The notes under the pieces were generated by a model, which worked only from the letters and a program-made list of their open reading frames with translations, had not been told where the DNA came from and ran no database searches. Below, in pieces: positions 1 to 64,000 of a DNA stretch of 64,000 nucleotides. Both the position numbers and the translations under genes were made by a program. Positions within the stretch are counted from its first letter, which is position 1, and every line of letters starts with the position of its first letter. Origin of the DNA: Methanococcoides vulcani (GTDB lineage Archaea > Halobacteriota > Methanosarcinia > Methanosarcinales > Methanosarcinaceae); NCBI RefSeq assembly GCF_900111645.1, contig NZ_FOHQ01000001.1:124001-188000 (forward strand), written 5' to 3'.

Positions 1-3000
1 TGCTTCCCATAGATATGAACCACTGGTGGATCCAAACGGATTGTCAATGATCATCATCTTGGACGTGTTCATATCTTTTCGGTCGATGACAATATCCCTG
101 ATATATGACATCAGTACGACAAGGAATACGATGAATATCGCATTTGTTTGTCCGTCAGATGCTTCGATCTGTTCCCATCTTAAGAATCTCTGTATACCAT
201 TCTGATCGATCTTTCGCATTTCCATCTGGATGGCCTTCATATCCAATACCCTGTTTAGCAGGAGTGCTGGGGTTAAGCAATCAACCAGTTTCATCTTATC
301 GATCTTGTTGTCTTCGATGTCACGTATCAGGTCTCTGATATAATGTTGCATCTCCAATTCAGCCTGTTCATCTGCATATTCGCATTTGTTAAAGTTTATT
401 CGAATCATGTCATGGGTTTCGTCCTTGAACTTGATCCTTGATAACATGGGGAACTTCTTGATGTGGTCTTTATACATCTTTGCGATTCCCAATGCCTGAT
501 CCACAACATTTTCTTCGATGTTCTTGAGTGCATCGATCTGTTCCTGCTGGTCCTCCATCCTCTTGAGAAGTATACTTGAGTATTTCTCGAGGGCATTTGC
601 ATTGAATTTTGCATCTTCGAGAGTATTTGCAACAGACAGCCTGTCTCGGATAGGGGTTTTGAAATATTCTCCCATATCGATGTTACCGATATTGGTCATG
701 ACCTTGTCTTTAGTGCGTCTGAACCTATCCTTATTCTGTTCGACGTTGGAATGTCTGCTCGTTAACAATGACATTAGTTCACTGTGGTCTTTGAGCTCGA
801 CATGTGTGTCTATGGTGGTAGTGGTAATGTGATATTGATTGCACAATATCTCATAGTTCTGAAGACTGAACTCGAGATGTTCAAGCTTTTCAGAGTTTGA
901 CTGGTGTAATGCTTCAATACCAGTGATTTTTTCGACCAGACGGTTGAGTTCTATCTGTTTAGTGTTAATATCACCACGGAACTGGGTTTCGTCCATAAGA
1001 CTGGGATCTGGTACGTATGCTTCAGGTACACGTGCATTGTACTTGCTTACCATCGAATTGAACGTTGCTTTGAGGAGTGCCTGTTTTTCACGTGCTTCCG
1101 ATAGTTTTCCTTCCGCTGTTTTGAGTGTTTCCTTTATATTTTCGATCTGTGTTCCCAGATCACGGATGTACTCTTCACTGAATGGTTGACTGCGACCACC
1201 TGCTTTGATTTCCTCGATGGTTATTTTATCGCGGTTTATTTCATTATACAGACTATTGACGAATCCCCTGTTCTTCTGGATGTTTTCCTGTAATTGTGTG
1301 ACATTGCCAGCCACTTCTTTGATTATATTTTTTGCAGATCCATACTCTGCCCATAGTATAGAGGTGTCTCTTTCATCCAGTATTTCAACATCCATCGTCT
1401 TGAAATCGTTGAGCTCTCCATTTATGTCAGATTCAAGTTTATCTTTCTGCCTGGAAAGTGATGTAACTGCTTCCTCTTTTTCACTGATTTTCACTCTTAT
1501 TTGGTTATTCTCGTTCTTCGTGCTGGTCAGTAGTTCTGAAAGCTCCTTGATCCGTGTGGTATTTTCATCAATACTTGTCTGCAGTTCACCGATCTTTTCG
1601 ATTATCTGTATCAATTCGGTAAGTGCTGTAAGTTTTTCACCGAATGTAACCAGCTTGTTCTTTGTATCGGATAGTTCCGTCCTTGTTTGTTCAAGGGTTC
1701 TGTTATTGTCCTTGATCCTACCAGCTATCTCCGATAGAATGGTGGTATATTCATCCAGATTTGCCTGGTGTTGTTCAAGCTGGTTATGCAGTTCTGCTTC
1801 GCGTCCTTCTGGATACTGTTCAGTGAAGGTTTTCAGTGTACCCCAATCACGTTTTGTAACAGTGAGCGAACTTTCCTGTTTCGTGATCTCCTGTTCGACT
1901 TTCTGTATATCCGAATGGATGCGTTTTATTGTATTGTCCTTATCCAGTATCCTGATATAATGTTCAGTGTCTCTGGATGGTACGAACACATCACCAAGAG
2001 AGATCTTCTCATTTTTCTGGAGGCTCGATAAACTAACGAGTATTATGGATGAATCCATTATTGCCTTGGTCAATCTGCCTGTTGGGTTAGCGAGGACATG
2101 ACTGAAATTATCGTTTGTCAAGATGATTGCTTTTGGTAACCATGGTGCTTGTTCTAACACTATCTCTTGCTTGTCGACCGAGAGGTCTTTCAGATATTCG
2201 GCACCACTTTTAGCAAATCCGAACTTGTCCGTGAGCCATATAAGTGCATTCTCGAAATCCTCTGTTAACACGAAACCATATTCTTCGACGGTACGTAGCT
2301 CATGTTGCAATTGCCCGAGACCACGCTTGCTTGATGATATGCTATCGAATGTCGATGCTATTTCGGCATCCAGTTCATAAAGACATGTGCCAATGTCCAT
2401 GCTCTTACGTACATTGACAATATCTATGGCAATTGATTGTTGTGTTTCGAACTTTGATATCTCACCGTTCGTTTGCTTGATCTGGTCGTTTACGTTGTTT
2501 ACCTTTTCCGTAAACTTGCTATCCTCTGCTGTATCTTTTGCAATGGAGGATCGGAGTTCATCGATCGTTTCGTTTAATGTGGTCTCCCTGTTTCTCAGGG
2601 TTTCCAGATGAGCATTTGTAGCATTGAGCTCATCTTCTGGTATCATCAGACCATTGTTAAGCTGTGGATATGTCTGACATCTATTGACCAGTTCGGTTTC
2701 AGCTGAATGTGCCTTGTCGATTTCAATGTTCAATTTGGCAAGCGTATCATTAGTGTTTCCTATGTCATTATCTATTCCACCAATCTTCCTCTGGAGTTCC
2801 TGGGACTCATTGTTGAGTTCCTCTTTTGCCGATTTCTCGTTTTCGTATTGTATCGTTACGTCGGCGAGTTCTTCGGACAAGACCGAATGCAGCGTCTTCC
2901 CGTATGTATTGAATGTACTGAATACGGTCTCATTGTCCTTGCTTATGTTATCAATGGTGCTTTGGTATTCCCGTATCTCTGTTTCGTACTTCTGAATATC

Positions 3001-4200
3001 AATGAACTTGTTTGTAGCAATCGCCAGCTTTGATGTATGCTCCAGACCACCCAATGTAGTTTCAATGCTGCCTTTTTCTGTTTCCAGATGGGATATGTTG
3101 CTTACACCTTTGTTTACTACTGCATTCTGTTGCATTACCTTCAGCTTGCTGATGTCAATATCAACTGCTTCTTGTTGTCCCCTTGCATCGTTTAGCCTGA
3201 TCTCAATGTCCTGAATAAGATTCTTTTTGTCAACAACAGCTGATTTATGTGCAGTGTATTGTACTGCTGTCTGGTGTTTGGTATCCTCGAGTTCTGTATG
3301 TGCATTAATAAGCCTGCCATTTGCATCAGTGAGCTTCAGTATCTCGGCATGGTATGCATGTGTTTCCTGCATATTCTCCAGTTCATCATTGAGACGTTTG
3401 ATGTCTTCCTGTGATTGAATCAACGTATCTGCAAGCAGCTCACTGTTTGTTTCATCATGTTCATGTCCACCGATTGCCCGTTTATCGTTCAAACACTCGA
3501 TCGTGGTGTTGAGCAATAGTTTCTCGATCACGGTCCTTGATGTGCCATATGATTTCTTGAAGTGTGTTCTCAACTGGTTCTCACTTTCGTTTATGGATCC
3601 CATCAACCTGCCTTCGGCTCCGAGTATGCAGTATTTCTTGATCTGTTGTTGGTACTCACCCTTACCGTTCATCCTGCCGACCCAGATGTCATACTCATCA
3701 CGATTTTCATGTAGCATTTTTCTCGTATCACTGAGCGACTTGGTGACGAACGTATTCCCGTCCATGTGGCAGAGTGGTATCCTGAGAATGTCCATATCAT
3801 TGCTACTATCGTAGAGGTGTGTGTAGTTGAAATATTCCACACCGTCGATGGTGTCATTTTCATCTGAACTGGTTTTCTTTTTAGCACAGAATCCTGTCAG
3901 CAATGTTTTGTGTGGAGATAGTCCGCTGTCAAGTTCCCATTCAATGAGAACGTGGGTTGTCCTGTTTGGCTCACCACCTTTAAACATTAATTTGAACGGC
4001 TTGTCTGCATTGAGTGTGTAGTTTGGGATGATACATTGCATTATCAGCATCACGAGTACAGATTTACCACCACCGTTACCGAGTAGATATGTTGCACTAA
4101 GTCCATTCAACGGCATTACAAAATCCTGGTACATCTGTGTGCCGTTGTTGTATTGAGCATTGATTATTCTGACATTTTTAATCCTCGGCATTCGTATCAT
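1..4200 (-). CDS. jetC: JetC, SMC-like ATPase of a Wadjet defence system (partial, runs off left edge)
   Basis: Open frame of 1400 codons without a stop, missing only its C-terminal end. The N-terminus has a Walker A motif, LGNGGGKS, about 35 residues in. Near the left edge the frame reads an ABC-signature-like ASDGQTN, then MMIIDNPFG, a Walker B of the kind seen in MukB/JetC-type SMC proteins. The long polar middle is expected to be the coiled-coil arm. JetC with JetA and JetB forms a loop-extruding SMC complex that detects small circular DNA for cleavage by JetD (family knowledge). The ATG at 4200 overlaps the jetB stop by 23 bp; an ATG three codons later (4191) is possible. Last gene of the jetDABC operon. 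MukB or EptC naming is an alternative within the same superfamily. Confidence 0.88.
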   Translation of the reverse strand, partial: MIRMPRIKNVRIINAQYNNGTQMYQDFVMPLNGLSATYLLGNGGGKSVLVMLIMQCIIPNYTLNADKPFKLMFKGGEPNRTTHVLIEWELDSGLSPHKTLLTGFCAKKKTSSDENDTIDGVEYFNYTHLYDSSNDMDILRIPLCHMDGNTFVTKSLSDTRKMLHENRDEYDIWVGRMNGKGEYQQQIKKYCILGAEGRLMGSINESENQLRTHFKKSYGTSRTVIEKLLLNTTIECLNDKRAIGGHEHDETNSELLADTLIQSQEDIKRLNDELENMQETHAYHAEILKLTDANGRLINAHTELEDTKHQTAVQYTAHKSAVVDKKNLIQDIEIRLNDARGQQEAVDIDISKLKVMQQNAVVNKGVSNISHLETEKGSIETTLGGLEHTSKLAIATNKFIDIQKYETEIREYQSTIDNISKDNETVFSTFNTYGKTLHSVLSEELADVTIQYENEKSAKEELNNESQELQRKIGGIDNDIGNTNDTLAKLNIEIDKAHSAETELVNRCQTYPQLNNGLMIPEDELNATNAHLETLRNRETTLNETIDELRSSIAKDTAEDSKFTEKVNNVNDQIKQTNGEISKFETQQSIAIDIVNVRKSMDIGTCLYELDAEIASTFDSISSSKRGLGQLQHELRTVEEYGFVLTEDFENALIWLTDKFGFAKSGAEYLKDLSVDKQEIVLEQAPWLPKAIILTNDNFSHVLANPTGRLTKAIMDSSIILVSLSSLQKNEKISLGDVFVPSRDTEHYIRILDKDNTIKRIHSDIQKVEQEITKQESSLTVTKRDWGTLKTFTEQYPEGREAELHNQLEQHQANLDEYTTILSEIAGRIKDNNRTLEQTRTELSDTKNKLVTFGEKLTALTELIQIIEKIGELQTSIDENTTRIKELSELLTSTKNENNQIRVKISEKEEAVTSLSRQKDKLESDINGELNDFKTMDVEILDERDTSILWAEYGSAKNIIKEVAGNVTQLQENIQKNRGFVNSLYNEINRDKITIEEIKAGGRSQPFSEEYIRDLGTQIENIKETLKTAEGKLSEAREKQALLKATFNSMVSKYNARVPEAYVPDPSLMDETQFRGDINTKQIELNRLVEKITGIEALHQSNSEKLEHLEFSLQNYEILCNQYHITTTTIDTHVELKDHSELMSLLTSRHSNVEQNKDRFRRTKDKVMTNIGNIDMGEYFKTPIRDRLSVANTLEDAKFNANALEKYSSILLKRMEDQQEQIDALKNIEENVVDQALGIAKMYKDHIKKFPMLSRIKFKDETHDMIRINFNKCEYADEQAELEMQHYIRDLIRDIEDNKIDKMKLVDCLTPALLLNRVLDMKAIQMEMRKIDQNGIQRFLRWEQIEASDGQTNAIFIVFLVVLMSYIRDIVIDRKDMNTSKMMIIDNPFGSTSGSYLWEA

Positions 4201-4930
4201 CTCCACCATACGTTAGGTTTTCAATAAACTCCAGTATATCGAGCTGGACCTCGGTATTGTTATACGCATCCGAAACCATCGCTTTGAAACGGTCCATTGG
4301 ATAAACCGCGCCAGCGTTGAGATCTATAAGCTGATGTTTTTTCATGAACTTCAGTGTCTCGTATATCAATCCAACCTTTGTACTAATACCACTCTTTTTT
4401 TCCTGACCCGTTTCTATATCCACATCAGCTTTGAGTAAACTATCCCATAGATCTTTCACTTCTTTGAAGTTGAACTTATACTCCTTGCTGATCCCGTCGA
4501 TGTCCTCGAAATCCGCCAATGACTTTATTTTTGCATCTACCGTATCCGTGAGATATGTGATAGGTAGGTTGCGTCGGGGAGAATCATACATCGATTCCGT
4601 GTAGAATTCTCCTACCATAACATGCATGATAAAGAATGCAGTGTACATATGGGCATTCTTACCACCACGGAACATGTCGTTCTTTATTTCTTCGTTTGTC
4701 ATCCCGAATACCTTATTGCCAATACCTGGACTCAGGAAGATTGCATCTCCTCGTCCACATACGTATAACCCGAACTTTTCGGCACAGAAATCGAGTGCTT
4801 CCCGTATATCGCTTTCTCTTTCGTATTGCATGAAGTGGTTAGGGTAATCTTTCTTTTCGATCACACCATCCGTTAACATACAGTACATCATTTCAAGAGC
4901 AATTCCCAGGTGTTCTTTATCATAGTTCAT
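4178..4930 (-). CDS. jetB: JetB, small subunit of the Wadjet complex (DUF4194-like)
   Basis: 250 aa, acidic and soluble, with no signal peptide or membrane segment. Its size and position between a JetA-like protein and an SMC-like ATPase fit JetB, the MukE/KITE-like subunit (DUF4194) that bridges JetA and JetC. The start lies 4 bp after the jetA stop, and the end overlaps jetC, so translation is probably coupled. Identification rests on context and general family resemblance more than on a single motif. Confidence 0.78.
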   Translation of the reverse strand: MNYDKEHLGIALEMMYCMLTDGVIEKKDYPNHFMQYERESDIREALDFCAEKFGLYVCGRGDAIFLSPGIGNKVFGMTNEEIKNDMFRGGKNAHMYTAFFIMHVMVGEFYTESMYDSPRRNLPITYLTDTVDAKIKSLADFEDIDGISKEYKFNFKEVKDLWDSLLKADVDIETGQEKKSGISTKVGLIYETLKFMKKHQLIDLNAGAVYPMDRFKAMVSDAYNNTEVQLDILEFIENLTYGGDDTNAED

Positions 4931-4934
4931 TTGA

Positions 4935-6503
4935 TCACTCCAGCCATAACGTCATGTTGGAAATCTGGATCCTACTGTCATCCTCGATTATATTCAGTGA
5001 ATTGTCTGGGTCAGGTTGGATACATAGTCTGGTATACGGTAAATCCAATTTCTGATGTGCCCATATCAGAGTATTGCCCATTAAACTACGGGTTTCTATA
5101 TCAGATCGATTGATCCTGTCGAAGTTAAATCTGGTGATATATGCTTCAGTTTTGTCACTGCTGCTTACATATTCGTCTTCATCGTGTTCATGGTTATTCA
5201 GGGATAGCAGGAATGGTATCAGATCAATGTTCCTGACAGCTTCATGGTTGTATGTGGTATCGACCATTTCAATGAACGTTTCCAGTGTTGTCTGATTTGA
5301 ATTGATATTGATGCAATTCAGTAGTGCATATGCATATGTTTTAAAATTGCTTACCAGCGTTGCATCATATTGGTCACCAGAAATGATGATACCAGTCCAA
5401 TCTTCTTCCTGTCTGGTCTCTGTGATATTTTCCTTCTTGTGGCTGATAACCTGCGGTTCAAATGCTTTGAATAGACTGAAGAACTTTGGGACATTGGGTT
5501 TTAGCATTGGCTGCAGGCTGATGATATGTGCATCATTTGGTCTATTGTTCTTGACATTGTTTTCCAGTACTTCCTTGAAATGCCATTTTTTATCGAACAA
5601 TGAATTGACCTTGATCTGACAGATCTTCTCGTATTCCTGTGGGAGATCGGTATAGTCTTTAAGCAGGCTTGAATGTAAGTTGTATCCACGCTCGAGTTCG
5701 GTTGATATTTGTTTAAGGATTATGAAATCTTTCTCATCGATACGGGTACTGGAATTTGAAAAATCATATTGCCCGTCCGTGAATTCCATCAGGGTGATCC
5801 TTACCTGATTGAATAGTTCTTTTTCTTGCTGCAATTGGCTGAATATACCTTGGGTAAACACGGTGAAATCATCGGTGATGTCCGATGCATTATACATCAT
5901 CTTGTCAAGCAGATGTTGTTTCATCTCCTTTTTGCGAATAACATCAAGATTGAGTTCCATGACCGTGTTCAATGCTGTTACAAATGACCTGTTCTTGATC
6001 TGCTGTTTGAATAAGAGTAGGCTAACGGATATCTTTGATTCTTCGGGCAGTTCCTTGGTACTGAGCATGAAACTAAGTCCAGCATTACTAATGTCGTATC
6101 CTTTGCTTTTTACGTTGTATTCGATCAAGTAGACATATTGTGGATCTTCTTTATTATGGATAGGATCCACATGTTTGAAACAATATGATTTCCCGTGCCT
6201 GTCAGTTTCAAGCAGTTTTAATATTGTCTGTGTAACTTCCCTGCTGTCAAGCTCAAGGTCTGGGCAAATATGCTTCAATACCAGTTTGATATATTCCTCG
6301 ATCTCATCTATCATGACCGATCTGCCCATGAGCTTTCCTTTCTTTATCAGTAATGATAGGACCTCAATTGCGAGATATGGTGCATCATAGTTGAGCTTGT
6401 TCTTTGAGGTATATGCATATATCCTGAAGAATGGGTAATAGTTGCTCAAATGCCCGAATCGTTCATTGGTATCCTGGTATTGCTTAATGTATTCCGATTC
6501 CAT
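4935..6503 (-). CDS. jetA: JetA, kleisin-like subunit of the Wadjet complex
   Basis: 522 aa. The N-terminus (around NYYPFFRIYAYTSKNKLNYD) and the helical body resemble the MukF/JetA group of winged-helix kleisin-like proteins. Known role: bridges the JetC heads and binds JetB. The start ATG overlaps the end of jetD by 20 bp and has GAGGT about 5 nt upstream (inside jetD), which supports this start. Assignment to JetA rather than another MukF-like family rests on the four-gene context. Confidence 0.78.
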   Translation of the reverse strand: MESEYIKQYQDTNERFGHLSNYYPFFRIYAYTSKNKLNYDAPYLAIEVLSLLIKKGKLMGRSVMIDEIEEYIKLVLKHICPDLELDSREVTQTILKLLETDRHGKSYCFKHVDPIHNKEDPQYVYLIEYNVKSKGYDISNAGLSFMLSTKELPEESKISVSLLLFKQQIKNRSFVTALNTVMELNLDVIRKKEMKQHLLDKMMYNASDITDDFTVFTQGIFSQLQQEKELFNQVRITLMEFTDGQYDFSNSSTRIDEKDFIILKQISTELERGYNLHSSLLKDYTDLPQEYEKICQIKVNSLFDKKWHFKEVLENNVKNNRPNDAHIISLQPMLKPNVPKFFSLFKAFEPQVISHKKENITETRQEEDWTGIIISGDQYDATLVSNFKTYAYALLNCININSNQTTLETFIEMVDTTYNHEAVRNIDLIPFLLSLNNHEHDEDEYVSSSDKTEAYITRFNFDRINRSDIETRSLMGNTLIWAHQKLDLPYTRLCIQPDPDNSLNIIEDDSRIQISNMTLWLE

Positions 6504-7569
6504 TTAACCTCACCATATCCGTTTTGTTGATGACTTCCTGTGGTAGATACCGTTCCGAATAGACAATGTCCTTAATTACCATACCTGTTTCAGTATCGAA
6601 TGTAGCAATGAACTGCGATACTGAAGTATCGTCCACTTTCTGTGGTTTTCGTAGCTTCCGTGCATCAGCTGGATTGACCTTGTTTATCATGTAACTGTAC
6701 AATGATACTGCAGGAATGATGTTGTAATCTGGGAATGTGCTTTTCAGACGATGGTAAATGGATATCCCTACTGGATCAATGTCACCGAAATAATAATAGT
6801 TGTCATCCAGTTTACCATGTATACTCTGTATGAACTCGAACTTTCGTGTGATTGCATTTCCTTCCCCATAGATCAGGAGATGTACGTCAGGTAGCTGACC
6901 TTCCATGACCGCATCCATGAAAGTGTTGAATGTATCCTGGTTCTCCACGATGAGAACGTTTCTTTTTTCGGTCAGGTTGTGGTATCCGCTTGTTGCCAGA
7001 TAGAAAAATGGCTCAAATGTTCGTTTTGCCTTGATGTCTTCTAATGTAAGTCTACCGAGCTTTTTCAGTATATCTGCACCATCAATGGATGCATCGGCTG
7101 GATACATGATGGCCTTCTCATCTCCGAATATCAAATACGACCTTTCATTTGCAGTGAGTATCTCGGAATCGTTGTCAAACAGGATATCATTGATCCTGTG
7201 TATGATGCCTTCCAATTCATAATATTCGGATGCGTGCTTTACGTAATAGCTCATGTTGAGTTTTGGGTGAAGGTCATTCAGCACGCTAGACGGGAGTATA
7301 TCATCATCCGATTCAAAATAGTTGACATTGATGTAATATTTGCTCATGGCTCCACCGTATTGTGGAATAGATGATGAATTACCGAATGGTTTCACTGCTC
7401 CATCGTCAACAAGCTTTTGCATTGCCGCTGCAAAAGGTTTGGCAAGCGAAGAATCAGAATAAAGGTTGGTTCCAAGTGCCTTTAGTTCAGAAACGATGTA
7501 CTTTGTTTCAATCGTTTTCTTCTTCTTCTTCTTGTGCTGCTCAATTATATTTCGAATCAGCGCTTCCAT
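6484..7569 (-). CDS. jetD: JetD, TOPRIM nuclease subunit of the Wadjet system (DUF2220-like)
   Basis: 361 aa. The C-terminal half carries a TOPRIM-like core with YYFGDIDPVGISIYHRLK, whose DID and following Gly are the metal-binding signature of topoisomerase VI A-like TOPRIM domains. The N-terminus has a KKKKKK stretch and winged-helix-like sequence. JetD is the nuclease that cuts DNA trapped by the JetABC motor. It is the first gene here, while the best-studied systems end with jetD. ATG at 7569 with GAGG about 8 nt upstream. No other gene lies between it and the mobile-element remnants to the right. Confidence 0.85.
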   Translation of the reverse strand: MEALIRNIIEQHKKKKKKTIETKYIVSELKALGTNLYSDSSLAKPFAAAMQKLVDDGAVKPFGNSSSIPQYGGAMSKYYINVNYFESDDDILPSSVLNDLHPKLNMSYYVKHASEYYELEGIIHRINDILFDNDSEILTANERSYLIFGDEKAIMYPADASIDGADILKKLGRLTLEDIKAKRTFEPFFYLATSGYHNLTEKRNVLIVENQDTFNTFMDAVMEGQLPDVHLLIYGEGNAITRKFEFIQSIHGKLDDNYYYFGDIDPVGISIYHRLKSTFPDYNIIPAVSLYSYMINKVNPADARKLRKPQKVDDTSVSQFIATFDTETGMVIKDIVYSERYLPQEVINKTDMVRLNGIGIH

Positions 7570-7910
7570 AATTTTGCCTCATTTTTATTTTGTAGGTATT
7601 ATTCGGTAACTAATGCGCCACCATAAGATTTAACTTGAATTTGCCTTGTAGAAATACTCTATATTAATTAATACAACTATGTTTATTATATCGAAAGTGA
7701 AGAATGTTAATTTTTAAAGAATATACTCCAACATTATAAAAATATTATGCAATAATTAAGAATTCAACTACAAAATTATAAAGGAACTTATCTAAATTTT
7801 AAGTGTCTATTTATCCAGATGCTATTACCCTAGCTTACTGTTCAAAAGGCAAAATTCTAATTTAAAAATCAAAATTTCAAAGCGTACACTTTTTTCACGT
7901 TATATATATC

Positions 7911-7944
7911 CCCGAAAGATTGTGCGAGTGGTAAGATTCGAACC
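7911..7944 (-). repeat. tRNA 3'-end fragment, copy 1 (att-like remnant)
   Basis: On the minus strand this reads a T-loop, GGTTCGAATC, then TTAC and an acceptor 3' strand ending CTCGCA. No D-arm or anticodon arm precedes it. It matches 46131-46164 at 30 of 34 positions, and the likeness continues on one side into a TATATAT stretch. Duplicated tRNA 3' ends are the usual scar of integrase-mediated insertion. It is not a copy of the tRNA-Gly at 11.9 kb, whose T-stem and acceptor differ. Confidence 0.65.
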
Positions 7945-8117
7945 AGTGTATTGGAAAATTGAGGCCTTACTGCAACATACGCGTACTATCTTTTCAATTC
8001 TTATTAACATAGCAGAAAATACACAATGGATCTGTTTCTGCAAAGAAGTGGAATAGAAGTGCCTTATTTTAATTTGTAATCAACAATGTTCAAGTATCTG
8101 CCTGCTTTATCCTTAAT

Positions 8118-8230
8118 CATTTGTCACAATAGTCACAGATGTCACAGTATAATATATTACAATTACATTTTTTGATTTGATAGATATAAAAACTCTATTA
8201 TAATATATTATATTTTACCTGTGACAAATG
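8118..8230. other. Origin-like region: spaced repeats, inverted repeat and AT-rich core
   Basis: GTCACA occurs at 8123, 8132 and 8141, exactly 9 nt apart. An 11-bp inverted repeat, CATTTGTCACA (8118-8128) and TGTGACAAATG (8220-8230), encloses about 90 very AT-rich bases in which TATAATATATTA occurs twice. It sits directly downstream of the primase-helicase gene. Iterons plus an unwinding-prone stretch beside a replication gene suggest the replication origin of the former element. This is inference from pattern; a regulatory operator is the main alternative. Confidence 0.45.
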
Positions 8231-8254
8231 CGACACCTGCGACCGCCTTTAATA

Positions 8255-10741
8255 TTAATCTATAAATTTTTCCATTGCATTCAAATCAAAACGATAAACA
8301 CTAGGACGGCATTTATCCCCATTTTCATCAAAATGAGTTGACTTATAGTCTTTTCTACCCTGATTTACACTCAAAATACCATCTTCAATCCATCTATCAA
8401 TAGCACTTGAAATGTTCATGCCTTGATTCTTCATTGCAGCTTTTACAGCAGATGGAATTATGTCCAGATAGCCATCTTCTGTAATCCATCCATACTTCTT
8501 AGAAAATCTGTAATTTTCCACATTCTCATTAATGATGAAATAGCCTCGATTTTCTTCAACCCAGTCGTTTACAGCACGAAGAACTTTCACTGGGTAGGGT
8601 ATAATTGGTTTTTCTTTTACAGTTTCATTAAAGAATGATTCAGTTAATTGCAAATTATCTTGCACTTCTATTCCTATTTCATCAAACACTTCTTCTAACA
8701 AGTCCCCGGCGACGGCAATCGCTGCAAAATTATTGCCCGCGCGGTTCATTGTGCCTGATTCATTATTTGTGAAATGCTCACGATAGTCCGCAAATTTTGA
8801 GATAAGCTCATCCTTATGGCTAAACACTTTTTTAGTATACAGGTCAGCGATATGGCCATAATTTCTTGAAATAGAATCTTCAACTTTCTCAACACTATCT
8901 GGCATATATGGCATGTTTTTTTGAATTTCAATGACTCGCACCTGCTGACCACCAAAACCATCTGCATCGGTAACAGGTTTTTCACCTGTCGTAAATGCAA
9001 CAGTTTTCCATCGATCAAGCATCCGCACACCACCATCTTTTTTAGCTCGGCCTTTGCTGACTTCATTTGAAATTATGTATACCAACGCTTTCATGTTATC
9101 AGATGTCTGAGTACTAGTTTCATCAATGAACAGAGGTAAGTCCGAAAAAATACTTGCTACATGTTCCAGATAGGCCGCTGTTGAATTGCCTGCTAATTTT
9201 AGTGCATCTGGGTTTCCTAACATACTGAAGGCTACTTTGCTGCTTATCGTCTTTCCTGTGCTTGTGTCGCCTGTATGATCTACAAAGTAAGACTGTACAC
9301 CTAATAACCTTAAAATGATCGAGGATGCTGCACAATAGCATTTAAATCGAGTGATGGGTTCAGCAATGATTTCCTCAACACCCTCCGCCCAATTATCGAG
9401 GGTACCTTTTTTTGCCAACCCCTTCACTTCTTCATTGTTAATCTGTACAACTGAACCGCCAGAGTCCTTGCAATAATATCGATTTCCAAGTACAAACATT
9501 TCATTCTGATATTTCCAGCCATTTTTCTGCACAAAGGTGATGCATGGTAGATCCTCTGCATTACTGTGTATTGATTCAGCGAAGTATTCGCAGAGATCTG
9601 CAGCTTTCTTTTCAGTTACATTAATGCCTTTATTTGCTAAAGTCAATAATGGACTTCTTTTGGTTAGATCTTCCTGCTTAACATACTCCTCTCTAAGTTT
9701 TCCAAGTGGATCTTTGAAAGTTATTCGATACCAGAACTCATCTTTATCTATATCATTTCCAATTGCAGAAACGACTACAGGCGTACGGCAGATGAGTGTG
9801 TTGGCTTTTGGACTTTCATTACAAAAATAAAGGCCGTTACCATCAATCCTATATTTATTAGGCAGTGCAATTCCATTCCATATGTTTCTGGAATTTACAT
9901 ATTCAATGGCTTTCCGGATTGTAATAGATAAATAATCTTCTCGATCCCATTTTGCCCTCTTAAGCCCGGATTTCCTGGCGAGACGGTCAATCTGGCTTTC
10001 ATCTTGGGTTCGATAAGCCAGGATGCCGCACAGAGCTATATCGGCCTGGCTTTGAGATTCGTAATATTGTTCCCAATTTCCTTTAAATAATTCGATGAAC
10101 TTTTCTCGGTTTGCAGCATTTCTGCATCTTGAAATTATTTCATCATCTTCAATTGTGCTGCTGATGGGGTCCGAATCAATGGAGGGGTCATCTGTTTGTT
10201 TATAGCCAATTTTCGCCTGTATAGAATCAAATGATTCATTAGTGTCATTTATTTCATCAGGTATGCCATCAATGATATTTCCGGTTACGGTAAAAAATCT
10301 CTTGCTGTCGTAAATTTCGCGAGTCTCTGATTTGTTTTTACCATTTTGATCTCTTTCTCCTCTGACGATTGCATGTGCACCTGTACCACTGGGAGAAATC
10401 TCTGCATAAGTATCGAGTTGCTGGATTTCCTTCAACACTTCTGGATCCCAAAAGCCAGATGAATTATCCCTTACATGATCCCAGTCAATACCAACAAATG
10501 GGTCGGAATCTGAGAATACAAATCCCAATCCTGAATATGTCTCAGGGAACTTAGTATACGTTGCGTATGTATCTTCAAAAGTCGACCATGTTGATGGATT
10601 CATGGGATTTGCTTTGTATCCTTTAGTTGTGTATGGTACTTTTGTTGTTTTCTTGTCGGTACTAGTTTCTAGTTTCCACAAGACCCATTGATTACAATCT
10701 TTGAGTTCTTGTGGAATATTTTCAAAATTGATTTCTTTCAT
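8255..10741 (-). CDS. Primase-helicase replication protein (PrimPol-like N-terminus, DUF927-type ATPase)
   Basis: 828 aa. The N-terminal 180 residues resemble primase-polymerase/virulence-associated E-type N-terminal domains: conserved WVLWK, VGIDWDHV with catalytic-type acidic residues, and PSGTGAHAIV. The middle and C-terminal part is a DUF927-like helicase with Walker A GDTSTGKT (about residue 490) and Walker B LPLFIDE. Such fused proteins replicate archaeal and bacterial plasmids and phages. No integrase or partition gene accompanies it, so it looks like a remnant of an integrated replicon. A purine-rich AAGGA lies upstream of the ATG. Confidence 0.82.
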   Translation of the reverse strand: MKEINFENIPQELKDCNQWVLWKLETSTDKKTTKVPYTTKGYKANPMNPSTWSTFEDTYATYTKFPETYSGLGFVFSDSDPFVGIDWDHVRDNSSGFWDPEVLKEIQQLDTYAEISPSGTGAHAIVRGERDQNGKNKSETREIYDSKRFFTVTGNIIDGIPDEINDTNESFDSIQAKIGYKQTDDPSIDSDPISSTIEDDEIISRCRNAANREKFIELFKGNWEQYYESQSQADIALCGILAYRTQDESQIDRLARKSGLKRAKWDREDYLSITIRKAIEYVNSRNIWNGIALPNKYRIDGNGLYFCNESPKANTLICRTPVVVSAIGNDIDKDEFWYRITFKDPLGKLREEYVKQEDLTKRSPLLTLANKGINVTEKKAADLCEYFAESIHSNAEDLPCITFVQKNGWKYQNEMFVLGNRYYCKDSGGSVVQINNEEVKGLAKKGTLDNWAEGVEEIIAEPITRFKCYCAASSIILRLLGVQSYFVDHTGDTSTGKTISSKVAFSMLGNPDALKLAGNSTAAYLEHVASIFSDLPLFIDETSTQTSDNMKALVYIISNEVSKGRAKKDGGVRMLDRWKTVAFTTGEKPVTDADGFGGQQVRVIEIQKNMPYMPDSVEKVEDSISRNYGHIADLYTKKVFSHKDELISKFADYREHFTNNESGTMNRAGNNFAAIAVAGDLLEEVFDEIGIEVQDNLQLTESFFNETVKEKPIIPYPVKVLRAVNDWVEENRGYFIINENVENYRFSKKYGWITEDGYLDIIPSAVKAAMKNQGMNISSAIDRWIEDGILSVNQGRKDYKSTHFDENGDKCRPSVYRFDLNAMEKFID

Positions 10742-10939
10742 AATAACTTTTCCTTATATTTTTTAAAGTTGGGTCTTGCCAAAAGCAAAGCTCATGCTTC
10801 TGATTCATATTAACAAATCTTGAGTTCCACGAATAGTAACGAGAACCGCCCTTCTTAAAATGATGAACCTTATCTAGAATGAGGGGGGTTTAATTTAATA
10901 ACACTAATTCAATAAGTAGAGCCATTTTTTTGGCAAATG

Positions 10940-10991
10940 CCTCAAATTGCTTAAGTGGATAGAAAGATCAATTCACTTAAGCAATTTGAGG
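10940..10991. repeat. Perfect 18-bp inverted repeat with 16-nt spacer
   Basis: CCTCAAATTGCTTAAGTG at 10940-10957 is repeated exactly in reverse complement at 10974-10991. A small GGCA/TGCC hairpin and a T-run lie just left of it. Possible roles are an end hairpin of an IS200/IS605-type element, a strong transcript hairpin, or a replication site of the integrated element. The sequence alone does not decide. Confidence 0.7.
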
Positions 10992-10999
10992 ACTTTTGT

Positions 11000-11470
11000 T
11001 TTATGAGCAATGCATTCTTGCTCTTAATCGATACAGTGTTTTTTTGTTACTGTAAGTCCACCCGTAACCCGTTGCCAAGCGGCTTCTGCCTTCTAGTAGT
11101 CAATTTATCCTTCAGGCAGATTAAGGCGTCTCACACACTGTCGCATGTCTCTCAACATGACGCCAGAACTATAGTCAGTGTTGTCTTCACTGACACCTGC
11201 AACTTCGCAAGTTCGCACGGATTGAAGGGCAATAGCATGGCTATGAAATACCTACTGTTTCCAGAATGTCAGCGGAATTTCCGCCAGCACTTTCAGCATT
11301 TCTGCTACTGATACAATCCTCCCTCGCTGCATCTTAACCATGCAGGATTTAAGAAAGAGGTGTTGCGATCGATCATTGATCAACCACAAGGGCAGCCGCA
11401 CAAAGAAACAAAAAGGAACACGCGACCACACAAAACACCTCACTATAGGGGCTGAAAGAGCGACTCGCAT
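11000..11470 (-). pseudogene. Possible decayed transposase-like gene
   Basis: The minus strand holds short open segments in different frames. One, ending near 11252, reads SVAEMLKVLAEIPLTFWKQ; another, near 11100-11180, reads LRDMRQCVRRLNLPEG. Both are interrupted by stops and frame changes. They look like protein-coding remains, and their place in a mobile region next to a long inverted repeat makes a transposase likely, but I do not recognise a specific family. Confidence 0.25.
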
Positions 11471-11551
11471 ATATGTGTGTTGATTAAAACGGTATCAATA
11501 GAGGTTATATTAATTTCAAATTTGTGGCGAAAGCTATATATCTGCAAGAAG

Positions 11552-11559
11552 TATATAAT
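11552..11559 (+). promoter_or_regulatory. Archaeal TATA box for the 109-aa gene
   Basis: TATATAAT preceded by an A/G-rich AAGAAG resembling a BRE. It is about 50 nt upstream of the ATG at 11608, at a distance that fits a short leader. Confidence 0.5.
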
Positions 11560-11607
11560 AATGGTTGTACAACTATTGTATCTTTCAATATACTGAGGCG
11601 CTAAGTA

Positions 11608-11937
11608 ATGAAATCTATAGGTAAATTCAAAGTTATAAAGCATAAACCAAAAGCAAATGTTGTGTACCCAATGATTAGGTTGCCGCAATCTTATGCAAAT
11701 ATTACTGGTGATGTTGCACACGTTTTTGAAATTGAAAACAACGGAAAACCTTTATTTTTGATATCTTTGGACGAAAACTTCGATGAAAACGTAGTTGTAC
11801 AACCAACTACCCAATCCGACCTCGAAAAAAGAGTAGCTTCACTAGAACAACAACTAAAATCGCTATCAGAAACCCATGCGACTGCCGGGATTCGAACCCG
11901 GGTTCTAAGCTTGGGAAGCTCAGGTCATAGCCTCTAA
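11608..11937 (+). CDS. Small element-borne protein with coiled-coil tail, reading into tRNA-Gly
   Basis: 109 aa, family not recognised. Residues 1-70 form a compact mixed sequence (IGKFKVIKHKPKANVVYPMI); residues about 72-90 (DLEKRVASLEQQLKSLSE) look like a short coiled coil. The last 20 residues (AGIRTRVLSLGSSGHSL) are encoded by the antisense strand of the tRNA-Gly gene, so the tail depends on where the element joined the tRNA. TATA box upstream, with GAGG about 9 nt before the ATG. It could be a DNA-binding or regulatory protein of the element; no function is claimed. Confidence 0.6.
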   Translation: MKSIGKFKVIKHKPKANVVYPMIRLPQSYANITGDVAHVFEIENNGKPLFLISLDENFDENVVVQPTTQSDLEKRVASLEQQLKSLSETHATAGIRTRVLSLGSSGHSL

Positions 11938-11948
11938 ACCACAGCCGC
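11877..11948 (-). tRNA. tRNA-Gly (anticodon CCC)
   Basis: 72 nt. Acceptor GCGGCTG pairs with CAGTCGC (one G-U); the anticodon stem TGAGC/GCTTA carries loop TTCCCAA, giving anticodon CCC. The T-arm contains GGGTTCGAATCCC, and the discriminator is A. No intron. It marks the border between core genes on the right and the integrated element on the left, a common insertion target. Confidence 0.95.
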
Positions 11949-12034
11949 ACACTGTACTATCTTTCTTTATTCTTTTTAGATTATAGCTGTTTTGGTTTGC
12001 TGGTGGCGATTTGTGGGGTGTTGTGACTGGCGGT

Positions 12035-13248
<1,214 letters not shown>

Positions 13249-13327
13249 TCAGGGTCAGGCTATTAATGCAGTAGTATTTTTTTGTAAAGTCTCAACTATT
13301 GCTGTAAGTTGCAAAAAGAAAAAAGGT

Positions 13328-13603
13328 TCATTGAACAGCCTTGTTAAAGACTGAGATGAACTCGTCGCACTCTGTGATCAGTGTTGCAACAGCATCTTTG
13401 ACAACAGCTATAGGATCAGCGTTCTCTGTCTTGATGAACAGGATCGGTTCACTGATCGTAACGTGTTTCATGTCATATGATGCCGTATGGACACGTTCGT
13501 CTTCAAGAAGAATGATCTTGAGCATGTTCAGGAGGGTATGACTTTCTCCTGCGATCTCAAGTTTCATTTCATCTTCTGATTTCTCTAAGATCTTAAGTTC
13601 CAT
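13328..13603 (-). CDS. rpoL: RNA polymerase subunit L (Rpo11)
   Basis: 91 aa, normal for the family. The central HTLLNMLKIILLEDERVHTASYDMKH is the conserved dimer interface pairing with subunit D in polymerase assembly. It lies directly downstream of csl4 in an archaeal cluster of exosome, RNA polymerase and diphthamide genes. Confidence 0.95.
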   Translation of the reverse strand: MELKILEKSEDEMKLEIAGESHTLLNMLKIILLEDERVHTASYDMKHVTISEPILFIKTENADPIAVVKDAVATLITECDEFISVFNKAVQ

Positions 13604-13633
13604 TAAATGATCTCCTGCAATTATGTGATCTGA

Positions 13634-14404
13634 TCAAATTACACCTGTGCCATAGCCTGAAGACAACTTGCGTGATTCAATATGTCCGCACTCAGGGCAC
13701 TTCAGTTTATTATCATCGACCTTAAGTGTGGTGCCACAATTGGCACATCGTGCGGTCATTACTCCAAGCTCATCTCCGGCAGTGGTCATCCTCATGTTCT
13801 CAGTATTGATGATCTTTGCCTTAACAACATCTGAAACGGAGAACTCCTGTGACATTTCCTTCACGTATGATTCCTTCACATTGGACACGTGGATCGCAGC
13901 GATGCCCGGATTGATGAACTCTCGGTCATCATTTCCTTTGATCCCGCCGATCTGGACAAGTGCCATGGAGTCGCGCACGTTCATGACCGTTCCGACGATA
14001 ATATCTCCTCTGCTAATGGTTGGAGGTGTGCTTGTGGTTGGCTTGACAGAGATCTTCCTGCGTTTCTTGTTGACCATTACATGTCCGGTAGCAAGTGAGT
14101 GGATATCTCCCCTGACCGTAAATGTGTTGTCTCCGCCTTCGAACTCTTCTGTAGTACCGATAAGGTCTCCCGGCAGTACAAAGGTCTTCTCTTCAGGAGA
14201 TATGTGTTCAAGTTCCTCAATTTCAGGCTCTGCTTCTGGTTCCGGTTTAGGTCTGGATCTGCCCCTGTTGTCTTTCCTGGAGTCTCTGCTGTCCTTCCTG
14301 GATCCTCTGTTGTCCCTTCTGGAATCTCGGTTGTCTTTCCTGGGGGCGCTGTCTCTCTTAGGAGCCCTGCTCTTTTCCCTGTCCCCGGTCTTTTTCTCTG
14401 CCAC
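13634..14404 (-). CDS. csl4: Exosome RNA-binding subunit Csl4 with charged N-terminal repeat extension
   Basis: 256 aa from a GTG start. Residues about 75-125 form the N-terminal Csl4 domain (VLPGDLIGTTEEF), about 130-210 the S1 domain, and the C-terminus a zinc ribbon (CANC...CPEC). Csl4 caps the Rrp41/Rrp42 ring and recruits RNA. The first 60 residues are unusual: repeated blocks such as DNRDSRRDNRGSRKDSRDSR, rich in Arg, Asp and Ser. The frame stays open for about 43 more codons upstream without an ATG, so the true start is uncertain; GTG at 14404 has AAGGT just upstream. Confidence 0.9.
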   Translation of the reverse strand: MAEKKTGDREKSRAPKRDSAPRKDNRDSRRDNRGSRKDSRDSRKDNRGRSRPKPEPEAEPEIEELEHISPEEKTFVLPGDLIGTTEEFEGGDNTFTVRGDIHSLATGHVMVNKKRRKISVKPTTSTPPTISRGDIIVGTVMNVRDSMALVQIGGIKGNDDREFINPGIAAIHVSNVKESYVKEMSQEFSVSDVVKAKIINTENMRMTTAGDELGVMTARCANCGTTLKVDDNKLKCPECGHIESRKLSSGYGTGVI

Positions 14405-14553
14405 TTCTACCTTTTCGCTGGCAGCCTTTACTGTTTCTTCTTCGACCTTGGTCTCTTCAGTTGAAGATTTGATGTTCCTTCTGGTCGTTTTCTTACGGTT
14501 TCTTATTCTAATAGGAATCCCTCTTGTAGATTAGATATGCCAGGTTATTTTGC

Positions 14554-15159
14554 TCAATTGTCCTGGTCATTTTCCTTTGTTATCCTGTAGATTTCTACCT
14601 CAATTCTTTCTACATCTTTTTTATGGAATTTAAAGGTTCGTTTTATTGGAAACCCTGTATTATACCATTCTGTAATAACAGCAGGTTCTATAAATTTTTT
14701 GACAAAGGCCAGACTTCCACTATTATGTATGGAATACGTAACATCCCCAACTTTCATGGCAGTTGAAAGGAACGGCCTGTCACTGCCTTTGACCTGTGCT
14801 CCAAATGGCGGGTTCATCACAACGGTATGTGCATGTCCCCTGACCTGTCTTATATCAAGACATTCAAATTCCACTTCAACCCCGAGCTTTTCTGCGTTCT
14901 CCCTTGCAATATCAAGGGCAGCAGGGTCGGAATCAAAGCCGACCACCCTCTTTGCACCAAGGACCTTAGCACCAATTGCCAGCATCCCTGTGCCGCAGCC
15001 CAGGTCGTAGACGGTGTCATCAAGGTCGCCTTTCATGAACGCGAAATGAAGCAGTTCCGCAGCAAGTACGGACGGAGTCGAATACTGTTCGAGTGTGACA
15101 TCCGGGGAATCAAAACTTCTCACCTTTTCAAGAAGTATCTCCAGCTTGCGTTGTTTCAT
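14554..15159 (-). CDS. METTL5-like RNA N6-adenine methyltransferase
   Basis: 201 aa. SAM-binding motif DLGCGTGMLAIGA (about residue 52) and catalytic NPPFG (about residue 115) match the METTL5 group of class I methyltransferases, which methylate adenine in structured RNA (rRNA in eukaryotes). It sits between dph2 and csl4 on the same strand, with 7 bp to dph2, consistent with co-transcription. The RNA target in this organism is not shown by the sequence. Confidence 0.85.
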   Translation of the reverse strand: MKQRKLEILLEKVRSFDSPDVTLEQYSTPSVLAAELLHFAFMKGDLDDTVYDLGCGTGMLAIGAKVLGAKRVVGFDSDPAALDIARENAEKLGVEVEFECLDIRQVRGHAHTVVMNPPFGAQVKGSDRPFLSTAMKVGDVTYSIHNSGSLAFVKKFIEPAVITEWYNTGFPIKRTFKFHKKDVERIEVEIYRITKENDQDN

Positions 15160-15166
15160 TGCTTCC

Positions 15167-16162
15167 TTACTCTCCCCTTATCTCATCAAAGGTTATCTCT
15201 TCCCACTCGCGCTCTCCGATCACTATCTCGAACTCCTGCGGGGTCAGCATAGGTGCAGAGAACCTGCCAACTTCATCAACTGCAAGTCTTGGACAGGCGG
15301 TGCTCACAAAAGCATCCACCTTGAACTGCAGCATCTGGTCAGGTGTTATCAGGTCCATTGTAAGTATATAAGCGGTCTTGCCTCTCTTTTCAGCAAGCTC
15401 TTTCAGCTGCCTGGCAAGAGCCATCCGGTCCTGGCCGGGCTTTGTTGACACCAGTATCCCGAAGGTTTCCGCATCCAGGGAATTGGCAATAACCGCACTG
15501 CGCTGTTTTAGTATCCTTCTGGGATCGACCTCGCGCACCTCATTTGAGAACGGATCTGCGACCAATACCCTTTTTCCGGTAGCCAGTGAAACTCCAAGGG
15601 GGTGGAACTCCCCGCTACCGATGTAGAGGAACTCATCACAGTCAAGACCGTCAGCAACTGAGAAATTGCATCCGAGAACCTGGCCTGCATAGGCTATCTT
15701 GCTGTCCCCTCTTCCGATAAGGCACTCCTTTCCTTCGGATGCAAGGATCTCGCAAACATCCGGCAGCTTCTGTATATGCTGTACCGTGGTGAGCACTCCG
15801 ACACGCTTGCCTTTTATCTCAGGAACGGCTTTCCTGACCACTTCCTTCACGTCTGTATCGGAGCGTGTTTCGATAAAAATGACCTTCTCACTGTATTTGT
15901 TATCATCAAGTTGAGCATGGCCGAAATGGAACAAAATGTCAACATTGTCAAGGATAGCAACATCAAGATCACATGCACCATAACAGGGGTTTGCAGAGAT
16001 CAGTATGTCAACACCGGTAGCTTCACTTATCTGTGATGCGATAGCAGGTGCACGTCTTTTAAAGCCTTCAGGGAACTGCAATCCGATAATTGCAGGTTGT
16101 GCATCCTTTATGATATCAATTATATGTTCGATCCTGAAGTCGAAGGGTTCACTGCTGCTCAC
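15167..16162 (-). CDS. dph2: Diphthamide synthase Dph2 (noncanonical radical SAM)
   Basis: 331 aa from GTG at 16162, chosen because sequence further upstream overlaps hpt and is not family-like. It transfers the 3-amino-3-carboxypropyl group of SAM to a histidine of EF-2. The three [4Fe-4S]-ligating cysteines are visible in context: [14 protein letters not shown] and STACPRL. The archaeal enzyme works as a homodimer. The start overlaps the end of hpt by 14 bp. Confidence 0.92.
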
Positions 16163-16721
16163 CAGCCACCTCCAGAATGGAGACTCCGTTTTGGTCAACA
16201 TCGATCTTGACCAGGGTGTCGATCTCATAGCCCATATCACGCATCTGAATGGCACCATCGCCCCTGCTGATAACAACGATCACGTTAGTGATCTGTGCTC
16301 CCATCTTCTCAAGGGCTGGCAGAAGTGCCTTTAATGTACCTCCAGTACTGATCACATCATCGACCACAAGCACCTTTTCGCCCTTGTTCACACCATTGAT
16401 GTACAGTTCTCCCTTTGAGTAGCCGGTGCTCTGGGACAGGATGACCTCTCCTTCGAGTCCGTATTGCCTCTTCCTTACAATGGAAAATGGGATGCCTGTC
16501 TTCAGGGACAGGGTCGTTGCAAGGGGGATGCCCATTGCCTCGATGGAAACTATCCTGTCATAATCGGTACCTGCGATGCTGATCATGTGTTCGGCGATCT
16601 CATCGAGCAGTTCGGGCTCGAGTGATGGTACGCCATCTGATATCGGGTGAATGAAATAAGGGTATTCGCCTCTGTTCACAATAGGTGCTTTCCGGAGTGA
16701 TTCCTGAAGAACTTCTAACAT
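16149..16721 (-). CDS. hpt: Hypoxanthine/guanine phosphoribosyltransferase
   Basis: 190 aa from the ATG at 16721; a further ATG six codons upstream is possible. The PRPP-binding motif [13 protein letters not shown] is at about residue 115; the N-terminal [20 protein letters not shown] is typical of the archaeal HGPRT group formerly annotated as adenine phosphoribosyltransferase. Salvages purine bases with PRPP. First gene of the run leading to rpoL. Confidence 0.88.
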
Positions 16722-16776
16722 ATTATCGTGCCCTTTCAATTTAGGTCAGGCCAATTACAGCCCCGGACCGCTACGA

Positions 16777-18372
16777 TCATGCTTTCGTCACTTCAGACGA
16801 AGCAGAAGATGCAATATCCGTCAGATCGTCACGTTCCTCTTTTATTGCAGAATAAAGGGTTTCCTTACTTAAAAGTACTGGATGGTAATACCTGCCACCG
16901 GCAACCTCTGCCAGACCTTCGGCAAGTACGCTGCCACTATTGCTGATGTCTACGACCAGCATGTTGACCTTGTGGTCTGCGACCCTCCTGCACACCTGCA
17001 TAAGTTCCCGTTTGATGTTGCCTCCAAGGTGCATCGGGACGTTTGCCGTACCATCTGTGACAAGTATCATAATAGGGACTGCAGCAGGTTCACGTTTAAC
17101 CGCCTGAAGCAGCGTCTCAAGCCCGGTAAGCATTCCTGATGCCATTGGGGTCGTACCTCCGAACGGGACCATTTCCAGATACCTCTTTGCAGCTTCCACC
17201 GATGATGTGAACGGCAGCACAAGTTCTGCTGACCTTCCGCTGTACGTGACCAGTGAAACACGGTCCCTTCTCTGGTATGCATCCTTTAGTAATGCAAGTA
17301 CAACATCAGTTGTGATCTTTATCTTCTCGCTCTCATCCATGGAGCCGGACGTATCAAAGACGATGTTAATGAGCGTGGATATTCTCCGACGCCTTATCTT
17401 CTCCCGTATGTCGCTCTTTTTGACAACGATCTTCCCGTCCACAGCACGATGTGCTGCTGCACGGATGGTGGGTGCAATAGCAATATCAGTTATCTTGTCA
17501 CCGGGCATCCGGTATCTTACATATCTGCCACGCTTGCTTTTGGTAAGTACTTCCGCACGCCTGCCCGATTTGAGCCTTCCTGTCACGACCTTCTTCTTTT
17601 GTTTGTTCCTGGCAAAATCGGTGAGTATCTTGCTAACGACCTTCTCATCCTCAAAGGAGTCTTCCCTGTTTCCATTTTCAGGTGTTCCTTTTACGGAAAG
17701 TTTTTCCACTTCTGATCTTATACCTGCATCCGGAACAGCCTGTACTTGCTCCTCCTCTTTTTTATCTTTAGGCGGTCGGACCTCAATCTGCATAGTGTCT
17801 TTCGAAACTGTCTGTAATGCGGTCTCAGGAGCCTGGATTACAGCTGTTGTGTCGTTATTGTTGTTGTTATTGTTGGCCTTTTTGACAAGTACCGGAGCCT
17901 TTTTCCTTATCCTTCTCGGTCCACTCTCTACGCATGGTTCGTATTCTGTTGGAACGAGATGAACCTGGATATCTTTATCACTGCATTCTTCAACCTCTTC
18001 GGTGAGCTTGATGTTCATAACTTCGATAGGGTTAGCAATGGGGAGAAATTCAGCTTCCTCTTTTAGTTCTTCATCAGGGGTGATCCGGACGTTGACCTCA
18101 TCTTCAATTGAAGTGAAAAAAGATATCGGGTCTACAACAACATGGTCGTTATCCGAAATAATAAAAACGTCTTCCACATCTTCCGGATGAAGTTTTTCCG
18201 CCATGGAGAGCAATTTCTCATGCACTGCTAATGTATTCTCTCCGCTGATCTGTGAAAGTTCTTCCAGCGGCAATCTGATGCTGAGAACAGGTCTCCCTGG
18301 GTTGAAGACCTTTATATCATAATCCCGGTCAAGACCTCTTCGCATACGCGATGCCGTAACTTTGTCCTTCAT
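16777..18372 (-). CDS. VWA-domain protein, chelatase D-subunit-like
   Basis: 531 aa. The C-terminal third is a von Willebrand A domain with MIDAS motif DTSGSM (about residue 345), a TPMASG segment and LVTDGTAN, close to the C-terminal part of BchD/ChlD. The N-terminal half is variable, acidic and contains a run of seven Asn encoded by AAC/AAT repeats. It lies 14 bp downstream of an AAA+ ATPase gene, giving a BchI/BchD-type motor-plus-adaptor pair. No large chelatase subunit (CobN/BchH) is in view, so the metal or client is unknown. Confidence 0.85.
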   Translation of the reverse strand: MKDKVTASRMRRGLDRDYDIKVFNPGRPVLSIRLPLEELSQISGENTLAVHEKLLSMAEKLHPEDVEDVFIISDNDHVVVDPISFFTSIEDEVNVRITPDEELKEEAEFLPIANPIEVMNIKLTEEVEECSDKDIQVHLVPTEYEPCVESGPRRIRKKAPVLVKKANNNNNNNDTTAVIQAPETALQTVSKDTMQIEVRPPKDKKEEEQVQAVPDAGIRSEVEKLSVKGTPENGNREDSFEDEKVVSKILTDFARNKQKKKVVTGRLKSGRRAEVLTKSKRGRYVRYRMPGDKITDIAIAPTIRAAAHRAVDGKIVVKKSDIREKIRRRRISTLINIVFDTSGSMDESEKIKITTDVVLALLKDAYQRRDRVSLVTYSGRSAELVLPFTSSVEAAKRYLEMVPFGGTTPMASGMLTGLETLLQAVKREPAAVPIMILVTDGTANVPMHLGGNIKRELMQVCRRVADHKVNMLVVDISNSGSVLAEGLAEVAGGRYYHPVLLSKETLYSAIKEERDDLTDIASSASSEVTKA

Positions 18373-18386
18373 CCGTTATACCCTTA

Positions 18387-19511
18387 TCAGACAGTCCCGT
18401 TTACCACAGCGCGAAGCTGTTCTGCACTGAACTCCTCTTCTTCGAAAGGTTTCTTTCGCATCCTGTGAGGCAGAACCATCTCGGCAGCCTCGATAATATC
18501 CTCATTAGTGATCCTTTCACGGTTCTCATAAGCTGCATTTGTACGTGCAGTACGCTCGATCATGATGTCAGCCCTGTGGCCATCAACATTGAATGCCACG
18601 CATATCTGTGCGATGGTCCTGAGGTTCTCACGTGTGGTCGTGATCCTTCCAAGCAACTGCTTTGCCTTGATGATCCTGGTTCGCAGCTTCTCCTGTTCGT
18701 TCTCAAAGTCCCTTCTGAACTGTTGCGGGTCCTTGTTGAACTGGTTCCTTCTTTCAATGATCTCTATGCGCTGCTCGATATCAGCAATACCTTCAACTTC
18801 CACCTGCAGGGCTATCCTGTCCAGAAGCTGTGGTCGAAGTTCCCCTTCTTCAGGGTTCATGCTTCCAACGATGATGAAGTTGGCAGGATGGCTGACACTG
18901 ACCCCTTCTCTTTCAACGGTGTTCACACCCATTGCTGCGGCGTCCAGTAAGGCATCCACAACGAAGTCATCCAGAAGGTTGATCTCATCCACATACAGGA
19001 GGTTCCTGTTAGCATTTGCCAGAATACCGGGTTCAAAGGCCTGCACTCCTTCCTTTACCGCCTTTTCGATGTCAAGGCTGCCTACTACCCTGTCCTCTGT
19101 GGCACCTACCGGCAGGTCCACTACTTTCATGGGTGCCTTCTCTATCTTGATCATCCCTTTCTTCTGCTTATCGTTGCATTCCCAGCAGAACTTTTCCGGG
19201 TCAAGGGGGTCGCAGTTGTACTTACATCCTCCAATGACCTCGATCTCCGGAAGGATCTCTGCCAGTCCCCTTACAGCGGTTGATTTTGCTGTCCCCTTCT
19301 GTCCTCTTATCAGCACACCGCCAATAGAAGGGTTAATGGCGTTCAGGATAAGTGCACGAAGCATCATCTCCTGCCCGACAATGGCAGAGATGGGATACAT
19401 TACCCTCTTTGTTTTGGTCGCTGTTCTCTGTATGTCCTCAAATCTGGTCCTTTTCACTTCTTTAGGCTTCGGGACTTCCTTTATGCTGCCTGTGATATTG
19501 GTAAAGCTCAT
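18387..19511 (-). CDS. AAA+ ATPase, magnesium-chelatase I-subunit-like (MoxR/ChlI)
   Basis: 374 aa. Walker [11 protein letters not shown] (about residue 70), Walker [12 protein letters not shown] (about residue 170), sensor and arginine-finger regions, and the helical insert typical of ChlI. A Cys cluster, [17 protein letters not shown], follows Walker A and may bind metal. Forms an operon with the VWA protein. By family it would remodel or drive metal insertion by a partner; a role in cobalamin or F430-related chelation is only inference. Confidence 0.88.
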
Positions 19512-19554
19512 GATATTTCCATCCTGTGAATTTTTAGCATAGATGTTATTCTGG

Positions 19555-19959
19555 TCACATGTATCTCAGGATCAGGGCAGAAGTGAGTGCTATGAACAGC
19601 AGTATCAGCCCAATGATGAACAGTATGAATACGATCTTCATCCTGACAGTCTTTTCCGGTTTGCTCAATGCATTTAGCTCTATCAGGGAATATAACATGG
19701 TTATCAGGAACACTATCGATGAAAGTAGCAGCAAAGATCCTGCCACGACTATGAATTCAGCGGTCCATGTAAGGTCATTTGCGTTTATCAGGTCTATGAA
19801 GAAGCTCTTTCCGTGGCGTTCATAGGCGGAGGTTATCCACATCATAGTGTACGCGATCTCTGCAGCACCCAGTATCGCAGAGCATATGGAGGTTGCCAGA
19901 AGTGTGGCCATGGCTCCGATATCCGGCAATTTCAAGTCGATCTGCCATTCATTTTCCAC
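19555..19959 (-). CDS. Small integral membrane protein, unknown function
   Basis: 134 aa with three hydrophobic segments at about residues 15-42, 68-95 and 107-132, and short polar ends. No motif recognised. It lies upstream of the AAA+/VWA pair on the same strand with 43 bp between, so it may belong to that transcript. A TATA-rich stretch separates it from divergent larE. Confidence 0.7.
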
Positions 19960-20131
19960 TTTTTCACCTTTCTCTCTTGTTTGTAAATGAGCTCTTCATC
20001 CATCGAGCCATCATCATAATTATCAGTAATTTACTTCATTTATATTGTTGAATTAATAAAACTTTATCCGTATACTACCTTATTTTGCAGCTTGCACTAC
20101 TTATTTATCCATATGGAACTTTGGAACTGTT

Positions 20132-20953
20132 GTGAGCATACCTGAAGATCCATCCCTGTTAGAAAAGATCGAAAAGATCAAAGGAGCGATAGCTGAAAAA
20201 GAAAAAGTACTGGTTGCATTCTCCGGAGGTGTGGACAGTACAACTCTGGCAGCCCTTGCTTTTGAAGTTCTGGGGGATAATGTTCTTGCAGTGACGCTTG
20301 ATTCCTGTGCGATCCCCAAAAGTGAGCTGGAGGATGCAAAGAGGACTGCAAAACAGATCGGTATCCGTCATATTGTATTGGAACACGACATGCTGTCCAA
20401 TGAAATGATCAGGCAGAACGACCCGGACAGATGCTATTATTGTAAGAAGCTCTTCATGAGAACATTGAAGGATGTGATGGATCAGGAAGGCTTGAATGTC
20501 CTGCTTGAAGGAACCAATGCTTCCGAGATCACCGGTCGCAGGCCGGGCTGGGCTGCAATAAATGAAGCGGGAGATCTGGTCTTTACGCCTTATACGGAGC
20601 TCGGGATCACAAAAAAGGAAGTGCGTCAGATGGCGCGCCATCTGGGACTTGAAGTTGCCGATAAAGTCTCTAATGCCTGTCTGTTATCAAGATTGCCTTA
20701 TGGTGCAGAAGTAACAAATGCATCCCTCAGGAGGATAGAACATGCGGAGGAGTTCCTTCTGTCTCTTGGGATCATGCATGTCAGGGTACGTGAACATAAT
20801 GACATTGCACGTATTGAGGTATTGCCGGTAGATTTTCCTGTTGTTCATGAAAAAAGGGAGGAATTGCTGTCCCGTTTCAAAGAACTGGGGTATTCCTACA
20901 CTACGCTTGACATGGAAGGATTTAGAAGTGGAAGCATGGATGAGGTGCTATAA
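20132..20953 (+). CDS. larE: LarE-like ATP-dependent sacrificial sulfur transferase (PP-loop)
   Basis: 273 aa from a GTG start. PP-loop VAFSGGVDSTT at about residue 30, then PDRCYYCKKLF and EGTNASEITGRRPG, hallmarks of LarE, which adenylates and sulfurises the nickel-pincer precursor. In methanogens without lactate racemase, LarE-like proteins may serve other sulfur transfers. The next genes follow at 2-5 bp, forming an operon with GNAT, DUF531 and DUF362 genes. Confidence 0.88.
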   Translation: MSIPEDPSLLEKIEKIKGAIAEKEKVLVAFSGGVDSTTLAALAFEVLGDNVLAVTLDSCAIPKSELEDAKRTAKQIGIRHIVLEHDMLSNEMIRQNDPDRCYYCKKLFMRTLKDVMDQEGLNVLLEGTNASEITGRRPGWAAINEAGDLVFTPYTELGITKKEVRQMARHLGLEVADKVSNACLLSRLPYGAEVTNASLRRIEHAEEFLLSLGIMHVRVREHNDIARIEVLPVDFPVVHEKREELLSRFKELGYSYTTLDMEGFRSGSMDEVL

Positions 20954-20955
20954 GA

Positions 20956-21390
20956 ATGTCCGAATACATTGACGTGGCGATCAGGGAAGCTAGTGAAAAG
21001 GATGGTGAGTCGGTCCAGTGTCTTCTTTCAACATATTTCCTTGACATGGATGAAGTTCCGATCGATGATTTCATTGTTGCAGAGGCCAGTGGCAAGATCG
21101 TGGGTGTTGCAGCTGTTGCGGACAGGAGCTGCTGTGAGATCCACTCTATAGCGGTACATCCCAATTATCGTGGTAACGGGATCGGTTCAAAGATGATTTC
21201 CTGCCTTTTTGAGAATGTAGAAAAAGACAGGGTCTACGTCAGGACCACTTCGCCTATCTTTTTCAGAAAATTAGGTTTTATAGAACTTCCAATGTCCGAG
21301 AAAGCTAACTTATGGGATGATTGTCGGGAATGCGATAGATTTGACAGATGTAAACAGCACGTGATGTGCATTCAAACGGATGAGGTCTGA
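20956..21390 (+). CDS. GNAT-family N-acetyltransferase
   Basis: 144 aa. The acetyl-CoA-binding motif IAVHPNYRGNGIGSKMI (V-x-x-x-x-R-G-x-G-I-G) is at about residue 70. The end is Cys-rich (DDCRECDRFDRCKQHVMC), unusual for GNAT and possibly metal-binding. Resembles ArgA/ArgH-type GNATs in arrangement, but the substrate is unknown. Starts 2 bp after larE. Confidence 0.85.
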   Translation: MSEYIDVAIREASEKDGESVQCLLSTYFLDMDEVPIDDFIVAEASGKIVGVAAVADRSCCEIHSIAVHPNYRGNGIGSKMISCLFENVEKDRVYVRTTSPIFFRKLGFIELPMSEKANLWDDCRECDRFDRCKQHVMCIQTDEV

Positions 21391-21393
21391 ACT

Positions 21394-21954
21394 GTGTTAA
21401 CGCTTGGCATTGTGAATACTTATGATAAAATTAAGGTGCTGGATGCCCATTACCGCGCAATTGCAAGGGCTGCGCCAATTTGCTATGCTTATGGTTTTAC
21501 CCTTTGTCTTTTTGATTTTCCTTTCAAGATGACCCCGGAAGAACTTGTGGAATATGTGATGGACAAGACGACCATCGGTGAGTCCGGGAAATACCTGAAA
21601 TTGCTTCATGAAAGCAACCGCTTGTTCGTTTTCGACCTTCCAAAGAAAGGCTTCCAGTCCCAGTTCGGAACTGCTGTGATAACCAGTTCAAAGCCGGAGG
21701 AAAAATACGCTGTAACTCCTGAAGAGATCGCGGATGGAGTGGAGCATAATCAGTCCTATCTTCTGCTTGTCGGGCTTGGCAGGAAAGGTCTGCCCAAAAA
21801 ATTGTTCTCATTTTCGGATCACCATCTTGACATTACCGGTGAAGGGATCTCTCTTGAGACATGCACTGCCATCGGCACGATCCCCTCCTACATAATGGGT
21901 ATTGTTAACACCAGAAAGAAGCTGAAAAATACTTGCAAGGACAGGGGTTACTAA
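21394..21954 (+). CDS. DUF531 protein (predicted SPOUT-like archaeal family)
   Basis: 186 aa from GTG at 21394. The sequence from LTLGIVNTYDKIKVLDAHYR to IGTIPSYIMGIVNTRKKLKN matches the archaeal DUF531 family, methanogen-enriched and related in fold to SPOUT RNA methyltransferases (family knowledge). No experimentally established role known to me. In an operon with larE and the DUF362-ferredoxin gene. Confidence 0.75.
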   Translation: MLTLGIVNTYDKIKVLDAHYRAIARAAPICYAYGFTLCLFDFPFKMTPEELVEYVMDKTTIGESGKYLKLLHESNRLFVFDLPKKGFQSQFGTAVITSSKPEEKYAVTPEEIADGVEHNQSYLLLVGLGRKGLPKKLFSFSDHHLDITGEGISLETCTAIGTIPSYIMGIVNTRKKLKNTCKDRGY

Positions 21955-21959
21955 AAGGC

Positions 21960-23099
21960 ATGGGTTCAGGGACTCAGGTATCCATAGTGCGCTGTGAAGA
22001 TTATTCGCACGCTAAAGAAGCTGTCAGGGAAGCAATTGACCTAATCGGCGGGCTTGGGGCTATTATATTCCCGGGTGCACGGGTACTTCTCAAACCTAAC
22101 CTGCTTGCTGCAACACCTCCTGAGAAAGCGGTCACTACACATCCTGCCATTGTATCTGCAATGTGTGAACTTGTTGTGGAGGCAGGAGGTATCCCCATTG
22201 TAGGCGATGGTGCAGGCATAACCCATCCGGGAGTTACCGAGGAAGCCCTGGAGATCTCCGGTATAAGGGAAGCAGCCCAAAAAGCAGGTGCTGAAGTCCT
22301 GAGCTTTGAGACATCCGGCTATGAGGTTGTTGATGTTCCCGCCTCATCACATTTCCCTAAGCTCTACATTGCAAAGCCTGTACTGGATGCAGATGTGGTA
22401 ATATCACTTCCAAAACTTAAGACCCATGAACTGACCCTTTATACAGGTGCTGTAAAGAATATGTTCGGTGCGATCCCCCTGAAGCTCAGGAAGGAAGCCC
22501 ATCTGCTTGGGAAAGTGGACCTTTTCTCAGAAGCAGTGGTGGATATATATTCCGCAAGGGTCCCCCATCTTGCGTTAATGGATGGTGTTGTGGGAATGGA
22601 AGGTAATGGTCCTGCAAGAGGCACGCCTGTGAATGTGGGTATAGTGATGGCAAGTTATGACTGCGTATCCCTGGATGTTGTAGCATCAAAGGTCATTGGT
22701 CTTGATCCGATGGATGTCCCGACCAACAAGGCAGCAATTGAGCGTGGATATGGTACTCCAAATCCGGGAGTATCAGGAGTTCCTCTGGATGATGTACGTA
22801 TGAAGTTCAAGCTCTCAGGTACGACTCATGTGGGAAGGTTACCACCATTTCTTGTCAGCAGGCTTGGGAAACTTTTCACTATCAAGCCTTTTATCAATAC
22901 TTCACAATGCACTTTGTGCGGCACATGTGTTTTGAACTGCTCGCCACATGCTATCGAACAGAAAGACGGTCGGCTGAAGATCAACCACAATAAATGTATT
23001 CTCTGCTATTGTTGCCGTGAGCTCTGTCCTTCAGGTGCTGTGGAAATGAAACGTTCACTTGTTGCAAAGCTATTGCTTAAGATAAGGAACAGGGACTAA
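21960..23099 (+). CDS. DUF362 domain protein fused to 2x[4Fe-4S] ferredoxin
   Basis: 379 aa from ATG at 21960 (an upstream in-frame start would overlap DUF531). Residues about 30-290 form the DUF362 domain (LLKPNLLAATPPEKAVTTHP; LPKLKTHELTLYTGAVKNMFG). The C-terminus holds two ferredoxin motifs, CTLCGTCVLNCSP and CILCYCCRELCP. Suggests electron transfer coupled to an unknown reaction; such proteins are common in anaerobic archaea. Last gene of the larE operon, followed by a hairpin. Confidence 0.85.
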   Translation: MGSGTQVSIVRCEDYSHAKEAVREAIDLIGGLGAIIFPGARVLLKPNLLAATPPEKAVTTHPAIVSAMCELVVEAGGIPIVGDGAGITHPGVTEEALEISGIREAAQKAGAEVLSFETSGYEVVDVPASSHFPKLYIAKPVLDADVVISLPKLKTHELTLYTGAVKNMFGAIPLKLRKEAHLLGKVDLFSEAVVDIYSARVPHLALMDGVVGMEGNGPARGTPVNVGIVMASYDCVSLDVVASKVIGLDPMDVPTNKAAIERGYGTPNPGVSGVPLDDVRMKFKLSGTTHVGRLPPFLVSRLGKLFTIKPFINTSQCTLCGTCVLNCSPHAIEQKDGRLKINHNKCILCYCCRELCPSGAVEMKRSLVAKLLLKIRNRD

Positions 23100-23124
23100 T
23101 ATATGATATGCTTAAAAAAGGGTT

Positions 23125-23143
23125 AAGCGGCACAGGGCCGCTT
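23125..23143. terminator. Hairpin between convergent genes
   Basis: AAGCGGC-ACAGG-GCCGCTT, a 7-bp perfect stem with 5-nt loop, followed on the plus strand by an AT-rich T-containing tail. It lies between the ends of DUF362 (plus) and pheS (minus) and can serve either. Confidence 0.6.
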
Positions 23144-23164
23144 ATGTAATATTAATTCTTATTT

Positions 23165-24646
23165 TCAATCTTTTAGCTGGCAGACCTGGCTCTTGCGTAA
23201 CCATTCGATGTCTGACTGGTACAGCTCACGCAGGTCCTTGAGCCCGAGCTTAAGCATTGCCACACGGCTGACACCAAGACCCCATGCAAGAACAGGCTGT
23301 TTGATCCCGAGAGGTTCGGTGACTTCCTTGCGGAACACTCCGGCTCCACCGAGTTCTACCCACCCGAGTCCGTCAATGTATACCTCAGGTTCCACACTTG
23401 GTTCTGTGTATGGGAAGTATCCCGGCCTGAACCTTACATCCTCGAATCCCATCCTGTGATAGAACTCTTCAAGGCAGCCAAGCAGGTTTGCGAATGACAT
23501 GTTCTCGTCCATGATCACACCTTCGAGTTGCTCGAACTCAGGTGTGTGTGTAGGATCGATGGTCTCACGGCGGTATGCCCTGTCAATACAGAATGCCTTT
23601 ACCGGCGGGTTCGGGTTGTCTGCAAGGTACTTGATGGTAACAGCGGTTGTGTGGGTTCTCAATACATCGCGTTTTGCAATATCCTCACTCCACTTTCCAC
23701 CCCAACCGGTGGACGGGAGGTCACCGCCATGTTCATGCATGTCCCTGATTCCTTCCGTGTAGTCTTCAGGAAGCTCTGAACGGCTTGAAAGGTGGAACGT
23801 GTCCTGCATCTCACGGGCAGGGTGGTCCTGTGGCTGGAACAATGCGTCGAAGTTCCAGAATGAGCTTTGTACAACATCTCCTTTGATCTCGGTGAATCCC
23901 ATCTCAAGGAAGATCTGGCGCATCTGGTCGATCAGGCGCTGGTATGGGTGTACCTTTGCACCATACACTGGTCTTGGGGGAGTCTGGATATTGTAAGGCC
24001 TGAAATTCTTGTTCTTCCATTCACCGCTCTTCAATAACTGGGATGTGATCTGGTTGATCTCTTCCTCAATGGTGATGCCTGCTTTTACAAGTTCAGTTCC
24101 GTCATTTGTGATGGAGACCGTACGGTCCTTATCCTCGGTCTTTGAAACAAGCTTGCGTTTGATCAGGTCCTTTATGATCTTGTTATCGGTTCCAAGCTCT
24201 TCAAGGGTATGTGCTTCCTTTGTAAATCTTGCAAGCACTTTTTCGTCTTCTGCCTCACCTGCATCGCCGGATGGGACTATCATACCGTTCTCGATGTTAG
24301 CCCAGTCTTTCCTGCGGAGCCACCCGGTTGCGATACCCACCATCTTTGGTGAGAGCTTTTCTTTTAGCTCATCGATAGGGGTTGGTTCCTGGATCGCGTT
24401 GATCAGCTGGCGCTCAGGAAGCCCTTCCTTTGCATAGGTACGACCTTCGTCTGTCAGTGTGTAAAGTTCAGTAATTGTGTCATTTACTTCTGCCAGTCCG
24501 TTCTCTGAGAGCAAAAAGGCGGATTGCATTGCAGTTTCCACTTTCATGGATGCTTTTTCTGCAAGATCTTCCGGGGTTGTGGATGCAAGTTCATCCAGTG
24601 CGAGCAGCACATTTTTTTCATTCGTAGTAAGTTTATAGTTGCTCAT
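23165..24646 (-). CDS. pheS: Phenylalanyl-tRNA synthetase alpha subunit
   Basis: 493 aa, normal for archaeal PheS. Winged-helix DNA-binding-like domains occupy about residues 1-160. The class II catalytic domain follows, with motif 2 region [24 protein letters not shown] and motif 3 [13 protein letters not shown]. Charges tRNA-Phe together with PheT, which is not in the window. Followed upstream by trpS, 23 bp away, in the same orientation. Confidence 0.96.
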
Positions 24647-24669
24647 GTCGGTCAGGGTCCTTTTTGGGT

Positions 24670-25968
24670 TTATAATCCGTAATCATCCAGCCGGTCCTTT
24701 GCCAGCTCACGCTTTTCCTGGTGTTCTGTCAGGAATTCGGTCATCAGTTCTGCAGCAAGGGCTTTGCAGGTGCCACACATACGTTTTCCGCAAACACATT
24801 CATCGTAGATCTCTTCCAGTTCTTTATCGTCTTCGACGAGGTGGAACATAAGGAGTTCATAGGCAGAACAGTTATTTGGATCTCCTCCAAGCTTCTTCTG
24901 TTCTTCAAGTGTCATCCTGCCGCCGGTCTTGGCACGTTTTACCTTCTTTGCAGCGGCCTTTGGATCGTCCTTTAGTGAAATGATACTTTCAGGAACGCTG
25001 CTGGACATTTTACCTCCCTGCAGTCCTGACATGAACCTGTGGTAGGTGGAAGCAGGCGGCACAAAAGCATAGCCTCCGTACTCGATCTCAACTTCCCTTA
25101 CGGTGTTCAGGAGCTTGCTGTAGTCATCAGCTCCAAAGACATCGACATGTCCTTCGAAAAGCTTTGTATCCCATGGCAGTCTTTCCGCGACATCTGCAAG
25201 TGCACCTTCAGGAGCAGCCTTGCTACGAACACTGAAATACTTGTCTTTGTTCTTATCTTCGCGTCCTTCGATCCTGAACATGTTCATCTTGTGTGCGATA
25301 CCACGTGTCAGGCGCATGTGTGGGTCCTGGTCAGCACCCACAGGAATGACCGTAGGCTTTGGGCCACCATACTCTGAAAGCTGTGGCTGGAGTATATCCG
25401 CACTCTGGGAAAGTGTGCTTGTCATGTGTGATACGCTTGTCTCTCCGCTAAATCCATAGATAGCACTGAGCTCGGAGAAGTTTGTCTTTGAACCGAGTTC
25501 GAACGTAAGTTCCTTGACATTGTCGGATTCTGACTGGAAGTATATGTGCCCGTTCGGCTCAAAACCAAGGGCTATCAGGCTAACGATGTAATCTTCAATT
25601 CCGATCTGACGGCATTTTTCCCATGAAATTCCTCTTACAGAGTAGGCTTCCCTGTCTGCGATGCCCACAAAAGCATCAGCTCCCATTTTCTGGTGCCAGA
25701 TGATCTCTTCCATGACCATCTTGTGTCCGAGATGTCCGCCTCCGGTGGGCATGAACCCGCTCATGACCGAAAAAGGATCCTTGTTCTTCATTGCATCTGT
25801 GATCAGGTCATAGCTCCTGTGGCCGAAGATTATCTTCCTGCGCATGTACCTGTGTGGGTCAGGGAGTTCAGAGCAAATATCCTCGAATGGAAGGATTCCG
25901 AATTCATCGAACAATTTTGAGTAATCGTCAATATTGACTGAACCCCAGGGGTCAAGTTTCATATTCAT
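24670..25968 (-). CDS. trpS: Tryptophanyl-tRNA synthetase
   Basis: 432 aa, class I. HIGH-type motif [11 protein letters not shown] (about residue 82) and KMSKS-type [11 protein letters not shown] (about residue 310) are present. The C-terminal region carries [11 protein letters not shown], a Cys cluster that probably binds zinc. ATG at 25968 has GAGG 6 nt upstream. Archaeal/eukaryal type. Confidence 0.95.
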
Positions 25969-26036
25969 GTGCTGCCTCTGTCAAATTCCGCTTAAATATT
26001 GTTATTATCCTTGAATCGCTTAAACGTATATATCGG

Positions 26037-27248
26037 TTACCTGATAAGATCAAAGTCGTATGGTGTTCCGGCATCCTCCGGTATCCTCGACACAAGCTTC
26101 AGGTAATCCTTCTCCTGCATAAGACAGGAGTGCCTCTCTCCTTTAAAGTCACTGACCTTGCGTATCCTGCTCCAGATCGTCTTGAGAGGGTCTGTTTTGA
26201 TGTTCCCGAAACTGAATGGTATGTAGGGGCAGGGTTTTACTGATCCTTCCACGCAGACATGCAACCAGCGCTGGCCAGCCATACATCCCAGCATCTCCCC
26301 TTCGAAATATGTATTTGCGAATATTCGGGGTCCGTCCTCTGTGGCATTTATCCTGCGGTACATTTTCATTATGATTTCCCTGTCCTCATCTGTGATTATG
26401 GGGTCTTCGGGTTTCTTTGGCACGGACTCCCATAATGAGAACTCATGTACTCCGAGTTCTTTTGCGAATTGGTACATGGATGTCAGTTTCTCAATGTTCT
26501 TTGGGGAAACATGGGTGCACATTGTAACGAGCAGGCCTGCGTCGAGTCCGTATCTGATCGCATCGGTCGCCTTTTCAAAAGCGCCTTCCAGCTTTCGCAC
26601 ATCATCGTGTTCTTCAGGAACAGTGGAATATATGCTCACCAAAAGGTTGTGAAGTCCGACTTCCTTTAGCCGTTCAGCAACTTCCGGTGTCATATCTGTG
26701 CCTGGTGTGTACATGTTGACAATGGCACGGTCCTTGTCAACGTAATCAATAAGTTCGAATATATCTTCTCGAAGAAGGGGATCCCCTTCGGTAAATGTGA
26801 TGACCACAGCGCCCATGTCAAGGGCTTCATCGATTGCCCTTTTTACAGTATCGACATCAAGGTCTCCTTCACCGCCACTCATTAAACAATGGTCACAGTT
26901 GCATTTACACTGCCTTGTGATCTCAAAAGAGACCGTTTCGGGAATATATTTTCCAAGTGCGATCTGTGTTTCTGCAAAAAGAAGTCTTTTGAATACCTTA
27001 CCCGGTATGGGTGGTAACCATGTGGATGCTATGACCCTGTCTTTCTCAACAAGGGCTGGTTTTTCAGCTTCAAGGGTGGAATTGAACTTTTTCAGGAAAG
27101 GAGAGCAAACACCACGTAAATGTCCTTTTGCTTCCAGTTGTAAAAATCCGTTCTGATGCTTCAGGTCAATGGTAAGGCCTGGAACCGAAAGTACTGTAAT
27201 GTCTTCTTCACTTTGGTCCGAATCTGTTTTTCTGTCAGTGTTAGCCAT
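26037..27248 (-). CDS. Radical SAM protein with SPASM-like C-terminus
   Basis: 403 aa. The radical SAM cluster motif is EITRQCKCNCDHCLMSGG (CxxxCxxC, about residue 110), followed by TEGDPLLR, a variant of the SAM-binding GGEP-type segment. The C-terminus has Cys residues (LGCMAGQ, VCVEGSVKPCPY, SCLMQ) typical of SPASM/twitch auxiliary cluster binding. The N-terminal 100 residues lack similarity I recognise. Substrate unknown; relatives modify peptides or haem precursors. Monocistronic by spacing. Confidence 0.88.
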   Translation of the reverse strand: MANTDRKTDSDQSEEDITVLSVPGLTIDLKHQNGFLQLEAKGHLRGVCSPFLKKFNSTLEAEKPALVEKDRVIASTWLPPIPGKVFKRLLFAETQIALGKYIPETVSFEITRQCKCNCDHCLMSGGEGDLDVDTVKRAIDEALDMGAVVITFTEGDPLLREDIFELIDYVDKDRAIVNMYTPGTDMTPEVAERLKEVGLHNLLVSIYSTVPEEHDDVRKLEGAFEKATDAIRYGLDAGLLVTMCTHVSPKNIEKLTSMYQFAKELGVHEFSLWESVPKKPEDPIITDEDREIIMKMYRRINATEDGPRIFANTYFEGEMLGCMAGQRWLHVCVEGSVKPCPYIPFSFGNIKTDPLKTIWSRIRKVSDFKGERHSCLMQEKDYLKLVSRIPEDAGTPYDFDLIR

Positions 27249-27288
27249 TTCAAACTCCTCTCTATGTCAGGTCTTACAACCTTTTGCA

Positions 27289-27522
27289 TCATGTTTTATG
27301 GAATGCCTTTTGGATATGTATTATATTGATGATCTTTAAAAAATCTCTTTTACATTTGTATAAACCATCGGTTAGGCATTGCTGATATTTATTATGTGCA
27401 AAAAATGAACTCCGAAACCGGGTTTGCCAGTTTCGTTCTGTAAAGAATATAACATCATTGTTTGGAAAACCGCTTTCAATAAGTCCATCGAACTCTGGCC
27501 TTGAAATTGGTTCCCGGTCCAT
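27289..27522 (-). CDS. Small hypothetical protein
   Basis: 77 aa. The first 60 residues (EPISRPEFDGLIESGFPNND) have ordinary composition; the end is Lys/Ile-rich. GAGGG lies 6 nt before the ATG, the main support for it being real. No family recognised. It could also be the surviving start of a longer gene. Confidence 0.35.
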   Translation of the reverse strand: MDREPISRPEFDGLIESGFPNNDVIFFTERNWQTRFRSSFFAHNKYQQCLTDGLYKCKRDFLKIINIIHIQKAFHKT

Positions 27523-27636
27523 CTAAACCCTCTTTTAGATCATGTTTCCTTCGTTATCTGCCCTTAGATAGGATCGTTCCGGGCAGACATTTCGGAAAGG
27601 GTGTAGATCAATGATGTTCTGATCAAAGAACGCTGC

Positions 27637-28245
27637 TTAAGCGCGTTCTGCAAATGCAAGGTTCCCGCTGATCCTCTTGATCTTGATCTTTACGACATCG
27701 CCTTTTGCAGCGCCTGGGACAAATATGGTGAACTTGGCAAGTTTAGCGATTCCGTCTCCTTTTGAACCAACGGCATCGATCCTGACCTCGTACTCCTCGC
27801 CTTCTTCGACTGCATCGCGGGGTGTTGCAATTGTGGTCCTCCTCTTTTTAACAGGACGGTGTGCACCACAAGCTGCGCATTTTAATATAAGTATCCTACC
27901 TGATTTGACAAGCTCGGTATCCGGGCGATTACATTCGGAGCATATGACATACTCTTCAACGTAGGCGTCGATATTTGATTTGATATTCTCTCTTGGGAAT
28001 TTTCCCTGGAATATTGCACGACTTCCATCAAGCTTTCCGGCAGTTCCCATTTCCCTTGTGAGGAATTTCATAAGGTGGTCCGGATCTCTGTTCAGTACGT
28101 CCGCAATGTTCCCAAAGTTCTCAAGGACGGTGGTCTTACCTTCCACAAATATCCTGGGTTCGGGAATTACGAAACGAACATCCGTAGTTTCCACATCTGG
28201 CAGGTTTTCAATTGCCCTTTCCAATAGCGCTTCGTAATCATCCAT
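27637..28245 (-). CDS. Translation initiation factor aIF2 beta with C-terminal TRAM domain
   Basis: 202 aa from the ATG at 28245, with GAGGGT 6-7 nt upstream. The aIF2-beta core spans about residues 1-135 with zinc ribbon CSECNRPDT...[14 protein letters not shown] domain follows (about 145-202, [20 protein letters not shown]), a fusion seen in Methanosarcinales. Part of the aIF2 GTPase that carries initiator tRNA; the alpha subunit is at 48.6 kb. Confidence 0.94.
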
Positions 28246-28276
28246 TTTGATACCCTCTTGTTGATCTATGTTCTTT

Positions 28277-28795
28277 TTACTGTACCAGTTCCATACCCTG
28301 ATCGACAACGATCCTTACAGGGGTTGGCAATTTCTGGCCAGCTTTTCGGAGAGCATCCTTTGCGCTAGGGAAGTGCTCTTTGTTCACAGATATTGTGAAT
28401 ACCTTCTGTCCTGCAGAAACTCTTGCTGCAGTACTTACATTCTTGCCCCATGCTGCTCTCATTCCACTTGAGACACGGTCTGCGCCTGCTCCTGTGGCCT
28501 GTTTGTTCTCTCTGAGAACCTCGTGAGGATATACCCTGAGCTTCATGTGGTAGCCGGTACGACCTGCTGCTGTTGTCATTGCTCTGTTTGCAGTGATACG
28601 TGCAGCTTCGAGAGCTGTGTGCCTGATCTGGCATCTTTCTTCTGAGATCAATGTGATCTTCACCGGGAATTCAGCTGTCTTGTTTCCATCATCGTAGTGG
28701 ATTACGTGGCTGCCTGGAACACCGCCCATATATTTTCGTCTTGTGTTTGAGCGTGATTTTACGTTTCTGTACATACTTGCTGGTTTTCTTACCAT
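28277..28795 (-). CDS. rpl10e: Ribosomal protein L10e (uL16)
   Basis: 172 aa. [12 protein letters not shown] start and [28 protein letters not shown] and RMRAAWGK-like segments are diagnostic of archaeal L10e. Located 31 bp upstream of the aIF2-beta gene on the same strand, so the two are probably co-transcribed. Confidence 0.97.
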
Positions 28796-28943
28796 GAGAT
28801 TGAACCTCCTTAATATGATCAGTGTGATCTTAAGAACGCATTGAGTTTCCTGCTTTTTTGATCTGGTCGCCAGATCGCTGTTCTGGATATGTTGGCAACG
28901 CGTCTTGAAAATCTTTAAGTTGTAAATGTGTCAATGGTGCATC

Positions 28944-28968
28944 CCCCTACTACTTAGGGGTTTATAAG
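28944..28968 (-). promoter_or_regulatory. L10e promoter with palindrome
   Basis: On the minus strand CTTATAAA (28968-28961) is a good TATA box, followed at once by the palindrome CCCCTA-N5-TAGGGG (28960-28944), which would lie between TATA and start site. That position would suit an operator. It implies a leader of about 140 nt before the L10e ATG. Nothing else is visible in the rest of 28796-29117. Confidence 0.45.
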
Positions 28969-29117
28969 TCTTATCAATAGAAAATCTATTTTCATTTTTT
29001 CCTGTGCAGTTCTAACTTACATCTTATATATCCGGGTTTTGGGAGTATTTTACGTATTTATATTATAACAGACACCTTCTGGAAATCAATATATATTGTA
29101 TGTGTATAATTTCCCAT

Positions 29118-29651
29118 ATGGACTCTGTTACTCAGAAGCACAGGAAAGATACCAGAAAAAGTCTTGATTTTTATTTGATCTCAATATCTACTTCAAGGTT
29201 TGCCAAATATGGCTCAGCCCGGTCACCTGAAGATGCTGAGGATATATCCGGGGAATTGATGGAAGAACTTGTGAAAAAGAATGGTCATCATGTACTGGGC
29301 TATGAGCTTGTTTCCGATGAACCCTCATATATAAAAAAGGCTGTTATGGATGCCCTGCAAAAAGAAGCAGATGTTATTGTTACCACTGGTGGTACCGGTC
29401 TGACCCCCGCTGATGTTACCCTCGAGTCCCTGGCACCTATGTTCGAGAAACAGATGCCCGGATTCGGGGAACTTTTCAGATATAAGAGCATTGATCAGAT
29501 CGGTTCTGCAGTGATACTGACCCGTGCAGCTGCTGGAACTATAGGGGATAAAGCGATCTTCTGTCTTCCCGGATCACCAGGTGCAGTGGAACTTGCACTC
29601 TCAGAGATCATCCTTCCGGAAGCAGGTCATATTGTAAAACACATAAGGTAA
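29118..29651 (+). CDS. moaB: MoaB/Mog-type molybdopterin adenylyltransferase
   Basis: 177 aa from ATG at 29118. The MoCF domain signature is VIVTTGGTGLTPADVT (about residue 90) and the C-terminal LPGSPGAVELAL. Adenylates molybdopterin before metal insertion for formylmethanofuran dehydrogenase and related enzymes. Stands alone with its own AT-rich upstream region. Confidence 0.92.
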   Translation: MDSVTQKHRKDTRKSLDFYLISISTSRFAKYGSARSPEDAEDISGELMEELVKKNGHHVLGYELVSDEPSYIKKAVMDALQKEADVIVTTGGTGLTPADVTLESLAPMFEKQMPGFGELFRYKSIDQIGSAVILTRAAAGTIGDKAIFCLPGSPGAVELALSEIILPEAGHIVKHIR

Positions 29652-29882
29652 ATCTTTAATAATTTCCGGGATAATGCACTCAATATATTTGCATAGTCCA
29701 TGCAAAAGATATATTATTAATATGATTATCCCTTAGATGTATCCATAATACATATGGTTTAATAGGTACGATTTGGAATGTGGATTAAATTCCACTTAAG
29801 TTACTGTGAGGTAATGCAAAGTCAAATCAAATACCTGTGATTTATGTGTTGACAGGAATTAATCCGTCGTAGGAAGGTTTAC

Positions 29883-30584
29883 ATGACTGAATATTTGTTT
29901 GGTATCAAAGAACTTGACGATCTGATCGGTGGTGTTAAAGAGGGCACCAACCTGATGCTTATCGGTCCTCCTATGAGTGGAAAAGATGATCTTGTTAATA
30001 CTATCATATACAACGGGCTTAAAGAGGGCGATTCTTCCATTATTGTCTCTACCCGTGAGACCGGGGAACGTGTACTGGACTGGTTCTCGAATAACGGCCT
30101 GGATACTGACACTGCCAATCTCGGTGTTGTGGATTGTGTAACGAAAACACTTGGTATCCCTGCATTGGACAAAGACCACATAAAAAGGGCAGCGAGTCCT
30201 GTGGATCTTACAGGGATCGGGGTAAGGATTGGTCAGTATTTCGAGGAGTTCCTTGTTCAGAAAGAAGGCCCTGGTTTGAGATTTTGTATCAATTCCCTTT
30301 CTACTATATTGATGTATTCCAATCTTCAGACATTGTTCAGGTTCTTACATGTTTTCACAGGTCGTGTTAAAGCATCAAATTCCTTTGGTATCTTCATTGT
30401 GGAAGACGAAATGCATGATCCACAGACAGTAGCGACCCTGAAACAGCTTTTTGATGGGATGATAGAAATAAAGGAAACTGATTCCGGTTATTCTATCAGG
30501 ATATTGGGCATTACTCCAAAACCTACTCCGTGGTATGAGTTTGAGGTCGATGGCAGCAATGTACGTATCGAGAAGCCTGAATAA
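29883..30584 (+). CDS. KaiC/RAD55-like RecA-superfamily ATPase
   Basis: 233 aa. N-terminal GIKELDDLIGGVKEGTNLML is typical of archaeal KaiC-like proteins. The Walker A is GPPMSGKDD, with Lys but Asp in place of the usual Thr/Ser, so nucleotide hydrolysis may be altered. The C-terminal half keeps the RecA-like pattern with VEDEMHD. Such proteins act in signalling; partner unknown. About 230 non-coding, AT-rich bases precede it. Confidence 0.8.
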   Translation: MTEYLFGIKELDDLIGGVKEGTNLMLIGPPMSGKDDLVNTIIYNGLKEGDSSIIVSTRETGERVLDWFSNNGLDTDTANLGVVDCVTKTLGIPALDKDHIKRAASPVDLTGIGVRIGQYFEEFLVQKEGPGLRFCINSLSTILMYSNLQTLFRFLHVFTGRVKASNSFGIFIVEDEMHDPQTVATLKQLFDGMIEIKETDSGYSIRILGITPKPTPWYEFEVDGSNVRIEKPE

Positions 30585-30674
30585 ACCTTTTCTTAATTAA
30601 AGTCGGCTATTTTGCATTATCATATGCAAATACTGCCGCAAGGTATAATTGACATAAATTTTGTGTAGGTTCAT

Positions 30675-30941
30675 ATGGATAAAGAAAAGCTGTACAAACT
30701 AAGGTCCGAAGCAACCCACATAAAACCTATAATAAATGTAGGCAAAGGCGGGGTTTCCGACCAACTGATAACCGAACTGAAAAAACTCATTAAAGATCGG
30801 CATCTTGTCAAAGTTAAGGTCTTAAAGAGTGCTTCTTACGAGGAAGAGGATGGAATTGACGGCATTGCTGAAAAGCTTGCAGATGCCACAAGGTCGACCA
30901 TCATTGATGTAAGAGGTCATTCTGTAGTACTTTACCGCTAA
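30675..30941 (+). CDS. YhbY-type CRM-domain RNA-binding protein
   Basis: 88 aa, a single CRM domain: KPIINVGKGGVSDQLITELK with the GKGG loop near residue 25. Bacterial YhbY binds pre-50S particles; the archaeal relatives probably act in ribosome assembly. The end is 4 bp from the convergent DUF190 gene. Confidence 0.9.
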   Translation: MDKEKLYKLRSEATHIKPIINVGKGGVSDQLITELKKLIKDRHLVKVKVLKSASYEEEDGIDGIAEKLADATRSTIIDVRGHSVVLYR

Positions 30942-30944
30942 TGT

Positions 30945-31265
30945 TCAGACATTCTCTCCTGAAATGATCTCAACTTTTTGCAAGGTGATAAGTTCTTTTG
31001 GAACCATCCTGCAAAGTTCAGGGAGAATCCTTCTTATCTTTTCTTCGGAATCGACTGCTTCCACAATAATTGGCAGGTCTGTGCCGAGTCTCAGGATGCT
31101 TGTTGTATGTATCTTGCTATGAACTCCGTATCCTTCGATGCCATGAAGAACGGTTGCGCCGGCGATCTTTGAATCCCTCATAAATTCAAGTATCTCCTCA
31201 TGTGCAGGTTTTCCATTGCAGCAATCGTTCTCACTAAGGTATATCCTGAGAATAGCTGATGTCAT
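30945..31265 (-). CDS. DUF190 protein, fluoride-channel-associated
   Basis: 106 aa, PII-like ferredoxin-fold family DUF190 (LRIYLSENDCCNGKPAHEEI; AGATVLHGIEGYG). Regularly encoded with FluC/CrcB and thought to modulate it. Last gene of the moaD-fluC-fluC-DUF190 run. Confidence 0.9.
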   Translation of the reverse strand: MTSAILRIYLSENDCCNGKPAHEEILEFMRDSKIAGATVLHGIEGYGVHSKIHTTSILRLGTDLPIIVEAVDSEEKIRRILPELCRMVPKELITLQKVEIISGENV

Positions 31266-31286
31266 ATATCAATCTCTATTTTCAAA

Positions 31287-31652
31287 TTAGATTAAACTTG
31301 TTATCTGCTGTCCGATGTAAACCCCTGAAAGACAAAGCAACAGGTTGAGTGTGATATTGGACACAAATAGTGCTGTGCGGCCCTCTTCGAGCAGCTTGAA
31401 GCTTTCATATGCAAAGGTTGAGAACGTTGTGAAGGAGCCGAGGATCCCTATGTTGATAAGGTGAAAGCTGGCGTATGGTTCCGAAAGAAATGTCAGTGTG
31501 GATAATATTGTGCTTCCGATAACATTCACAAGAAGGGTTCCTGTGGGAAGCCCTTTCAGAAGCGGTACGGTCCCTGATACAAGATACCTGAGGCAGGCTC
31601 CTATGGAACCTCCAAGCCCCACCAGCAGTAATGCTTCAATTCCTATGGCCAT
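31287..31652 (-). CDS. crcB: Fluoride channel FluC/CrcB, second subunit
   Basis: 121 aa with four membrane helices. GGSIGACLRYLVSG, LVNVIGS and GSFTTFSTFAYE (the Phe-box/Na-site region) are diagnostic. Overlaps the preceding fluC gene by 17 bp. Two different FluC proteins suggest a heterodimer with opposite membrane orientation, as in other organisms with paired genes. Confidence 0.94.
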   Translation of the reverse strand: MAIGIEALLLVGLGGSIGACLRYLVSGTVPLLKGLPTGTLLVNVIGSTILSTLTFLSEPYASFHLINIGILGSFTTFSTFAYESFKLLEEGRTALFVSNITLNLLLCLSGVYIGQQITSLI

Positions 31653-32028
31653 GTCCTTTCCTCCTGAACAGGTAGACGATAATGCCTCTTCCGAGGAACA
31701 CTGCCAATAGGGTCAGTACGAGATTGCTTCCGATATTAAAGATCGCAGAGGTCCCTCCAAGCGTGTAGGTTTCAACGGCGAAAGTAGAAAAGGTCGTGAA
31801 AGCCCCCATAAAACCTGTGCCAAATGTCAGTCGTGTTCTCTGGCTTATGTGGCCAAGGTAATCATAATCATACATCATCATTCCCAGAAGAAGGCTTCCA
31901 AATACATTCACAACCAGTGTTCCATTGGGTGAAATGGTGCTGGATGAAACTGCATATCTGGATACAGCACCTAAAAATCCTCCGAATGCTATACTTGCCA
32001 GGTCCTGTGTTTGTTCCGGGAGTGTCAT
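31636..32028 (-). CDS. crcB: Fluoride channel FluC/CrcB, first subunit
   Basis: 130 aa, four membrane helices. GGFLGAVSRYAVSS, LVVNVFGSLLLG and GFMGAFTTFSTFAVET match FluC. The C-terminal RRKGHGHRN is strongly basic, whereas the partner lacks such a tail, in line with inverted topology. Exports fluoride passively. No fluoride riboswitch was recognised upstream. Confidence 0.94.
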   Translation of the reverse strand: MTLPEQTQDLASIAFGGFLGAVSRYAVSSSTISPNGTLVVNVFGSLLLGMMMYDYDYLGHISQRTRLTFGTGFMGAFTTFSTFAVETYTLGGTSAIFNIGSNLVLTLLAVFLGRGIIVYLFRRKGHGHRN

Positions 32029-32069
32029 TTATGAAATTGAAGTTCAATGCAGGAAGCGTCTTAAGAAGA

Positions 32070-32348
32070 TCAGCCACCTGATACCGGTGGGAATATTGCG
32101 ATCTCATCGTCATCATTGACAATGGTATCCAGCCCTTCAAGATGCAGGATGTTGTTTCCATTTATGAGTATGTTGATGTAGCTTCGAAGTTCCCTGTTCC
32201 CTTCGACATCGTTGAAGATCAGTTCCTGAAGCTGTGGGAATCTTGTGAGAAGGCCATCAAGGATCTCCTGTACGTTCTCTCCTTGCATCTCCATTTCAGA
32301 TTCTCCTGCTGATTCCCTGAGATTTGCAAATAACTTTATTTTTGCCAT
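32070..32348 (-). CDS. MoaD/ThiS-family sulfur carrier
   Basis: 92 aa, beta-grasp ubiquitin-like protein ending in PPVSGG, the diglycine that is thiocarboxylated. KIKLFANLRESAG at the N-terminus is MoaD-like. Could supply sulfur for molybdopterin or another cofactor. It is 41 bp upstream of fluC on the same strand, an association without obvious functional link. Confidence 0.88.
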   Translation of the reverse strand: MAKIKLFANLRESAGESEMEMQGENVQEILDGLLTRFPQLQELIFNDVEGNRELRSYINILINGNNILHLEGLDTIVNDDDEIAIFPPVSGG

Positions 32349-32472
32349 AACCATGAGAATTTCTGACTACTGCATATTAAATAAAACTAATCCAAATACG
32401 TCAAAAATGACTTCTCAGTAGCATGTTGTAAATGTTAATGATAAGTGTTAATTAAAAAAGTTTGAAATCTGG

Positions 32473-32547
32473 TGGGATAGCGCGGATTTGAACCGCAGTC
32501 CAAGCGTCCCAAACGCTCGAGGATCGACCAGGCTACCCTACTATCCC
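32473..32547 (-). tRNA. tRNA-Pro (anticodon TGG)
   Basis: 75 nt. Acceptor GGGATAG/CTATCCC is perfect; anticodon stem GAGCG/CGCTT (one G-U) with loop TTTGGGA gives TGG; T-arm GCGGTTCAAATCCGC; discriminator A followed by CC. No intron. Confidence 0.95.
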
Positions 32548-32765
32548 ATCATGTTCATTGCATGCAAAATACCTCGCATGCAGTGCCTTTGGAAGCACGT
32601 TCCCCTAAATAGAAGTCATAGTAGATATACTTAACTATCCGTGGGCGAATCTTTGGCAATTTATTGCTTAATTTCAGTGATCTTTGTACGAATGTTGTTT
32701 AGTTGTTATTGATGCGGATGTCATGTTCGATCAATATCCCTTACCTGGGCCGGATATGTGAAAAT

Positions 32766-33317
32766 TCACTTCCAGCGTTTGTAGGCATCATTCTCGACAT
32801 CCATGAGGTCGAGTGCTCGTCCTGCCATGAAATTGATGAGGTCGTCGATGGATCCCGGCCGGTTGTAATATGCAGGACAGGCGGGTAGCAGGATAGCTCC
32901 GGCATTATGTGCTTTCAGCATATTCTCGATATGGATGCCACTGAGCGGGGTTTCCCGGGTCATGAGGATGAGCTTTCTCCTGTCCTTAAGGCATACATCC
33001 GCTGTGCGTGCAATGAGGTTGTCTGAGGTTCCGTTTGCCACTGATGCAAGTGTTTTCATGCTGCAGGGCGCTACGATCATGCCTGCGAAGGGGTGTGATC
33101 CACTTGCTATGGGTGCGGTGAAGTCATTCTCATCATGGACCGATGTTGCCAGTTCCTTTATTCCTTCAGGTGTAAGGTCGGTCTCCACTTCGATGATCTT
33201 CTCTGCAGCCTTTGTGAGTATCAGATGAGTGTCTATATCCATATCTGCCAGAAGCTCAAGCAACCGGATACCATATTGTGCACCGGAGGCTCCACTTATC
33301 CCGATAACGATCTCCAT
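32766..33317 (-). CDS. ubiX: Flavin prenyltransferase UbiX
   Basis: 183 aa. IGISGASGAQYGIRLLELL N-terminal FMN-binding motif, IVAPCSMKTLASVANG, and RETPLSGIHIENM are characteristic. Makes prenylated FMN for UbiD-type decarboxylases. Two bp downstream of an LpdD-like gene, supporting a cofactor-maturation role for that neighbour. No UbiD gene in the window. Confidence 0.95.
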   Translation of the reverse strand: MEIVIGISGASGAQYGIRLLELLADMDIDTHLILTKAAEKIIEVETDLTPEGIKELATSVHDENDFTAPIASGSHPFAGMIVAPCSMKTLASVANGTSDNLIARTADVCLKDRRKLILMTRETPLSGIHIENMLKAHNAGAILLPACPAYYNRPGSIDDLINFMAGRALDLMDVENDAYKRWK

Positions 33318-33319
33318 TC

Positions 33320-33676
33320 TTATTTCTCCTTAAGCGATCCCATGAACTCATCTATCAGTTCGTTCGAAGCGGATAACACTTCTTCGATCTCTTCAACTGT
33401 AATATTCTCGAAATTTATTCCTACGGTAACAACTGTTGTGCTATGAGTGACCGAGCTTATACGCCTTGCAGCATCAAGAGCGATAGCGTCATCTCTGTGG
33501 GATGGAAGGGTGATCACCGATGAGGATGCATGTCCAGGTACTCTGTCATAGTATCCCACCGCTACTGCTCCAATGTGACCTTTACCGCCTGTAAGTGTTA
33601 TCACCAGGTCTTCACCGATGATCCGATGTTCAAGTAAAAGTTCTCCTCTGCTTGTTTGTGTTCTCATTTCCTGCAA
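33320..33676 (-). CDS. LpdD-like protein, probable prenylated-flavin partner
   Basis: 118 aa. TLTGGKGHIGAVAVGYYD and SSVITLPSHRDDAIALDAAR fit the small LpdD-like archaeal family proposed to handle prenylated flavin. A TTG start at 33676 is favoured because GAGGTG lies 5 nt upstream, overlapping the HD gene stop; the ATG three codons later would be too far. Directly precedes ubiX. Confidence 0.65.
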   Translation of the reverse strand: MQEMRTQTSRGELLLEHRIIGEDLVITLTGGKGHIGAVAVGYYDRVPGHASSSVITLPSHRDDAIALDAARRISSVTHSTTVVTVGINFENITVEEIEEVLSASNELIDEFMGSLKEK

Positions 33677-33685
33677 AGTATCACC

Positions 33686-34882
33686 TCATAGGTCTGTAAG
33701 TCTGAACTGCTTTGTTCCCTTCTTTGTGTCAAAGAACTCCTGTGCAGCCTTCCTGACAGTTTCCCTGTGTTCCTTAATAGTGTATACACCCATTCTCCAG
33801 TTATCCTGATGTGCATTCTCTATCGTTGCCACAATATTGGAGGCTTCATCAAGCCTCAGCATCTTCCCGTCAACCTTGATCAATGCCTTCATTTCTGCGA
33901 TCTCTGGTCTCTTTGGGATATCGATCAGTATCTCGCTGCTGTCGATACCAACCATCTCAGCGATCTCATTTTCCACCCGGTCGACCTTTCCCCTGTAACG
34001 CAGGACGTTCTCACCAACAACATCAATACCGACATGAAGGGCACGTTTGTAAAGCCTTCTTTCATCAAGTCGTTTTCCAAGTTCACCTGCGTATCCATCG
34101 TCCGCCCTGATCATCTCGAACAATCTGGCATCTTCCATCTGGCGCAGTTTGAACGGGTCGAGTGTCTTCTTGTTGATAAGGTCCTGGACCGCCCTCGTGA
34201 ACATCGTTTCGGCTATCCTGGATACGTGATGGTAATAGACCGATGGGTGCATAAGGAAACGTGAGACGAGAAGTGATTCTGCAGCTTTCAGGCCTCCCAG
34301 TCCGACAACCAGATTGTCCTCATAGAACTGCATTTCATGTATCAGGCGTGCATGGTCCACAAGTCCGAACGCAACACCTGTGTAATGGGCATCCCTTACC
34401 AGATAGTCCATGCGGTCAACATCGATCTCGCTGTTCACGATCTTTCCCAGTGAGGTCTCACCCTTTATGTGGTCTGCAATGGTCACAGGATCAAGTCCAT
34501 GTTCGTCCAGTATTTCTGCGATCTCGCCTTTTTTGAGGATGGGTTTCACATCTTCATGTCTCTGGCGAGTATACTGTTTTATGATACTCTCTGTGACATG
34601 TGACAGTGGCCCGTGGCCGACGTCATGAAGAAGTGCAGCTGCACGAATCTCATCCTTTTCATCTTTCTCGATCGAGTTTAGTTGGGATGTCAGGGTAGTT
34701 GCAAGGTGCATTACTCCAAGGGAATGTTCAAAACGAGTATGGTTAGCTCCGGGATATACAAGATTGGACAGACCTAATTGCTGAATTCTCCTTAAACGCT
34801 GCATTTGAGGTGTATCTATCAATGACAATACAAGCTGGTCCAGTTCTATGTACCCGTGTACCGGATCCCGAATGACTTTCAT
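33686..34882 (-). CDS. HD-domain phosphohydrolase (dGTPase/SAMHD1-like)
   Basis: 398 aa from ATG at 34882. VIRDPVHGYIELD at the start, HTRFEHSLGVMHLA with the first metal His, HDVGHGPLSHV as the HD motif, and DVDRMDYLVRDAHYTGV as the third metal site: the full set for a dNTP triphosphohydrolase-like enzyme. Substrate unproven; the Methanosarcinales protein is common in the same place beside ubiX. Divergent from cofD. Confidence 0.9.
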   Translation of the reverse strand: MKVIRDPVHGYIELDQLVLSLIDTPQMQRLRRIQQLGLSNLVYPGANHTRFEHSLGVMHLATTLTSQLNSIEKDEKDEIRAAALLHDVGHGPLSHVTESIIKQYTRQRHEDVKPILKKGEIAEILDEHGLDPVTIADHIKGETSLGKIVNSEIDVDRMDYLVRDAHYTGVAFGLVDHARLIHEMQFYEDNLVVGLGGLKAAESLLVSRFLMHPSVYYHHVSRIAETMFTRAVQDLINKKTLDPFKLRQMEDARLFEMIRADDGYAGELGKRLDERRLYKRALHVGIDVVGENVLRYRGKVDRVENEIAEMVGIDSSEILIDIPKRPEIAEMKALIKVDGKMLRLDEASNIVATIENAHQDNWRMGVYTIKEHRETVRKAAQEFFDTKKGTKQFRLTDL

Positions 34883-34946
34883 ATGCTTTAAATAGTGTTC
34901 ATTGTATAATGATGTTCCGTTATTTGAAGGAAACCGAGGTTGTTGT

Positions 34947-35867
34947 ATGATCGTATTATCGGGTGGAACCGGAACTCCCAAATTGCTTGATGGCTTAAGA
35001 CATGTCCTTCCTGAAGAAGATATAACGGTGGTCGTGAACACAGCTGAAGACCTGTGGGTATCTGGAAATCTGATCACTCCTGATATTGATACTGTGCTCT
35101 ATTTACTATCTGACAGGATCGATAAGGAGAAATGGTGGGGTGTAAGAAATGATACCTTCAGTACCCATGAAGCAATGAAGCTTGCCGGTCATGACGAGGG
35201 AATGATGATAGGCGATCTTGACAGGGCCACTCACATCATGCGGTCTGAATTGCTAAGGCAGGATCTCTCTCTTACAGAAGCTATACGGAAAATGACCTCT
35301 TCATTCGGGATCAGGTCCCGTATATTGCCAATGTCGGATGATCCTGTATCTACAATGATAACAACATCATCCGGCAGGATACATTTTCAGGATTTCTGGG
35401 TAAAACAACATGGTGAGTCAGATGTGTCAGAGGTTTCACAGGATGGCATCGAGGACGCATCCATATCTCCGGGGGTAATTGAAGCTCTTGAAAAGGAGGA
35501 TGAGGTTCTGATAGGACCCAGCAATCCGATCACAAGTATTGGTCCGATCATTAACCTGCCTGGTATGCGCAAGATCCTCAAAGAAAAAAAAGTAGTTGCA
35601 GTAAGTCCTATTATAGGACGGGAACCCATAAGTGGCCCGGCAGGAAAACTAATGAGTGCATGCGGGCTCGATGTTTCTTCAGCAGGAGTTGCAGAGTGCT
35701 ACAATGATATCCTTGATGCTATGGTCCTTGATGTAAGGGATGAAGCAGCAGGGGATGCCATAAAGGACATGGGAATTGAAGTCTTTTTTAAGGATACTTT
35801 GATGAGATCGGTGGATATAAGCAAGGATCTTGCAGAAAGTATCATCGATATTTTCAATACTATCTAA
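34947..35867 (+). CDS. cofD: CofD, 2-phospho-L-lactate transferase (F420 synthesis)
   Basis: 306 aa. LSGGTGTPKLLDGLRHV at the start (GGTGxxKL), VNTAEDLWVSGNLITPDIDTV and GPSNPITSIGPIINLP are the family signatures. Joins the lactyl phosphate moiety to Fo to form F420-0, the hydride carrier of methanogenesis. ATG at 34947 has GAGGT 7 nt upstream, preferred over an upstream ATG at 34902. Confidence 0.96.
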   Translation: MIVLSGGTGTPKLLDGLRHVLPEEDITVVVNTAEDLWVSGNLITPDIDTVLYLLSDRIDKEKWWGVRNDTFSTHEAMKLAGHDEGMMIGDLDRATHIMRSELLRQDLSLTEAIRKMTSSFGIRSRILPMSDDPVSTMITTSSGRIHFQDFWVKQHGESDVSEVSQDGIEDASISPGVIEALEKEDEVLIGPSNPITSIGPIINLPGMRKILKEKKVVAVSPIIGREPISGPAGKLMSACGLDVSSAGVAECYNDILDAMVLDVRDEAAGDAIKDMGIEVFFKDTLMRSVDISKDLAESIIDIFNTI

Positions 35868-36153
35868 AATTTATATAAATGTCCGGCATACAATAATGCA
35901 TTAAAGTATCCCTGTTAACATCTTCAGAAAAACAGTTTATTTCATAAATAATTCATGAAAGGTGGTATGAGCGGGTTGGGGAGTGGGGGTACTTGAAAAG
36001 AAATTAGGGTCCCGCTCATTACGCAATGAGTACTACTTAGTAATTGTATATACACTTTGCGGCAGAAAAGTTTCTTTTAATGTATTTTCTTATCAAGACT
36101 ACACCTTTTGAGAATATGTTATGGCAAAAAAGAGCTTGATAATTTATTTCTTC
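35868..36153. other. Intergenic stretch with a G-rich long-stem hairpin
   Basis: About 286 bases without a credible gene between convergent cofD and the FtsX-type permease gene. Perfect 9-bp stem ATGAGCGGG (35967-35975) with CCCGCTCAT (36011-36019) closes a 35-nt loop that begins TTGGGGAGTGGGGG and ends TTAGGG. An AT-rich TTTCATAAATAAT lies 20-30 nt upstream on the plus strand. A small non-coding RNA or structured 3' end of cofD are possibilities. Confidence 0.45.
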
Positions 36154-37311
36154 TCAATGTGTTGAAATTGCCTCTACCGGATCCAGCCCGGCTGCGCGCT
36201 GAGCAGGGTAAACACCTGCAATGAGATTAAGTGCAAATACGACGACAACAGTTATAAGTATATCTGATATGTTGATGATCACTGGTATCTTCTCTATGCC
36301 ATAAAACTCAGCAGGAACCGGATAACTCCCTATCATCAGGGCAATGGCAGCTCCGAGTATGGATCCGATGACCGCACCGATCAATCCCAGGATGCCGCTC
36401 TCCAGAATGAATATCCTGCGTATGACGGAAGCAGGTGCTCCCATGGCCATCAGGACACCTATTTCTTTTACCTTCTCCATTACCACCATGTTCAGTGTGC
36501 TGACCACCCCGAACGATGCTATCAGGAGTATGAGTGCGAGTATTATGTTATTGGACGTTGTTTCAATGGTGATGGTCTGGAGGATCTCAGGATTTGTCCC
36601 TGTCCAGCCCGATGCTTCGTAACCGAGAGCTTCGATCTCTTTTGCGATATTTTTGTCTTCGTTATAGTCTGCCAGACGGATGTTGATCACATTTATGGCA
36701 TCACCAGTATCATAGAATTCCTGTGCTGTTTTTAGGGATGTGTATGTAAGGATATCATCTGCAGGTGTTCCTGTATCAAAGATCGCTACTATTTCATAAG
36801 AGGCCGGGTTTGCTGTGGGGAAGTTTACGGATAGCTTATCGCCAATCTTCACATCAATATCCTCTGCAAGGCTGTCACCGATCACAATTGTATTCTTGGA
36901 GTGGATAAGCTTGTAGAGATCTCCTTCTACTATATCCTCTGAGATGTGGGATACAGAATCTTCCTTCTCGGGTTCTATCCCTCGCATAAAGACGTTGAGT
37001 GTCTGCTCCTTGTATCGAAGTGTAGCTTCCCCATCCAGTGCAGGCGAGGCTCCCACCACCCCCTCAATACTTTCTATACGTGGAATGATGCTATTGTAGA
37101 AATGGATATATTCCTGTTCCTCACCAGGAGTTACGACCACATGAGGCAGGTTCTCGACGGTCACATCATAGATCTCTTCTGTAAATCCTGCCATAAAAGC
37201 GTTCGAGATCACGAGTATCGTGACCGCAATCCCAATGGCACTTATGGATATGAGCGATTGACGACGCCTGCTTTTGAGATGTCTCAGGGCAATGAACAGC
37301 TCGTATGGCAT
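36154..37311 (-). CDS. FtsX/LolE-type ABC transporter permease
   Basis: 385 aa. One N-terminal membrane helix (SISAIGIAVTILVISNAFMA), a large extracytoplasmic domain (about residues 45-250), then three helices near the C-terminus, the MacB/LolC topology; ends ...PAQRAAGLDPVEAIS, the usual FtsX-domain ending. The matching ATPase is not adjacent. Lies 15 bp downstream of a surface protein gene, so the pair probably acts together at the cell envelope. Confidence 0.85.
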   Translation of the reverse strand: MPYELFIALRHLKSRRRQSLISISAIGIAVTILVISNAFMAGFTEEIYDVTVENLPHVVVTPGEEQEYIHFYNSIIPRIESIEGVVGASPALDGEATLRYKEQTLNVFMRGIEPEKEDSVSHISEDIVEGDLYKLIHSKNTIVIGDSLAEDIDVKIGDKLSVNFPTANPASYEIVAIFDTGTPADDILTYTSLKTAQEFYDTGDAINVINIRLADYNEDKNIAKEIEALGYEASGWTGTNPEILQTITIETTSNNIILALILLIASFGVVSTLNMVVMEKVKEIGVLMAMGAPASVIRRIFILESGILGLIGAVIGSILGAAIALMIGSYPVPAEFYGIEKIPVIINISDILITVVVVFALNLIAGVYPAQRAAGLDPVEAISTH

Positions 37312-37326
37312 TTGAATTACCCTTTA

Positions 37327-38436
37327 TCATGCATCTCTTCTGCGGAGCACAAATGCCACAGTAGCAAGAACAAATGCTGCCTGTGTGATCAGGAATGATG
37401 GTATGCTGTTGTCCTCTTCCGCTTCTTCAGGAACATCATTTGATATGGTCACACTTTCTTCCACATCGATAATGGTTTCCTGGATGTCGAGGCCGTCTCC
37501 ATCATTGCCTATGATCTCGATCACAAGTTTGTATTTGCCTTCCTGGAGCCTGTTCTCCCAGATGGCTTCTACTGTTTCGTCATCATCTGTGAGCAGTATG
37601 GGTGATCTCATGATCGCGGATTCGACGACATTCTCCCCATTCTCATCATAAACTGTGAATTGTACATAACCGTCGAAAGGTACCTGGGAATTTCCTGCAA
37701 TGGTAGCACTTGCACCGATCTCATCTTTGTACACATCGGTGATCTTTGCATCATCCCGTGAAATGAATGCGTCTGTTACCACAATAGCAGTTTTTTCATT
37801 GGATGGCCTGACCTTTACAAGTCCGGTGTATTCCTTATTGTTCAAAAGAAGGGTGTTCCATCTCTTATGAACTGTAAGGGGGGTTGTATGCACGGATACT
37901 TTCTCGTCCTTTGCAATGTAGATGACATCAAAACCGTCCACAAGCATGTATTCTATATCTACAAGGGTTGCATCAACAGGTCTTATGACTGCGGTCACAC
38001 CTTCGGAATTGGCGATAGTACCTTCTATTACGACCTCCGGAATTACCTGCCTGCCGTGAACGAACTCATATTCGGTGGAACTGAGCTCCTTTTCATCGTT
38101 AAGGACCTGTACACGTACTTCATAGGCACCATCCTCGGCGGTCTTTGTTTCCCACTGGATAATTTTTATGACCCTGGAATTCACGCTGATACTGTCAACA
38201 GGGATGGTGGCACTGTCGATGATCCTGTCTTCACGTACAAGCTGCACTTCAAGGATGAGGTCTTCTAATGTTGAAGAAGATGAAAGTGCGATATCACAGG
38301 AATCAATGCTGCTGTATATCTCTTCGATCTCGATCATTGTATCAGCATCATTCCCGGTGTTCGCTGATGCAAGGGCTGTTGTTGCGAACAGTATTATCAG
38401 AACAAAGATAACCAGTTTATTTATTCCGTTCTTCAT
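37327..38436 (-). CDS. Secreted surface protein with C-terminal membrane anchor
   Basis: 369 aa. N-terminal signal segment (LVIFVLIILFATTALASA) and C-terminal helix (FLITQAAFVLATVAFVL) followed by RRRDA, with an acidic linker before it, so it is exported and anchored. The body is beta-rich with no recognised family; possibly Ig-like repeats. First gene of a two-gene unit with the permease. Confidence 0.75.
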   Translation of the reverse strand: MKNGINKLVIFVLIILFATTALASANTGNDADTMIEIEEIYSSIDSCDIALSSSSTLEDLILEVQLVREDRIIDSATIPVDSISVNSRVIKIIQWETKTAEDGAYEVRVQVLNDEKELSSTEYEFVHGRQVIPEVVIEGTIANSEGVTAVIRPVDATLVDIEYMLVDGFDVIYIAKDEKVSVHTTPLTVHKRWNTLLLNNKEYTGLVKVRPSNEKTAIVVTDAFISRDDAKITDVYKDEIGASATIAGNSQVPFDGYVQFTVYDENGENVVESAIMRSPILLTDDDETVEAIWENRLQEGKYKLVIEIIGNDGDGLDIQETIIDVEESVTISNDVPEEAEEDNSIPSFLITQAAFVLATVAFVLRRRDA

Positions 38437-38525
38437 GTTGTTTCCCCTTCTTACTTAATAAAAAAGTATCTTCTAATCATATTTAAAAACCATCCACACA
38501 ATGTACTATATAACAAATTAAAAAC

Positions 38526-39233
38526 ATGGGGACTGTTCTTGTGGGTACAACAGAAGAAATCTTTGATGAGATCATCACTAAACTGGAAGAACTGAGCGAT
38601 CCTGAGGCTATAGAAGGCATGGCAACTTTCTGGATCACTCCTGAAAAGTGCTATGGTGTATCAATTCCGGAGCTGAGACACCTTGCAAAAGATACCGGTA
38701 AGGATCATAAACTGGCTCTCATGCTGTGGGATACGGGCTACAGGGAGACGATGATACTTGCTTCCATGGTGGATGATCCAAAGCAGGTCACAGAGAAGCA
38801 GATGGAGGCGTGGGTCAGGGACTTTGATTACTGGGAAATATGTGATCAGTGCTGTATGAACCTCTTCCAGAAAACCCCTCACTCTTACAGGAAAGCTATC
38901 GAGTGGAGTTCCCGCAAAGAGGAGTTTGTAAAACGCTCGGGTTTTGTCCTTATGGCAAGGATGGCTGTGGCGGACAAGAAGGCGGATGATTCAGTTTTCG
39001 AGGACTTCTTCCCGTTGATCGAAAGGGAATCCAAAGATGCCCGCAATTTTGTGAAAAAAGCCGTCAACTGGGCTTTGAGGCAGATCGGCAAACGCAATAT
39101 CGAGTTGAACAAAAAAGCCATTGAAGTTTCACAAAGACTTACCGGCTCGAATCTGGCCAGTGCCAGATGGATAGGCACTGATGCACTAAAAGAGCTTACA
39201 AGTGAAGCTGTCCAGAAGCGTCTGCACAAATGA
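38526..39233 (+). CDS. DNA alkylation repair protein, AlkD/HEAT-repeat family
   Basis: 235 aa. Helical repeat protein with TFWITPEKCYGVSIPELRHLAK, DYWEICDQCC and a C-terminal ALRQIGKRN...A segment, as in PF08713. AlkD glycosylases excise bulky and alkylated bases; whether this member has glycosylase activity is not shown. Monocistronic. Confidence 0.88.
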   Translation: MGTVLVGTTEEIFDEIITKLEELSDPEAIEGMATFWITPEKCYGVSIPELRHLAKDTGKDHKLALMLWDTGYRETMILASMVDDPKQVTEKQMEAWVRDFDYWEICDQCCMNLFQKTPHSYRKAIEWSSRKEEFVKRSGFVLMARMAVADKKADDSVFEDFFPLIERESKDARNFVKKAVNWALRQIGKRNIELNKKAIEVSQRLTGSNLASARWIGTDALKELTSEAVQKRLHK

Positions 39234-39353
39234 GTGTTTGTGCTTCCTGTGTTGTATAATCGTTATTGGATGACTTCAAATCAATTCGTAGCTTAAGTAA
39301 TGGCTATATAGCTACGGCCCATTCATTTGTATAGATACAGGAGATAAATTATC

Positions 39354-40190
39354 ATGTCAAAATATACAGGTATGGGCATTCTGGTCCTGATAACGATTGT
39401 GGCAGTTACCATGGCTGCTTTTTCTATGGGTTGCACGGAAAACGGGGAAATTGATCTTGCCGACGAGGTGGAGATTGTCGAGTCGGGAACAGTGTTCACT
39501 GAGGATGCAAATGCAAGTGAGGTTACAATGGAACAAAATGATCTCATTGTGCTGAAGCTTAAAGAGAACCCTACAACAGGCTATTCCTGGAATCTCACAG
39601 TTCCTGAAGGTCTGACCCTGGTCGGAGATGATTTTGTAATTGCTCCGGAGGATGAAGATCTGGTGGGAGCAGGTGGCATCCATGAATGGAAGCTCCAGGC
39701 AGAAACCGAAGGGACCTATGAGATCTCTGCGATCTACAAGAGACCCTGGGAAAACACTACCGGCGAGGAAGATACCTTCAGCATGACAGTAACTGTACTT
39801 GCTGAAGGTGAACCTGATCCCGATGGAGATGATACGATCGCGGATGAAGATGACACTGAGTACATCATTGGTGATGCTGTGGTCGATGACATCGAGATCT
39901 TCATAATGGAATCATTCCCACTGCAGGTAAGTGTGAATGCTGTAGGAAACCTTCCTGATGGATGCACTGTCATCGATGAGGACAACATCGAGGTCATAAG
40001 GGATGGAAATACCTTTAATGTAGCCCTGAAGACCAAAAGACCGGCAGATGCCATGTGTACCCAGGCACTTGTGCCCTTTGAAGTGAACATCCCTCTGGAT
40101 GTGTATGGTCTTGAAGCAGGTGTCTATACGGTGGATGTGAACGGTGTGACGGACACTTTCGAGTTTACTGTTGACAATGTGATCGAGTGA
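39354..40190 (+). CDS. Chagasin-like (I42) protease inhibitor lipoprotein with second domain
   Basis: 278 aa. Lipoprotein-type signal ending in AAFSMGC (Cys about 27). Residues about 45-150 form an I42 domain with all three inhibitory loops: NPTTGYSW, VGAGGIHEW and YKRPWE. An acidic linker (DPDGDDTIADEDD) leads to a second beta-rich domain of about 110 residues that I do not recognise. Probably shields surface proteins from cysteine proteases. Confidence 0.88.
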   Translation: MSKYTGMGILVLITIVAVTMAAFSMGCTENGEIDLADEVEIVESGTVFTEDANASEVTMEQNDLIVLKLKENPTTGYSWNLTVPEGLTLVGDDFVIAPEDEDLVGAGGIHEWKLQAETEGTYEISAIYKRPWENTTGEEDTFSMTVTVLAEGEPDPDGDDTIADEDDTEYIIGDAVVDDIEIFIMESFPLQVSVNAVGNLPDGCTVIDEDNIEVIRDGNTFNVALKTKRPADAMCTQALVPFEVNIPLDVYGLEAGVYTVDVNGVTDTFEFTVDNVIE

Positions 40191-40215
40191 GGTTTAAGGA
40201 AAACCTCATTTTTTT
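40189..40215 (+). terminator. Hairpin and T-run after the chagasin-like gene
   Basis: GAGGTTT-AAGGA-AAACCTC, beginning in the stop codon, then ATTTTTTT. A textbook intrinsic-like structure. Confidence 0.7.
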
Positions 40216-40374
40216 CAGATAGATCGTTCTTCTTCCTCTTCTTTTTTCTTCAGGGAACATTCGAGTTCTCATCTGATAAAGTCATACATTTCCTGAGCGA
40301 TGTCTGTATCACAGCAACTTTCTCTTCCAAAAGCTATTTGCAGCATCTGGTCTAAAATTAGTATGTGGGTATCA

Positions 40375-40716
40375 ATGTCTGAAATCGAGATCGGTTGCTG
40401 TGGGGCGTGTTGCAAGACCTGTCGCGAATTAAAGAACAAGAACTGCCGCGGATGCAAGCTGGGCTATGAGGATGGGGAAAGGGACATCGATCGGGCGAAG
40501 TGCAAGATCAAGCTGTGCTGTTTCAGGGACAGGAAGTATGAGACCTGTGCCGATTGCCCGGAATGGGAATCATGCGATATTGTTCAGGAATGGTACAGTA
40601 AAGGCTACCAGCGCGGTAAATGCAGGGAATCGATTGAATTCATCCGAAAGGAAGGGTACGGGGAATTCATTAAAAGAGCTGACAGGTGGAAGAACCATTA
40701 CGGGAAGCTGGATTGA
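40375..40716 (+). CDS. Cys-rich DUF3795 protein
   Basis: About 113 aa from ATG at 40375 (40363 also possible). Motifs CCGACCKTCRELKNKNCRGC, KCKIKLCCFRD and TCADCPEWESC are the DUF3795 cysteine pattern, likely binding iron-sulfur clusters or zinc. Function unknown. Ends 77 bp before a radical SAM gene on the same strand. Confidence 0.8.
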   Translation: MSEIEIGCCGACCKTCRELKNKNCRGCKLGYEDGERDIDRAKCKIKLCCFRDRKYETCADCPEWESCDIVQEWYSKGYQRGKCRESIEFIRKEGYGEFIKRADRWKNHYGKLD

Positions 40717-40793
40717 ATTTTCAGAAACTGTTGGGCAAACCCTTTTTCAAGAAAAGCTTTAAGAATCCGGCAAACCCATTATTCATGGGGAGT

Positions 40794-41867
40794 ATGAAAC
40801 TAACAAATCCTTGTATTAAAGAGGCACTGCTTTACAAGAAACTTGATTCCGGGGTCAGATGCGAGACATGTGAAAGACTCTGCAAGATTGCTCCGGATAA
40901 ACTTGGTTTCTGCAAAACACGCAAGAATATCGATGGGAAACTCTATACTTTGGAATACGGTGATGTGGGTTCGTTTATCAGTGCAAATCCAATGGAAAAG
41001 AAGCCTTTCTACCATTTCTGGCCAGGAAGCTTTGCCCTTACAGTGGGTACCTGGAGTTGCAATTTCCGGTGTCCCTGGTGCCAGAACTATCATATGAGCA
41101 CACGTCCGCCTGATCCCGAGAGGTGCAATTACCTGAGTCCTGAGGATTTCATCGGACTGGTGAAAGCTTATGACTGTCAGGGCACCAGCATCTCCTTTAA
41201 CGAGCCAACTTTGCTTCTTGAGTATTCCCTGGATGTTTTTGATCTTGCAAAGGAGGAAGGGTTCTATAACACCTATGTGACAAACGGTTATATGACGCCT
41301 AAAGCCCTGAAACTGCTGATAGAACACGGATTGGATGCGATGAATATCGACATCAAGGGTGATGATGAGGCAGTCCGGGAATACTGTGGCGGTGTGGATG
41401 TCAACAAAATCTGGAGGAATGCTTCGCAGGCAAAGAAACAGGGGGTATGGGTTGAGATAACAACTCTGATCATCCCCGGTGTTAATGAGGATGAGGAGTG
41501 TTTGCGAAGCATTGCCAGCAGGATCAGGAGGGAACTGGGCGAGAGCACACCGTGGCATGTAACCCAGTACTATCCTGCCTACAAAGCCATCGAGATCGGG
41601 TTGTTTAGGGGAAGGACGCCTGTGGAATTACTTGAAAGGGCATGGCATATTGGAAAGGAAGAGGGATTGAATTACGTCTATGTGGGCAATGTTCCAGATC
41701 ACAGGTATGATAATACCTATTGTCCTAATTGCAATGAACCTTTGATTGAACGCTCCATATTCGATGTGGTTTCCTATCGGATTACCGAAGATAAAAAATG
41801 TCCCATCTGTGGAGAATCAATTCCAATAATCGGAGAAGGTAAGGAGAGGATAACTTCTGTTTTCTAA
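40794..41867 (+). CDS. AmmeMemoRadiSam-system radical SAM enzyme (PFL-activase-like)
   Basis: 357 aa from ATG at 40794; 40785 and 40686 are alternative starts. N-terminal Cys pair CETCERLCKIAPDKLGFCKTR, radical SAM motif CNFRCPWCQNYH (about residue 90), NIDIKGDDEAV, and C-terminal zinc-ribbon-like CPNC...CPIC. Matches the AmmeMemoRadiSam radical SAM component; the AMMECR1 and Memo partners are not in the window. Substrate unknown. Confidence 0.9.
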   Translation: MKLTNPCIKEALLYKKLDSGVRCETCERLCKIAPDKLGFCKTRKNIDGKLYTLEYGDVGSFISANPMEKKPFYHFWPGSFALTVGTWSCNFRCPWCQNYHMSTRPPDPERCNYLSPEDFIGLVKAYDCQGTSISFNEPTLLLEYSLDVFDLAKEEGFYNTYVTNGYMTPKALKLLIEHGLDAMNIDIKGDDEAVREYCGGVDVNKIWRNASQAKKQGVWVEITTLIIPGVNEDEECLRSIASRIRRELGESTPWHVTQYYPAYKAIEIGLFRGRTPVELLERAWHIGKEEGLNYVYVGNVPDHRYDNTYCPNCNEPLIERSIFDVVSYRITEDKKCPICGESIPIIGEGKERITSVF

Positions 41868-41870
41868 TCG

Positions 41871-42095
41871 TTGGTTATTTTGAAGATTTGCACAAAATCT
41901 GTTTATGTGGCTGAAAGGGATGATTCAGATCTTTTGAGGAAGAAGATCATTGACATGCCTCACACTGAATGGAAGAAGATGGGATTCTCCAAAGGTAATT
42001 TACATTACATGAAACAGAATGCCAGAAGTGATAATCCGTTTGCTCTCAATGCTCATGTGAAGGAGAGGATGGAAATTTGGGGAGACATTAATTGA
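41871..42095 (+). pseudogene. Cas1 C-terminal fragment
   Basis: 74 codons without a good start (TTG at 41871, 4 bp after the preceding gene). WKKMGFSKGNLHYMKQNA followed by FALNAHVKERMEIWG matches the C-terminal end of archaeal Cas1 integrases; the nuclease body is missing. No CRISPR repeats or other cas genes nearby. A leftover from a deleted CRISPR locus at the edge of the accessory island. Confidence 0.6.
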
Positions 42096-42235
42096 TAATT
42101 CACTATCTTATTACTTAAATGTAAAATACTGTCATAGTGTAAGATAGAACAAGTGGGACGATAGATAGCATTTTCATCAGTAGTTGTTGTAAATACAAGA
42201 TATGCTTTTATACTTATGAGAGTAATGAAAAATGT

Positions 42236-42928
42236 ATGTATGAAATATTTAACTCTCGTGAAAATTGTAAAATTGAAGTGAATTATCGTGATTTGAAACC
42301 GAAAATCATTTATTTGCAGACTTTTTCCAACGATGATCAACTTTATTTTGTGAGAAAATATGCAAACATATGTGAAAAATCTGTTTTGATTTTATCAGAT
42401 AATGATTCATTTAATCGTTTTAAAAGTCTATGCTTGAGTAGTCCTATATGGGGATTTCCTGATTTATCAGTTTATGATGGCAGTATTGAAAACTTTGATT
42501 TACTTTATGAAAGAAAACCATTTCAAAAATATATTAACATTGAAACTTTAAGTGATGGTGATTTACATCGTCTTCTATTAAAATTAGAAGGTCATGGTAG
42601 GAAAAGAAATGAAATTTGTTTAATCATCGATGATTTTGCTTCAATGTTATATAGACTTAAACGTGATTTAAAAAATGATCGTTCTAAAAATATGGAATAT
42701 AAAATTCTTGCCAATGGACTTGGTTACAATTTTTCTTTAATTTGTAGTGGAAATCCTATTGATAAGAAACTACTTGAGTGGATAGATAGTTTTACGATCT
42801 TAATTGAAAATCGACATGAAAAATCCTATGATGTGACTTATGAAAGCAAGGGTGACAATTATGAAGATGAGCGTGACACTTTTAAAAATACACCATTAGA
42901 AAACATAAATTTATCATTAAACAGGTAA
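42236..42928 (+). CDS. Unknown island protein with Walker-B-like segment
   Basis: 230 aa, strongly AT-biased codons. EICLIIDDFASMLYRLKRD (about residue 123) resembles a Walker B strand, and KSVLILSDNDSF an earlier beta strand of a RecA-like fold, but there is no P-loop, so any ATPase activity is doubtful. C-terminus acidic. Next gene is a HEPN-motif protein about 125 bp downstream, same strand. Confidence 0.6.
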   Translation: MYEIFNSRENCKIEVNYRDLKPKIIYLQTFSNDDQLYFVRKYANICEKSVLILSDNDSFNRFKSLCLSSPIWGFPDLSVYDGSIENFDLLYERKPFQKYINIETLSDGDLHRLLLKLEGHGRKRNEICLIIDDFASMLYRLKRDLKNDRSKNMEYKILANGLGYNFSLICSGNPIDKKLLEWIDSFTILIENRHEKSYDVTYESKGDNYEDERDTFKNTPLENINLSLNR

Positions 42929-43055
42929 ATAAAATTCCGATCCATCACTAAAATTACTGAATTATTTATTTTCTTTTTTCTCAAGACCACGAGCATTTTT
43001 GTTTGTTTCTCTAAACTGTACATAAGTGCAAGAAGATACCATTGTTGGAGCATTA

Positions 43056-44240
43056 ATGATGACAAAAGAAATTATTAATCTGAAAAACCGAATATCTCTA
43101 GGCCCAGAGAACCGAGAGGATATTGGATTTGCTTCCATCTATTATCTCCCATTTAGATTCGAAATTGGTAAAATTATTAAATATAATTGTTCTTTTGGGA
43201 AAAATATCATTGATATATGGATATATAATGAGGTATCGTCTGACCTTCCAGATTCCCAGTCATTTCTTGAGGCAATTAAACCATTAGATTCGGGCTTGAA
43301 TCGATTAACATCAAAATTGCTGATTCATTTTAAGAATCCAACGATAGAGAACGAAGATTTTACTAAAATAGTCGAGTGTGTCAAAACAAATCAGACACAA
43401 TCAGAGATAGAAGAAACGTATACGTATCTAGTAGCAATTTCGGCATTAGATCGTCTTATGATTGCCTGCAACGGCGCAAGCCCTCACATGTTCAGCGGAA
43501 GAATGTATGAGAAAATACCCATTGAAGAATTGTTTAACGAATTTTTACATTCAGAATATATTATCATTTCTCCGAAAGGATCCTCGTTATCCACAAAACA
43601 AGCCGAGACTATCTTAAGTTCTGTTCCAACTAGAAGGCAGCGATTGGATAGCTGGACTCGTAGTGTGCAGATGGAAAACGACGAAGTCATACAAGATGTC
43701 CAGGAAATCCTCACCAAGTATTTAGATAGGATGTTGTTATATGAATTGTTATTCGAGGCAAATTGTAAAGCAAGAGCACAGGACTGGCGATCTGCCTTTA
43801 TTCAAATGGCAATGGCTTTTGAAAGTGCTATTTGGTTGATTCTTGATTTCGAATTCAGAAAAAAGATTTTAAAAGTCAAGGATTCGCTCACAGATGATAC
43901 TGAAAAAAAAATATTGACAGAAAAATATATTGAAACAAGTATTAATAAATTTGGATTGAATCTTGGTGTGACACTGCTTACTACTACATTGCCATTTTTG
44001 TTTTTTGACGGTGATGAGATTTTAAAACCAAATGAGATAAAGGATGCTATCAAGGCAATCTCCATACGAAATAAACTAGTTCACTCAAAAAAGACGAAAG
44101 GTGGCGATTATCATTGGTCTGTATATGGATCTAAAGATTTAACAGAATCCTATAGGACACTAAATAAATTAACATTAAAACTTGCAGGATTAATTAGAAA
44201 GAGAATCGATGAATTGCCTGAGAAAAAAGAGGAAAATTGA
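43056..44240 (+). CDS. HEPN-motif protein, possible toxin/defence RNase
   Basis: 394 aa from ATG at 43056, chosen for GGAG 5 nt upstream. The C-terminal domain (about residues 240-385) is helical and contains ISIRNKLVHSKK, an R-x4-H motif typical of HEPN ribonucleases; the N-terminal part is mixed with no recognised family. Arrangement resembles ApeA-like proteins. AT-rich, inside the accessory island. Confidence 0.65.
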   Translation: MMTKEIINLKNRISLGPENREDIGFASIYYLPFRFEIGKIIKYNCSFGKNIIDIWIYNEVSSDLPDSQSFLEAIKPLDSGLNRLTSKLLIHFKNPTIENEDFTKIVECVKTNQTQSEIEETYTYLVAISALDRLMIACNGASPHMFSGRMYEKIPIEELFNEFLHSEYIIISPKGSSLSTKQAETILSSVPTRRQRLDSWTRSVQMENDEVIQDVQEILTKYLDRMLLYELLFEANCKARAQDWRSAFIQMAMAFESAIWLILDFEFRKKILKVKDSLTDDTEKKILTEKYIETSINKFGLNLGVTLLTTTLPFLFFDGDEILKPNEIKDAIKAISIRNKLVHSKKTKGGDYHWSVYGSKDLTESYRTLNKLTLKLAGLIRKRIDELPEKKEEN

Positions 44241-44394
44241 CTTCAAGGCACCCACTTACACGATTGAAGACAGGATTCTGATGATATCAGAAAGAAGATT
44301 CTTGCTATCAGTTATACATAATGGAAAGAAATTGAATTATGAAAAAGGTTCGGTAAAGATGTTGATTGATTACTCAACAAAAATTCTCATCTAA
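44209..44394 (+). CDS. Short ORF overlapping the end of the HEPN gene
   Basis: 61 aa, overlaps the preceding gene by 32 bp. YTIEDRILMISERRFLLSVIHNG is amphipathic. No family recognised. It could be a decayed remnant or a small partner of the HEPN protein. Confidence 0.3.
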   Translation: MNCLRKKRKIDFKAPTYTIEDRILMISERRFLLSVIHNGKKLNYEKGSVKMLIDYSTKILI

Positions 44395-44442
44395 AAGTTT
44401 GTTGCTATTCTGCTAGTTGCTTTTTTATTGAAAGTGTCAAAA

Positions 44443-44450
44443 TATTTATA
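44443..44450 (+). promoter_or_regulatory. TATA box upstream of second HEPN gene
   Basis: TATTTATA preceded by A-rich sequence, about 50 nt before the ATG at 44499. Confidence 0.45.
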
Positions 44451-44498
44451 GTATCTAGTGTATACTTTTTACATATTTTAAGATAAAATGTGATTTTT

Positions 44499-45922
44499 AT
44501 GGTTGATAATGAAATAATCAAAGTAAATGCTGAAATAGTTCCATCTGAAGATTATGAAATCGACAGAGATGTTGATGGATTTTCCAAAGCACTAGAATTC
44601 TATCTCACATCTTTAGGATTGCCTGCCAAGAATGTTCTTGCTGAAATTAAACAAAGGCAAAAAGTCATTGCAAACATGCCTGACGTCATTGAATCATTGC
44701 CTAATTCAAATATGGAAGAAGCATATTATATTTCTAAATTTATTGCTTCTTGTGGTGTTGGTTTATTTGATGCAGCTTTGAACTATCTTTGGAATGAAAC
44801 AATTGTAAATTTAAGGCAAAAAATTATACTTTTTGATCTAAATTACTTCTTTGATGCATTAAATAAAGAAAATTATAATGATGCAGACGATTTAACGAAA
44901 TTGAAGATTGGGAGTTAATTAGTGGTTGCCAAAAAGTAGGTATCCTTTCTGATATTGGATACAAACATTTAGATTATATAAGAGATATGAGAAATTTTGC
45001 AAGTGCTGCTCATCCAAATAACACTAAGTTGACTGGTTTGATGTTGTCAGCTTGGCTAGAAACATGTATCTTGGAAGTGCTTTCAAAAGAACCCTCTACT
45101 TCTGCTTTACAAATCAAAAAGCTATTGCCGAGTATTAGAAATGAGATATTGACAGAATCAGATGCTGCCCCAATAAATGCAAATATTGAACATCTTCCAC
45201 AGGATCTAGCAAATTCATTATTATCAGCATTATTTGGGATGTATACAAAAGAAGATGTTGAAACTAGTGCAAGAAGAAATATTGCATATATTGCAAAAAC
45301 CGCTTGGCAGAAATCAGACCTAAAAAGCAAAAAAAATATTGGTTTAAGGTATTCACATTTTTCAGCAAATGCACAAGTTGCTCGAAAAAGGTTAGCCAAC
45401 GATTTTTTAATTTTAGTTGATGGGTTATCATATTTAACGGATGATCAAAGAAGTATAGAATTAAGAGAATGTTTAGAAGCACTCCAAACGGCGCATTTTA
45501 GCCGTAACAATTTCTATAATGAAGAACCACATGCGAAAATAATCTTTTTCTACATACGTGATAATCCAAATATACCTGAAAATGTCCGTTCAATATATGT
45601 TTCTTCTATTTTAACTTGTAAATTAGGAAATTGGTATGGATACTCTTACGGGGCTGAAACTTATTATGATGAAATGATTGATAGGTTCAATGACAGTGAA
45701 ATTGTCGAATTATTGTTGCTATTAAAAGACAAAGAGTTTACTATTGCATTTGAAGACCCGGATCGAGCACTTCGATTTAGAAATGTTCTATCGAATTTAG
45801 AAGAAAATACTACAAGTGAAGTATTAAAGCAGGCTCTTGAAAAAGTGAAAGAGAGTTCAAACAATGATTTACAAAATGGAAGAGCTTATCTTAACATAAG
45901 AACCATGCTAGAATCTGTTTAA
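44499..45922 (+). pseudogene. Second HEPN-motif gene, split by a -1 frame change
   Basis: Two adjacent frames make one protein of about 475 aa. Frame 1 (44499-44918) ends DADDLTKLKIGS; the continuation in the other frame starts at about 44902 with IEDWELISGCQKVGILSDIG and runs to 45922. One extra A in the AAA at about 44900 would restore ...DLTKIEDWELI. After the junction comes YIRDMRNFASAAHPN, an R-x6-H HEPN-type motif. No slippery heptamer is evident, so a real indel or a sequencing error is likelier than programmed frameshifting. Confidence 0.65.
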
Positions 45923-45958
45923 TTCAGTTATCCAATTGAATTAAACATAATTTTTTTT
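45918..45958 (+). terminator. Terminator of second HEPN gene
   Basis: TTTAATTCA (45918-45926) pairs with TGAATTAAA (45937-45945), followed by eight T. The stem includes the stop codon. The rest of 45959-46228 holds only the tRNA fragment listed next. Confidence 0.65.
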
Positions 45959-46130
45959 GTTTATCTTATTTTCAAGTATACTTTGTATCATTGTCTAAAT
46001 CAATGATATCCAGAAGTAATGTTTTTGAAATGGATTGGCGAAATAAAATAGCTAAGTTTCAACTTGTCTGATTGTGTGATTGTGCGACCTATGTGCAAAA
46101 CCCCGTTGCCATAATTTCAGTTGTATATAT

Positions 46131-46164
46131 CCCGGAAGATCATGCGAGGGGTAAGATTCGAACC
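46131..46164 (-). repeat. tRNA 3'-end fragment, copy 2 (att-like remnant)
   Basis: Minus strand GGGTTCGAATCTTACC followed by CCTCGCATG. 30 of 34 positions match 7911-7944. Lacks the rest of a tRNA. It lies about 65 nt from the tRNA-Ser gene and closes the accessory island. Confidence 0.65.
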
Positions 46165-46228
46165 CATGAAAAATTAAATTTTTAGAAAAGTGGCATTTTT
46201 ACGAGATACCTATAACCCTAAAATAGCA

Positions 46229-46347
46229 CGCCGGGGTTGGGATTTGAACCCAAGCACTCCGTTAGGAGAAACAGGTCTCGAGCCTGCCGCGTATAGACTC
46301 CGCGGCTGTAAATTCACCGTTGGATTAGTCCGCTCTGCCACCCCGGC
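46229..46347 (-). tRNA. tRNA-Ser (anticodon CGA) with about 33-nt extra segment in the D-arm
   Basis: Acceptor GCCGGGG/CCCCGGC, anticodon arm GCAGG-CTCGAGA-CCTGT (CGA), variable arm TCTCC/GGAGT, T-arm TTGGG-TTCAAAT-CCCAA and discriminator G are intact. The D-arm reads GCA-GAGCGGACTAA-T, then 33 additional nt (46323-46291), then GC-G. Removing them gives a normal 86-nt tRNA-Ser with D-stem GCA/TGC. The insert may be a noncanonical intron; I could not draw a canonical bulge-helix-bulge at these boundaries. A GCCGCG/CGCGGC hairpin spans the 3' junction. Confidence 0.85.
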
Positions 46348-46398
46348 ATTGTTGTTTCTGAAGGTGTTTATGGGTTATATAGGTGTCGAAAAAGCGGA

Positions 46399-47622
46399 TC
46401 AGAAGTCGAAAAGGGAACTCTGGTTCTTGGGCTTTGCCGGATTTTGCTTTGGCTTGTTTTCTGAGTCCGGAAGTTCTATCCATCCGTACTGGCCTCCGCC
46501 TCCGGGGTGGATAATGACCTCGCCGTTTCTAAATGCCATTATGGCATCGACTATTTTCGGGTTTACTATGTCGAGCTGTTCCGGTCTGGCATCCAGCAGT
46601 ACCGCAACCTCGTTGCCGAACTTTTCCACAAGGGTGTCCCATGCTGTTCTTACGCCTTTGGTCGTGATGCTGGAATGGCCCAATGCCATCATGATGATCT
46701 CTGCAAGGGGTGCCAGGTGGAGGTAGTCAGGACGGTGGTCGGGGTGTACCGGGGTTTCCAGGTCTGCTAGCTCGTTCACCCTGTCGGATACGCCTTTCTT
46801 GACCTGTCCCCTGCACTGGGGGCATCGCCAGTTATTCTGAATAGCTTCCTCAAGGTTGTAGTGGGTGAAGCACTTGATGCATGCGGATTCGTTGTACTTT
46901 CCTTCTTCGGGGAAGAATCCCACGTTCAGGGTGGCTTTGTAACCTTCCTTGCGCAGGATCGCTTTTTCCAGTCCTTCAAAATCGACCGAAGGGACTTCAA
47001 ATCGGGTAAATTCGCGTGCGAGTTTGTTGGACCAGGGTGAATGTGCATCCGAGTTGGTCAGGAAGGTGAGCCTGTGAAGCTCACTGATGCGGTCTGCATA
47101 ATCAGTATCAGCGCTGAGTCCCAGTTCCACGAAAGAGATGTAGTCTGTCAGATCTCCGTAGCAGCTTTTGAGCGAGTCATGGTATGCATACAGGGCTGTC
47201 CAGGGGGTGAATGCATGGCAGGGTCCGATCAGTGCACCGACGTCCTTTGCTATCTGTGCGATCTCACTGCCGTCGAGTTTGACCGTGGGTCTGCCATCCA
47301 CTGCCAGGTCGGCATATTTTGACATGGTCTCTGCCAGCTCCTCGGCTTTTGAGATGGATGGCAGGATCAGGAGATGGTGGACGCGGTTCTTATCCTCGAT
47401 CTCTGTGGTAGGAATAAAATAAGTGTCATTGATGAGAATTGTCTCATCATCCGTAGCTGCCGTTTTAATGTCATCGAGCCATTTCGGGTGGATGCAGTCG
47501 CCTGTAGCCACAAGGTCGATGCCTTTCTTCTTTGCCTCTACGGCAATTGTTGGCAGCTCCATCTTATTGGAGCACGCCATGGAATATTTAGAATGGAGGT
47601 GGAGATCAGCATTGATCTGCAT
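46399..47622 (-). CDS. endoQ: Endonuclease Q (EndoQ), PHP-type DNA repair nuclease
   Basis: 407 aa. PHP domain motifs DLHLHSKYS at the N-terminus, ATGDCIHP and TNSDAHSPW; a zinc-finger-like CIKCFTHYN...CPQCRG in the middle; and helix-hairpin-like C-terminal region. The last residues QSSLFDF are a PCNA-binding PIP box. EndoQ cuts 5' of deaminated bases (uracil, hypoxanthine). Next to the PAC2-nop10 cluster on the same strand. Confidence 0.93.
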   Translation of the reverse strand: MQINADLHLHSKYSMACSNKMELPTIAVEAKKKGIDLVATGDCIHPKWLDDIKTAATDDETILINDTYFIPTTEIEDKNRVHHLLILPSISKAEELAETMSKYADLAVDGRPTVKLDGSEIAQIAKDVGALIGPCHAFTPWTALYAYHDSLKSCYGDLTDYISFVELGLSADTDYADRISELHRLTFLTNSDAHSPWSNKLAREFTRFEVPSVDFEGLEKAILRKEGYKATLNVGFFPEEGKYNESACIKCFTHYNLEEAIQNNWRCPQCRGQVKKGVSDRVNELADLETPVHPDHRPDYLHLAPLAEIIMMALGHSSITTKGVRTAWDTLVEKFGNEVAVLLDARPEQLDIVNPKIVDAIMAFRNGEVIIHPGGGGQYGWIELPDSENKPKQNPAKPKNQSSLFDF

Positions 47623-47631
47623 GTTCCCACC

Positions 47632-48405
47632 TTAACCAATGTATCTTAGGTCTTCTTCAACGGCCGTATCTCTCAATACGCCCTGTTGCTGCTGTTTTGC
47701 TTCAATGAGGTTAGCAACGATCTTCTCCATGTCCTTTGCACGCTCTTCGAGTTCACTTACCTCGACCTCTATGTTCAGGAGCTTGCTTAAGATTGCTAGA
47801 AGGGATTGTGCACTTTTCGGGTCAACCAGGTATCCTGAGGTCAATCCCATCAAGCATGCAGCTTTTATGTCCTTGAACTTACTAAGTCCAAGCAAAAGAC
47901 CTGATGCACCTACGATACCTCCTCCGGGTTCGTTAGGTTTGAATGTAACTCCAAGTTCCTTCAGTTCCTCGATAAGTTCTGTATCGTTGGCAGCACCCAT
48001 AACCTCGTCGGTGTGCTCCAGCTTGCCTGTAGGGTATCCTCCAAGAGTGTATATCTTTGACACGCCCAGTTCGGCGGCAAGTTCGATATAGATGCCTCCA
48101 AGTTCATAATGACCATCTGTAGTTGTGCTCTGATGGTCTCCACCCAGAAGTACAAGGTCCCTTTCGTCAGTCTTGCAAATGTGCACTTCGTTATTGACAA
48201 GCTTAACGGTACTTTCCTCGCTCACCATGACCTGTGGTGGAAAATGAGGGGAATATATCTCAAATACTTTTTCTGCTTCAAGCTTTTCGATCAGGTGATC
48301 GACAACAAGCTTTCCAACATGCCCGACTCCCGGAAGGCCAACAAGTAGTATGGGGTCGTTTAGCTGGATATCATCCTTAAGGCGGATCACAGTTGTTTCA
48401 CGCAT
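47632..48405 (-). CDS. PAC2-family proteasome assembly chaperone
   Basis: 257 aa from ATG at 48405. LVGLPGVGHVGKLVVDHLIEK and GGYPTGKLEHTDEVMGAAND, and LMGLTSGYLVDPKSAQSLL are typical of PAC2/PbaB-like proteins. Overlaps the end of nop10 by 8 bp, the arrangement conserved in archaea. Confidence 0.9.
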   Translation of the reverse strand: MRETTVIRLKDDIQLNDPILLVGLPGVGHVGKLVVDHLIEKLEAEKVFEIYSPHFPPQVMVSEESTVKLVNNEVHICKTDERDLVLLGGDHQSTTTDGHYELGGIYIELAAELGVSKIYTLGGYPTGKLEHTDEVMGAANDTELIEELKELGVTFKPNEPGGGIVGASGLLLGLSKFKDIKAACLMGLTSGYLVDPKSAQSLLAILSKLLNIEVEVSELEERAKDMEKIVANLIEAKQQQQGVLRDTAVEEDLRYIG

Positions 48406-48568
48406 GTTCCATCTCCCTCCTTTTAGATATTCGGCGGTATTTGCCATAGGGGTCAAGCGGGGAAAATCGTGCCGGAAGTGGATTTCCAGAAGGTTCTCCA
48501 CACTCCGGACAGCTCTCTTTCAATGTGTAAACATTGCATTGAGCACACTTTCTGATCTTGTTTCCCAA
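48398..48568 (-). CDS. nop10: Nop10, H/ACA RNP component
   Basis: 56 aa from a TTG start at 48568. GNKIRKCAQCNVYTLKESCP with a zinc ribbon (CxxC...CxxC) and PARFSPLDPYGKYR are diagnostic. Part of the guide-RNA pseudouridylation complex with Cbf5, Gar1 and L7Ae. An in-frame ATG far upstream overlaps aIF2alpha and is not needed. Confidence 0.92.
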   Translation of the reverse strand: MGNKIRKCAQCNVYTLKESCPECGEPSGNPLPARFSPLDPYGKYRRISKRREMEHA

Positions 48569-48575
48569 TGGAACA

Positions 48576-49376
48576 TCACGCCTTTGCTGTTTCGATATGT
48601 CGGTGGAAAATTCCTTTTCCGTCCTTCTTTTCGATATAGTCAATAGCTTTCTCAGAAGCTTTCTTCAAAACAGCTTCCGCGGTCTTGTAGTCAGGTGCGA
48701 TGACCTTTATCCGGTATCTTGGTGCGCCTGTGTATGTGACGTCTATCCTGACATCATCATCTTTCTTGATCTTGGTAGCTGATTTGAGGGATTTCTTGAT
48801 AATATCGATCCCATCAGGGCTATTGGAGGTAAGGTCCACGTATCCTGCGATGTCTACGAATGGAAGTTTAATATTTTCTTGAGCGATGTCTGCTATCTTT
48901 GCGGCCAGTTTCTTGCTGATAGCCATGCCTTCGAAAGCTTCCTTTCCGTTGATGGCAGCTTCTTCAAAGCCAGTGTAGCAGCTTCCGAACTCTTCCATGA
49001 AAAGGGACTTTACTTCTTCCATCTTTTCCGGGCTGGTCTTTGTGTCCTCAGCTACGAACTGGAGCCACTTCTCAGCTTTCTGTTCGTTCTTCCAGTCCTG
49101 GATCTTCGCACGCTTCTGGTGTTCGTTGACATCCTTTAAGGACAGGTCGATGTGACGTCGGTTCGGGTCTACGTCCAGCACTTTGCAGACGATCTTCTGA
49201 CCTTCCCTGACGTAATCACGGACATACTTGACCCATCCGGCCTTGATCTCGGAGATATGGATAAATCCCTCTTTACCCCCGTATTCCTCAAGGGTGGTAT
49301 AGGCCCCAAAGTCGACTACGTTCTTTACAGTACAAACTACAAAGTCGCCGCTTTCTGGCCAGTTATTATTATCCAT
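48576..49376 (-). CDS. Translation initiation factor aIF2 alpha
   Basis: 266 aa. N-terminal S1 domain (GDFVVCTVKNVVDFGAYTTLEEY; GFIHISEI), helical middle domain and C-terminal alpha/beta domain, complete in length. Partner of aIF2 beta/gamma in initiator tRNA delivery. Sits 7 bp upstream of nop10. Confidence 0.95.
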   Translation of the reverse strand: MDNNNWPESGDFVVCTVKNVVDFGAYTTLEEYGGKEGFIHISEIKAGWVKYVRDYVREGQKIVCKVLDVDPNRRHIDLSLKDVNEHQKRAKIQDWKNEQKAEKWLQFVAEDTKTSPEKMEEVKSLFMEEFGSCYTGFEEAAINGKEAFEGMAISKKLAAKIADIAQENIKLPFVDIAGYVDLTSNSPDGIDIIKKSLKSATKIKKDDDVRIDVTYTGAPRYRIKVIAPDYKTAEAVLKKASEKAIDYIEKKDGKGIFHRHIETAKA

Positions 49377-49387
49377 TCTACACCACT

Positions 49388-49564
49388 TTATTCAAGGACT
49401 TCCAGGATATGTGTTGTAATTGTTGACTTTCCGCCGGTGGATTCTGCAAGTGTTCTTCCGCATACGAGGCATGTGACCTTGCGGCTTGCACTGCCGAAGA
49501 TGACCTGCTCGTTGGAGCAGTCGTTGCATTTTACGCGTAAGAATCTGCTTTTTGGTTGTGTCAT
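49388..49564 (-). CDS. rps27e: Ribosomal protein S27e
   Basis: 58 aa from ATG at 49564. Zinc finger [12 protein letters not shown]...CLVCGRTL matches S27e. Between L44e and aIF2alpha, as in most euryarchaea. Confidence 0.95.
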
Positions 49565-49569
49565 TGTTA

Positions 49570-49848
49570 TCATTCCTTAAACTCGAATTTCTTTGCTCTG
49601 AAGCATGGCCTCTGGTGTGACTTGTTGCACTCGGCGCAGCGGTATTTGAGCTGTACTCTCTTGGTTGGTTTGTCTCCTCCAGGAACCTTTGAGAACTTTC
49701 CACTGTTTCCGATGCCTGTTTGCCTCTTCTTCTGTCTTGCAATGCGTGTCATAGCCGATGCTTTGCCTTTCTTCACTCTCTCTGCAATGTGTTCAGTATG
49801 TTTTTTGCAGGATGGGCAATATGTTCTGAACCTCTTTGGAATTTTCAT
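49570..49848 (-). CDS. rpl44e: Ribosomal protein L44e (eL42)
   Basis: 92 aa. [18 protein letters not shown] and the downstream CAECNKSH zinc pair; [19 protein letters not shown] is typical. Next to S27e. Confidence 0.96.
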
Positions 49849-49877
49849 TATTTACACCTTTTATCAATTTGAATCTT

Positions 49878-50573
49878 TTATTTTGTGATAAGATGAGCAG
49901 CACCTCGTTTTACCAGAACATTTGCGTTCATTGCGGGCAAAACAACGACATCTTCTGCATGGGTAGTATAATTTCGCTTATCTACGGCATTAAATGTCGG
50001 TAGGTCTTTCAATATTCGGACAACAAAGTATTCTTCATTTATATTCCTTTTGGCTATCTCTGTCTTGTCCCTTACCTCATCATTGGTGACAATTGCCGGT
50101 GCTGATGCTTCTTGTACTAATCCTGTGGCAGTTGGTTCACCTGTGACTTTTTGTGAGGATATTTCCTGAGCCTTTGCAGGGGCTGCGGATGACGATGGGT
50201 CCAGTATCGGTTCGAGCAATCCGTTTCTTGCTACCTGTATTGCCGAAAGCGTTGCTTCATATACCGCCTGTTCTGCAGGAAGAAGTTTGTCAAGGTCCTG
50301 TCTTGGTGAGCTGCTTGAGAATGCATTGGAGGTGGCTCTTGAAGTGACCTTTCGTACCCGGCGAATGAATATCGTTTCCACATCATTGATGGCACTCTGG
50401 AGTTCATCCTCCAGTATCTTCGATTCGGCAGAGCGTGGATTGTTGATCTTTCTGATCTCTTCTTCAAGCTCATGGATATACTCATCCACAAGACGGTAGA
50501 ACCCATTTGGCAACGACCTTAAAGCCGAACTGTTCTCTTCCCTGAGTATGCTTTTGAGCTCATTACGATCCAT
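49878..50573 (-). CDS. GINS complex subunit Gins51 (Gins15)
   Basis: 231 aa from ATG at 50573, overlapping the priS end by 11 bp. N-terminal helical A domain (LREENSSALRSLPNGFYRLVDEYIHELEEE), a disordered Ala/Ser/Pro-rich linker, then a small B domain (VVRILKDLPTFNAVDKRNYT). Links MCM helicase and primase at the fork. Confidence 0.88.
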   Translation of the reverse strand: MDRNELKSILREENSSALRSLPNGFYRLVDEYIHELEEEIRKINNPRSAESKILEDELQSAINDVETIFIRRVRKVTSRATSNAFSSSSPRQDLDKLLPAEQAVYEATLSAIQVARNGLLEPILDPSSSAAPAKAQEISSQKVTGEPTATGLVQEASAPAIVTNDEVRDKTEIAKRNINEEYFVVRILKDLPTFNAVDKRNYTTHAEDVVVLPAMNANVLVKRGAAHLITK

Positions 50574-51735
50574 ATTCTGCTGCACCTCTGCACATAAGAT
50601 ACACGGCTGCGTATTCAGGTAATTCCTGTGTACCTTCCTCTACATAGAGGTCATTACCTTTCATTTGTACTGCAAAAGGTCTTATCACTTTTAATTTTAC
50701 CGGCTTGTCTGAGAACACGACAGCATCGGTCAATGGTTCAAAAGCCTCAAGCTCTGAAATGGAGAGTGTTGTAACACGCATTCCCGATTTTCCATGAAGG
50801 GACCCGCCCAGGCGTATAAGTCTTTTAATGTCGCCGGTAACAGGTTCATCCACACTTGCTGACATGTCATTCACTGCCTGCAATGCGAGGGTCTGTATAA
50901 TATCCTTATTGACCTTTGAAAGGGCTTCCATATTTCCTTTGCGTAGCAACTCGACCTGCGTTTCGTCCCTTAATATGTCGATCATCTTTTGTGCGGTCTT
51001 TTTGCCGATACCCTTGAAACCGGTGAAGAGCTCTTCTGCATCTTCCTTACTTGCAAGATCCGTTAGATAGGATACAAGGTATCGGTTGATCCTTCCTCCC
51101 CAGCCACCCTCGCTCTCCGGTGAAAGCATGTTCATCCTTACGTTCTCACTACCTGCATCACCACTGATCGCTTTCTTGTAGAATATCTTCTCAATATTGA
51201 GTCCCCTTCCACTGATATAATCCACGATCTCCCTTCTTTCTGCGCTTTCAAGGGAGCGAACACGCGGGTCACTTATGTGGAAATGGTAACCTCTGCCACC
51301 TGAAAAGACCGCCCTGATGTCTTCTTCATTAAAACCGAAATCATTTATCAGTAGGTCATAGAGCTTTAATGTCTCCTTCTTGACATGATCAAGCATTTCT
51401 GAATATGAGTTGGGTGCACCGGGGATGTGGTCTGCATCAAGGTCAAAGATAAGGTCTGCTTCCTGCCATTGTTTCTCTTTCATGGTAGGTGCACTGGGAT
51501 AAGTATAGTATGCAACAGAATGGTATGCATGTGCAGGTGCCATACCTGCAAGATATTCCTCGACCTCTCCGCGTGATCCAAATGACTTATGTCTTCTCAT
51601 TACGGTTTCCGGCATCTCATCAAAAGAGATGAATCCCCACTCGCGAGCTTCCAGTCTGGACGGGATATGTATCTCCGCTGTCTTGTAATATTCCTGGAAC
51701 TTCGATTTGAGGAAATACTTTGTCTTAAAGTTCAT
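50563..51735 (-). CDS. priS: DNA primase small (catalytic) subunit
   Basis: 390 aa. Catalytic acidic motif LIFDLDADHIP (about residue 97) and FSGGRGYHFHISDPRVR (SGGRGYH nucleotide site) are present, plus the helical insert. With PriL makes RNA/DNA primers. First gene of the archaeal replication-translation cluster, divergent from rqcH. Confidence 0.95.
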   Translation of the reverse strand: MNFKTKYFLKSKFQEYYKTAEIHIPSRLEAREWGFISFDEMPETVMRRHKSFGSRGEVEEYLAGMAPAHAYHSVAYYTYPSAPTMKEKQWQEADLIFDLDADHIPGAPNSYSEMLDHVKKETLKLYDLLINDFGFNEEDIRAVFSGGRGYHFHISDPRVRSLESAERREIVDYISGRGLNIEKIFYKKAISGDAGSENVRMNMLSPESEGGWGGRINRYLVSYLTDLASKEDAEELFTGFKGIGKKTAQKMIDILRDETQVELLRKGNMEALSKVNKDIIQTLALQAVNDMSASVDEPVTGDIKRLIRLGGSLHGKSGMRVTTLSISELEAFEPLTDAVVFSDKPVKLKVIRPFAVQMKGNDLYVEEGTQELPEYAAVYLMCRGAAEYGS

Positions 51736-51879
51736 TGCTTGTTTCCTGCTGATATTGTCTGCTGCTCAAGACTCCAACCAATTGATGTGTTTATCCTATT
51801 TCTTTATTACTTCAACCTGTTGTTGTCAGATGCGTCAATATGGATAAACCTTAAGTCAGGTCGAACTCTATAAGCATCT

Positions 51880-53877
51880 ATGAAGCAGGAGATGACGAGT
51901 GCAGATGTGGCTGCTCTTGTGTCCGAACTTGGTAACGTCGATGTTGAAGGCTCTCTCATCGATGCAAAGATCGGTAAGGTGTACCAGCCAGTTCCGGGTG
52001 AGATCAGGATAAATCTTTTCATATTCGGAAAAGGACGTGACAATCTGGTGATACAGGCCGGCAAGAGGGCACACATGAGCAAGTATTTGCGCCCAAGCCC
52101 AAAACTACCCCATGCATTCCCTATGCTGTTGAGGAAGCATATAACGGGTGGCAGAATAACTTCTGTAGATCAGTATGACTTTGACAGGATCATTGAGATC
52201 GGTGTGATCCGTGGTGGTATTGAGACAATACTTGTATGTGAACTGTTCTCAAGAGGTAATATCGTTCTTCTTGACAGTGACCGTAAGATCATTCTACCGA
52301 TGAATCCCGTGACCTTCAGAGGGCGCAGGGTTCGCAGTGGTGAAATATATGAATACCCTGAAGCACAGCTAAGTCCGCTTGATGTTGAAGAGGCCGGAAT
52401 GGCAGATCTGTTTGCATCTTCCACTTCAGATGTTGTCAGGACGATAGCAACCAGTTACAATCTCGGCGGTGTTCTTGCAGAGGAAGTCTGCCTGAGGGCA
52501 GGCGTTGATAAGAAAACAGCAGCAAAGGATGCCACTTCCGATGATGTAAAAGCACTTTGTAAAGCTGTAAAGATCGTGTTTTCCCCAATTGAGGAACATA
52601 GTCTGAAGCCCTGTATAGTCAAAAAGAAGGTGAATGGCGAGTTAGAGGCAATTGATGTCGCCCCTATGGAGCTTGAGCAGTATTCTGCCGATGAGAAAGA
52701 ATATTTCCCATCTTTCAATCAGGCCCTTGATGAATTCTTCGGAAAAAAAGCATCTGAAGAAGTAATTGAGGAAGTAGTTGCTAAAAAGAAGGAAAAGGTT
52801 GACGTCTTTGAAAGAAGGCTTCGTAAACAGCAGGAAGCTATCAGGAAGTTCGAGAAGGACTCCGAAAAGTACACTGCCATTGCAGAGAAGGTCTATGAAC
52901 ATTACCAGAGCATTGAACAAGTGCTTGCTGTTCTGGAGAATGCACGCAATAAAGGCTATTCCTGGGCTGAGATCCGTTCTATACTCAAAAAGGCAAAAGA
53001 TGACCTGCCTGCAGCACGCTTGATCATAAGTATCGATTCAGCGGAAGGATTTGTCGTAGTTGATCTTGACGGTATCAATGCGAGTATCAATATTCGTAAG
53101 ACAGTTCCGCAAAATGCTCAGATCTATTATGATAGAGCTAAAAAGTTAAGCAAAAAACGTGATGGTGCTTTGCGTGCGATCGAGGATACGAAGGTTGCAA
53201 TGCAGAAAAGGGAGAAGAAAGTATCCAAAAGAAGAAAGGCTTTCTTCAAGAAGCACTGGTATGACCGGTTCAGGTGGTTCTTCTCGTCCGACGGTTTCCT
53301 TGTTGTTGGTGGAAGGGATGCCGATACCAATGAGGAGCTTGTGAAAAAGTACATGGAAAAACGCGACATCGTGTTCCACACGCAGGTACCCGGCGCACCT
53401 ATTACAATTATCAAGACCGAGGGTAAGGATGTTCCGGAAACGACCCTTGAGGAAGCTGCAAGATTCGTGGTTTCCTATTCCAGCATCTGGAAAGCAGGAC
53501 AGTTCAGCGGTGACTGTTACTGGATAAAACCTGAGCAGGTCTCCAAGACCCCGGAATCCGGTGAATACCTGAGGAAAGGTTCCTTCGTTATCCGCGGTGA
53601 ACGTAATTATTACAAGGATGTTCCTGTAGGTGTTGCTGTTGGCCTGGAGCTTGGTGCGGAAACCCGCGTCATAGGAGGTCCGGTGTCGGCTATCGAACGC
53701 TCCGGCAAATATGTGGTCGAGCTGCTTCCCGGTAAGTTCAACCAGAACGATATTGCAAAGAAGGTCTATCGCATTTATGTAGATGAATTAAAGGATCCTT
53801 CATTTGTCAAACAGGTAGCATCTCCTGATAGTATTGCAAGGATGCTTCCGCCAGGGGAATCGGATATCAAAAAGTGA
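51880..53877 (+). CDS. rqcH: RqcH/NEMF homologue, ribosome-associated quality control
   Basis: 665 aa. NFACT-N domain at about 1-200 (MTSADVAALVSELGNVDVEGS, NPVTFRGRRV), coiled-coil hairpin around residues 290-440, NFACT-R around 450-560 (RFRWFFSSDGFLVVGGRDADTNE) with the conserved GGRDA, and C-terminal NFACT-C. Binds stalled large subunits and recruits tRNA-Ala for tailing in bacteria and archaea. Followed 49 bp later by pelota, another rescue factor. Confidence 0.94.
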   Translation: MKQEMTSADVAALVSELGNVDVEGSLIDAKIGKVYQPVPGEIRINLFIFGKGRDNLVIQAGKRAHMSKYLRPSPKLPHAFPMLLRKHITGGRITSVDQYDFDRIIEIGVIRGGIETILVCELFSRGNIVLLDSDRKIILPMNPVTFRGRRVRSGEIYEYPEAQLSPLDVEEAGMADLFASSTSDVVRTIATSYNLGGVLAEEVCLRAGVDKKTAAKDATSDDVKALCKAVKIVFSPIEEHSLKPCIVKKKVNGELEAIDVAPMELEQYSADEKEYFPSFNQALDEFFGKKASEEVIEEVVAKKKEKVDVFERRLRKQQEAIRKFEKDSEKYTAIAEKVYEHYQSIEQVLAVLENARNKGYSWAEIRSILKKAKDDLPAARLIISIDSAEGFVVVDLDGINASINIRKTVPQNAQIYYDRAKKLSKKRDGALRAIEDTKVAMQKREKKVSKRRKAFFKKHWYDRFRWFFSSDGFLVVGGRDADTNEELVKKYMEKRDIVFHTQVPGAPITIIKTEGKDVPETTLEEAARFVVSYSSIWKAGQFSGDCYWIKPEQVSKTPESGEYLRKGSFVIRGERNYYKDVPVGVAVGLELGAETRVIGGPVSAIERSGKYVVELLPGKFNQNDIAKKVYRIYVDELKDPSFVKQVASPDSIARMLPPGESDIKK

Positions 53878-53926
53878 CCTTTTGATGAGTATGGATATAT
53901 GACTGTCTAAATTGCTGGGTATTATC

Positions 53927-54970
53927 ATGAGAGTAACAAAAAGAGACCTTAGAGGAAATAAGGAAGGTGAGATAGCCCTTACTCCGGAGACACTGGATGA
54001 TCTATGGCATTTGAAATACATCATCGAGAAAGGCGATCTTGTATTTGCTCTCACTAAAAGGAAAGCTGATGCTGCCAGCGATAAGCTCAGGCCGGAGAAG
54101 GTCGAGAAAAAGAACGTGAGACTTGGTATCAGGGTAGATGACCTTGAGTTCCATAAGTTCTCCAATCGTCTAAGGGTCCACGGTCTTATTGAACATGGGA
54201 TGGATGCCGGTTATCACCATACTCTCAATATTGAGGAGGGAACTGCCCTCTCTATAATAAAGCACTGGAAAAAGGACCAGGTCGAGCGTGTGAACGAGGC
54301 AGAAGCTGCATCCAAAAGGCCAAAGGTCATTATCGTGGCCATTGAAGAAGGCGATGCAGACATTGGTTTTGTGCGCCACTATGGCATAGAGCTTTATTCC
54401 CATATCCGGCAGTCATCCGGGAAAGGTGAAGGCACGCTTCGTGAAGTGTTCTTCAGCACCATCCTGGAGCAGTTAAGTCATGCCATGTGCGGGACGGAGT
54501 CGGTCGTTGTTGCAGGACCGGGTTTTACCAAGGATGATCTTATGAAGTACATCTCTGCAAACAATTCCGAGCTGGCAGCAGGTATCCTTGTTGAGGATAC
54601 ATCTTCTATAGGCATGTCCGGTTTTCAGGAAGTGCTTAGAAGGGGTGCAGTTGACAGGATAATGGAAGAGTCCAGGATTGCCAGGGAGTCTTCACTTATG
54701 GATGAACTATTAAGAGAGATGGCTCTTGGTGGCAAGGTTGCGTATGGTATGGATGAAGTGAAAACAGCGATAGATTATGGTGCGGTCGAAACGCTCCTGG
54801 TCGCTGATGAGCTGCTTCGTCTGGAGCGGGAAGCAGGTAACATCGATGCTATGATACAGGAAGTCGAGCATGCACAGGGTAACATGGTGGTATTCAGTAC
54901 AGAGTTCGAGCCGGGGCAGAAATTGCACTCTCTTGGTGGTATAGCAGCTTTGTTGAGATTTAAGATATGA
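53927..54970 (+). CDS. pelA: Pelota, ribosome rescue factor
   Basis: 347 aa from ATG at 53927. Starts MRVTKRDLRGNKEGEIALTP as other Pelotas; N-terminal Sm-like domain, central and C-terminal eRF1-like domains are complete. Lacks the GGQ of eRF1. Works with aEF1A/ABCE1 to split stalled ribosomes. Same strand as rqcH. Confidence 0.95.
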   Translation: MRVTKRDLRGNKEGEIALTPETLDDLWHLKYIIEKGDLVFALTKRKADAASDKLRPEKVEKKNVRLGIRVDDLEFHKFSNRLRVHGLIEHGMDAGYHHTLNIEEGTALSIIKHWKKDQVERVNEAEAASKRPKVIIVAIEEGDADIGFVRHYGIELYSHIRQSSGKGEGTLREVFFSTILEQLSHAMCGTESVVVAGPGFTKDDLMKYISANNSELAAGILVEDTSSIGMSGFQEVLRRGAVDRIMEESRIARESSLMDELLREMALGGKVAYGMDEVKTAIDYGAVETLLVADELLRLEREAGNIDAMIQEVEHAQGNMVVFSTEFEPGQKLHSLGGIAALLRFKI

Positions 54971-54984
54971 TCGAAATGTGATCC

Positions 54985-55881
54985 TCAACGCTGTGGTTTG
55001 CCACTACGTAATGAAGGTCGTTCGATGTAATCAAGGCAAAGTAACTCCTTGCCATCCATGTAGACTCTGACAGTACCTCCGGATTCGGATATTGTGACCG
55101 CTATTGCAAAAGTGTCCCTTGTGATCGCAGCTGCTGATACATGTCTTCCTCCAAGCCCCTTTTCAATGCCAATGTCCTTTGCATCAACATCGAGATATCT
55201 GCCTGCAGCATTGACAATGCCAGCTTCTGATATCACAAAAATACCGTCAAGAAGAGCAAATTCCTTGACGGATTCCCAGTTCATCCTGTCCAGTATGTTC
55301 CTATGTTCGTCCTTATGGCCTGCATAGGGATTGAGTATCATCTGATGGGAACGCTGCATGACCTCTTCAGTATCGCCCAGGATAAAAGCAGTTCCTATTT
55401 TGTGTCCTTCTCTTCCGCTTGCAGCAATATCAAATGCTATGGTGAGCGCTGCACGCATGACCTCCGGTTCTATTCTTTCTTCACATTCCTGAAGTGTTCT
55501 GATAAGGGGGCTTTGTGAGATCTCGTGGATCACTATTGCGCTGGATTCCTTTGTCTGGATCACCCCGACGATAGTGCCTTCCCTGAGTTCACCGATTATA
55601 TGTTCGATTGCAGCTGCTTCTTCGATATACCGGACATTTCCGGACGTTTCCCTGTTAATGGGTTCAATGATCTTTTTCAGCTTTTGGCCTTCATCGGGGG
55701 TGTCGGATATCAGGTTATCAATAATGCTTTTTTGCCGCCGGGTCACATAATATATAGGAATGTCTGTTTCAATACTCTCAAGGTCAATGTCCCCGGATAC
55801 TATTATGGCTGGCGCTCCCAGTTCTTTGGCGATCTGAACTGCATGTCCTGCCAGTACGGTTGCTGTATTGATAGTATCCAT
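54985..55881 (-). CDS. dacZ: DacZ, archaeal diadenylate cyclase (c-di-AMP)
   Basis: 298 aa. C-terminal DAC domain has DGA (FALLDGIFVI) and RHR-type GGRHVSAAAITRDT motifs. The N-terminal half is a PK-like/sensory domain characteristic of the archaeal DacZ group. Makes c-di-AMP from two ATP, linked in archaea to osmotic balance. Convergent with pelota, divergent from thpR. Confidence 0.92.
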   Translation of the reverse strand: MDTINTATVLAGHAVQIAKELGAPAIIVSGDIDLESIETDIPIYYVTRRQKSIIDNLISDTPDEGQKLKKIIEPINRETSGNVRYIEEAAAIEHIIGELREGTIVGVIQTKESSAIVIHEISQSPLIRTLQECEERIEPEVMRAALTIAFDIAASGREGHKIGTAFILGDTEEVMQRSHQMILNPYAGHKDEHRNILDRMNWESVKEFALLDGIFVISEAGIVNAAGRYLDVDAKDIGIEKGLGGRHVSAAAITRDTFAIAVTISESGGTVRVYMDGKELLCLDYIERPSLRSGKPQR

Positions 55882-56004
55882 CCATTCCCTCAGATATTCT
55901 GTATTATTAATTATGGTAATTATCGATTATATATATTATCTATAAAACATTTCCGTCTGGGTCCAACGGTACCATTTAACAGACATACCGTCTATTTTGT
56001 TTAT

Positions 56005-56550
56005 ATGGCCAGAATATTTGTTGCAGTCGATCTGCCAGAGGAGTTCCGTGATGAGGTCCGGGTCATACAAACACGTTTTTCCGGGCTGAAGTTGAAATTG
56101 GTTGACCCTGATCTTGTGCATATTACCATGAAGTTCATTGGTGAGGTTAAGGAATCAATGGTTCAGGAGGTTGCAGAAGCGCTGGAGTCCATTGAATGCA
56201 AACCTTTCGATGCTCTTGTCGGCGGTATTGGGGTTTTCCCAAAGCCTAAAGCTCCAAGGGTTGTTTGGTTGGGTGCAGAAGGGAACTTTGAGCTTCTTCA
56301 TGATGAGATGGAATCAAAGCTTTCAAAGTTCAGGTTCAAGAAGGATAAAAAGAAATTCACCGCACATGCCACTCTGGCAAGGGTAAAATTTATGCCTGCA
56401 GGTCAGATGGATGAATTCCTGGGATTACTTGATGAGCTTAATGATATAGAACTTGGGAACATGGTAGTTGACAGGATCAGTTTGAAGAAAAGTACTCTGA
56501 CACCACAGGGTCCCATCTACGAAACACTTCATGAGGTCATGTTAGGGTAA
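56005..56550 (+). CDS. thpR: RNA 2',3'-cyclic phosphodiesterase (2H family, ThpR)
   Basis: 181 aa from ATG at 56005. Two HxT motifs, VHITMKFIG and AHATLARV, mark the 2H fold. Opens cyclic phosphates on RNA ends; in archaea often beside the CCA-adding enzyme, which is absent here. TATA-like TATATATTATCT lies about 70 nt upstream. Confidence 0.93.
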   Translation: MARIFVAVDLPEEFRDEVRVIQTRFSGLKLKLVDPDLVHITMKFIGEVKESMVQEVAEALESIECKPFDALVGGIGVFPKPKAPRVVWLGAEGNFELLHDEMESKLSKFRFKKDKKKFTAHATLARVKFMPAGQMDEFLGLLDELNDIELGNMVVDRISLKKSTLTPQGPIYETLHEVMLG

Positions 56551-56627
56551 TAATACTACACTACAAAATAATATACTATAATATTAACAGGAAAATGGCT
56601 TTTGGCCACTGTTCCTGTTAATCTCAA

Positions 56628-57656
56628 TTATTCCAGGGTTGTTTCATATTCCGCAAAGCCAGTTGATCGAAGTATCCTTTTGTCCGATGTGATTATCAGG
56701 CATTCGACCCCGTCAAGGGTTTCTATGAGCTCCATTCCTTCATTTTCTCCAAGTACGAACACCGTGGTTGCCAGGGCATCGGCATCCATAGCTGTTTCCG
56801 CAATAACCGTTGCGCTGATCAATTCGTTCACTGAGTATCCGGTCCTTGGGTCGGATATGTGGGAAACCTTTGCAGCATCACTGAAGTAACGCTCGTAGTT
56901 ACCGCTTGTTGCGACAGCCATATCGTCCAGTTGCATCAAAGTGATGAAATCTCCCTGTTTGTCGGGGTTCTGGAGTCCTACTGTCCACATTGTCCCATCG
57001 GGCTTTGTTCCAATGTACCGTCCGTCTCCGCCGGCATCAACAAAACAGCTGGTTATGCCTTCTGATGCCAATGATCCTATGGCCTGGTCTACAGCATATC
57101 CTTTTGCTATTCCTCCAAGTGCGATCTTCATGCCTGGTTCCATGGAGATGTTCCCATCTTCGATGGTTATCATGCTGTAATCAACAAGTTCGAGAGTGGT
57201 GTCTATTTCTTCCTGTGTAGGTGGCTGGTATGTTCCGCCGGGACTGAACTTGCTTGCCCAGAGGTCAAGTACTGGCATTATTGTGATGTCAAATGCACCG
57301 TCGCTTATAGTGGAATAATACATAGACCGTTCAATAACGTAGATAAGGTCTGGTGAGGCGCCCTCCAGTCTTGATCCTTGATTCAGGATACTGGTCTGGC
57401 TATCATTTTTGTAACTGCTCATGACGTCATCGACATCCTCTACTCTTCCAAAAGCTTTGTCAACAGTCTGTACCGCATGTTCTTCATTAAAATCATAGAT
57501 AGCGATTGTAACTGTTGTGTCCATTATACTGCGCGAATCAGTATAAAATATTTCATTTTTGGTAGTTAAATTGTCCTCCTGCTCCTCATATAATACTGTG
57601 AATGAAATGGAAACTATAACGATTAATACTAGCAATAGAACTGTTTTTTTGTCCAT
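56628..57656 (-). CDS. apbE: ApbE, FAD:protein FMN transferase
   Basis: 342 aa from ATG at 57656. N-terminal membrane segment (TVLLLVLIVIVSISFTVLY), so the enzyme is outside. MDTTVTIAIYD, GGIAKGYAVDQA, DAGGDGRYIG and AETAMDADALATTVFVLG are family signatures. Attaches FMN to Thr of RnfG and RnfD; its gene lies next to, and divergent from, the rnf operon, strengthening that assignment. Confidence 0.93.
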   Translation of the reverse strand: MDKKTVLLLVLIVIVSISFTVLYEEQEDNLTTKNEIFYTDSRSIMDTTVTIAIYDFNEEHAVQTVDKAFGRVEDVDDVMSSYKNDSQTSILNQGSRLEGASPDLIYVIERSMYYSTISDGAFDITIMPVLDLWASKFSPGGTYQPPTQEEIDTTLELVDYSMITIEDGNISMEPGMKIALGGIAKGYAVDQAIGSLASEGITSCFVDAGGDGRYIGTKPDGTMWTVGLQNPDKQGDFITLMQLDDMAVATSGNYERYFSDAAKVSHISDPRTGYSVNELISATVIAETAMDADALATTVFVLGENEGMELIETLDGVECLIITSDKRILRSTGFAEYETTLE

Positions 57657-57781
57657 GCTGTATGGATAGATATGCTTAATATTAAGCTTATTTCGAAACC
57701 TATAAATATTCACAATCAATGATTCTGGCAATTATATTAGTCGACGGATGTTAATTATTATTCATGATAGGACGTGTTTGT

Positions 57782-58183
57782 ATGAGTAATTCTAGTGCAG
57801 GAATTGCATCGGGTGGGAATGCCGGTAAAGACAAGTATCTCGCTGTTGCAATTCATCAGATCATAGAAGAATATGGTTGGAAGGGGATAGAAAAACACTT
57901 TGGTGGCGATCATCACATGATCTACGTGAAGTCCGGTTCTCCATTGGACAAGGTAGAAGTGAAGGCACACAAGGTTGGAAATCGTCTTGATGTAAACTTT
58001 TTAGGCATAACGCCAAAGAAAGGTCTTTTTGATAAGATCTTTGATTTTAATGTAAGAGAGATCCCCAAGAGCTTTGAGCTGCACAAATACGTTTCTGATG
58101 ATATGACTGTTCTGGAAGAGCAGCATATGACTACGATTATCGGTGTTGTCCTCAAGGAATTGGAGGACGTGGCAGAGGATTAA
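57782..58183 (+). CDS. Conserved small soluble protein preceding mmcA-rnf
   Basis: 133 aa from ATG at 57782. No signal peptide, membrane helix or cysteine motif. KYLAVAIHQIIEEYGWKG, then an His-rich KHFGGDHHMIYV, and C-terminal LEEQHMTTIIGVVLKELEDV. Not recognised. It is 11 bp before mmcA and thus most likely in the same transcript; a role in regulation or assembly of the cytochrome-Rnf system is inference. Confidence 0.75.
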   Translation: MSNSSAGIASGGNAGKDKYLAVAIHQIIEEYGWKGIEKHFGGDHHMIYVKSGSPLDKVEVKAHKVGNRLDVNFLGITPKKGLFDKIFDFNVREIPKSFELHKYVSDDMTVLEEQHMTTIIGVVLKELEDVAED

Positions 58184-58194
58184 GAGGGGATCAT

Positions 58195-59670
58195 ATGGCA
58201 AAATTAGAGGTAATATTATTGGCAGCCGCCATTTTCATCTTCGCATTTGCAGGCGTTTTCGCAAGCATGGGTTATAGTGGTAATGAAGCGATCGCTCATC
58301 ACTATATGACCGAAGGAGAATGGTCGGACTCAAGTTGTGGAGGTTGTCACTTCACGGTATCTGATCATGTGGAGACCAACACCCATATTCAAAGAGATAT
58401 CGATGAATGGGATCCACTGACAAACTTTGATATTGAGGTAGAGGGCGAAGACGAATGGGTCAAACTCTATGGTGCTTATCATCCTGGTGGCGGAGCACTG
58501 GAAGAGTATGGCGTAGATGTGGATTGTATGATCTGCCATGAGCAATATGGTATGTATGATATCGAAGCACGTGCTATGAAGTTCACTGAAGGGGATTTTG
58601 AAAATGCAAATGCAGCAGCAATGGTGGATGCAAATGTTGCAGTGCAGACCGATGCTATCAGAAAGTTCACTTATTTCTCCAATGCTGTTACTCCGCTTCC
58701 ATTGTTGTTGTTGTTCCACGACACTGTAAATGGAGCTCCTGTAAAAGAATCATGTTCAGACAATTGCCATGTGGCAAATATACCTACAACGGCTGTAATG
58801 TGGTCTTCACCTGATTATGCAGACTATGATGTACACGCTGAGGTCAATTGTGTTGAGTGTCATGAGATATCACATTCAAGTCTTCTGTTAAAAACAGATG
58901 TTGAAGATATCCATGAATTAGAAGCCGAGGTCCGCAGCTGTGATGATGCAGACTGTCATGCAGGCATCTCACATGGACCTATCGTTGATGCTCACCTTGA
59001 GACCGTAGAATGCGAGTCATGTCACATTCCTGCGCTTCCGGGAGGGGAACTTCCAGGTGGAACTACCCTTGGATCCTTCGACTGGTCAAACGGTGAACGT
59101 GTCAACTCTTACAAGATGGAAACTATTATTCCAGTGCTTGCATGGTCCAATGGTGTGGGTGAGGATGAACTGAACATCCCTGATGTTAAGGATGATTCCG
59201 AGGTTAAACTTGCACCTTTCAATATCGTAACTGGTATCTGGTGGGATGAAGGCTTGAACCCTGAGGTTGCAGAGTCACCTGACACAAGCAAGGAGATCGG
59301 TGACCCGATAGCTGTGTCATATGTGGAAGCTGCTGATTCAGATCAGGATGGTGCTGTTACGGTCGATGAGATGAGAAGCTATGACGGAGATAATGACGGT
59401 GAAGCTGATTATCCGAATGCTGTACTCAGGACCGTTGAGCTTTATTACAGGCTGAGCCACAACATCGCAGGTTCAGATGTAGGAATGGCAGATCTATTTG
59501 AATGTGCTGATTGCCATGGTTCAACTGCAACAGCAATTGACTGGGAACTGGTCGGTTATGATTCCGATCCGGCACAGACCGATCCGCCAACAGATTTCAC
59601 ATTAAAGACGATCGATGTGACCATACCAGGAGCAAAACCTCCTGAAGTTGACAGGGAGCCTGCGTTCTAA
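58195..59670 (+). CDS. mmcA: Multiheme cytochrome c MmcA
   Basis: 491 aa. Signal peptide (about residues 1-24, LLAAAIFIFAFAGVFA). Seven haem-binding motifs: CGGCH (48), CMICH (111), CSDNCH (187, Cx3CH), CVECH (219), CDDADCH (249, Cx4CH), CESCH (273) and CADCH (437). Five standard plus two expanded motifs is the known pattern of Methanosarcina MmcA. An EF-hand-like loop, DSDQDGAVTVDE, is at 381-392. Carries electrons from Rnf to methanophenazine or external acceptors. Directly upstream of rnfC. Confidence 0.95.
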   Translation: MAKLEVILLAAAIFIFAFAGVFASMGYSGNEAIAHHYMTEGEWSDSSCGGCHFTVSDHVETNTHIQRDIDEWDPLTNFDIEVEGEDEWVKLYGAYHPGGGALEEYGVDVDCMICHEQYGMYDIEARAMKFTEGDFENANAAAMVDANVAVQTDAIRKFTYFSNAVTPLPLLLLFHDTVNGAPVKESCSDNCHVANIPTTAVMWSSPDYADYDVHAEVNCVECHEISHSSLLLKTDVEDIHELEAEVRSCDDADCHAGISHGPIVDAHLETVECESCHIPALPGGELPGGTTLGSFDWSNGERVNSYKMETIIPVLAWSNGVGEDELNIPDVKDDSEVKLAPFNIVTGIWWDEGLNPEVAESPDTSKEIGDPIAVSYVEAADSDQDGAVTVDEMRSYDGDNDGEADYPNAVLRTVELYYRLSHNIAGSDVGMADLFECADCHGSTATAIDWELVGYDSDPAQTDPPTDFTLKTIDVTIPGAKPPEVDREPAF

Positions 59671-59683
59671 GGAGTTGGTGTTT

Positions 59684-61036
59684 GTGACAAAGGTCAATAT
59701 TATGAAAAATATGCCTGAGAAGGTAATTATTCCTTTAAAACAGCATGATGGTAGTATCTGTGAACCACTTGTGAAGAAAGGGGATATGGTCTGTGAAGGG
59801 CAGAAGATAGGTGAATGCGGATCGTATGATTCCGCATCTGTCCATTCAAGTGTATCCGGGGAAGTCGTTTCCATTGAGGAAGCTCCCCATCCAAGTGGCA
59901 ATAAGGTGAACAGTGTTGTGATCCAGCCATCCGAAGATGCAGAATGCGTTGATTTTAAACCAAAGGATGTTCCGGTTTCTGAACTTGCGAATCTGATAAA
60001 GGACGCTGGTATCGTTGAGCATTATGGAACCCCTACCCATATGGTCCTAAAACCCGAGGGTAAAAATATCGATACCGTTCTGGTAAATGCTACTTCTTCA
60101 GAATGGATAGGCGGGCATTACGATACACCTTCACAGTATTCATCACAGGTGCTTGATGCATTGAAATTATTGATGAAAGCAGCAGGTGCTTCCAGGGGTG
60201 CGATCGTTCTCAGGAATGATGACCTTGAATCCATTAGCGCGTTTGATGGATTGAACTTTGATGGAAAGAACATCACTGTTGCTCCATTGGTCGGCAAGAG
60301 GAAGGTCAAATACTACTTTAAAGATATGGCGTCAGATATTGTGGTCGTATCACAGGACCACATATATGGAAGAAAGATCCTTGACCTTTTCACTTATAAT
60401 GTGACCGGAAGGAAGGTTTCTTTCGGTTGTGATCCTACTGATGTCGGTGTTGCTATCTGCAGTGTAAAATCTGCAAAAGCACTTTACGATGCAGTGAATG
60501 CGGGAAAACCATATATCGAGACCGTAGTTTCAGTTTCCGGAAAAGTTAAAGATCCGCAGAAGATCCTTGTAAGGATAGGCACGCCTTTCAAAGATGTAAT
60601 TGAAGCATGTGGTGGCTACATAGGTGAAGCTGGCAAGCTCATTGCAAATGGTGCGATCACAGGTGTGGCACAGTACACTGATGATGTACCGGTGAGCAAG
60701 ACAACGACATCTATATTCGTCCAGTCGGTCGATGAGGTCGTAAGGGGTGAATCGGTTGCATGTATTCACTGTGCAAGATGTGTTGATGTATGCCCTGTGA
60801 ACCTCGTGCCAAGCAGGTTAACAGCACTTGCTGACCAGGGTCGTTTTGACGAGTGCCGTCAGATGCATATTATGAACTGTGTGGAATGTGGCAGATGTGC
60901 AGCTGTCTGTCCTTCAAAGATACACGTGTTGCAGCTTATAAGGTATGCAAAGAGCTCTATTGAAAAAGCATATGAGGATTTTGCTCCAAAACAATCATCT
61001 ACTAACCTTAAGTTAGGATGCTGTGGAGGCGAATAA
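59684..61036 (+). CDS. rnfC: RnfC, ferredoxin-side Fe-S subunit of the Rnf complex
   Basis: 450 aa from GTG at 59684, which has AAGGAG 9 nt upstream; ATG at 59702 is the alternative. N-terminal barrel-sandwich domain, SLBB-like region, and two [4Fe-4S] motifs, CIHCARCVDVCP and CVECGRCAAVCP. The NADH/FMN-binding motif of bacterial RnfC is not obvious, as expected for a methanogen Rnf that does not use NADH. Ends LGCCGGE. Confidence 0.93.
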   Translation: MTKVNIMKNMPEKVIIPLKQHDGSICEPLVKKGDMVCEGQKIGECGSYDSASVHSSVSGEVVSIEEAPHPSGNKVNSVVIQPSEDAECVDFKPKDVPVSELANLIKDAGIVEHYGTPTHMVLKPEGKNIDTVLVNATSSEWIGGHYDTPSQYSSQVLDALKLLMKAAGASRGAIVLRNDDLESISAFDGLNFDGKNITVAPLVGKRKVKYYFKDMASDIVVVSQDHIYGRKILDLFTYNVTGRKVSFGCDPTDVGVAICSVKSAKALYDAVNAGKPYIETVVSVSGKVKDPQKILVRIGTPFKDVIEACGGYIGEAGKLIANGAITGVAQYTDDVPVSKTTTSIFVQSVDEVVRGESVACIHCARCVDVCPVNLVPSRLTALADQGRFDECRQMHIMNCVECGRCAAVCPSKIHVLQLIRYAKSSIEKAYEDFAPKQSSTNLKLGCCGGE

Positions 61037-61037
61037 G

Positions 61038-61967
61038 ATGACATTTACGATTTCAGCTCCCCCTCACAAGAAAGAATCTATTACTTTTAACAAGCTGACC
61101 CTGGCTAAGATAATTGCTCTTATGCCTGTGGTCCTGCTATCTGTATATCTATTTGGTCTTCCTGCACTAGGAATAGTCATTGCGGGCATTCTGGCAGCAG
61201 TTGTGACAGAGGTCGCAATACAGAAAGCATTTGATCAGAAGATAACAATTGCAGACGGAAGCGCCGTTCTGATCGGTTTAATGATCGCGATGGTGGTCCC
61301 GCCGGAAGTCCCATTGTGGATACCGATGATCGGTTCTGTCTTTGCGATCGGAATAGGAAAGCATGCTTTTGGTGGAATCGGGTCCTATGTGTTCAACCCG
61401 GTCCTTGCTGCATGGGTATTCCTTAGTCTTGCATGGGGTTCAATAATGGCTCCGGCATCCTATCCGCAGACGACGGCTTTGTCCGATCTGGTACTGGAAA
61501 CCGGTGCAGGTGTAATGGCAGGAGTATCTCCGCTCGCATTGTTGCTGGCAGGTTGCATACTCATATTACTTCGATATGTGGAATGGAGAATTCCAGTTTC
61601 CTTCTTCGTGACCACAATTTTGCTTGCAGTGTTGTTGGGTGACAGTTTATCATACGTTATTCTTGGTGTTGTCCTGTTTGGAGTACTGTTCCTGGCAACT
61701 GACACTTCAACTTCTCCTGTAACAAAGAACGGTCGTGTGATCTATGGGATCGTTTGTGGTGTTCTGGTTGTAGTATATGGCCATTTTGCAAATTATGTTG
61801 ATGCGACCTTCTATGGCCTGTTCCTTGCAAACTGTGTTTCAGCCCTGATCGATAACAACACGCTTCCGGGGTCGTACGGTTCAGAGACTTACCTGCAGCG
61901 TAAGTACAAACGTATCCTTTCAAAGGTCCCTTTCAAGGATCGTCTGGAGGTGTTATTAGATGACTGA
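61038..61967 (+). CDS. rnfD: RnfD membrane subunit
   Basis: 309 aa, about eight to ten membrane helices. The segment FLATDTSTSPVTKNG (about residue 228) corresponds to the covalent FMN-Thr site of the RnfD/NqrB family. Starts one base after the rnfC stop. Homologous to NqrB. Confidence 0.93.
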   Translation: MTFTISAPPHKKESITFNKLTLAKIIALMPVVLLSVYLFGLPALGIVIAGILAAVVTEVAIQKAFDQKITIADGSAVLIGLMIAMVVPPEVPLWIPMIGSVFAIGIGKHAFGGIGSYVFNPVLAAWVFLSLAWGSIMAPASYPQTTALSDLVLETGAGVMAGVSPLALLLAGCILILLRYVEWRIPVSFFVTTILLAVLLGDSLSYVILGVVLFGVLFLATDTSTSPVTKNGRVIYGIVCGVLVVVYGHFANYVDATFYGLFLANCVSALIDNNTLPGSYGSETYLQRKYKRILSKVPFKDRLEVLLDD

Positions 61968-62532
61968 ATCAAATAGAGACATCGTGATTATCATAGGAAA
62001 ATTGGTGCTGATCTCAGTAGTTGCTTCAGCACTTCTGGCCATAACATATGTGCCTACAAGTGAACAACTGAAGAAGAACTATGCAGAAGCGAGGACTGCA
62101 ACACTTGCTGAGCTAATGCCCCAGGCAGCAGAATTTGAGGCAGTATATGGTGATGAGATCATTAACGATGAAGGTGACAGGGAAATATTATACTACCGTG
62201 CGAAAGATAGCTCCGGTAATCTGATCGGATATGCTTTCTTCAGACAACATCCTGGTGCACAGGGTTTGTTGGAAGTTGCCGGTGGGGTTGATGTTTCATT
62301 CAATGAGGTTACCGGAATGAGTGTCATGAGCCACACCGAAACTCCCGGATTGGGTTCCAAGATAACTGAACCTGCCTTCAGGGATCAGTTCAAAAACGTA
62401 AAAGTAGCAGACCTGAGTTTGTCAAAGTCTGGTGGTGCAATTGATTCAATTACCGGTGCCACGATATCATCTCAGGCAGTAATAGATGCCCTGAATGCCC
62501 AGGTTGAAGTTATACAGGTAGCAGAGGGTTAA
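61960..62532 (+). CDS. rnfG: RnfG, covalently flavinylated subunit
   Basis: 190 aa. One N-terminal helix (IVIIIGKLVLISVVASALLAITYV) and an extracytoplasmic FMN_bind domain with HTETPGLGSKI and the flavinylation motif ITGATIS, with T168 as the expected FMN-Thr. Overlaps rnfD by 8 bp. Confidence 0.95.
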   Translation: MTESNRDIVIIIGKLVLISVVASALLAITYVPTSEQLKKNYAEARTATLAELMPQAAEFEAVYGDEIINDEGDREILYYRAKDSSGNLIGYAFFRQHPGAQGLLEVAGGVDVSFNEVTGMSVMSHTETPGLGSKITEPAFRDQFKNVKVADLSLSKSGGAIDSITGATISSQAVIDALNAQVEVIQVAEG

Positions 62533-62543
62533 GAGGTGATGTT

Positions 62544-63155
62544 ATGAATGCTTTAAGTGAATTTATTCGTGGAATTACAAAAGATAACCCTATATTTGGT
62601 CTGGTATTGGGTCTTTGTCCTACATTGGCAGTTACCACGTCTATTGAAAATGCTATTGGTATGTCAGCAGGAACAGCTTTTGTACTGATCTGTTCCAACC
62701 TGCTGATATCGGCTCTGAGAAAGCAGATCCCCCCTTCAGTGAGATTGCCAATATTTATTTTGATAATAGCAACGTTCGTTTCGATCGTAGAGATGGTAAT
62801 GAAGGCTTATTTCCCGCCAATGTATGCAGCATTGGGTGTGTTCATTCCCCTTATTGTTGTAAACTGTATCATCATCGGACGTGCAGAGGCATATGCTAAT
62901 AAGAACAACATGTTCTATTCGCTCATTGATGCATTGGGTTCATCGACTGGTTTCCTTCTTGTTCTTGTTCTTATTGGAGGTATCAGGGAACTTCTTGGAA
63001 CTGGTCAGATCGTGACCTTTGGTGTGCAGATCATCCAGCTCCCTATTAATCCGATCACTTACATGATCCTATCACCGGGGGCTTTCCTTACAATAGGTGT
63101 TTTGATGGCAATAGTCAATTATAGAAAAGCAAAGAAGCTCGCAAGAGGTGGCTAA
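62544..63155 (+). CDS. rnfE: RnfE membrane subunit
   Basis: 203 aa, six predicted helices. GLVLGLCPTLAVTTSIENAIG carries the Cys that, with RnfA, binds the intramembrane [2Fe-2S] cluster; VNCIIIGRAEAYA is the second conserved Cys region. GAGGTG before the ATG. Confidence 0.95.
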   Translation: MNALSEFIRGITKDNPIFGLVLGLCPTLAVTTSIENAIGMSAGTAFVLICSNLLISALRKQIPPSVRLPIFILIIATFVSIVEMVMKAYFPPMYAALGVFIPLIVVNCIIIGRAEAYANKNNMFYSLIDALGSSTGFLLVLVLIGGIRELLGTGQIVTFGVQIIQLPINPITYMILSPGAFLTIGVLMAIVNYRKAKKLARGG

Positions 63156-63156
63156 A

Positions 63157-63747
63157 ATGGCTGCTGACGTAAGTCTTTTCCAGATATTCATGGATGGTGT
63201 GTTCATAAAGAACTTCCTCATCATCCAGTTCCTTGGCCTGTGTTCATTTGTGGGCGTTACCAAGGATACAAAGAGTGCTGCAGGAATGTCAGGTGCTGTT
63301 ATCTTTGTAATGGCACTGGCAGCAACCGTATCATACCTCATATATTCTTTCGTATTGATACCGTTGAAACTCGAATTCCTTAGCCTGATCAGTTTCATTG
63401 TAGTGATCGCAGCTCTTGTACAGCTTGTGGAGTTCGTTGTCAGGAAGAACATTCCTTCACTATACCGTTCACTTGGTATCTATCTCCCGCTTATCACAAC
63501 CAACTGTGCAGTTCTTGGTGTTGTGTTGCTCAATGTCCTGAACGAATACTCTTTCATACAGAGTGTTGTGTTCGGAGTTGCAGCAGGTATCGGTTACACC
63601 ATAGTCATGTTAATGATGTCCGGTATCAGGGAGCGTAGTACTCTTGTTAGTGTTCCGTCTTCGGTTCGTGGTCTTCCTCAGGCTTTCTTCATCGCAACAA
63701 TGCTCTCAATGGCATTTGTTAACTACTTCGGAGTGATCCCATTATGA
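63157..63747 (+). CDS. rnfA: RnfA membrane subunit
   Basis: 196 aa from ATG at 63157. FLGLCSFVGVTKDTKSAAGMSGAV and LPLITTNCAVLGVVLLN give the two conserved Cys sites of the inverted RnfA/RnfE pair. GAGGTG 5-6 nt upstream of the ATG. Confidence 0.95.
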   Translation: MAADVSLFQIFMDGVFIKNFLIIQFLGLCSFVGVTKDTKSAAGMSGAVIFVMALAATVSYLIYSFVLIPLKLEFLSLISFIVVIAALVQLVEFVVRKNIPSLYRSLGIYLPLITTNCAVLGVVLLNVLNEYSFIQSVVFGVAAGIGYTIVMLMMSGIRERSTLVSVPSSVRGLPQAFFIATMLSMAFVNYFGVIPL

Positions 63748-64000
63748 CCCTTACCACTTTACTTATCCAGGCAATGGCAACACTTGGTGGGCTTGGTCTT
63801 GTGATCGGTATCATGCTGATCGCAGCATCAAAGTTGTTCAAAGTGGAGACCAATCCTCTTGTTGAAGAGGTCGTAGAGGTTCTTCCAGGTGCTAACTGTG
63901 GTGCCTGTGGGTTTGCAGGATGTGCAGACTTTGCAGAACGTGTTGTGAATGAGAATGCTCCTCTTGACGGCTGTCCTGTAGGAGGGTTTGAGACTGTAAA
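63744..64000 (+). CDS. rnfB: RnfB, ferredoxin-binding Fe-S subunit (partial, runs off right edge)
   Basis: 85 codons visible. N-terminal helix (LGLVIGIMLIAASKLF), then the first cluster motif CGACGFAGC and a later Cys (DGCPVGG), typical of RnfB. The start overlaps the rnfA stop in ATGA. The ferredoxin-like part lies beyond the window. Confidence 0.93.
   Translation, partial: MTLTTLLIQAMATLGGLGLVIGIMLIAASKLFKVETNPLVEEVVEVLPGANCGACGFAGCADFAERVVNENAPLDGCPVGGFETV

Follow-up and report, generated by a model that had tools for sequence, protein, structure and literature searches.

A predicted bulge-helix-bulge-type intron in the D-arm of tRNA-Ser(CGA) in Methanococcoides and related archaea

The tRNA-Ser(CGA) gene of Methanococcoides vulcani carries 33 surplus nucleotides in its D-arm, and we are highly confident, from comparison with related genomes, that they represent a bulge-helix-bulge (BHB)-type intron predicted to be excised to give a functional tRNA-Ser(CGA). 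The extra sequence is, as judged from these alignments, a conserved intron that well over 100 species share at an identical site. It is not a chance insert, since it sits at one site in dozens of species, varies in length around a pairing core that stays constant, and is missing cleanly from others.

The gene and its surroundings

The window, i.e., the whole 64,000-nt stretch of DNA analyzed here, corresponds to positions 124001 to 188000 of contig C5 in a 2.31-Mb genome assembly that is 99.95% complete. Nucleotides 46347 to 46229, on the (-) strand, make up a complete tRNA-Ser(CGA) gene that reads GCCGGGG TG GCAGAGCGGACTAATCCAACGGTGAATTTACAGCCGCGGAGTCTATACGC G GCAGG CTCGAGA CCTGT and onward, with the surplus sequence in the D-arm (Table 1). 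The acceptor, anticodon, variable, and T arms are all intact; the coordinates, strand, anticodon, surplus of 33 nt, and soundness of these arms are as given in the initial annotation of this DNA, made from the sequence alone. An element resembling TATATAA or TTTTTAA is found within the upstream 60 nt in most of the intron-bearing relatives compared.

Table 1. Features of the tRNA-Ser(CGA) gene and its predicted splice motif (window coordinates)
Feature	Position	Strand	Basis or remarks
tRNA-Ser(CGA) gene	46229..46347	(-)	119 nt with intron, 86 nt spliced; stems with compensatory changes across relatives
5' exon, positions 1 to about 21, end ..GCGGACTA	46326..46347	(-)	Predicted canonical cut after nucleotide 2 of the UAA bulge; equals intronless orthologues
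Predicted intron, 33 nt, ATCCAACGGTGAATTTACAGCCGCGGAGTCTAT	46293..46325	(-)	Comparison and motif
3' exon, start ACGCGGCAGG..	46229..46292	(-)	Comparison with the intronless form; spliced form
Anticodon CGA	46278..46280	(-)	Sequence; ARAGORN on the spliced form
TATA box TATATAA, tRNA promoter	46375..46381	(-)	Similar element upstream in most intron-bearing relatives compared
Central helix, exon strand GGAC	46328..46331	(-)	Paired in 74/74
Central helix, intron strand GTCT	46295..46298	(-)	Paired in 74/74; GUCU, GUCC, or GUUC across species
5' bulge UAA, predicted cut UA↓A	46325..46327	(-)	3 nt in all 74 distinct genes
3' bulge AUA, predicted cut AU↓A	46292..46294	(-)	Runs into an internal loop; AUA, AAA, UAA, or CAA in 74 genes
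Inner (intron) helix, 5' strand UCC	46322..46324	(-)	h1 to h3 paired in 74/74, compensatory changes
Inner (intron) helix, 3' strand GGA	46299..46301	(-)	Pairs with UCC

Gene finders handle the locus poorly. With introns switched off, its default, ARAGORN reports no tRNA there, and its introns-on call of Arg(TCT) is an artefact. The Rfam tRNA model scores the locus at 24.4 bits, below the gathering score of 29, because the intron sequence is taken as the 5' acceptor strand, giving a false 5' half. Once the 33 nt are deleted, the remaining 86-nt tRNA-Ser(CGA) is recognized by ARAGORN. The gene is easily overlooked, both because ARAGORN misses or mislabels it and because Methanosarcina-like genera, which seem to have replaced it, leave it unseen in work on Methanosarcina.

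Several features nearby were noted in passing. A T-arm-like remnant (ATGGGTTCGAATCTTACCCC, window 46150-46170, (-) strand) lies some 60 nt beyond the 3' end of the gene and may be what is left of a different tRNA or of a former integration site. Four open reading frames without a Pfam match (42236-45922, (+) strand) adjoin the 3' side of the gene and may form an island next to it. Elsewhere in the assembly, one and the same tRNA-Cys(GCA) opens four contigs (C7, C8, C10, and C13), which points to assembly breaks at a repeated tRNA.

The splice motif and predicted cut sites

The motif was analyzed in 74 distinct intron-bearing genes aligned by fixed offsets. The initial annotation had been unable to build a canonical BHB; a core does exist (UAA, GGAC/GUCU, UCC/GGA, and AUA), and only the outer helix is missing. 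In the core, a 4-bp central helix joins the 5' exon end to the 3' end of the intron, with GGAC paired to GUCU, GUCC, or GUUC (296/296 pairs). The 5' bulge, next to the inner helix, is 3 nt long throughout, with the variants UAA, AAU, CAA, AAA, UAU, and AAG. The inner helix has at least 3 bp in every distinct gene, pairs h1 to h3 being present in 222/222 cases, so that all seven core pairs are found in 518/518 cells. On the 3' side, the 3-nt segment (AUA, AAA, UAA, or CAA) is followed in the 74 genes by position 23 and then GCG. The intron is 16 to 39 nt long, and the shortest examples extend scarcely beyond the motif and a small loop.

The pairing is specific to this register and is partly supported by covariation. 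Overall pairing, 0.905 in the aligned register, was no higher than 0.522 once the 3' arm had been slid by 1 to 3 nt, and inner pairs h1 to h5 are 0.827 paired, compared to a mean of 0.710 and a maximum of 0.754 in 2000 shuffles. Compensatory changes in the inner helix run from U-A to C-G, C-G to U-A, and C-G to G-C, with UCC/GGA, UCUUC/GAAGA, CUCUG/CAGAG, and UCG/CGA as two-sided variants. The central helix varies on the intron side only, and shuffles also score 1.000, so it adds no two-sided covariation. A second register, GACU/AGUC with the 5' bulge AAU, was rejected: it fails wherever precursor position 21 is A or C, and GGAC/GUCY never fails.

The outer side of the motif is looser. In the strict hBHBh' form, the 3-nt 3' bulge is followed by a stacked outer helix of exon sequence; here C16 stands opposite C23 and no such helix forms. 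Closure could come from G15-C25/C16-G24, 2 bp beyond a 4-nt bulge, or from the D-stem pairs G10-C25/C11-G24. From its sequence pattern, the motif is classed as a relaxed, bulge-helix-loop (BHL) type. Energies calculated with ViennaRNA for the window gene are -48.2 kcal/mol for the minimum-energy fold, -43.6 with the tRNA arms forced, and -38.3 with the motif. The motif is absent from the minimum-energy fold in the window species; in several relatives, the isolated region folds with GGAC/GUCC. A GCCGCG/CGCGGC hairpin pointed out earlier is present. It lies outside the conserved motif, occurs in Methanococcoides-like sequences only, and is missing from most lineages, and it was rejected as a splice signal.

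In a BHB, the cuts expected of archaeal EndA follow the second nucleotide of each 3-nt bulge. Such canonical cuts (GGACUA↓AUCC..GUCUAU↓ACGCGG) would release nucleotides 46325 to 46293 as the intron and leave a mature D-arm reading ..GGACUAACGCGG.., and a cut shifted by one nucleotide downstream on both sides would give the identical mature sequence. Predicted splicing yields GGAC[U/A/C]A-A[C/U]-GCG in 74/74 distinct genes, and GGACUAACGCG stands at the D-arm of 43/45 intronless genomes. By standard tRNA numbering (C16, G18, G19, A20, C20a, U20b, A21, A22, and C23), the intron would fall at about 21/22, in the D-arm, rather than at the canonical 37/38, one nucleotide 3' of the anticodon.

The initial annotation had placed the insertion two nucleotides farther downstream, between positions 23 and 24, and had proposed deleting 46323-46291. 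Removal of 33 nt does give the 86-nt tRNA; as to the frame, comparative evidence favors 46325-46293. Excision of the same intron at 46323-46291 would leave U23 and a 3-bp D-stem, the D-arm reading GGACUAAUGCGG, and its A12-U23 pair makes the D-stem drawn by ARAGORN slightly better; with the favored cut, C23 faces A12 as a weak D-stem pair, and C23 is also found in 43/45 intronless relatives. The alternative junction misses the step between nucleotides 2 and 3 in both 3-nt bulges. Its 5' end falls at a U that is a base of the inner helix (U-A in 73/74 genes, C-G in 1), and in Methanothrix it would place GGACAAUU or GGACAAGC before GCG, unlike in the intronless orthologues, whereas with canonical cutting all 74 genes would have A21-A22. 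We consider the downstream junction improbable and retain 46325-46293 as the predicted intron.

Distribution among relatives

Used as a query, the spliced sequence matched 77/100 relatives, the match being interrupted at the same point in three families (f1, that of the window, f2, and f4) and continuous in two others (f3 and f5). Across 186 genomes of the order, the pattern of the intron form was found in 80 and that of the uninterrupted form in 45, the latter in two other families, so that relatives lacking the insert, which the initial annotation had proposed to look for, are indeed available; no genome among the 186 has both forms. Neither form was matched in genera g2, g9, and g10. The D-arm intron also occurs in 43/50 genomes of the Methanothrix family and, with a pattern that was too strict there, in at least 4/7 genomes of a third order, that of a peat Methanomicrobia bin. 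The carriers include Methanococcoides, Methanolobus, Methanohalophilus, Methanohalobium, Methanosalsum, and Methanomethylovorans, together with Argoarchaeum, an ANME-2 cluster bin, and Methanothrix/Methanosaeta; Methanoperedens, ANME-2c, Methanophagales, and Mnemosynella do not carry it. Far from being a one-off, the insert is widespread in Methanosarcinaceae, Methanothrix, Argoarchaeum, and others. The Methanosarcina-like genera g7 and g11 are without the intron, and in the seven genomes examined (L126 to L132), their Ser(CGA) has a different, intronless backbone that resembles Ser(GGA). This suggests that the intron-bearing gene was replaced there by an anticodon-switched Ser(GGA)-like paralogue.

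The distribution bears on two other explanations of the insert. Were the gene a decaying pseudogene with an insertion, it would be natural that standard tRNA finders miss it and that genera of the same family have replaced it, and UCG could be read by Ser(UGA) with a modified wobble base. The remaining serine tRNAs of the genome are GGA, UGA, and GCU; the search for a second Ser(CGA) copy, recommended in the initial annotation, found none, the window gene being the only Ser(CGA)-like sequence in the 99.95%-complete assembly. Decay is hard to reconcile with stem pairing kept through two-sided changes (the acceptor, anticodon, variable, and T stems covary among intron-bearing genes), with a kept promoter, and with retention of the gene in 10/10 other Methanococcoides genomes searched, and we regard it as very unlikely. 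That the mature tRNA keeps the 33 nt, with an enlarged D-arm, appears slightly less likely still. In its favor, the insert can form hairpins; against it, the length of the insert varies while the splice motif is constant, and the genes of two families read exactly as the spliced form does. A noncanonical intron in a retained gene, the reading proposed at the outset, is strongly supported by the conserved site, the motif, and the compensatory changes.

Some relatives have further departures from the usual gene structure. In Methanothrix (L156, L157, L160, L168, L172, L180, L191, L200, L215, L223, and others), Ser(CGA) has a second conserved intron of 29 to 32 nt beside the D-arm intron, located in the T-loop between ..GGGTTCAAA and ATCCC..; this genus is not among the euryarchaea with multi-intron tRNAs in Table 1 of a previous survey (PMC4033280). 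Two peat or wetland Euryarchaeota/Methanomicrobia bins (L204 and L207) combine a 16- to 17-nt D-arm intron with an extra variable-arm stretch that may be another intron. The Ser(CGA) gene of one member of the Methanocellales (L213) has no D-arm intron and carries an anticodon-loop insert resembling a 37/38 intron. In this part of the archaeal tree, introns seem to be readily acquired by Ser(CGA). Four genomes of family f2 (L079, L080, L082, and L098) have degenerate tandem or interrupted copies of the intron-bearing gene, broken by sequence that contains TCGAAAATCG..CGATTTTC and is possibly a mobile element targeting the tRNA.

Splicing enzymes and comparison with known systems

The Methanococcoides genome encodes a single EndA-like protein of about 351 residues with two PF01974 domains, as well as two RtcB genes. 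The best match of this EndA among solved structures is the α'2 enzyme of Archaeoglobus fulgidus (1r0v, E = 3.5e-34), and its loop, FYGKPLDKQRLQLSL, is shorter than that of the CSL-grafted 3p1y and is without the long insert of the latter. Neither the (αβ)2 or ε2 subunits nor the CSL or ASL loop of broad-specificity enzymes was found in the genome, and the protein is, by sequence, of the narrow α'2 type without the Crenarchaea-specific loop. Among 12 further genomes sampled, carriers and noncarriers, 11 have two PF01974 matches; the exception (G188, the L204 genome) has a single match in a short open reading frame at a contig end. In every genome that yielded the loop and catalytic region, the loop is short and neither the Tyr nor the His region is missing.

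In the pathway that we propose, the pre-tRNA would be transcribed from its TATA promoter, and the homodimeric α'2 EndA would recognize the 3-nt 5' bulge and the 4-bp GGAC/GUCU helix, with the relaxed internal loop in place of an outer helix. The enzyme would cut at UA↓A and AU↓A, and RtcB would then join the exons into the 86-nt tRNA-Ser(CGA), its D-arm again reading ..GGACUAACGCGG.., which would serve as a functional tRNA.

The euryarchaeal α4 and α2 enzymes have been described as acting on canonical BHB motifs only, with Korarchaeum as the only α2 archaeon that has noncanonical introns (PMC4033280); euryarchaeal tRNA introns have been described as occupying the canonical position (PMC4090602), and α'2 EndA as narrow in specificity (PMC6379350, PMC12397907). 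The predicted Ser(CGA) intron contradicts this usual summary of where such introns occur. We lean toward the view that it is an ancient, lineage-wide, relaxed D-arm intron processed by a plain α'2 EndA without a specificity loop. If so, the rule confining α'2 enzymes to canonical BHB introns at position 37/38 fails in Methanosarcinales, Methanothrix, and relatives. The intron would offer a natural substrate for testing the rule linking EndA architecture to intron position in >100 species, the sampled members of which have α'2 enzymes, and also in the culturable Methanococcoides, Methanolobus, and Methanohalophilus. A literature search, with supplements and GtRNAdb outside its scope, found no published report of this intron; the BHB model of tRNAscan-SE 2.0 includes some euryarchaeal noncanonical introns, and so it is quite possible that the intron is already listed in GtRNAdb or in specialist papers.

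Three known systems invite comparison. BHB introns at noncanonical positions (e.g., 20/21, 22/23, and 25/26) are known from Crenarchaeota, Nanoarchaeota, Thaumarchaeota, and Korarchaeum (PMC4090602). Like them, the Ser(CGA) intron is short, lies in the D-arm, and has a BHB-type core with a relaxed outer side and an exon-junction helix formed by the 5' exon and the 3' end of the intron. Unlike introns of the crenarchaeal type, which are many and scattered, it occupies one site in one gene, kept across several families, and its host is a euryarchaeal methanogen whose α'2 EndA has no Crenarchaea-specific loop. With the canonical euryarchaeal introns at 37/38, present in this genome in the Tyr gene and in a 109-nt gene resembling elongator Met, the Ser(CGA) intron would be expected to share both its splicing enzymes and its type of splice motif, but it is in the D-arm and has no proper outer helix. 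A biochemical parallel is with the BHL-like motifs that homodimeric EndA is able to cut (PMC8707768); the A. fulgidus enzyme excises BHL introns at 37/38 from full-length pre-tRNA (PMC6379350). These substrates share with Ser(CGA) one 3-nt bulge, a 4-bp helix, an internal loop opposite, and a homodimeric enzyme, so that the predicted intron fits a known biochemical capacity, although they are anticodon-loop or engineered substrates, whereas Ser(CGA) would be a natural D-arm one.
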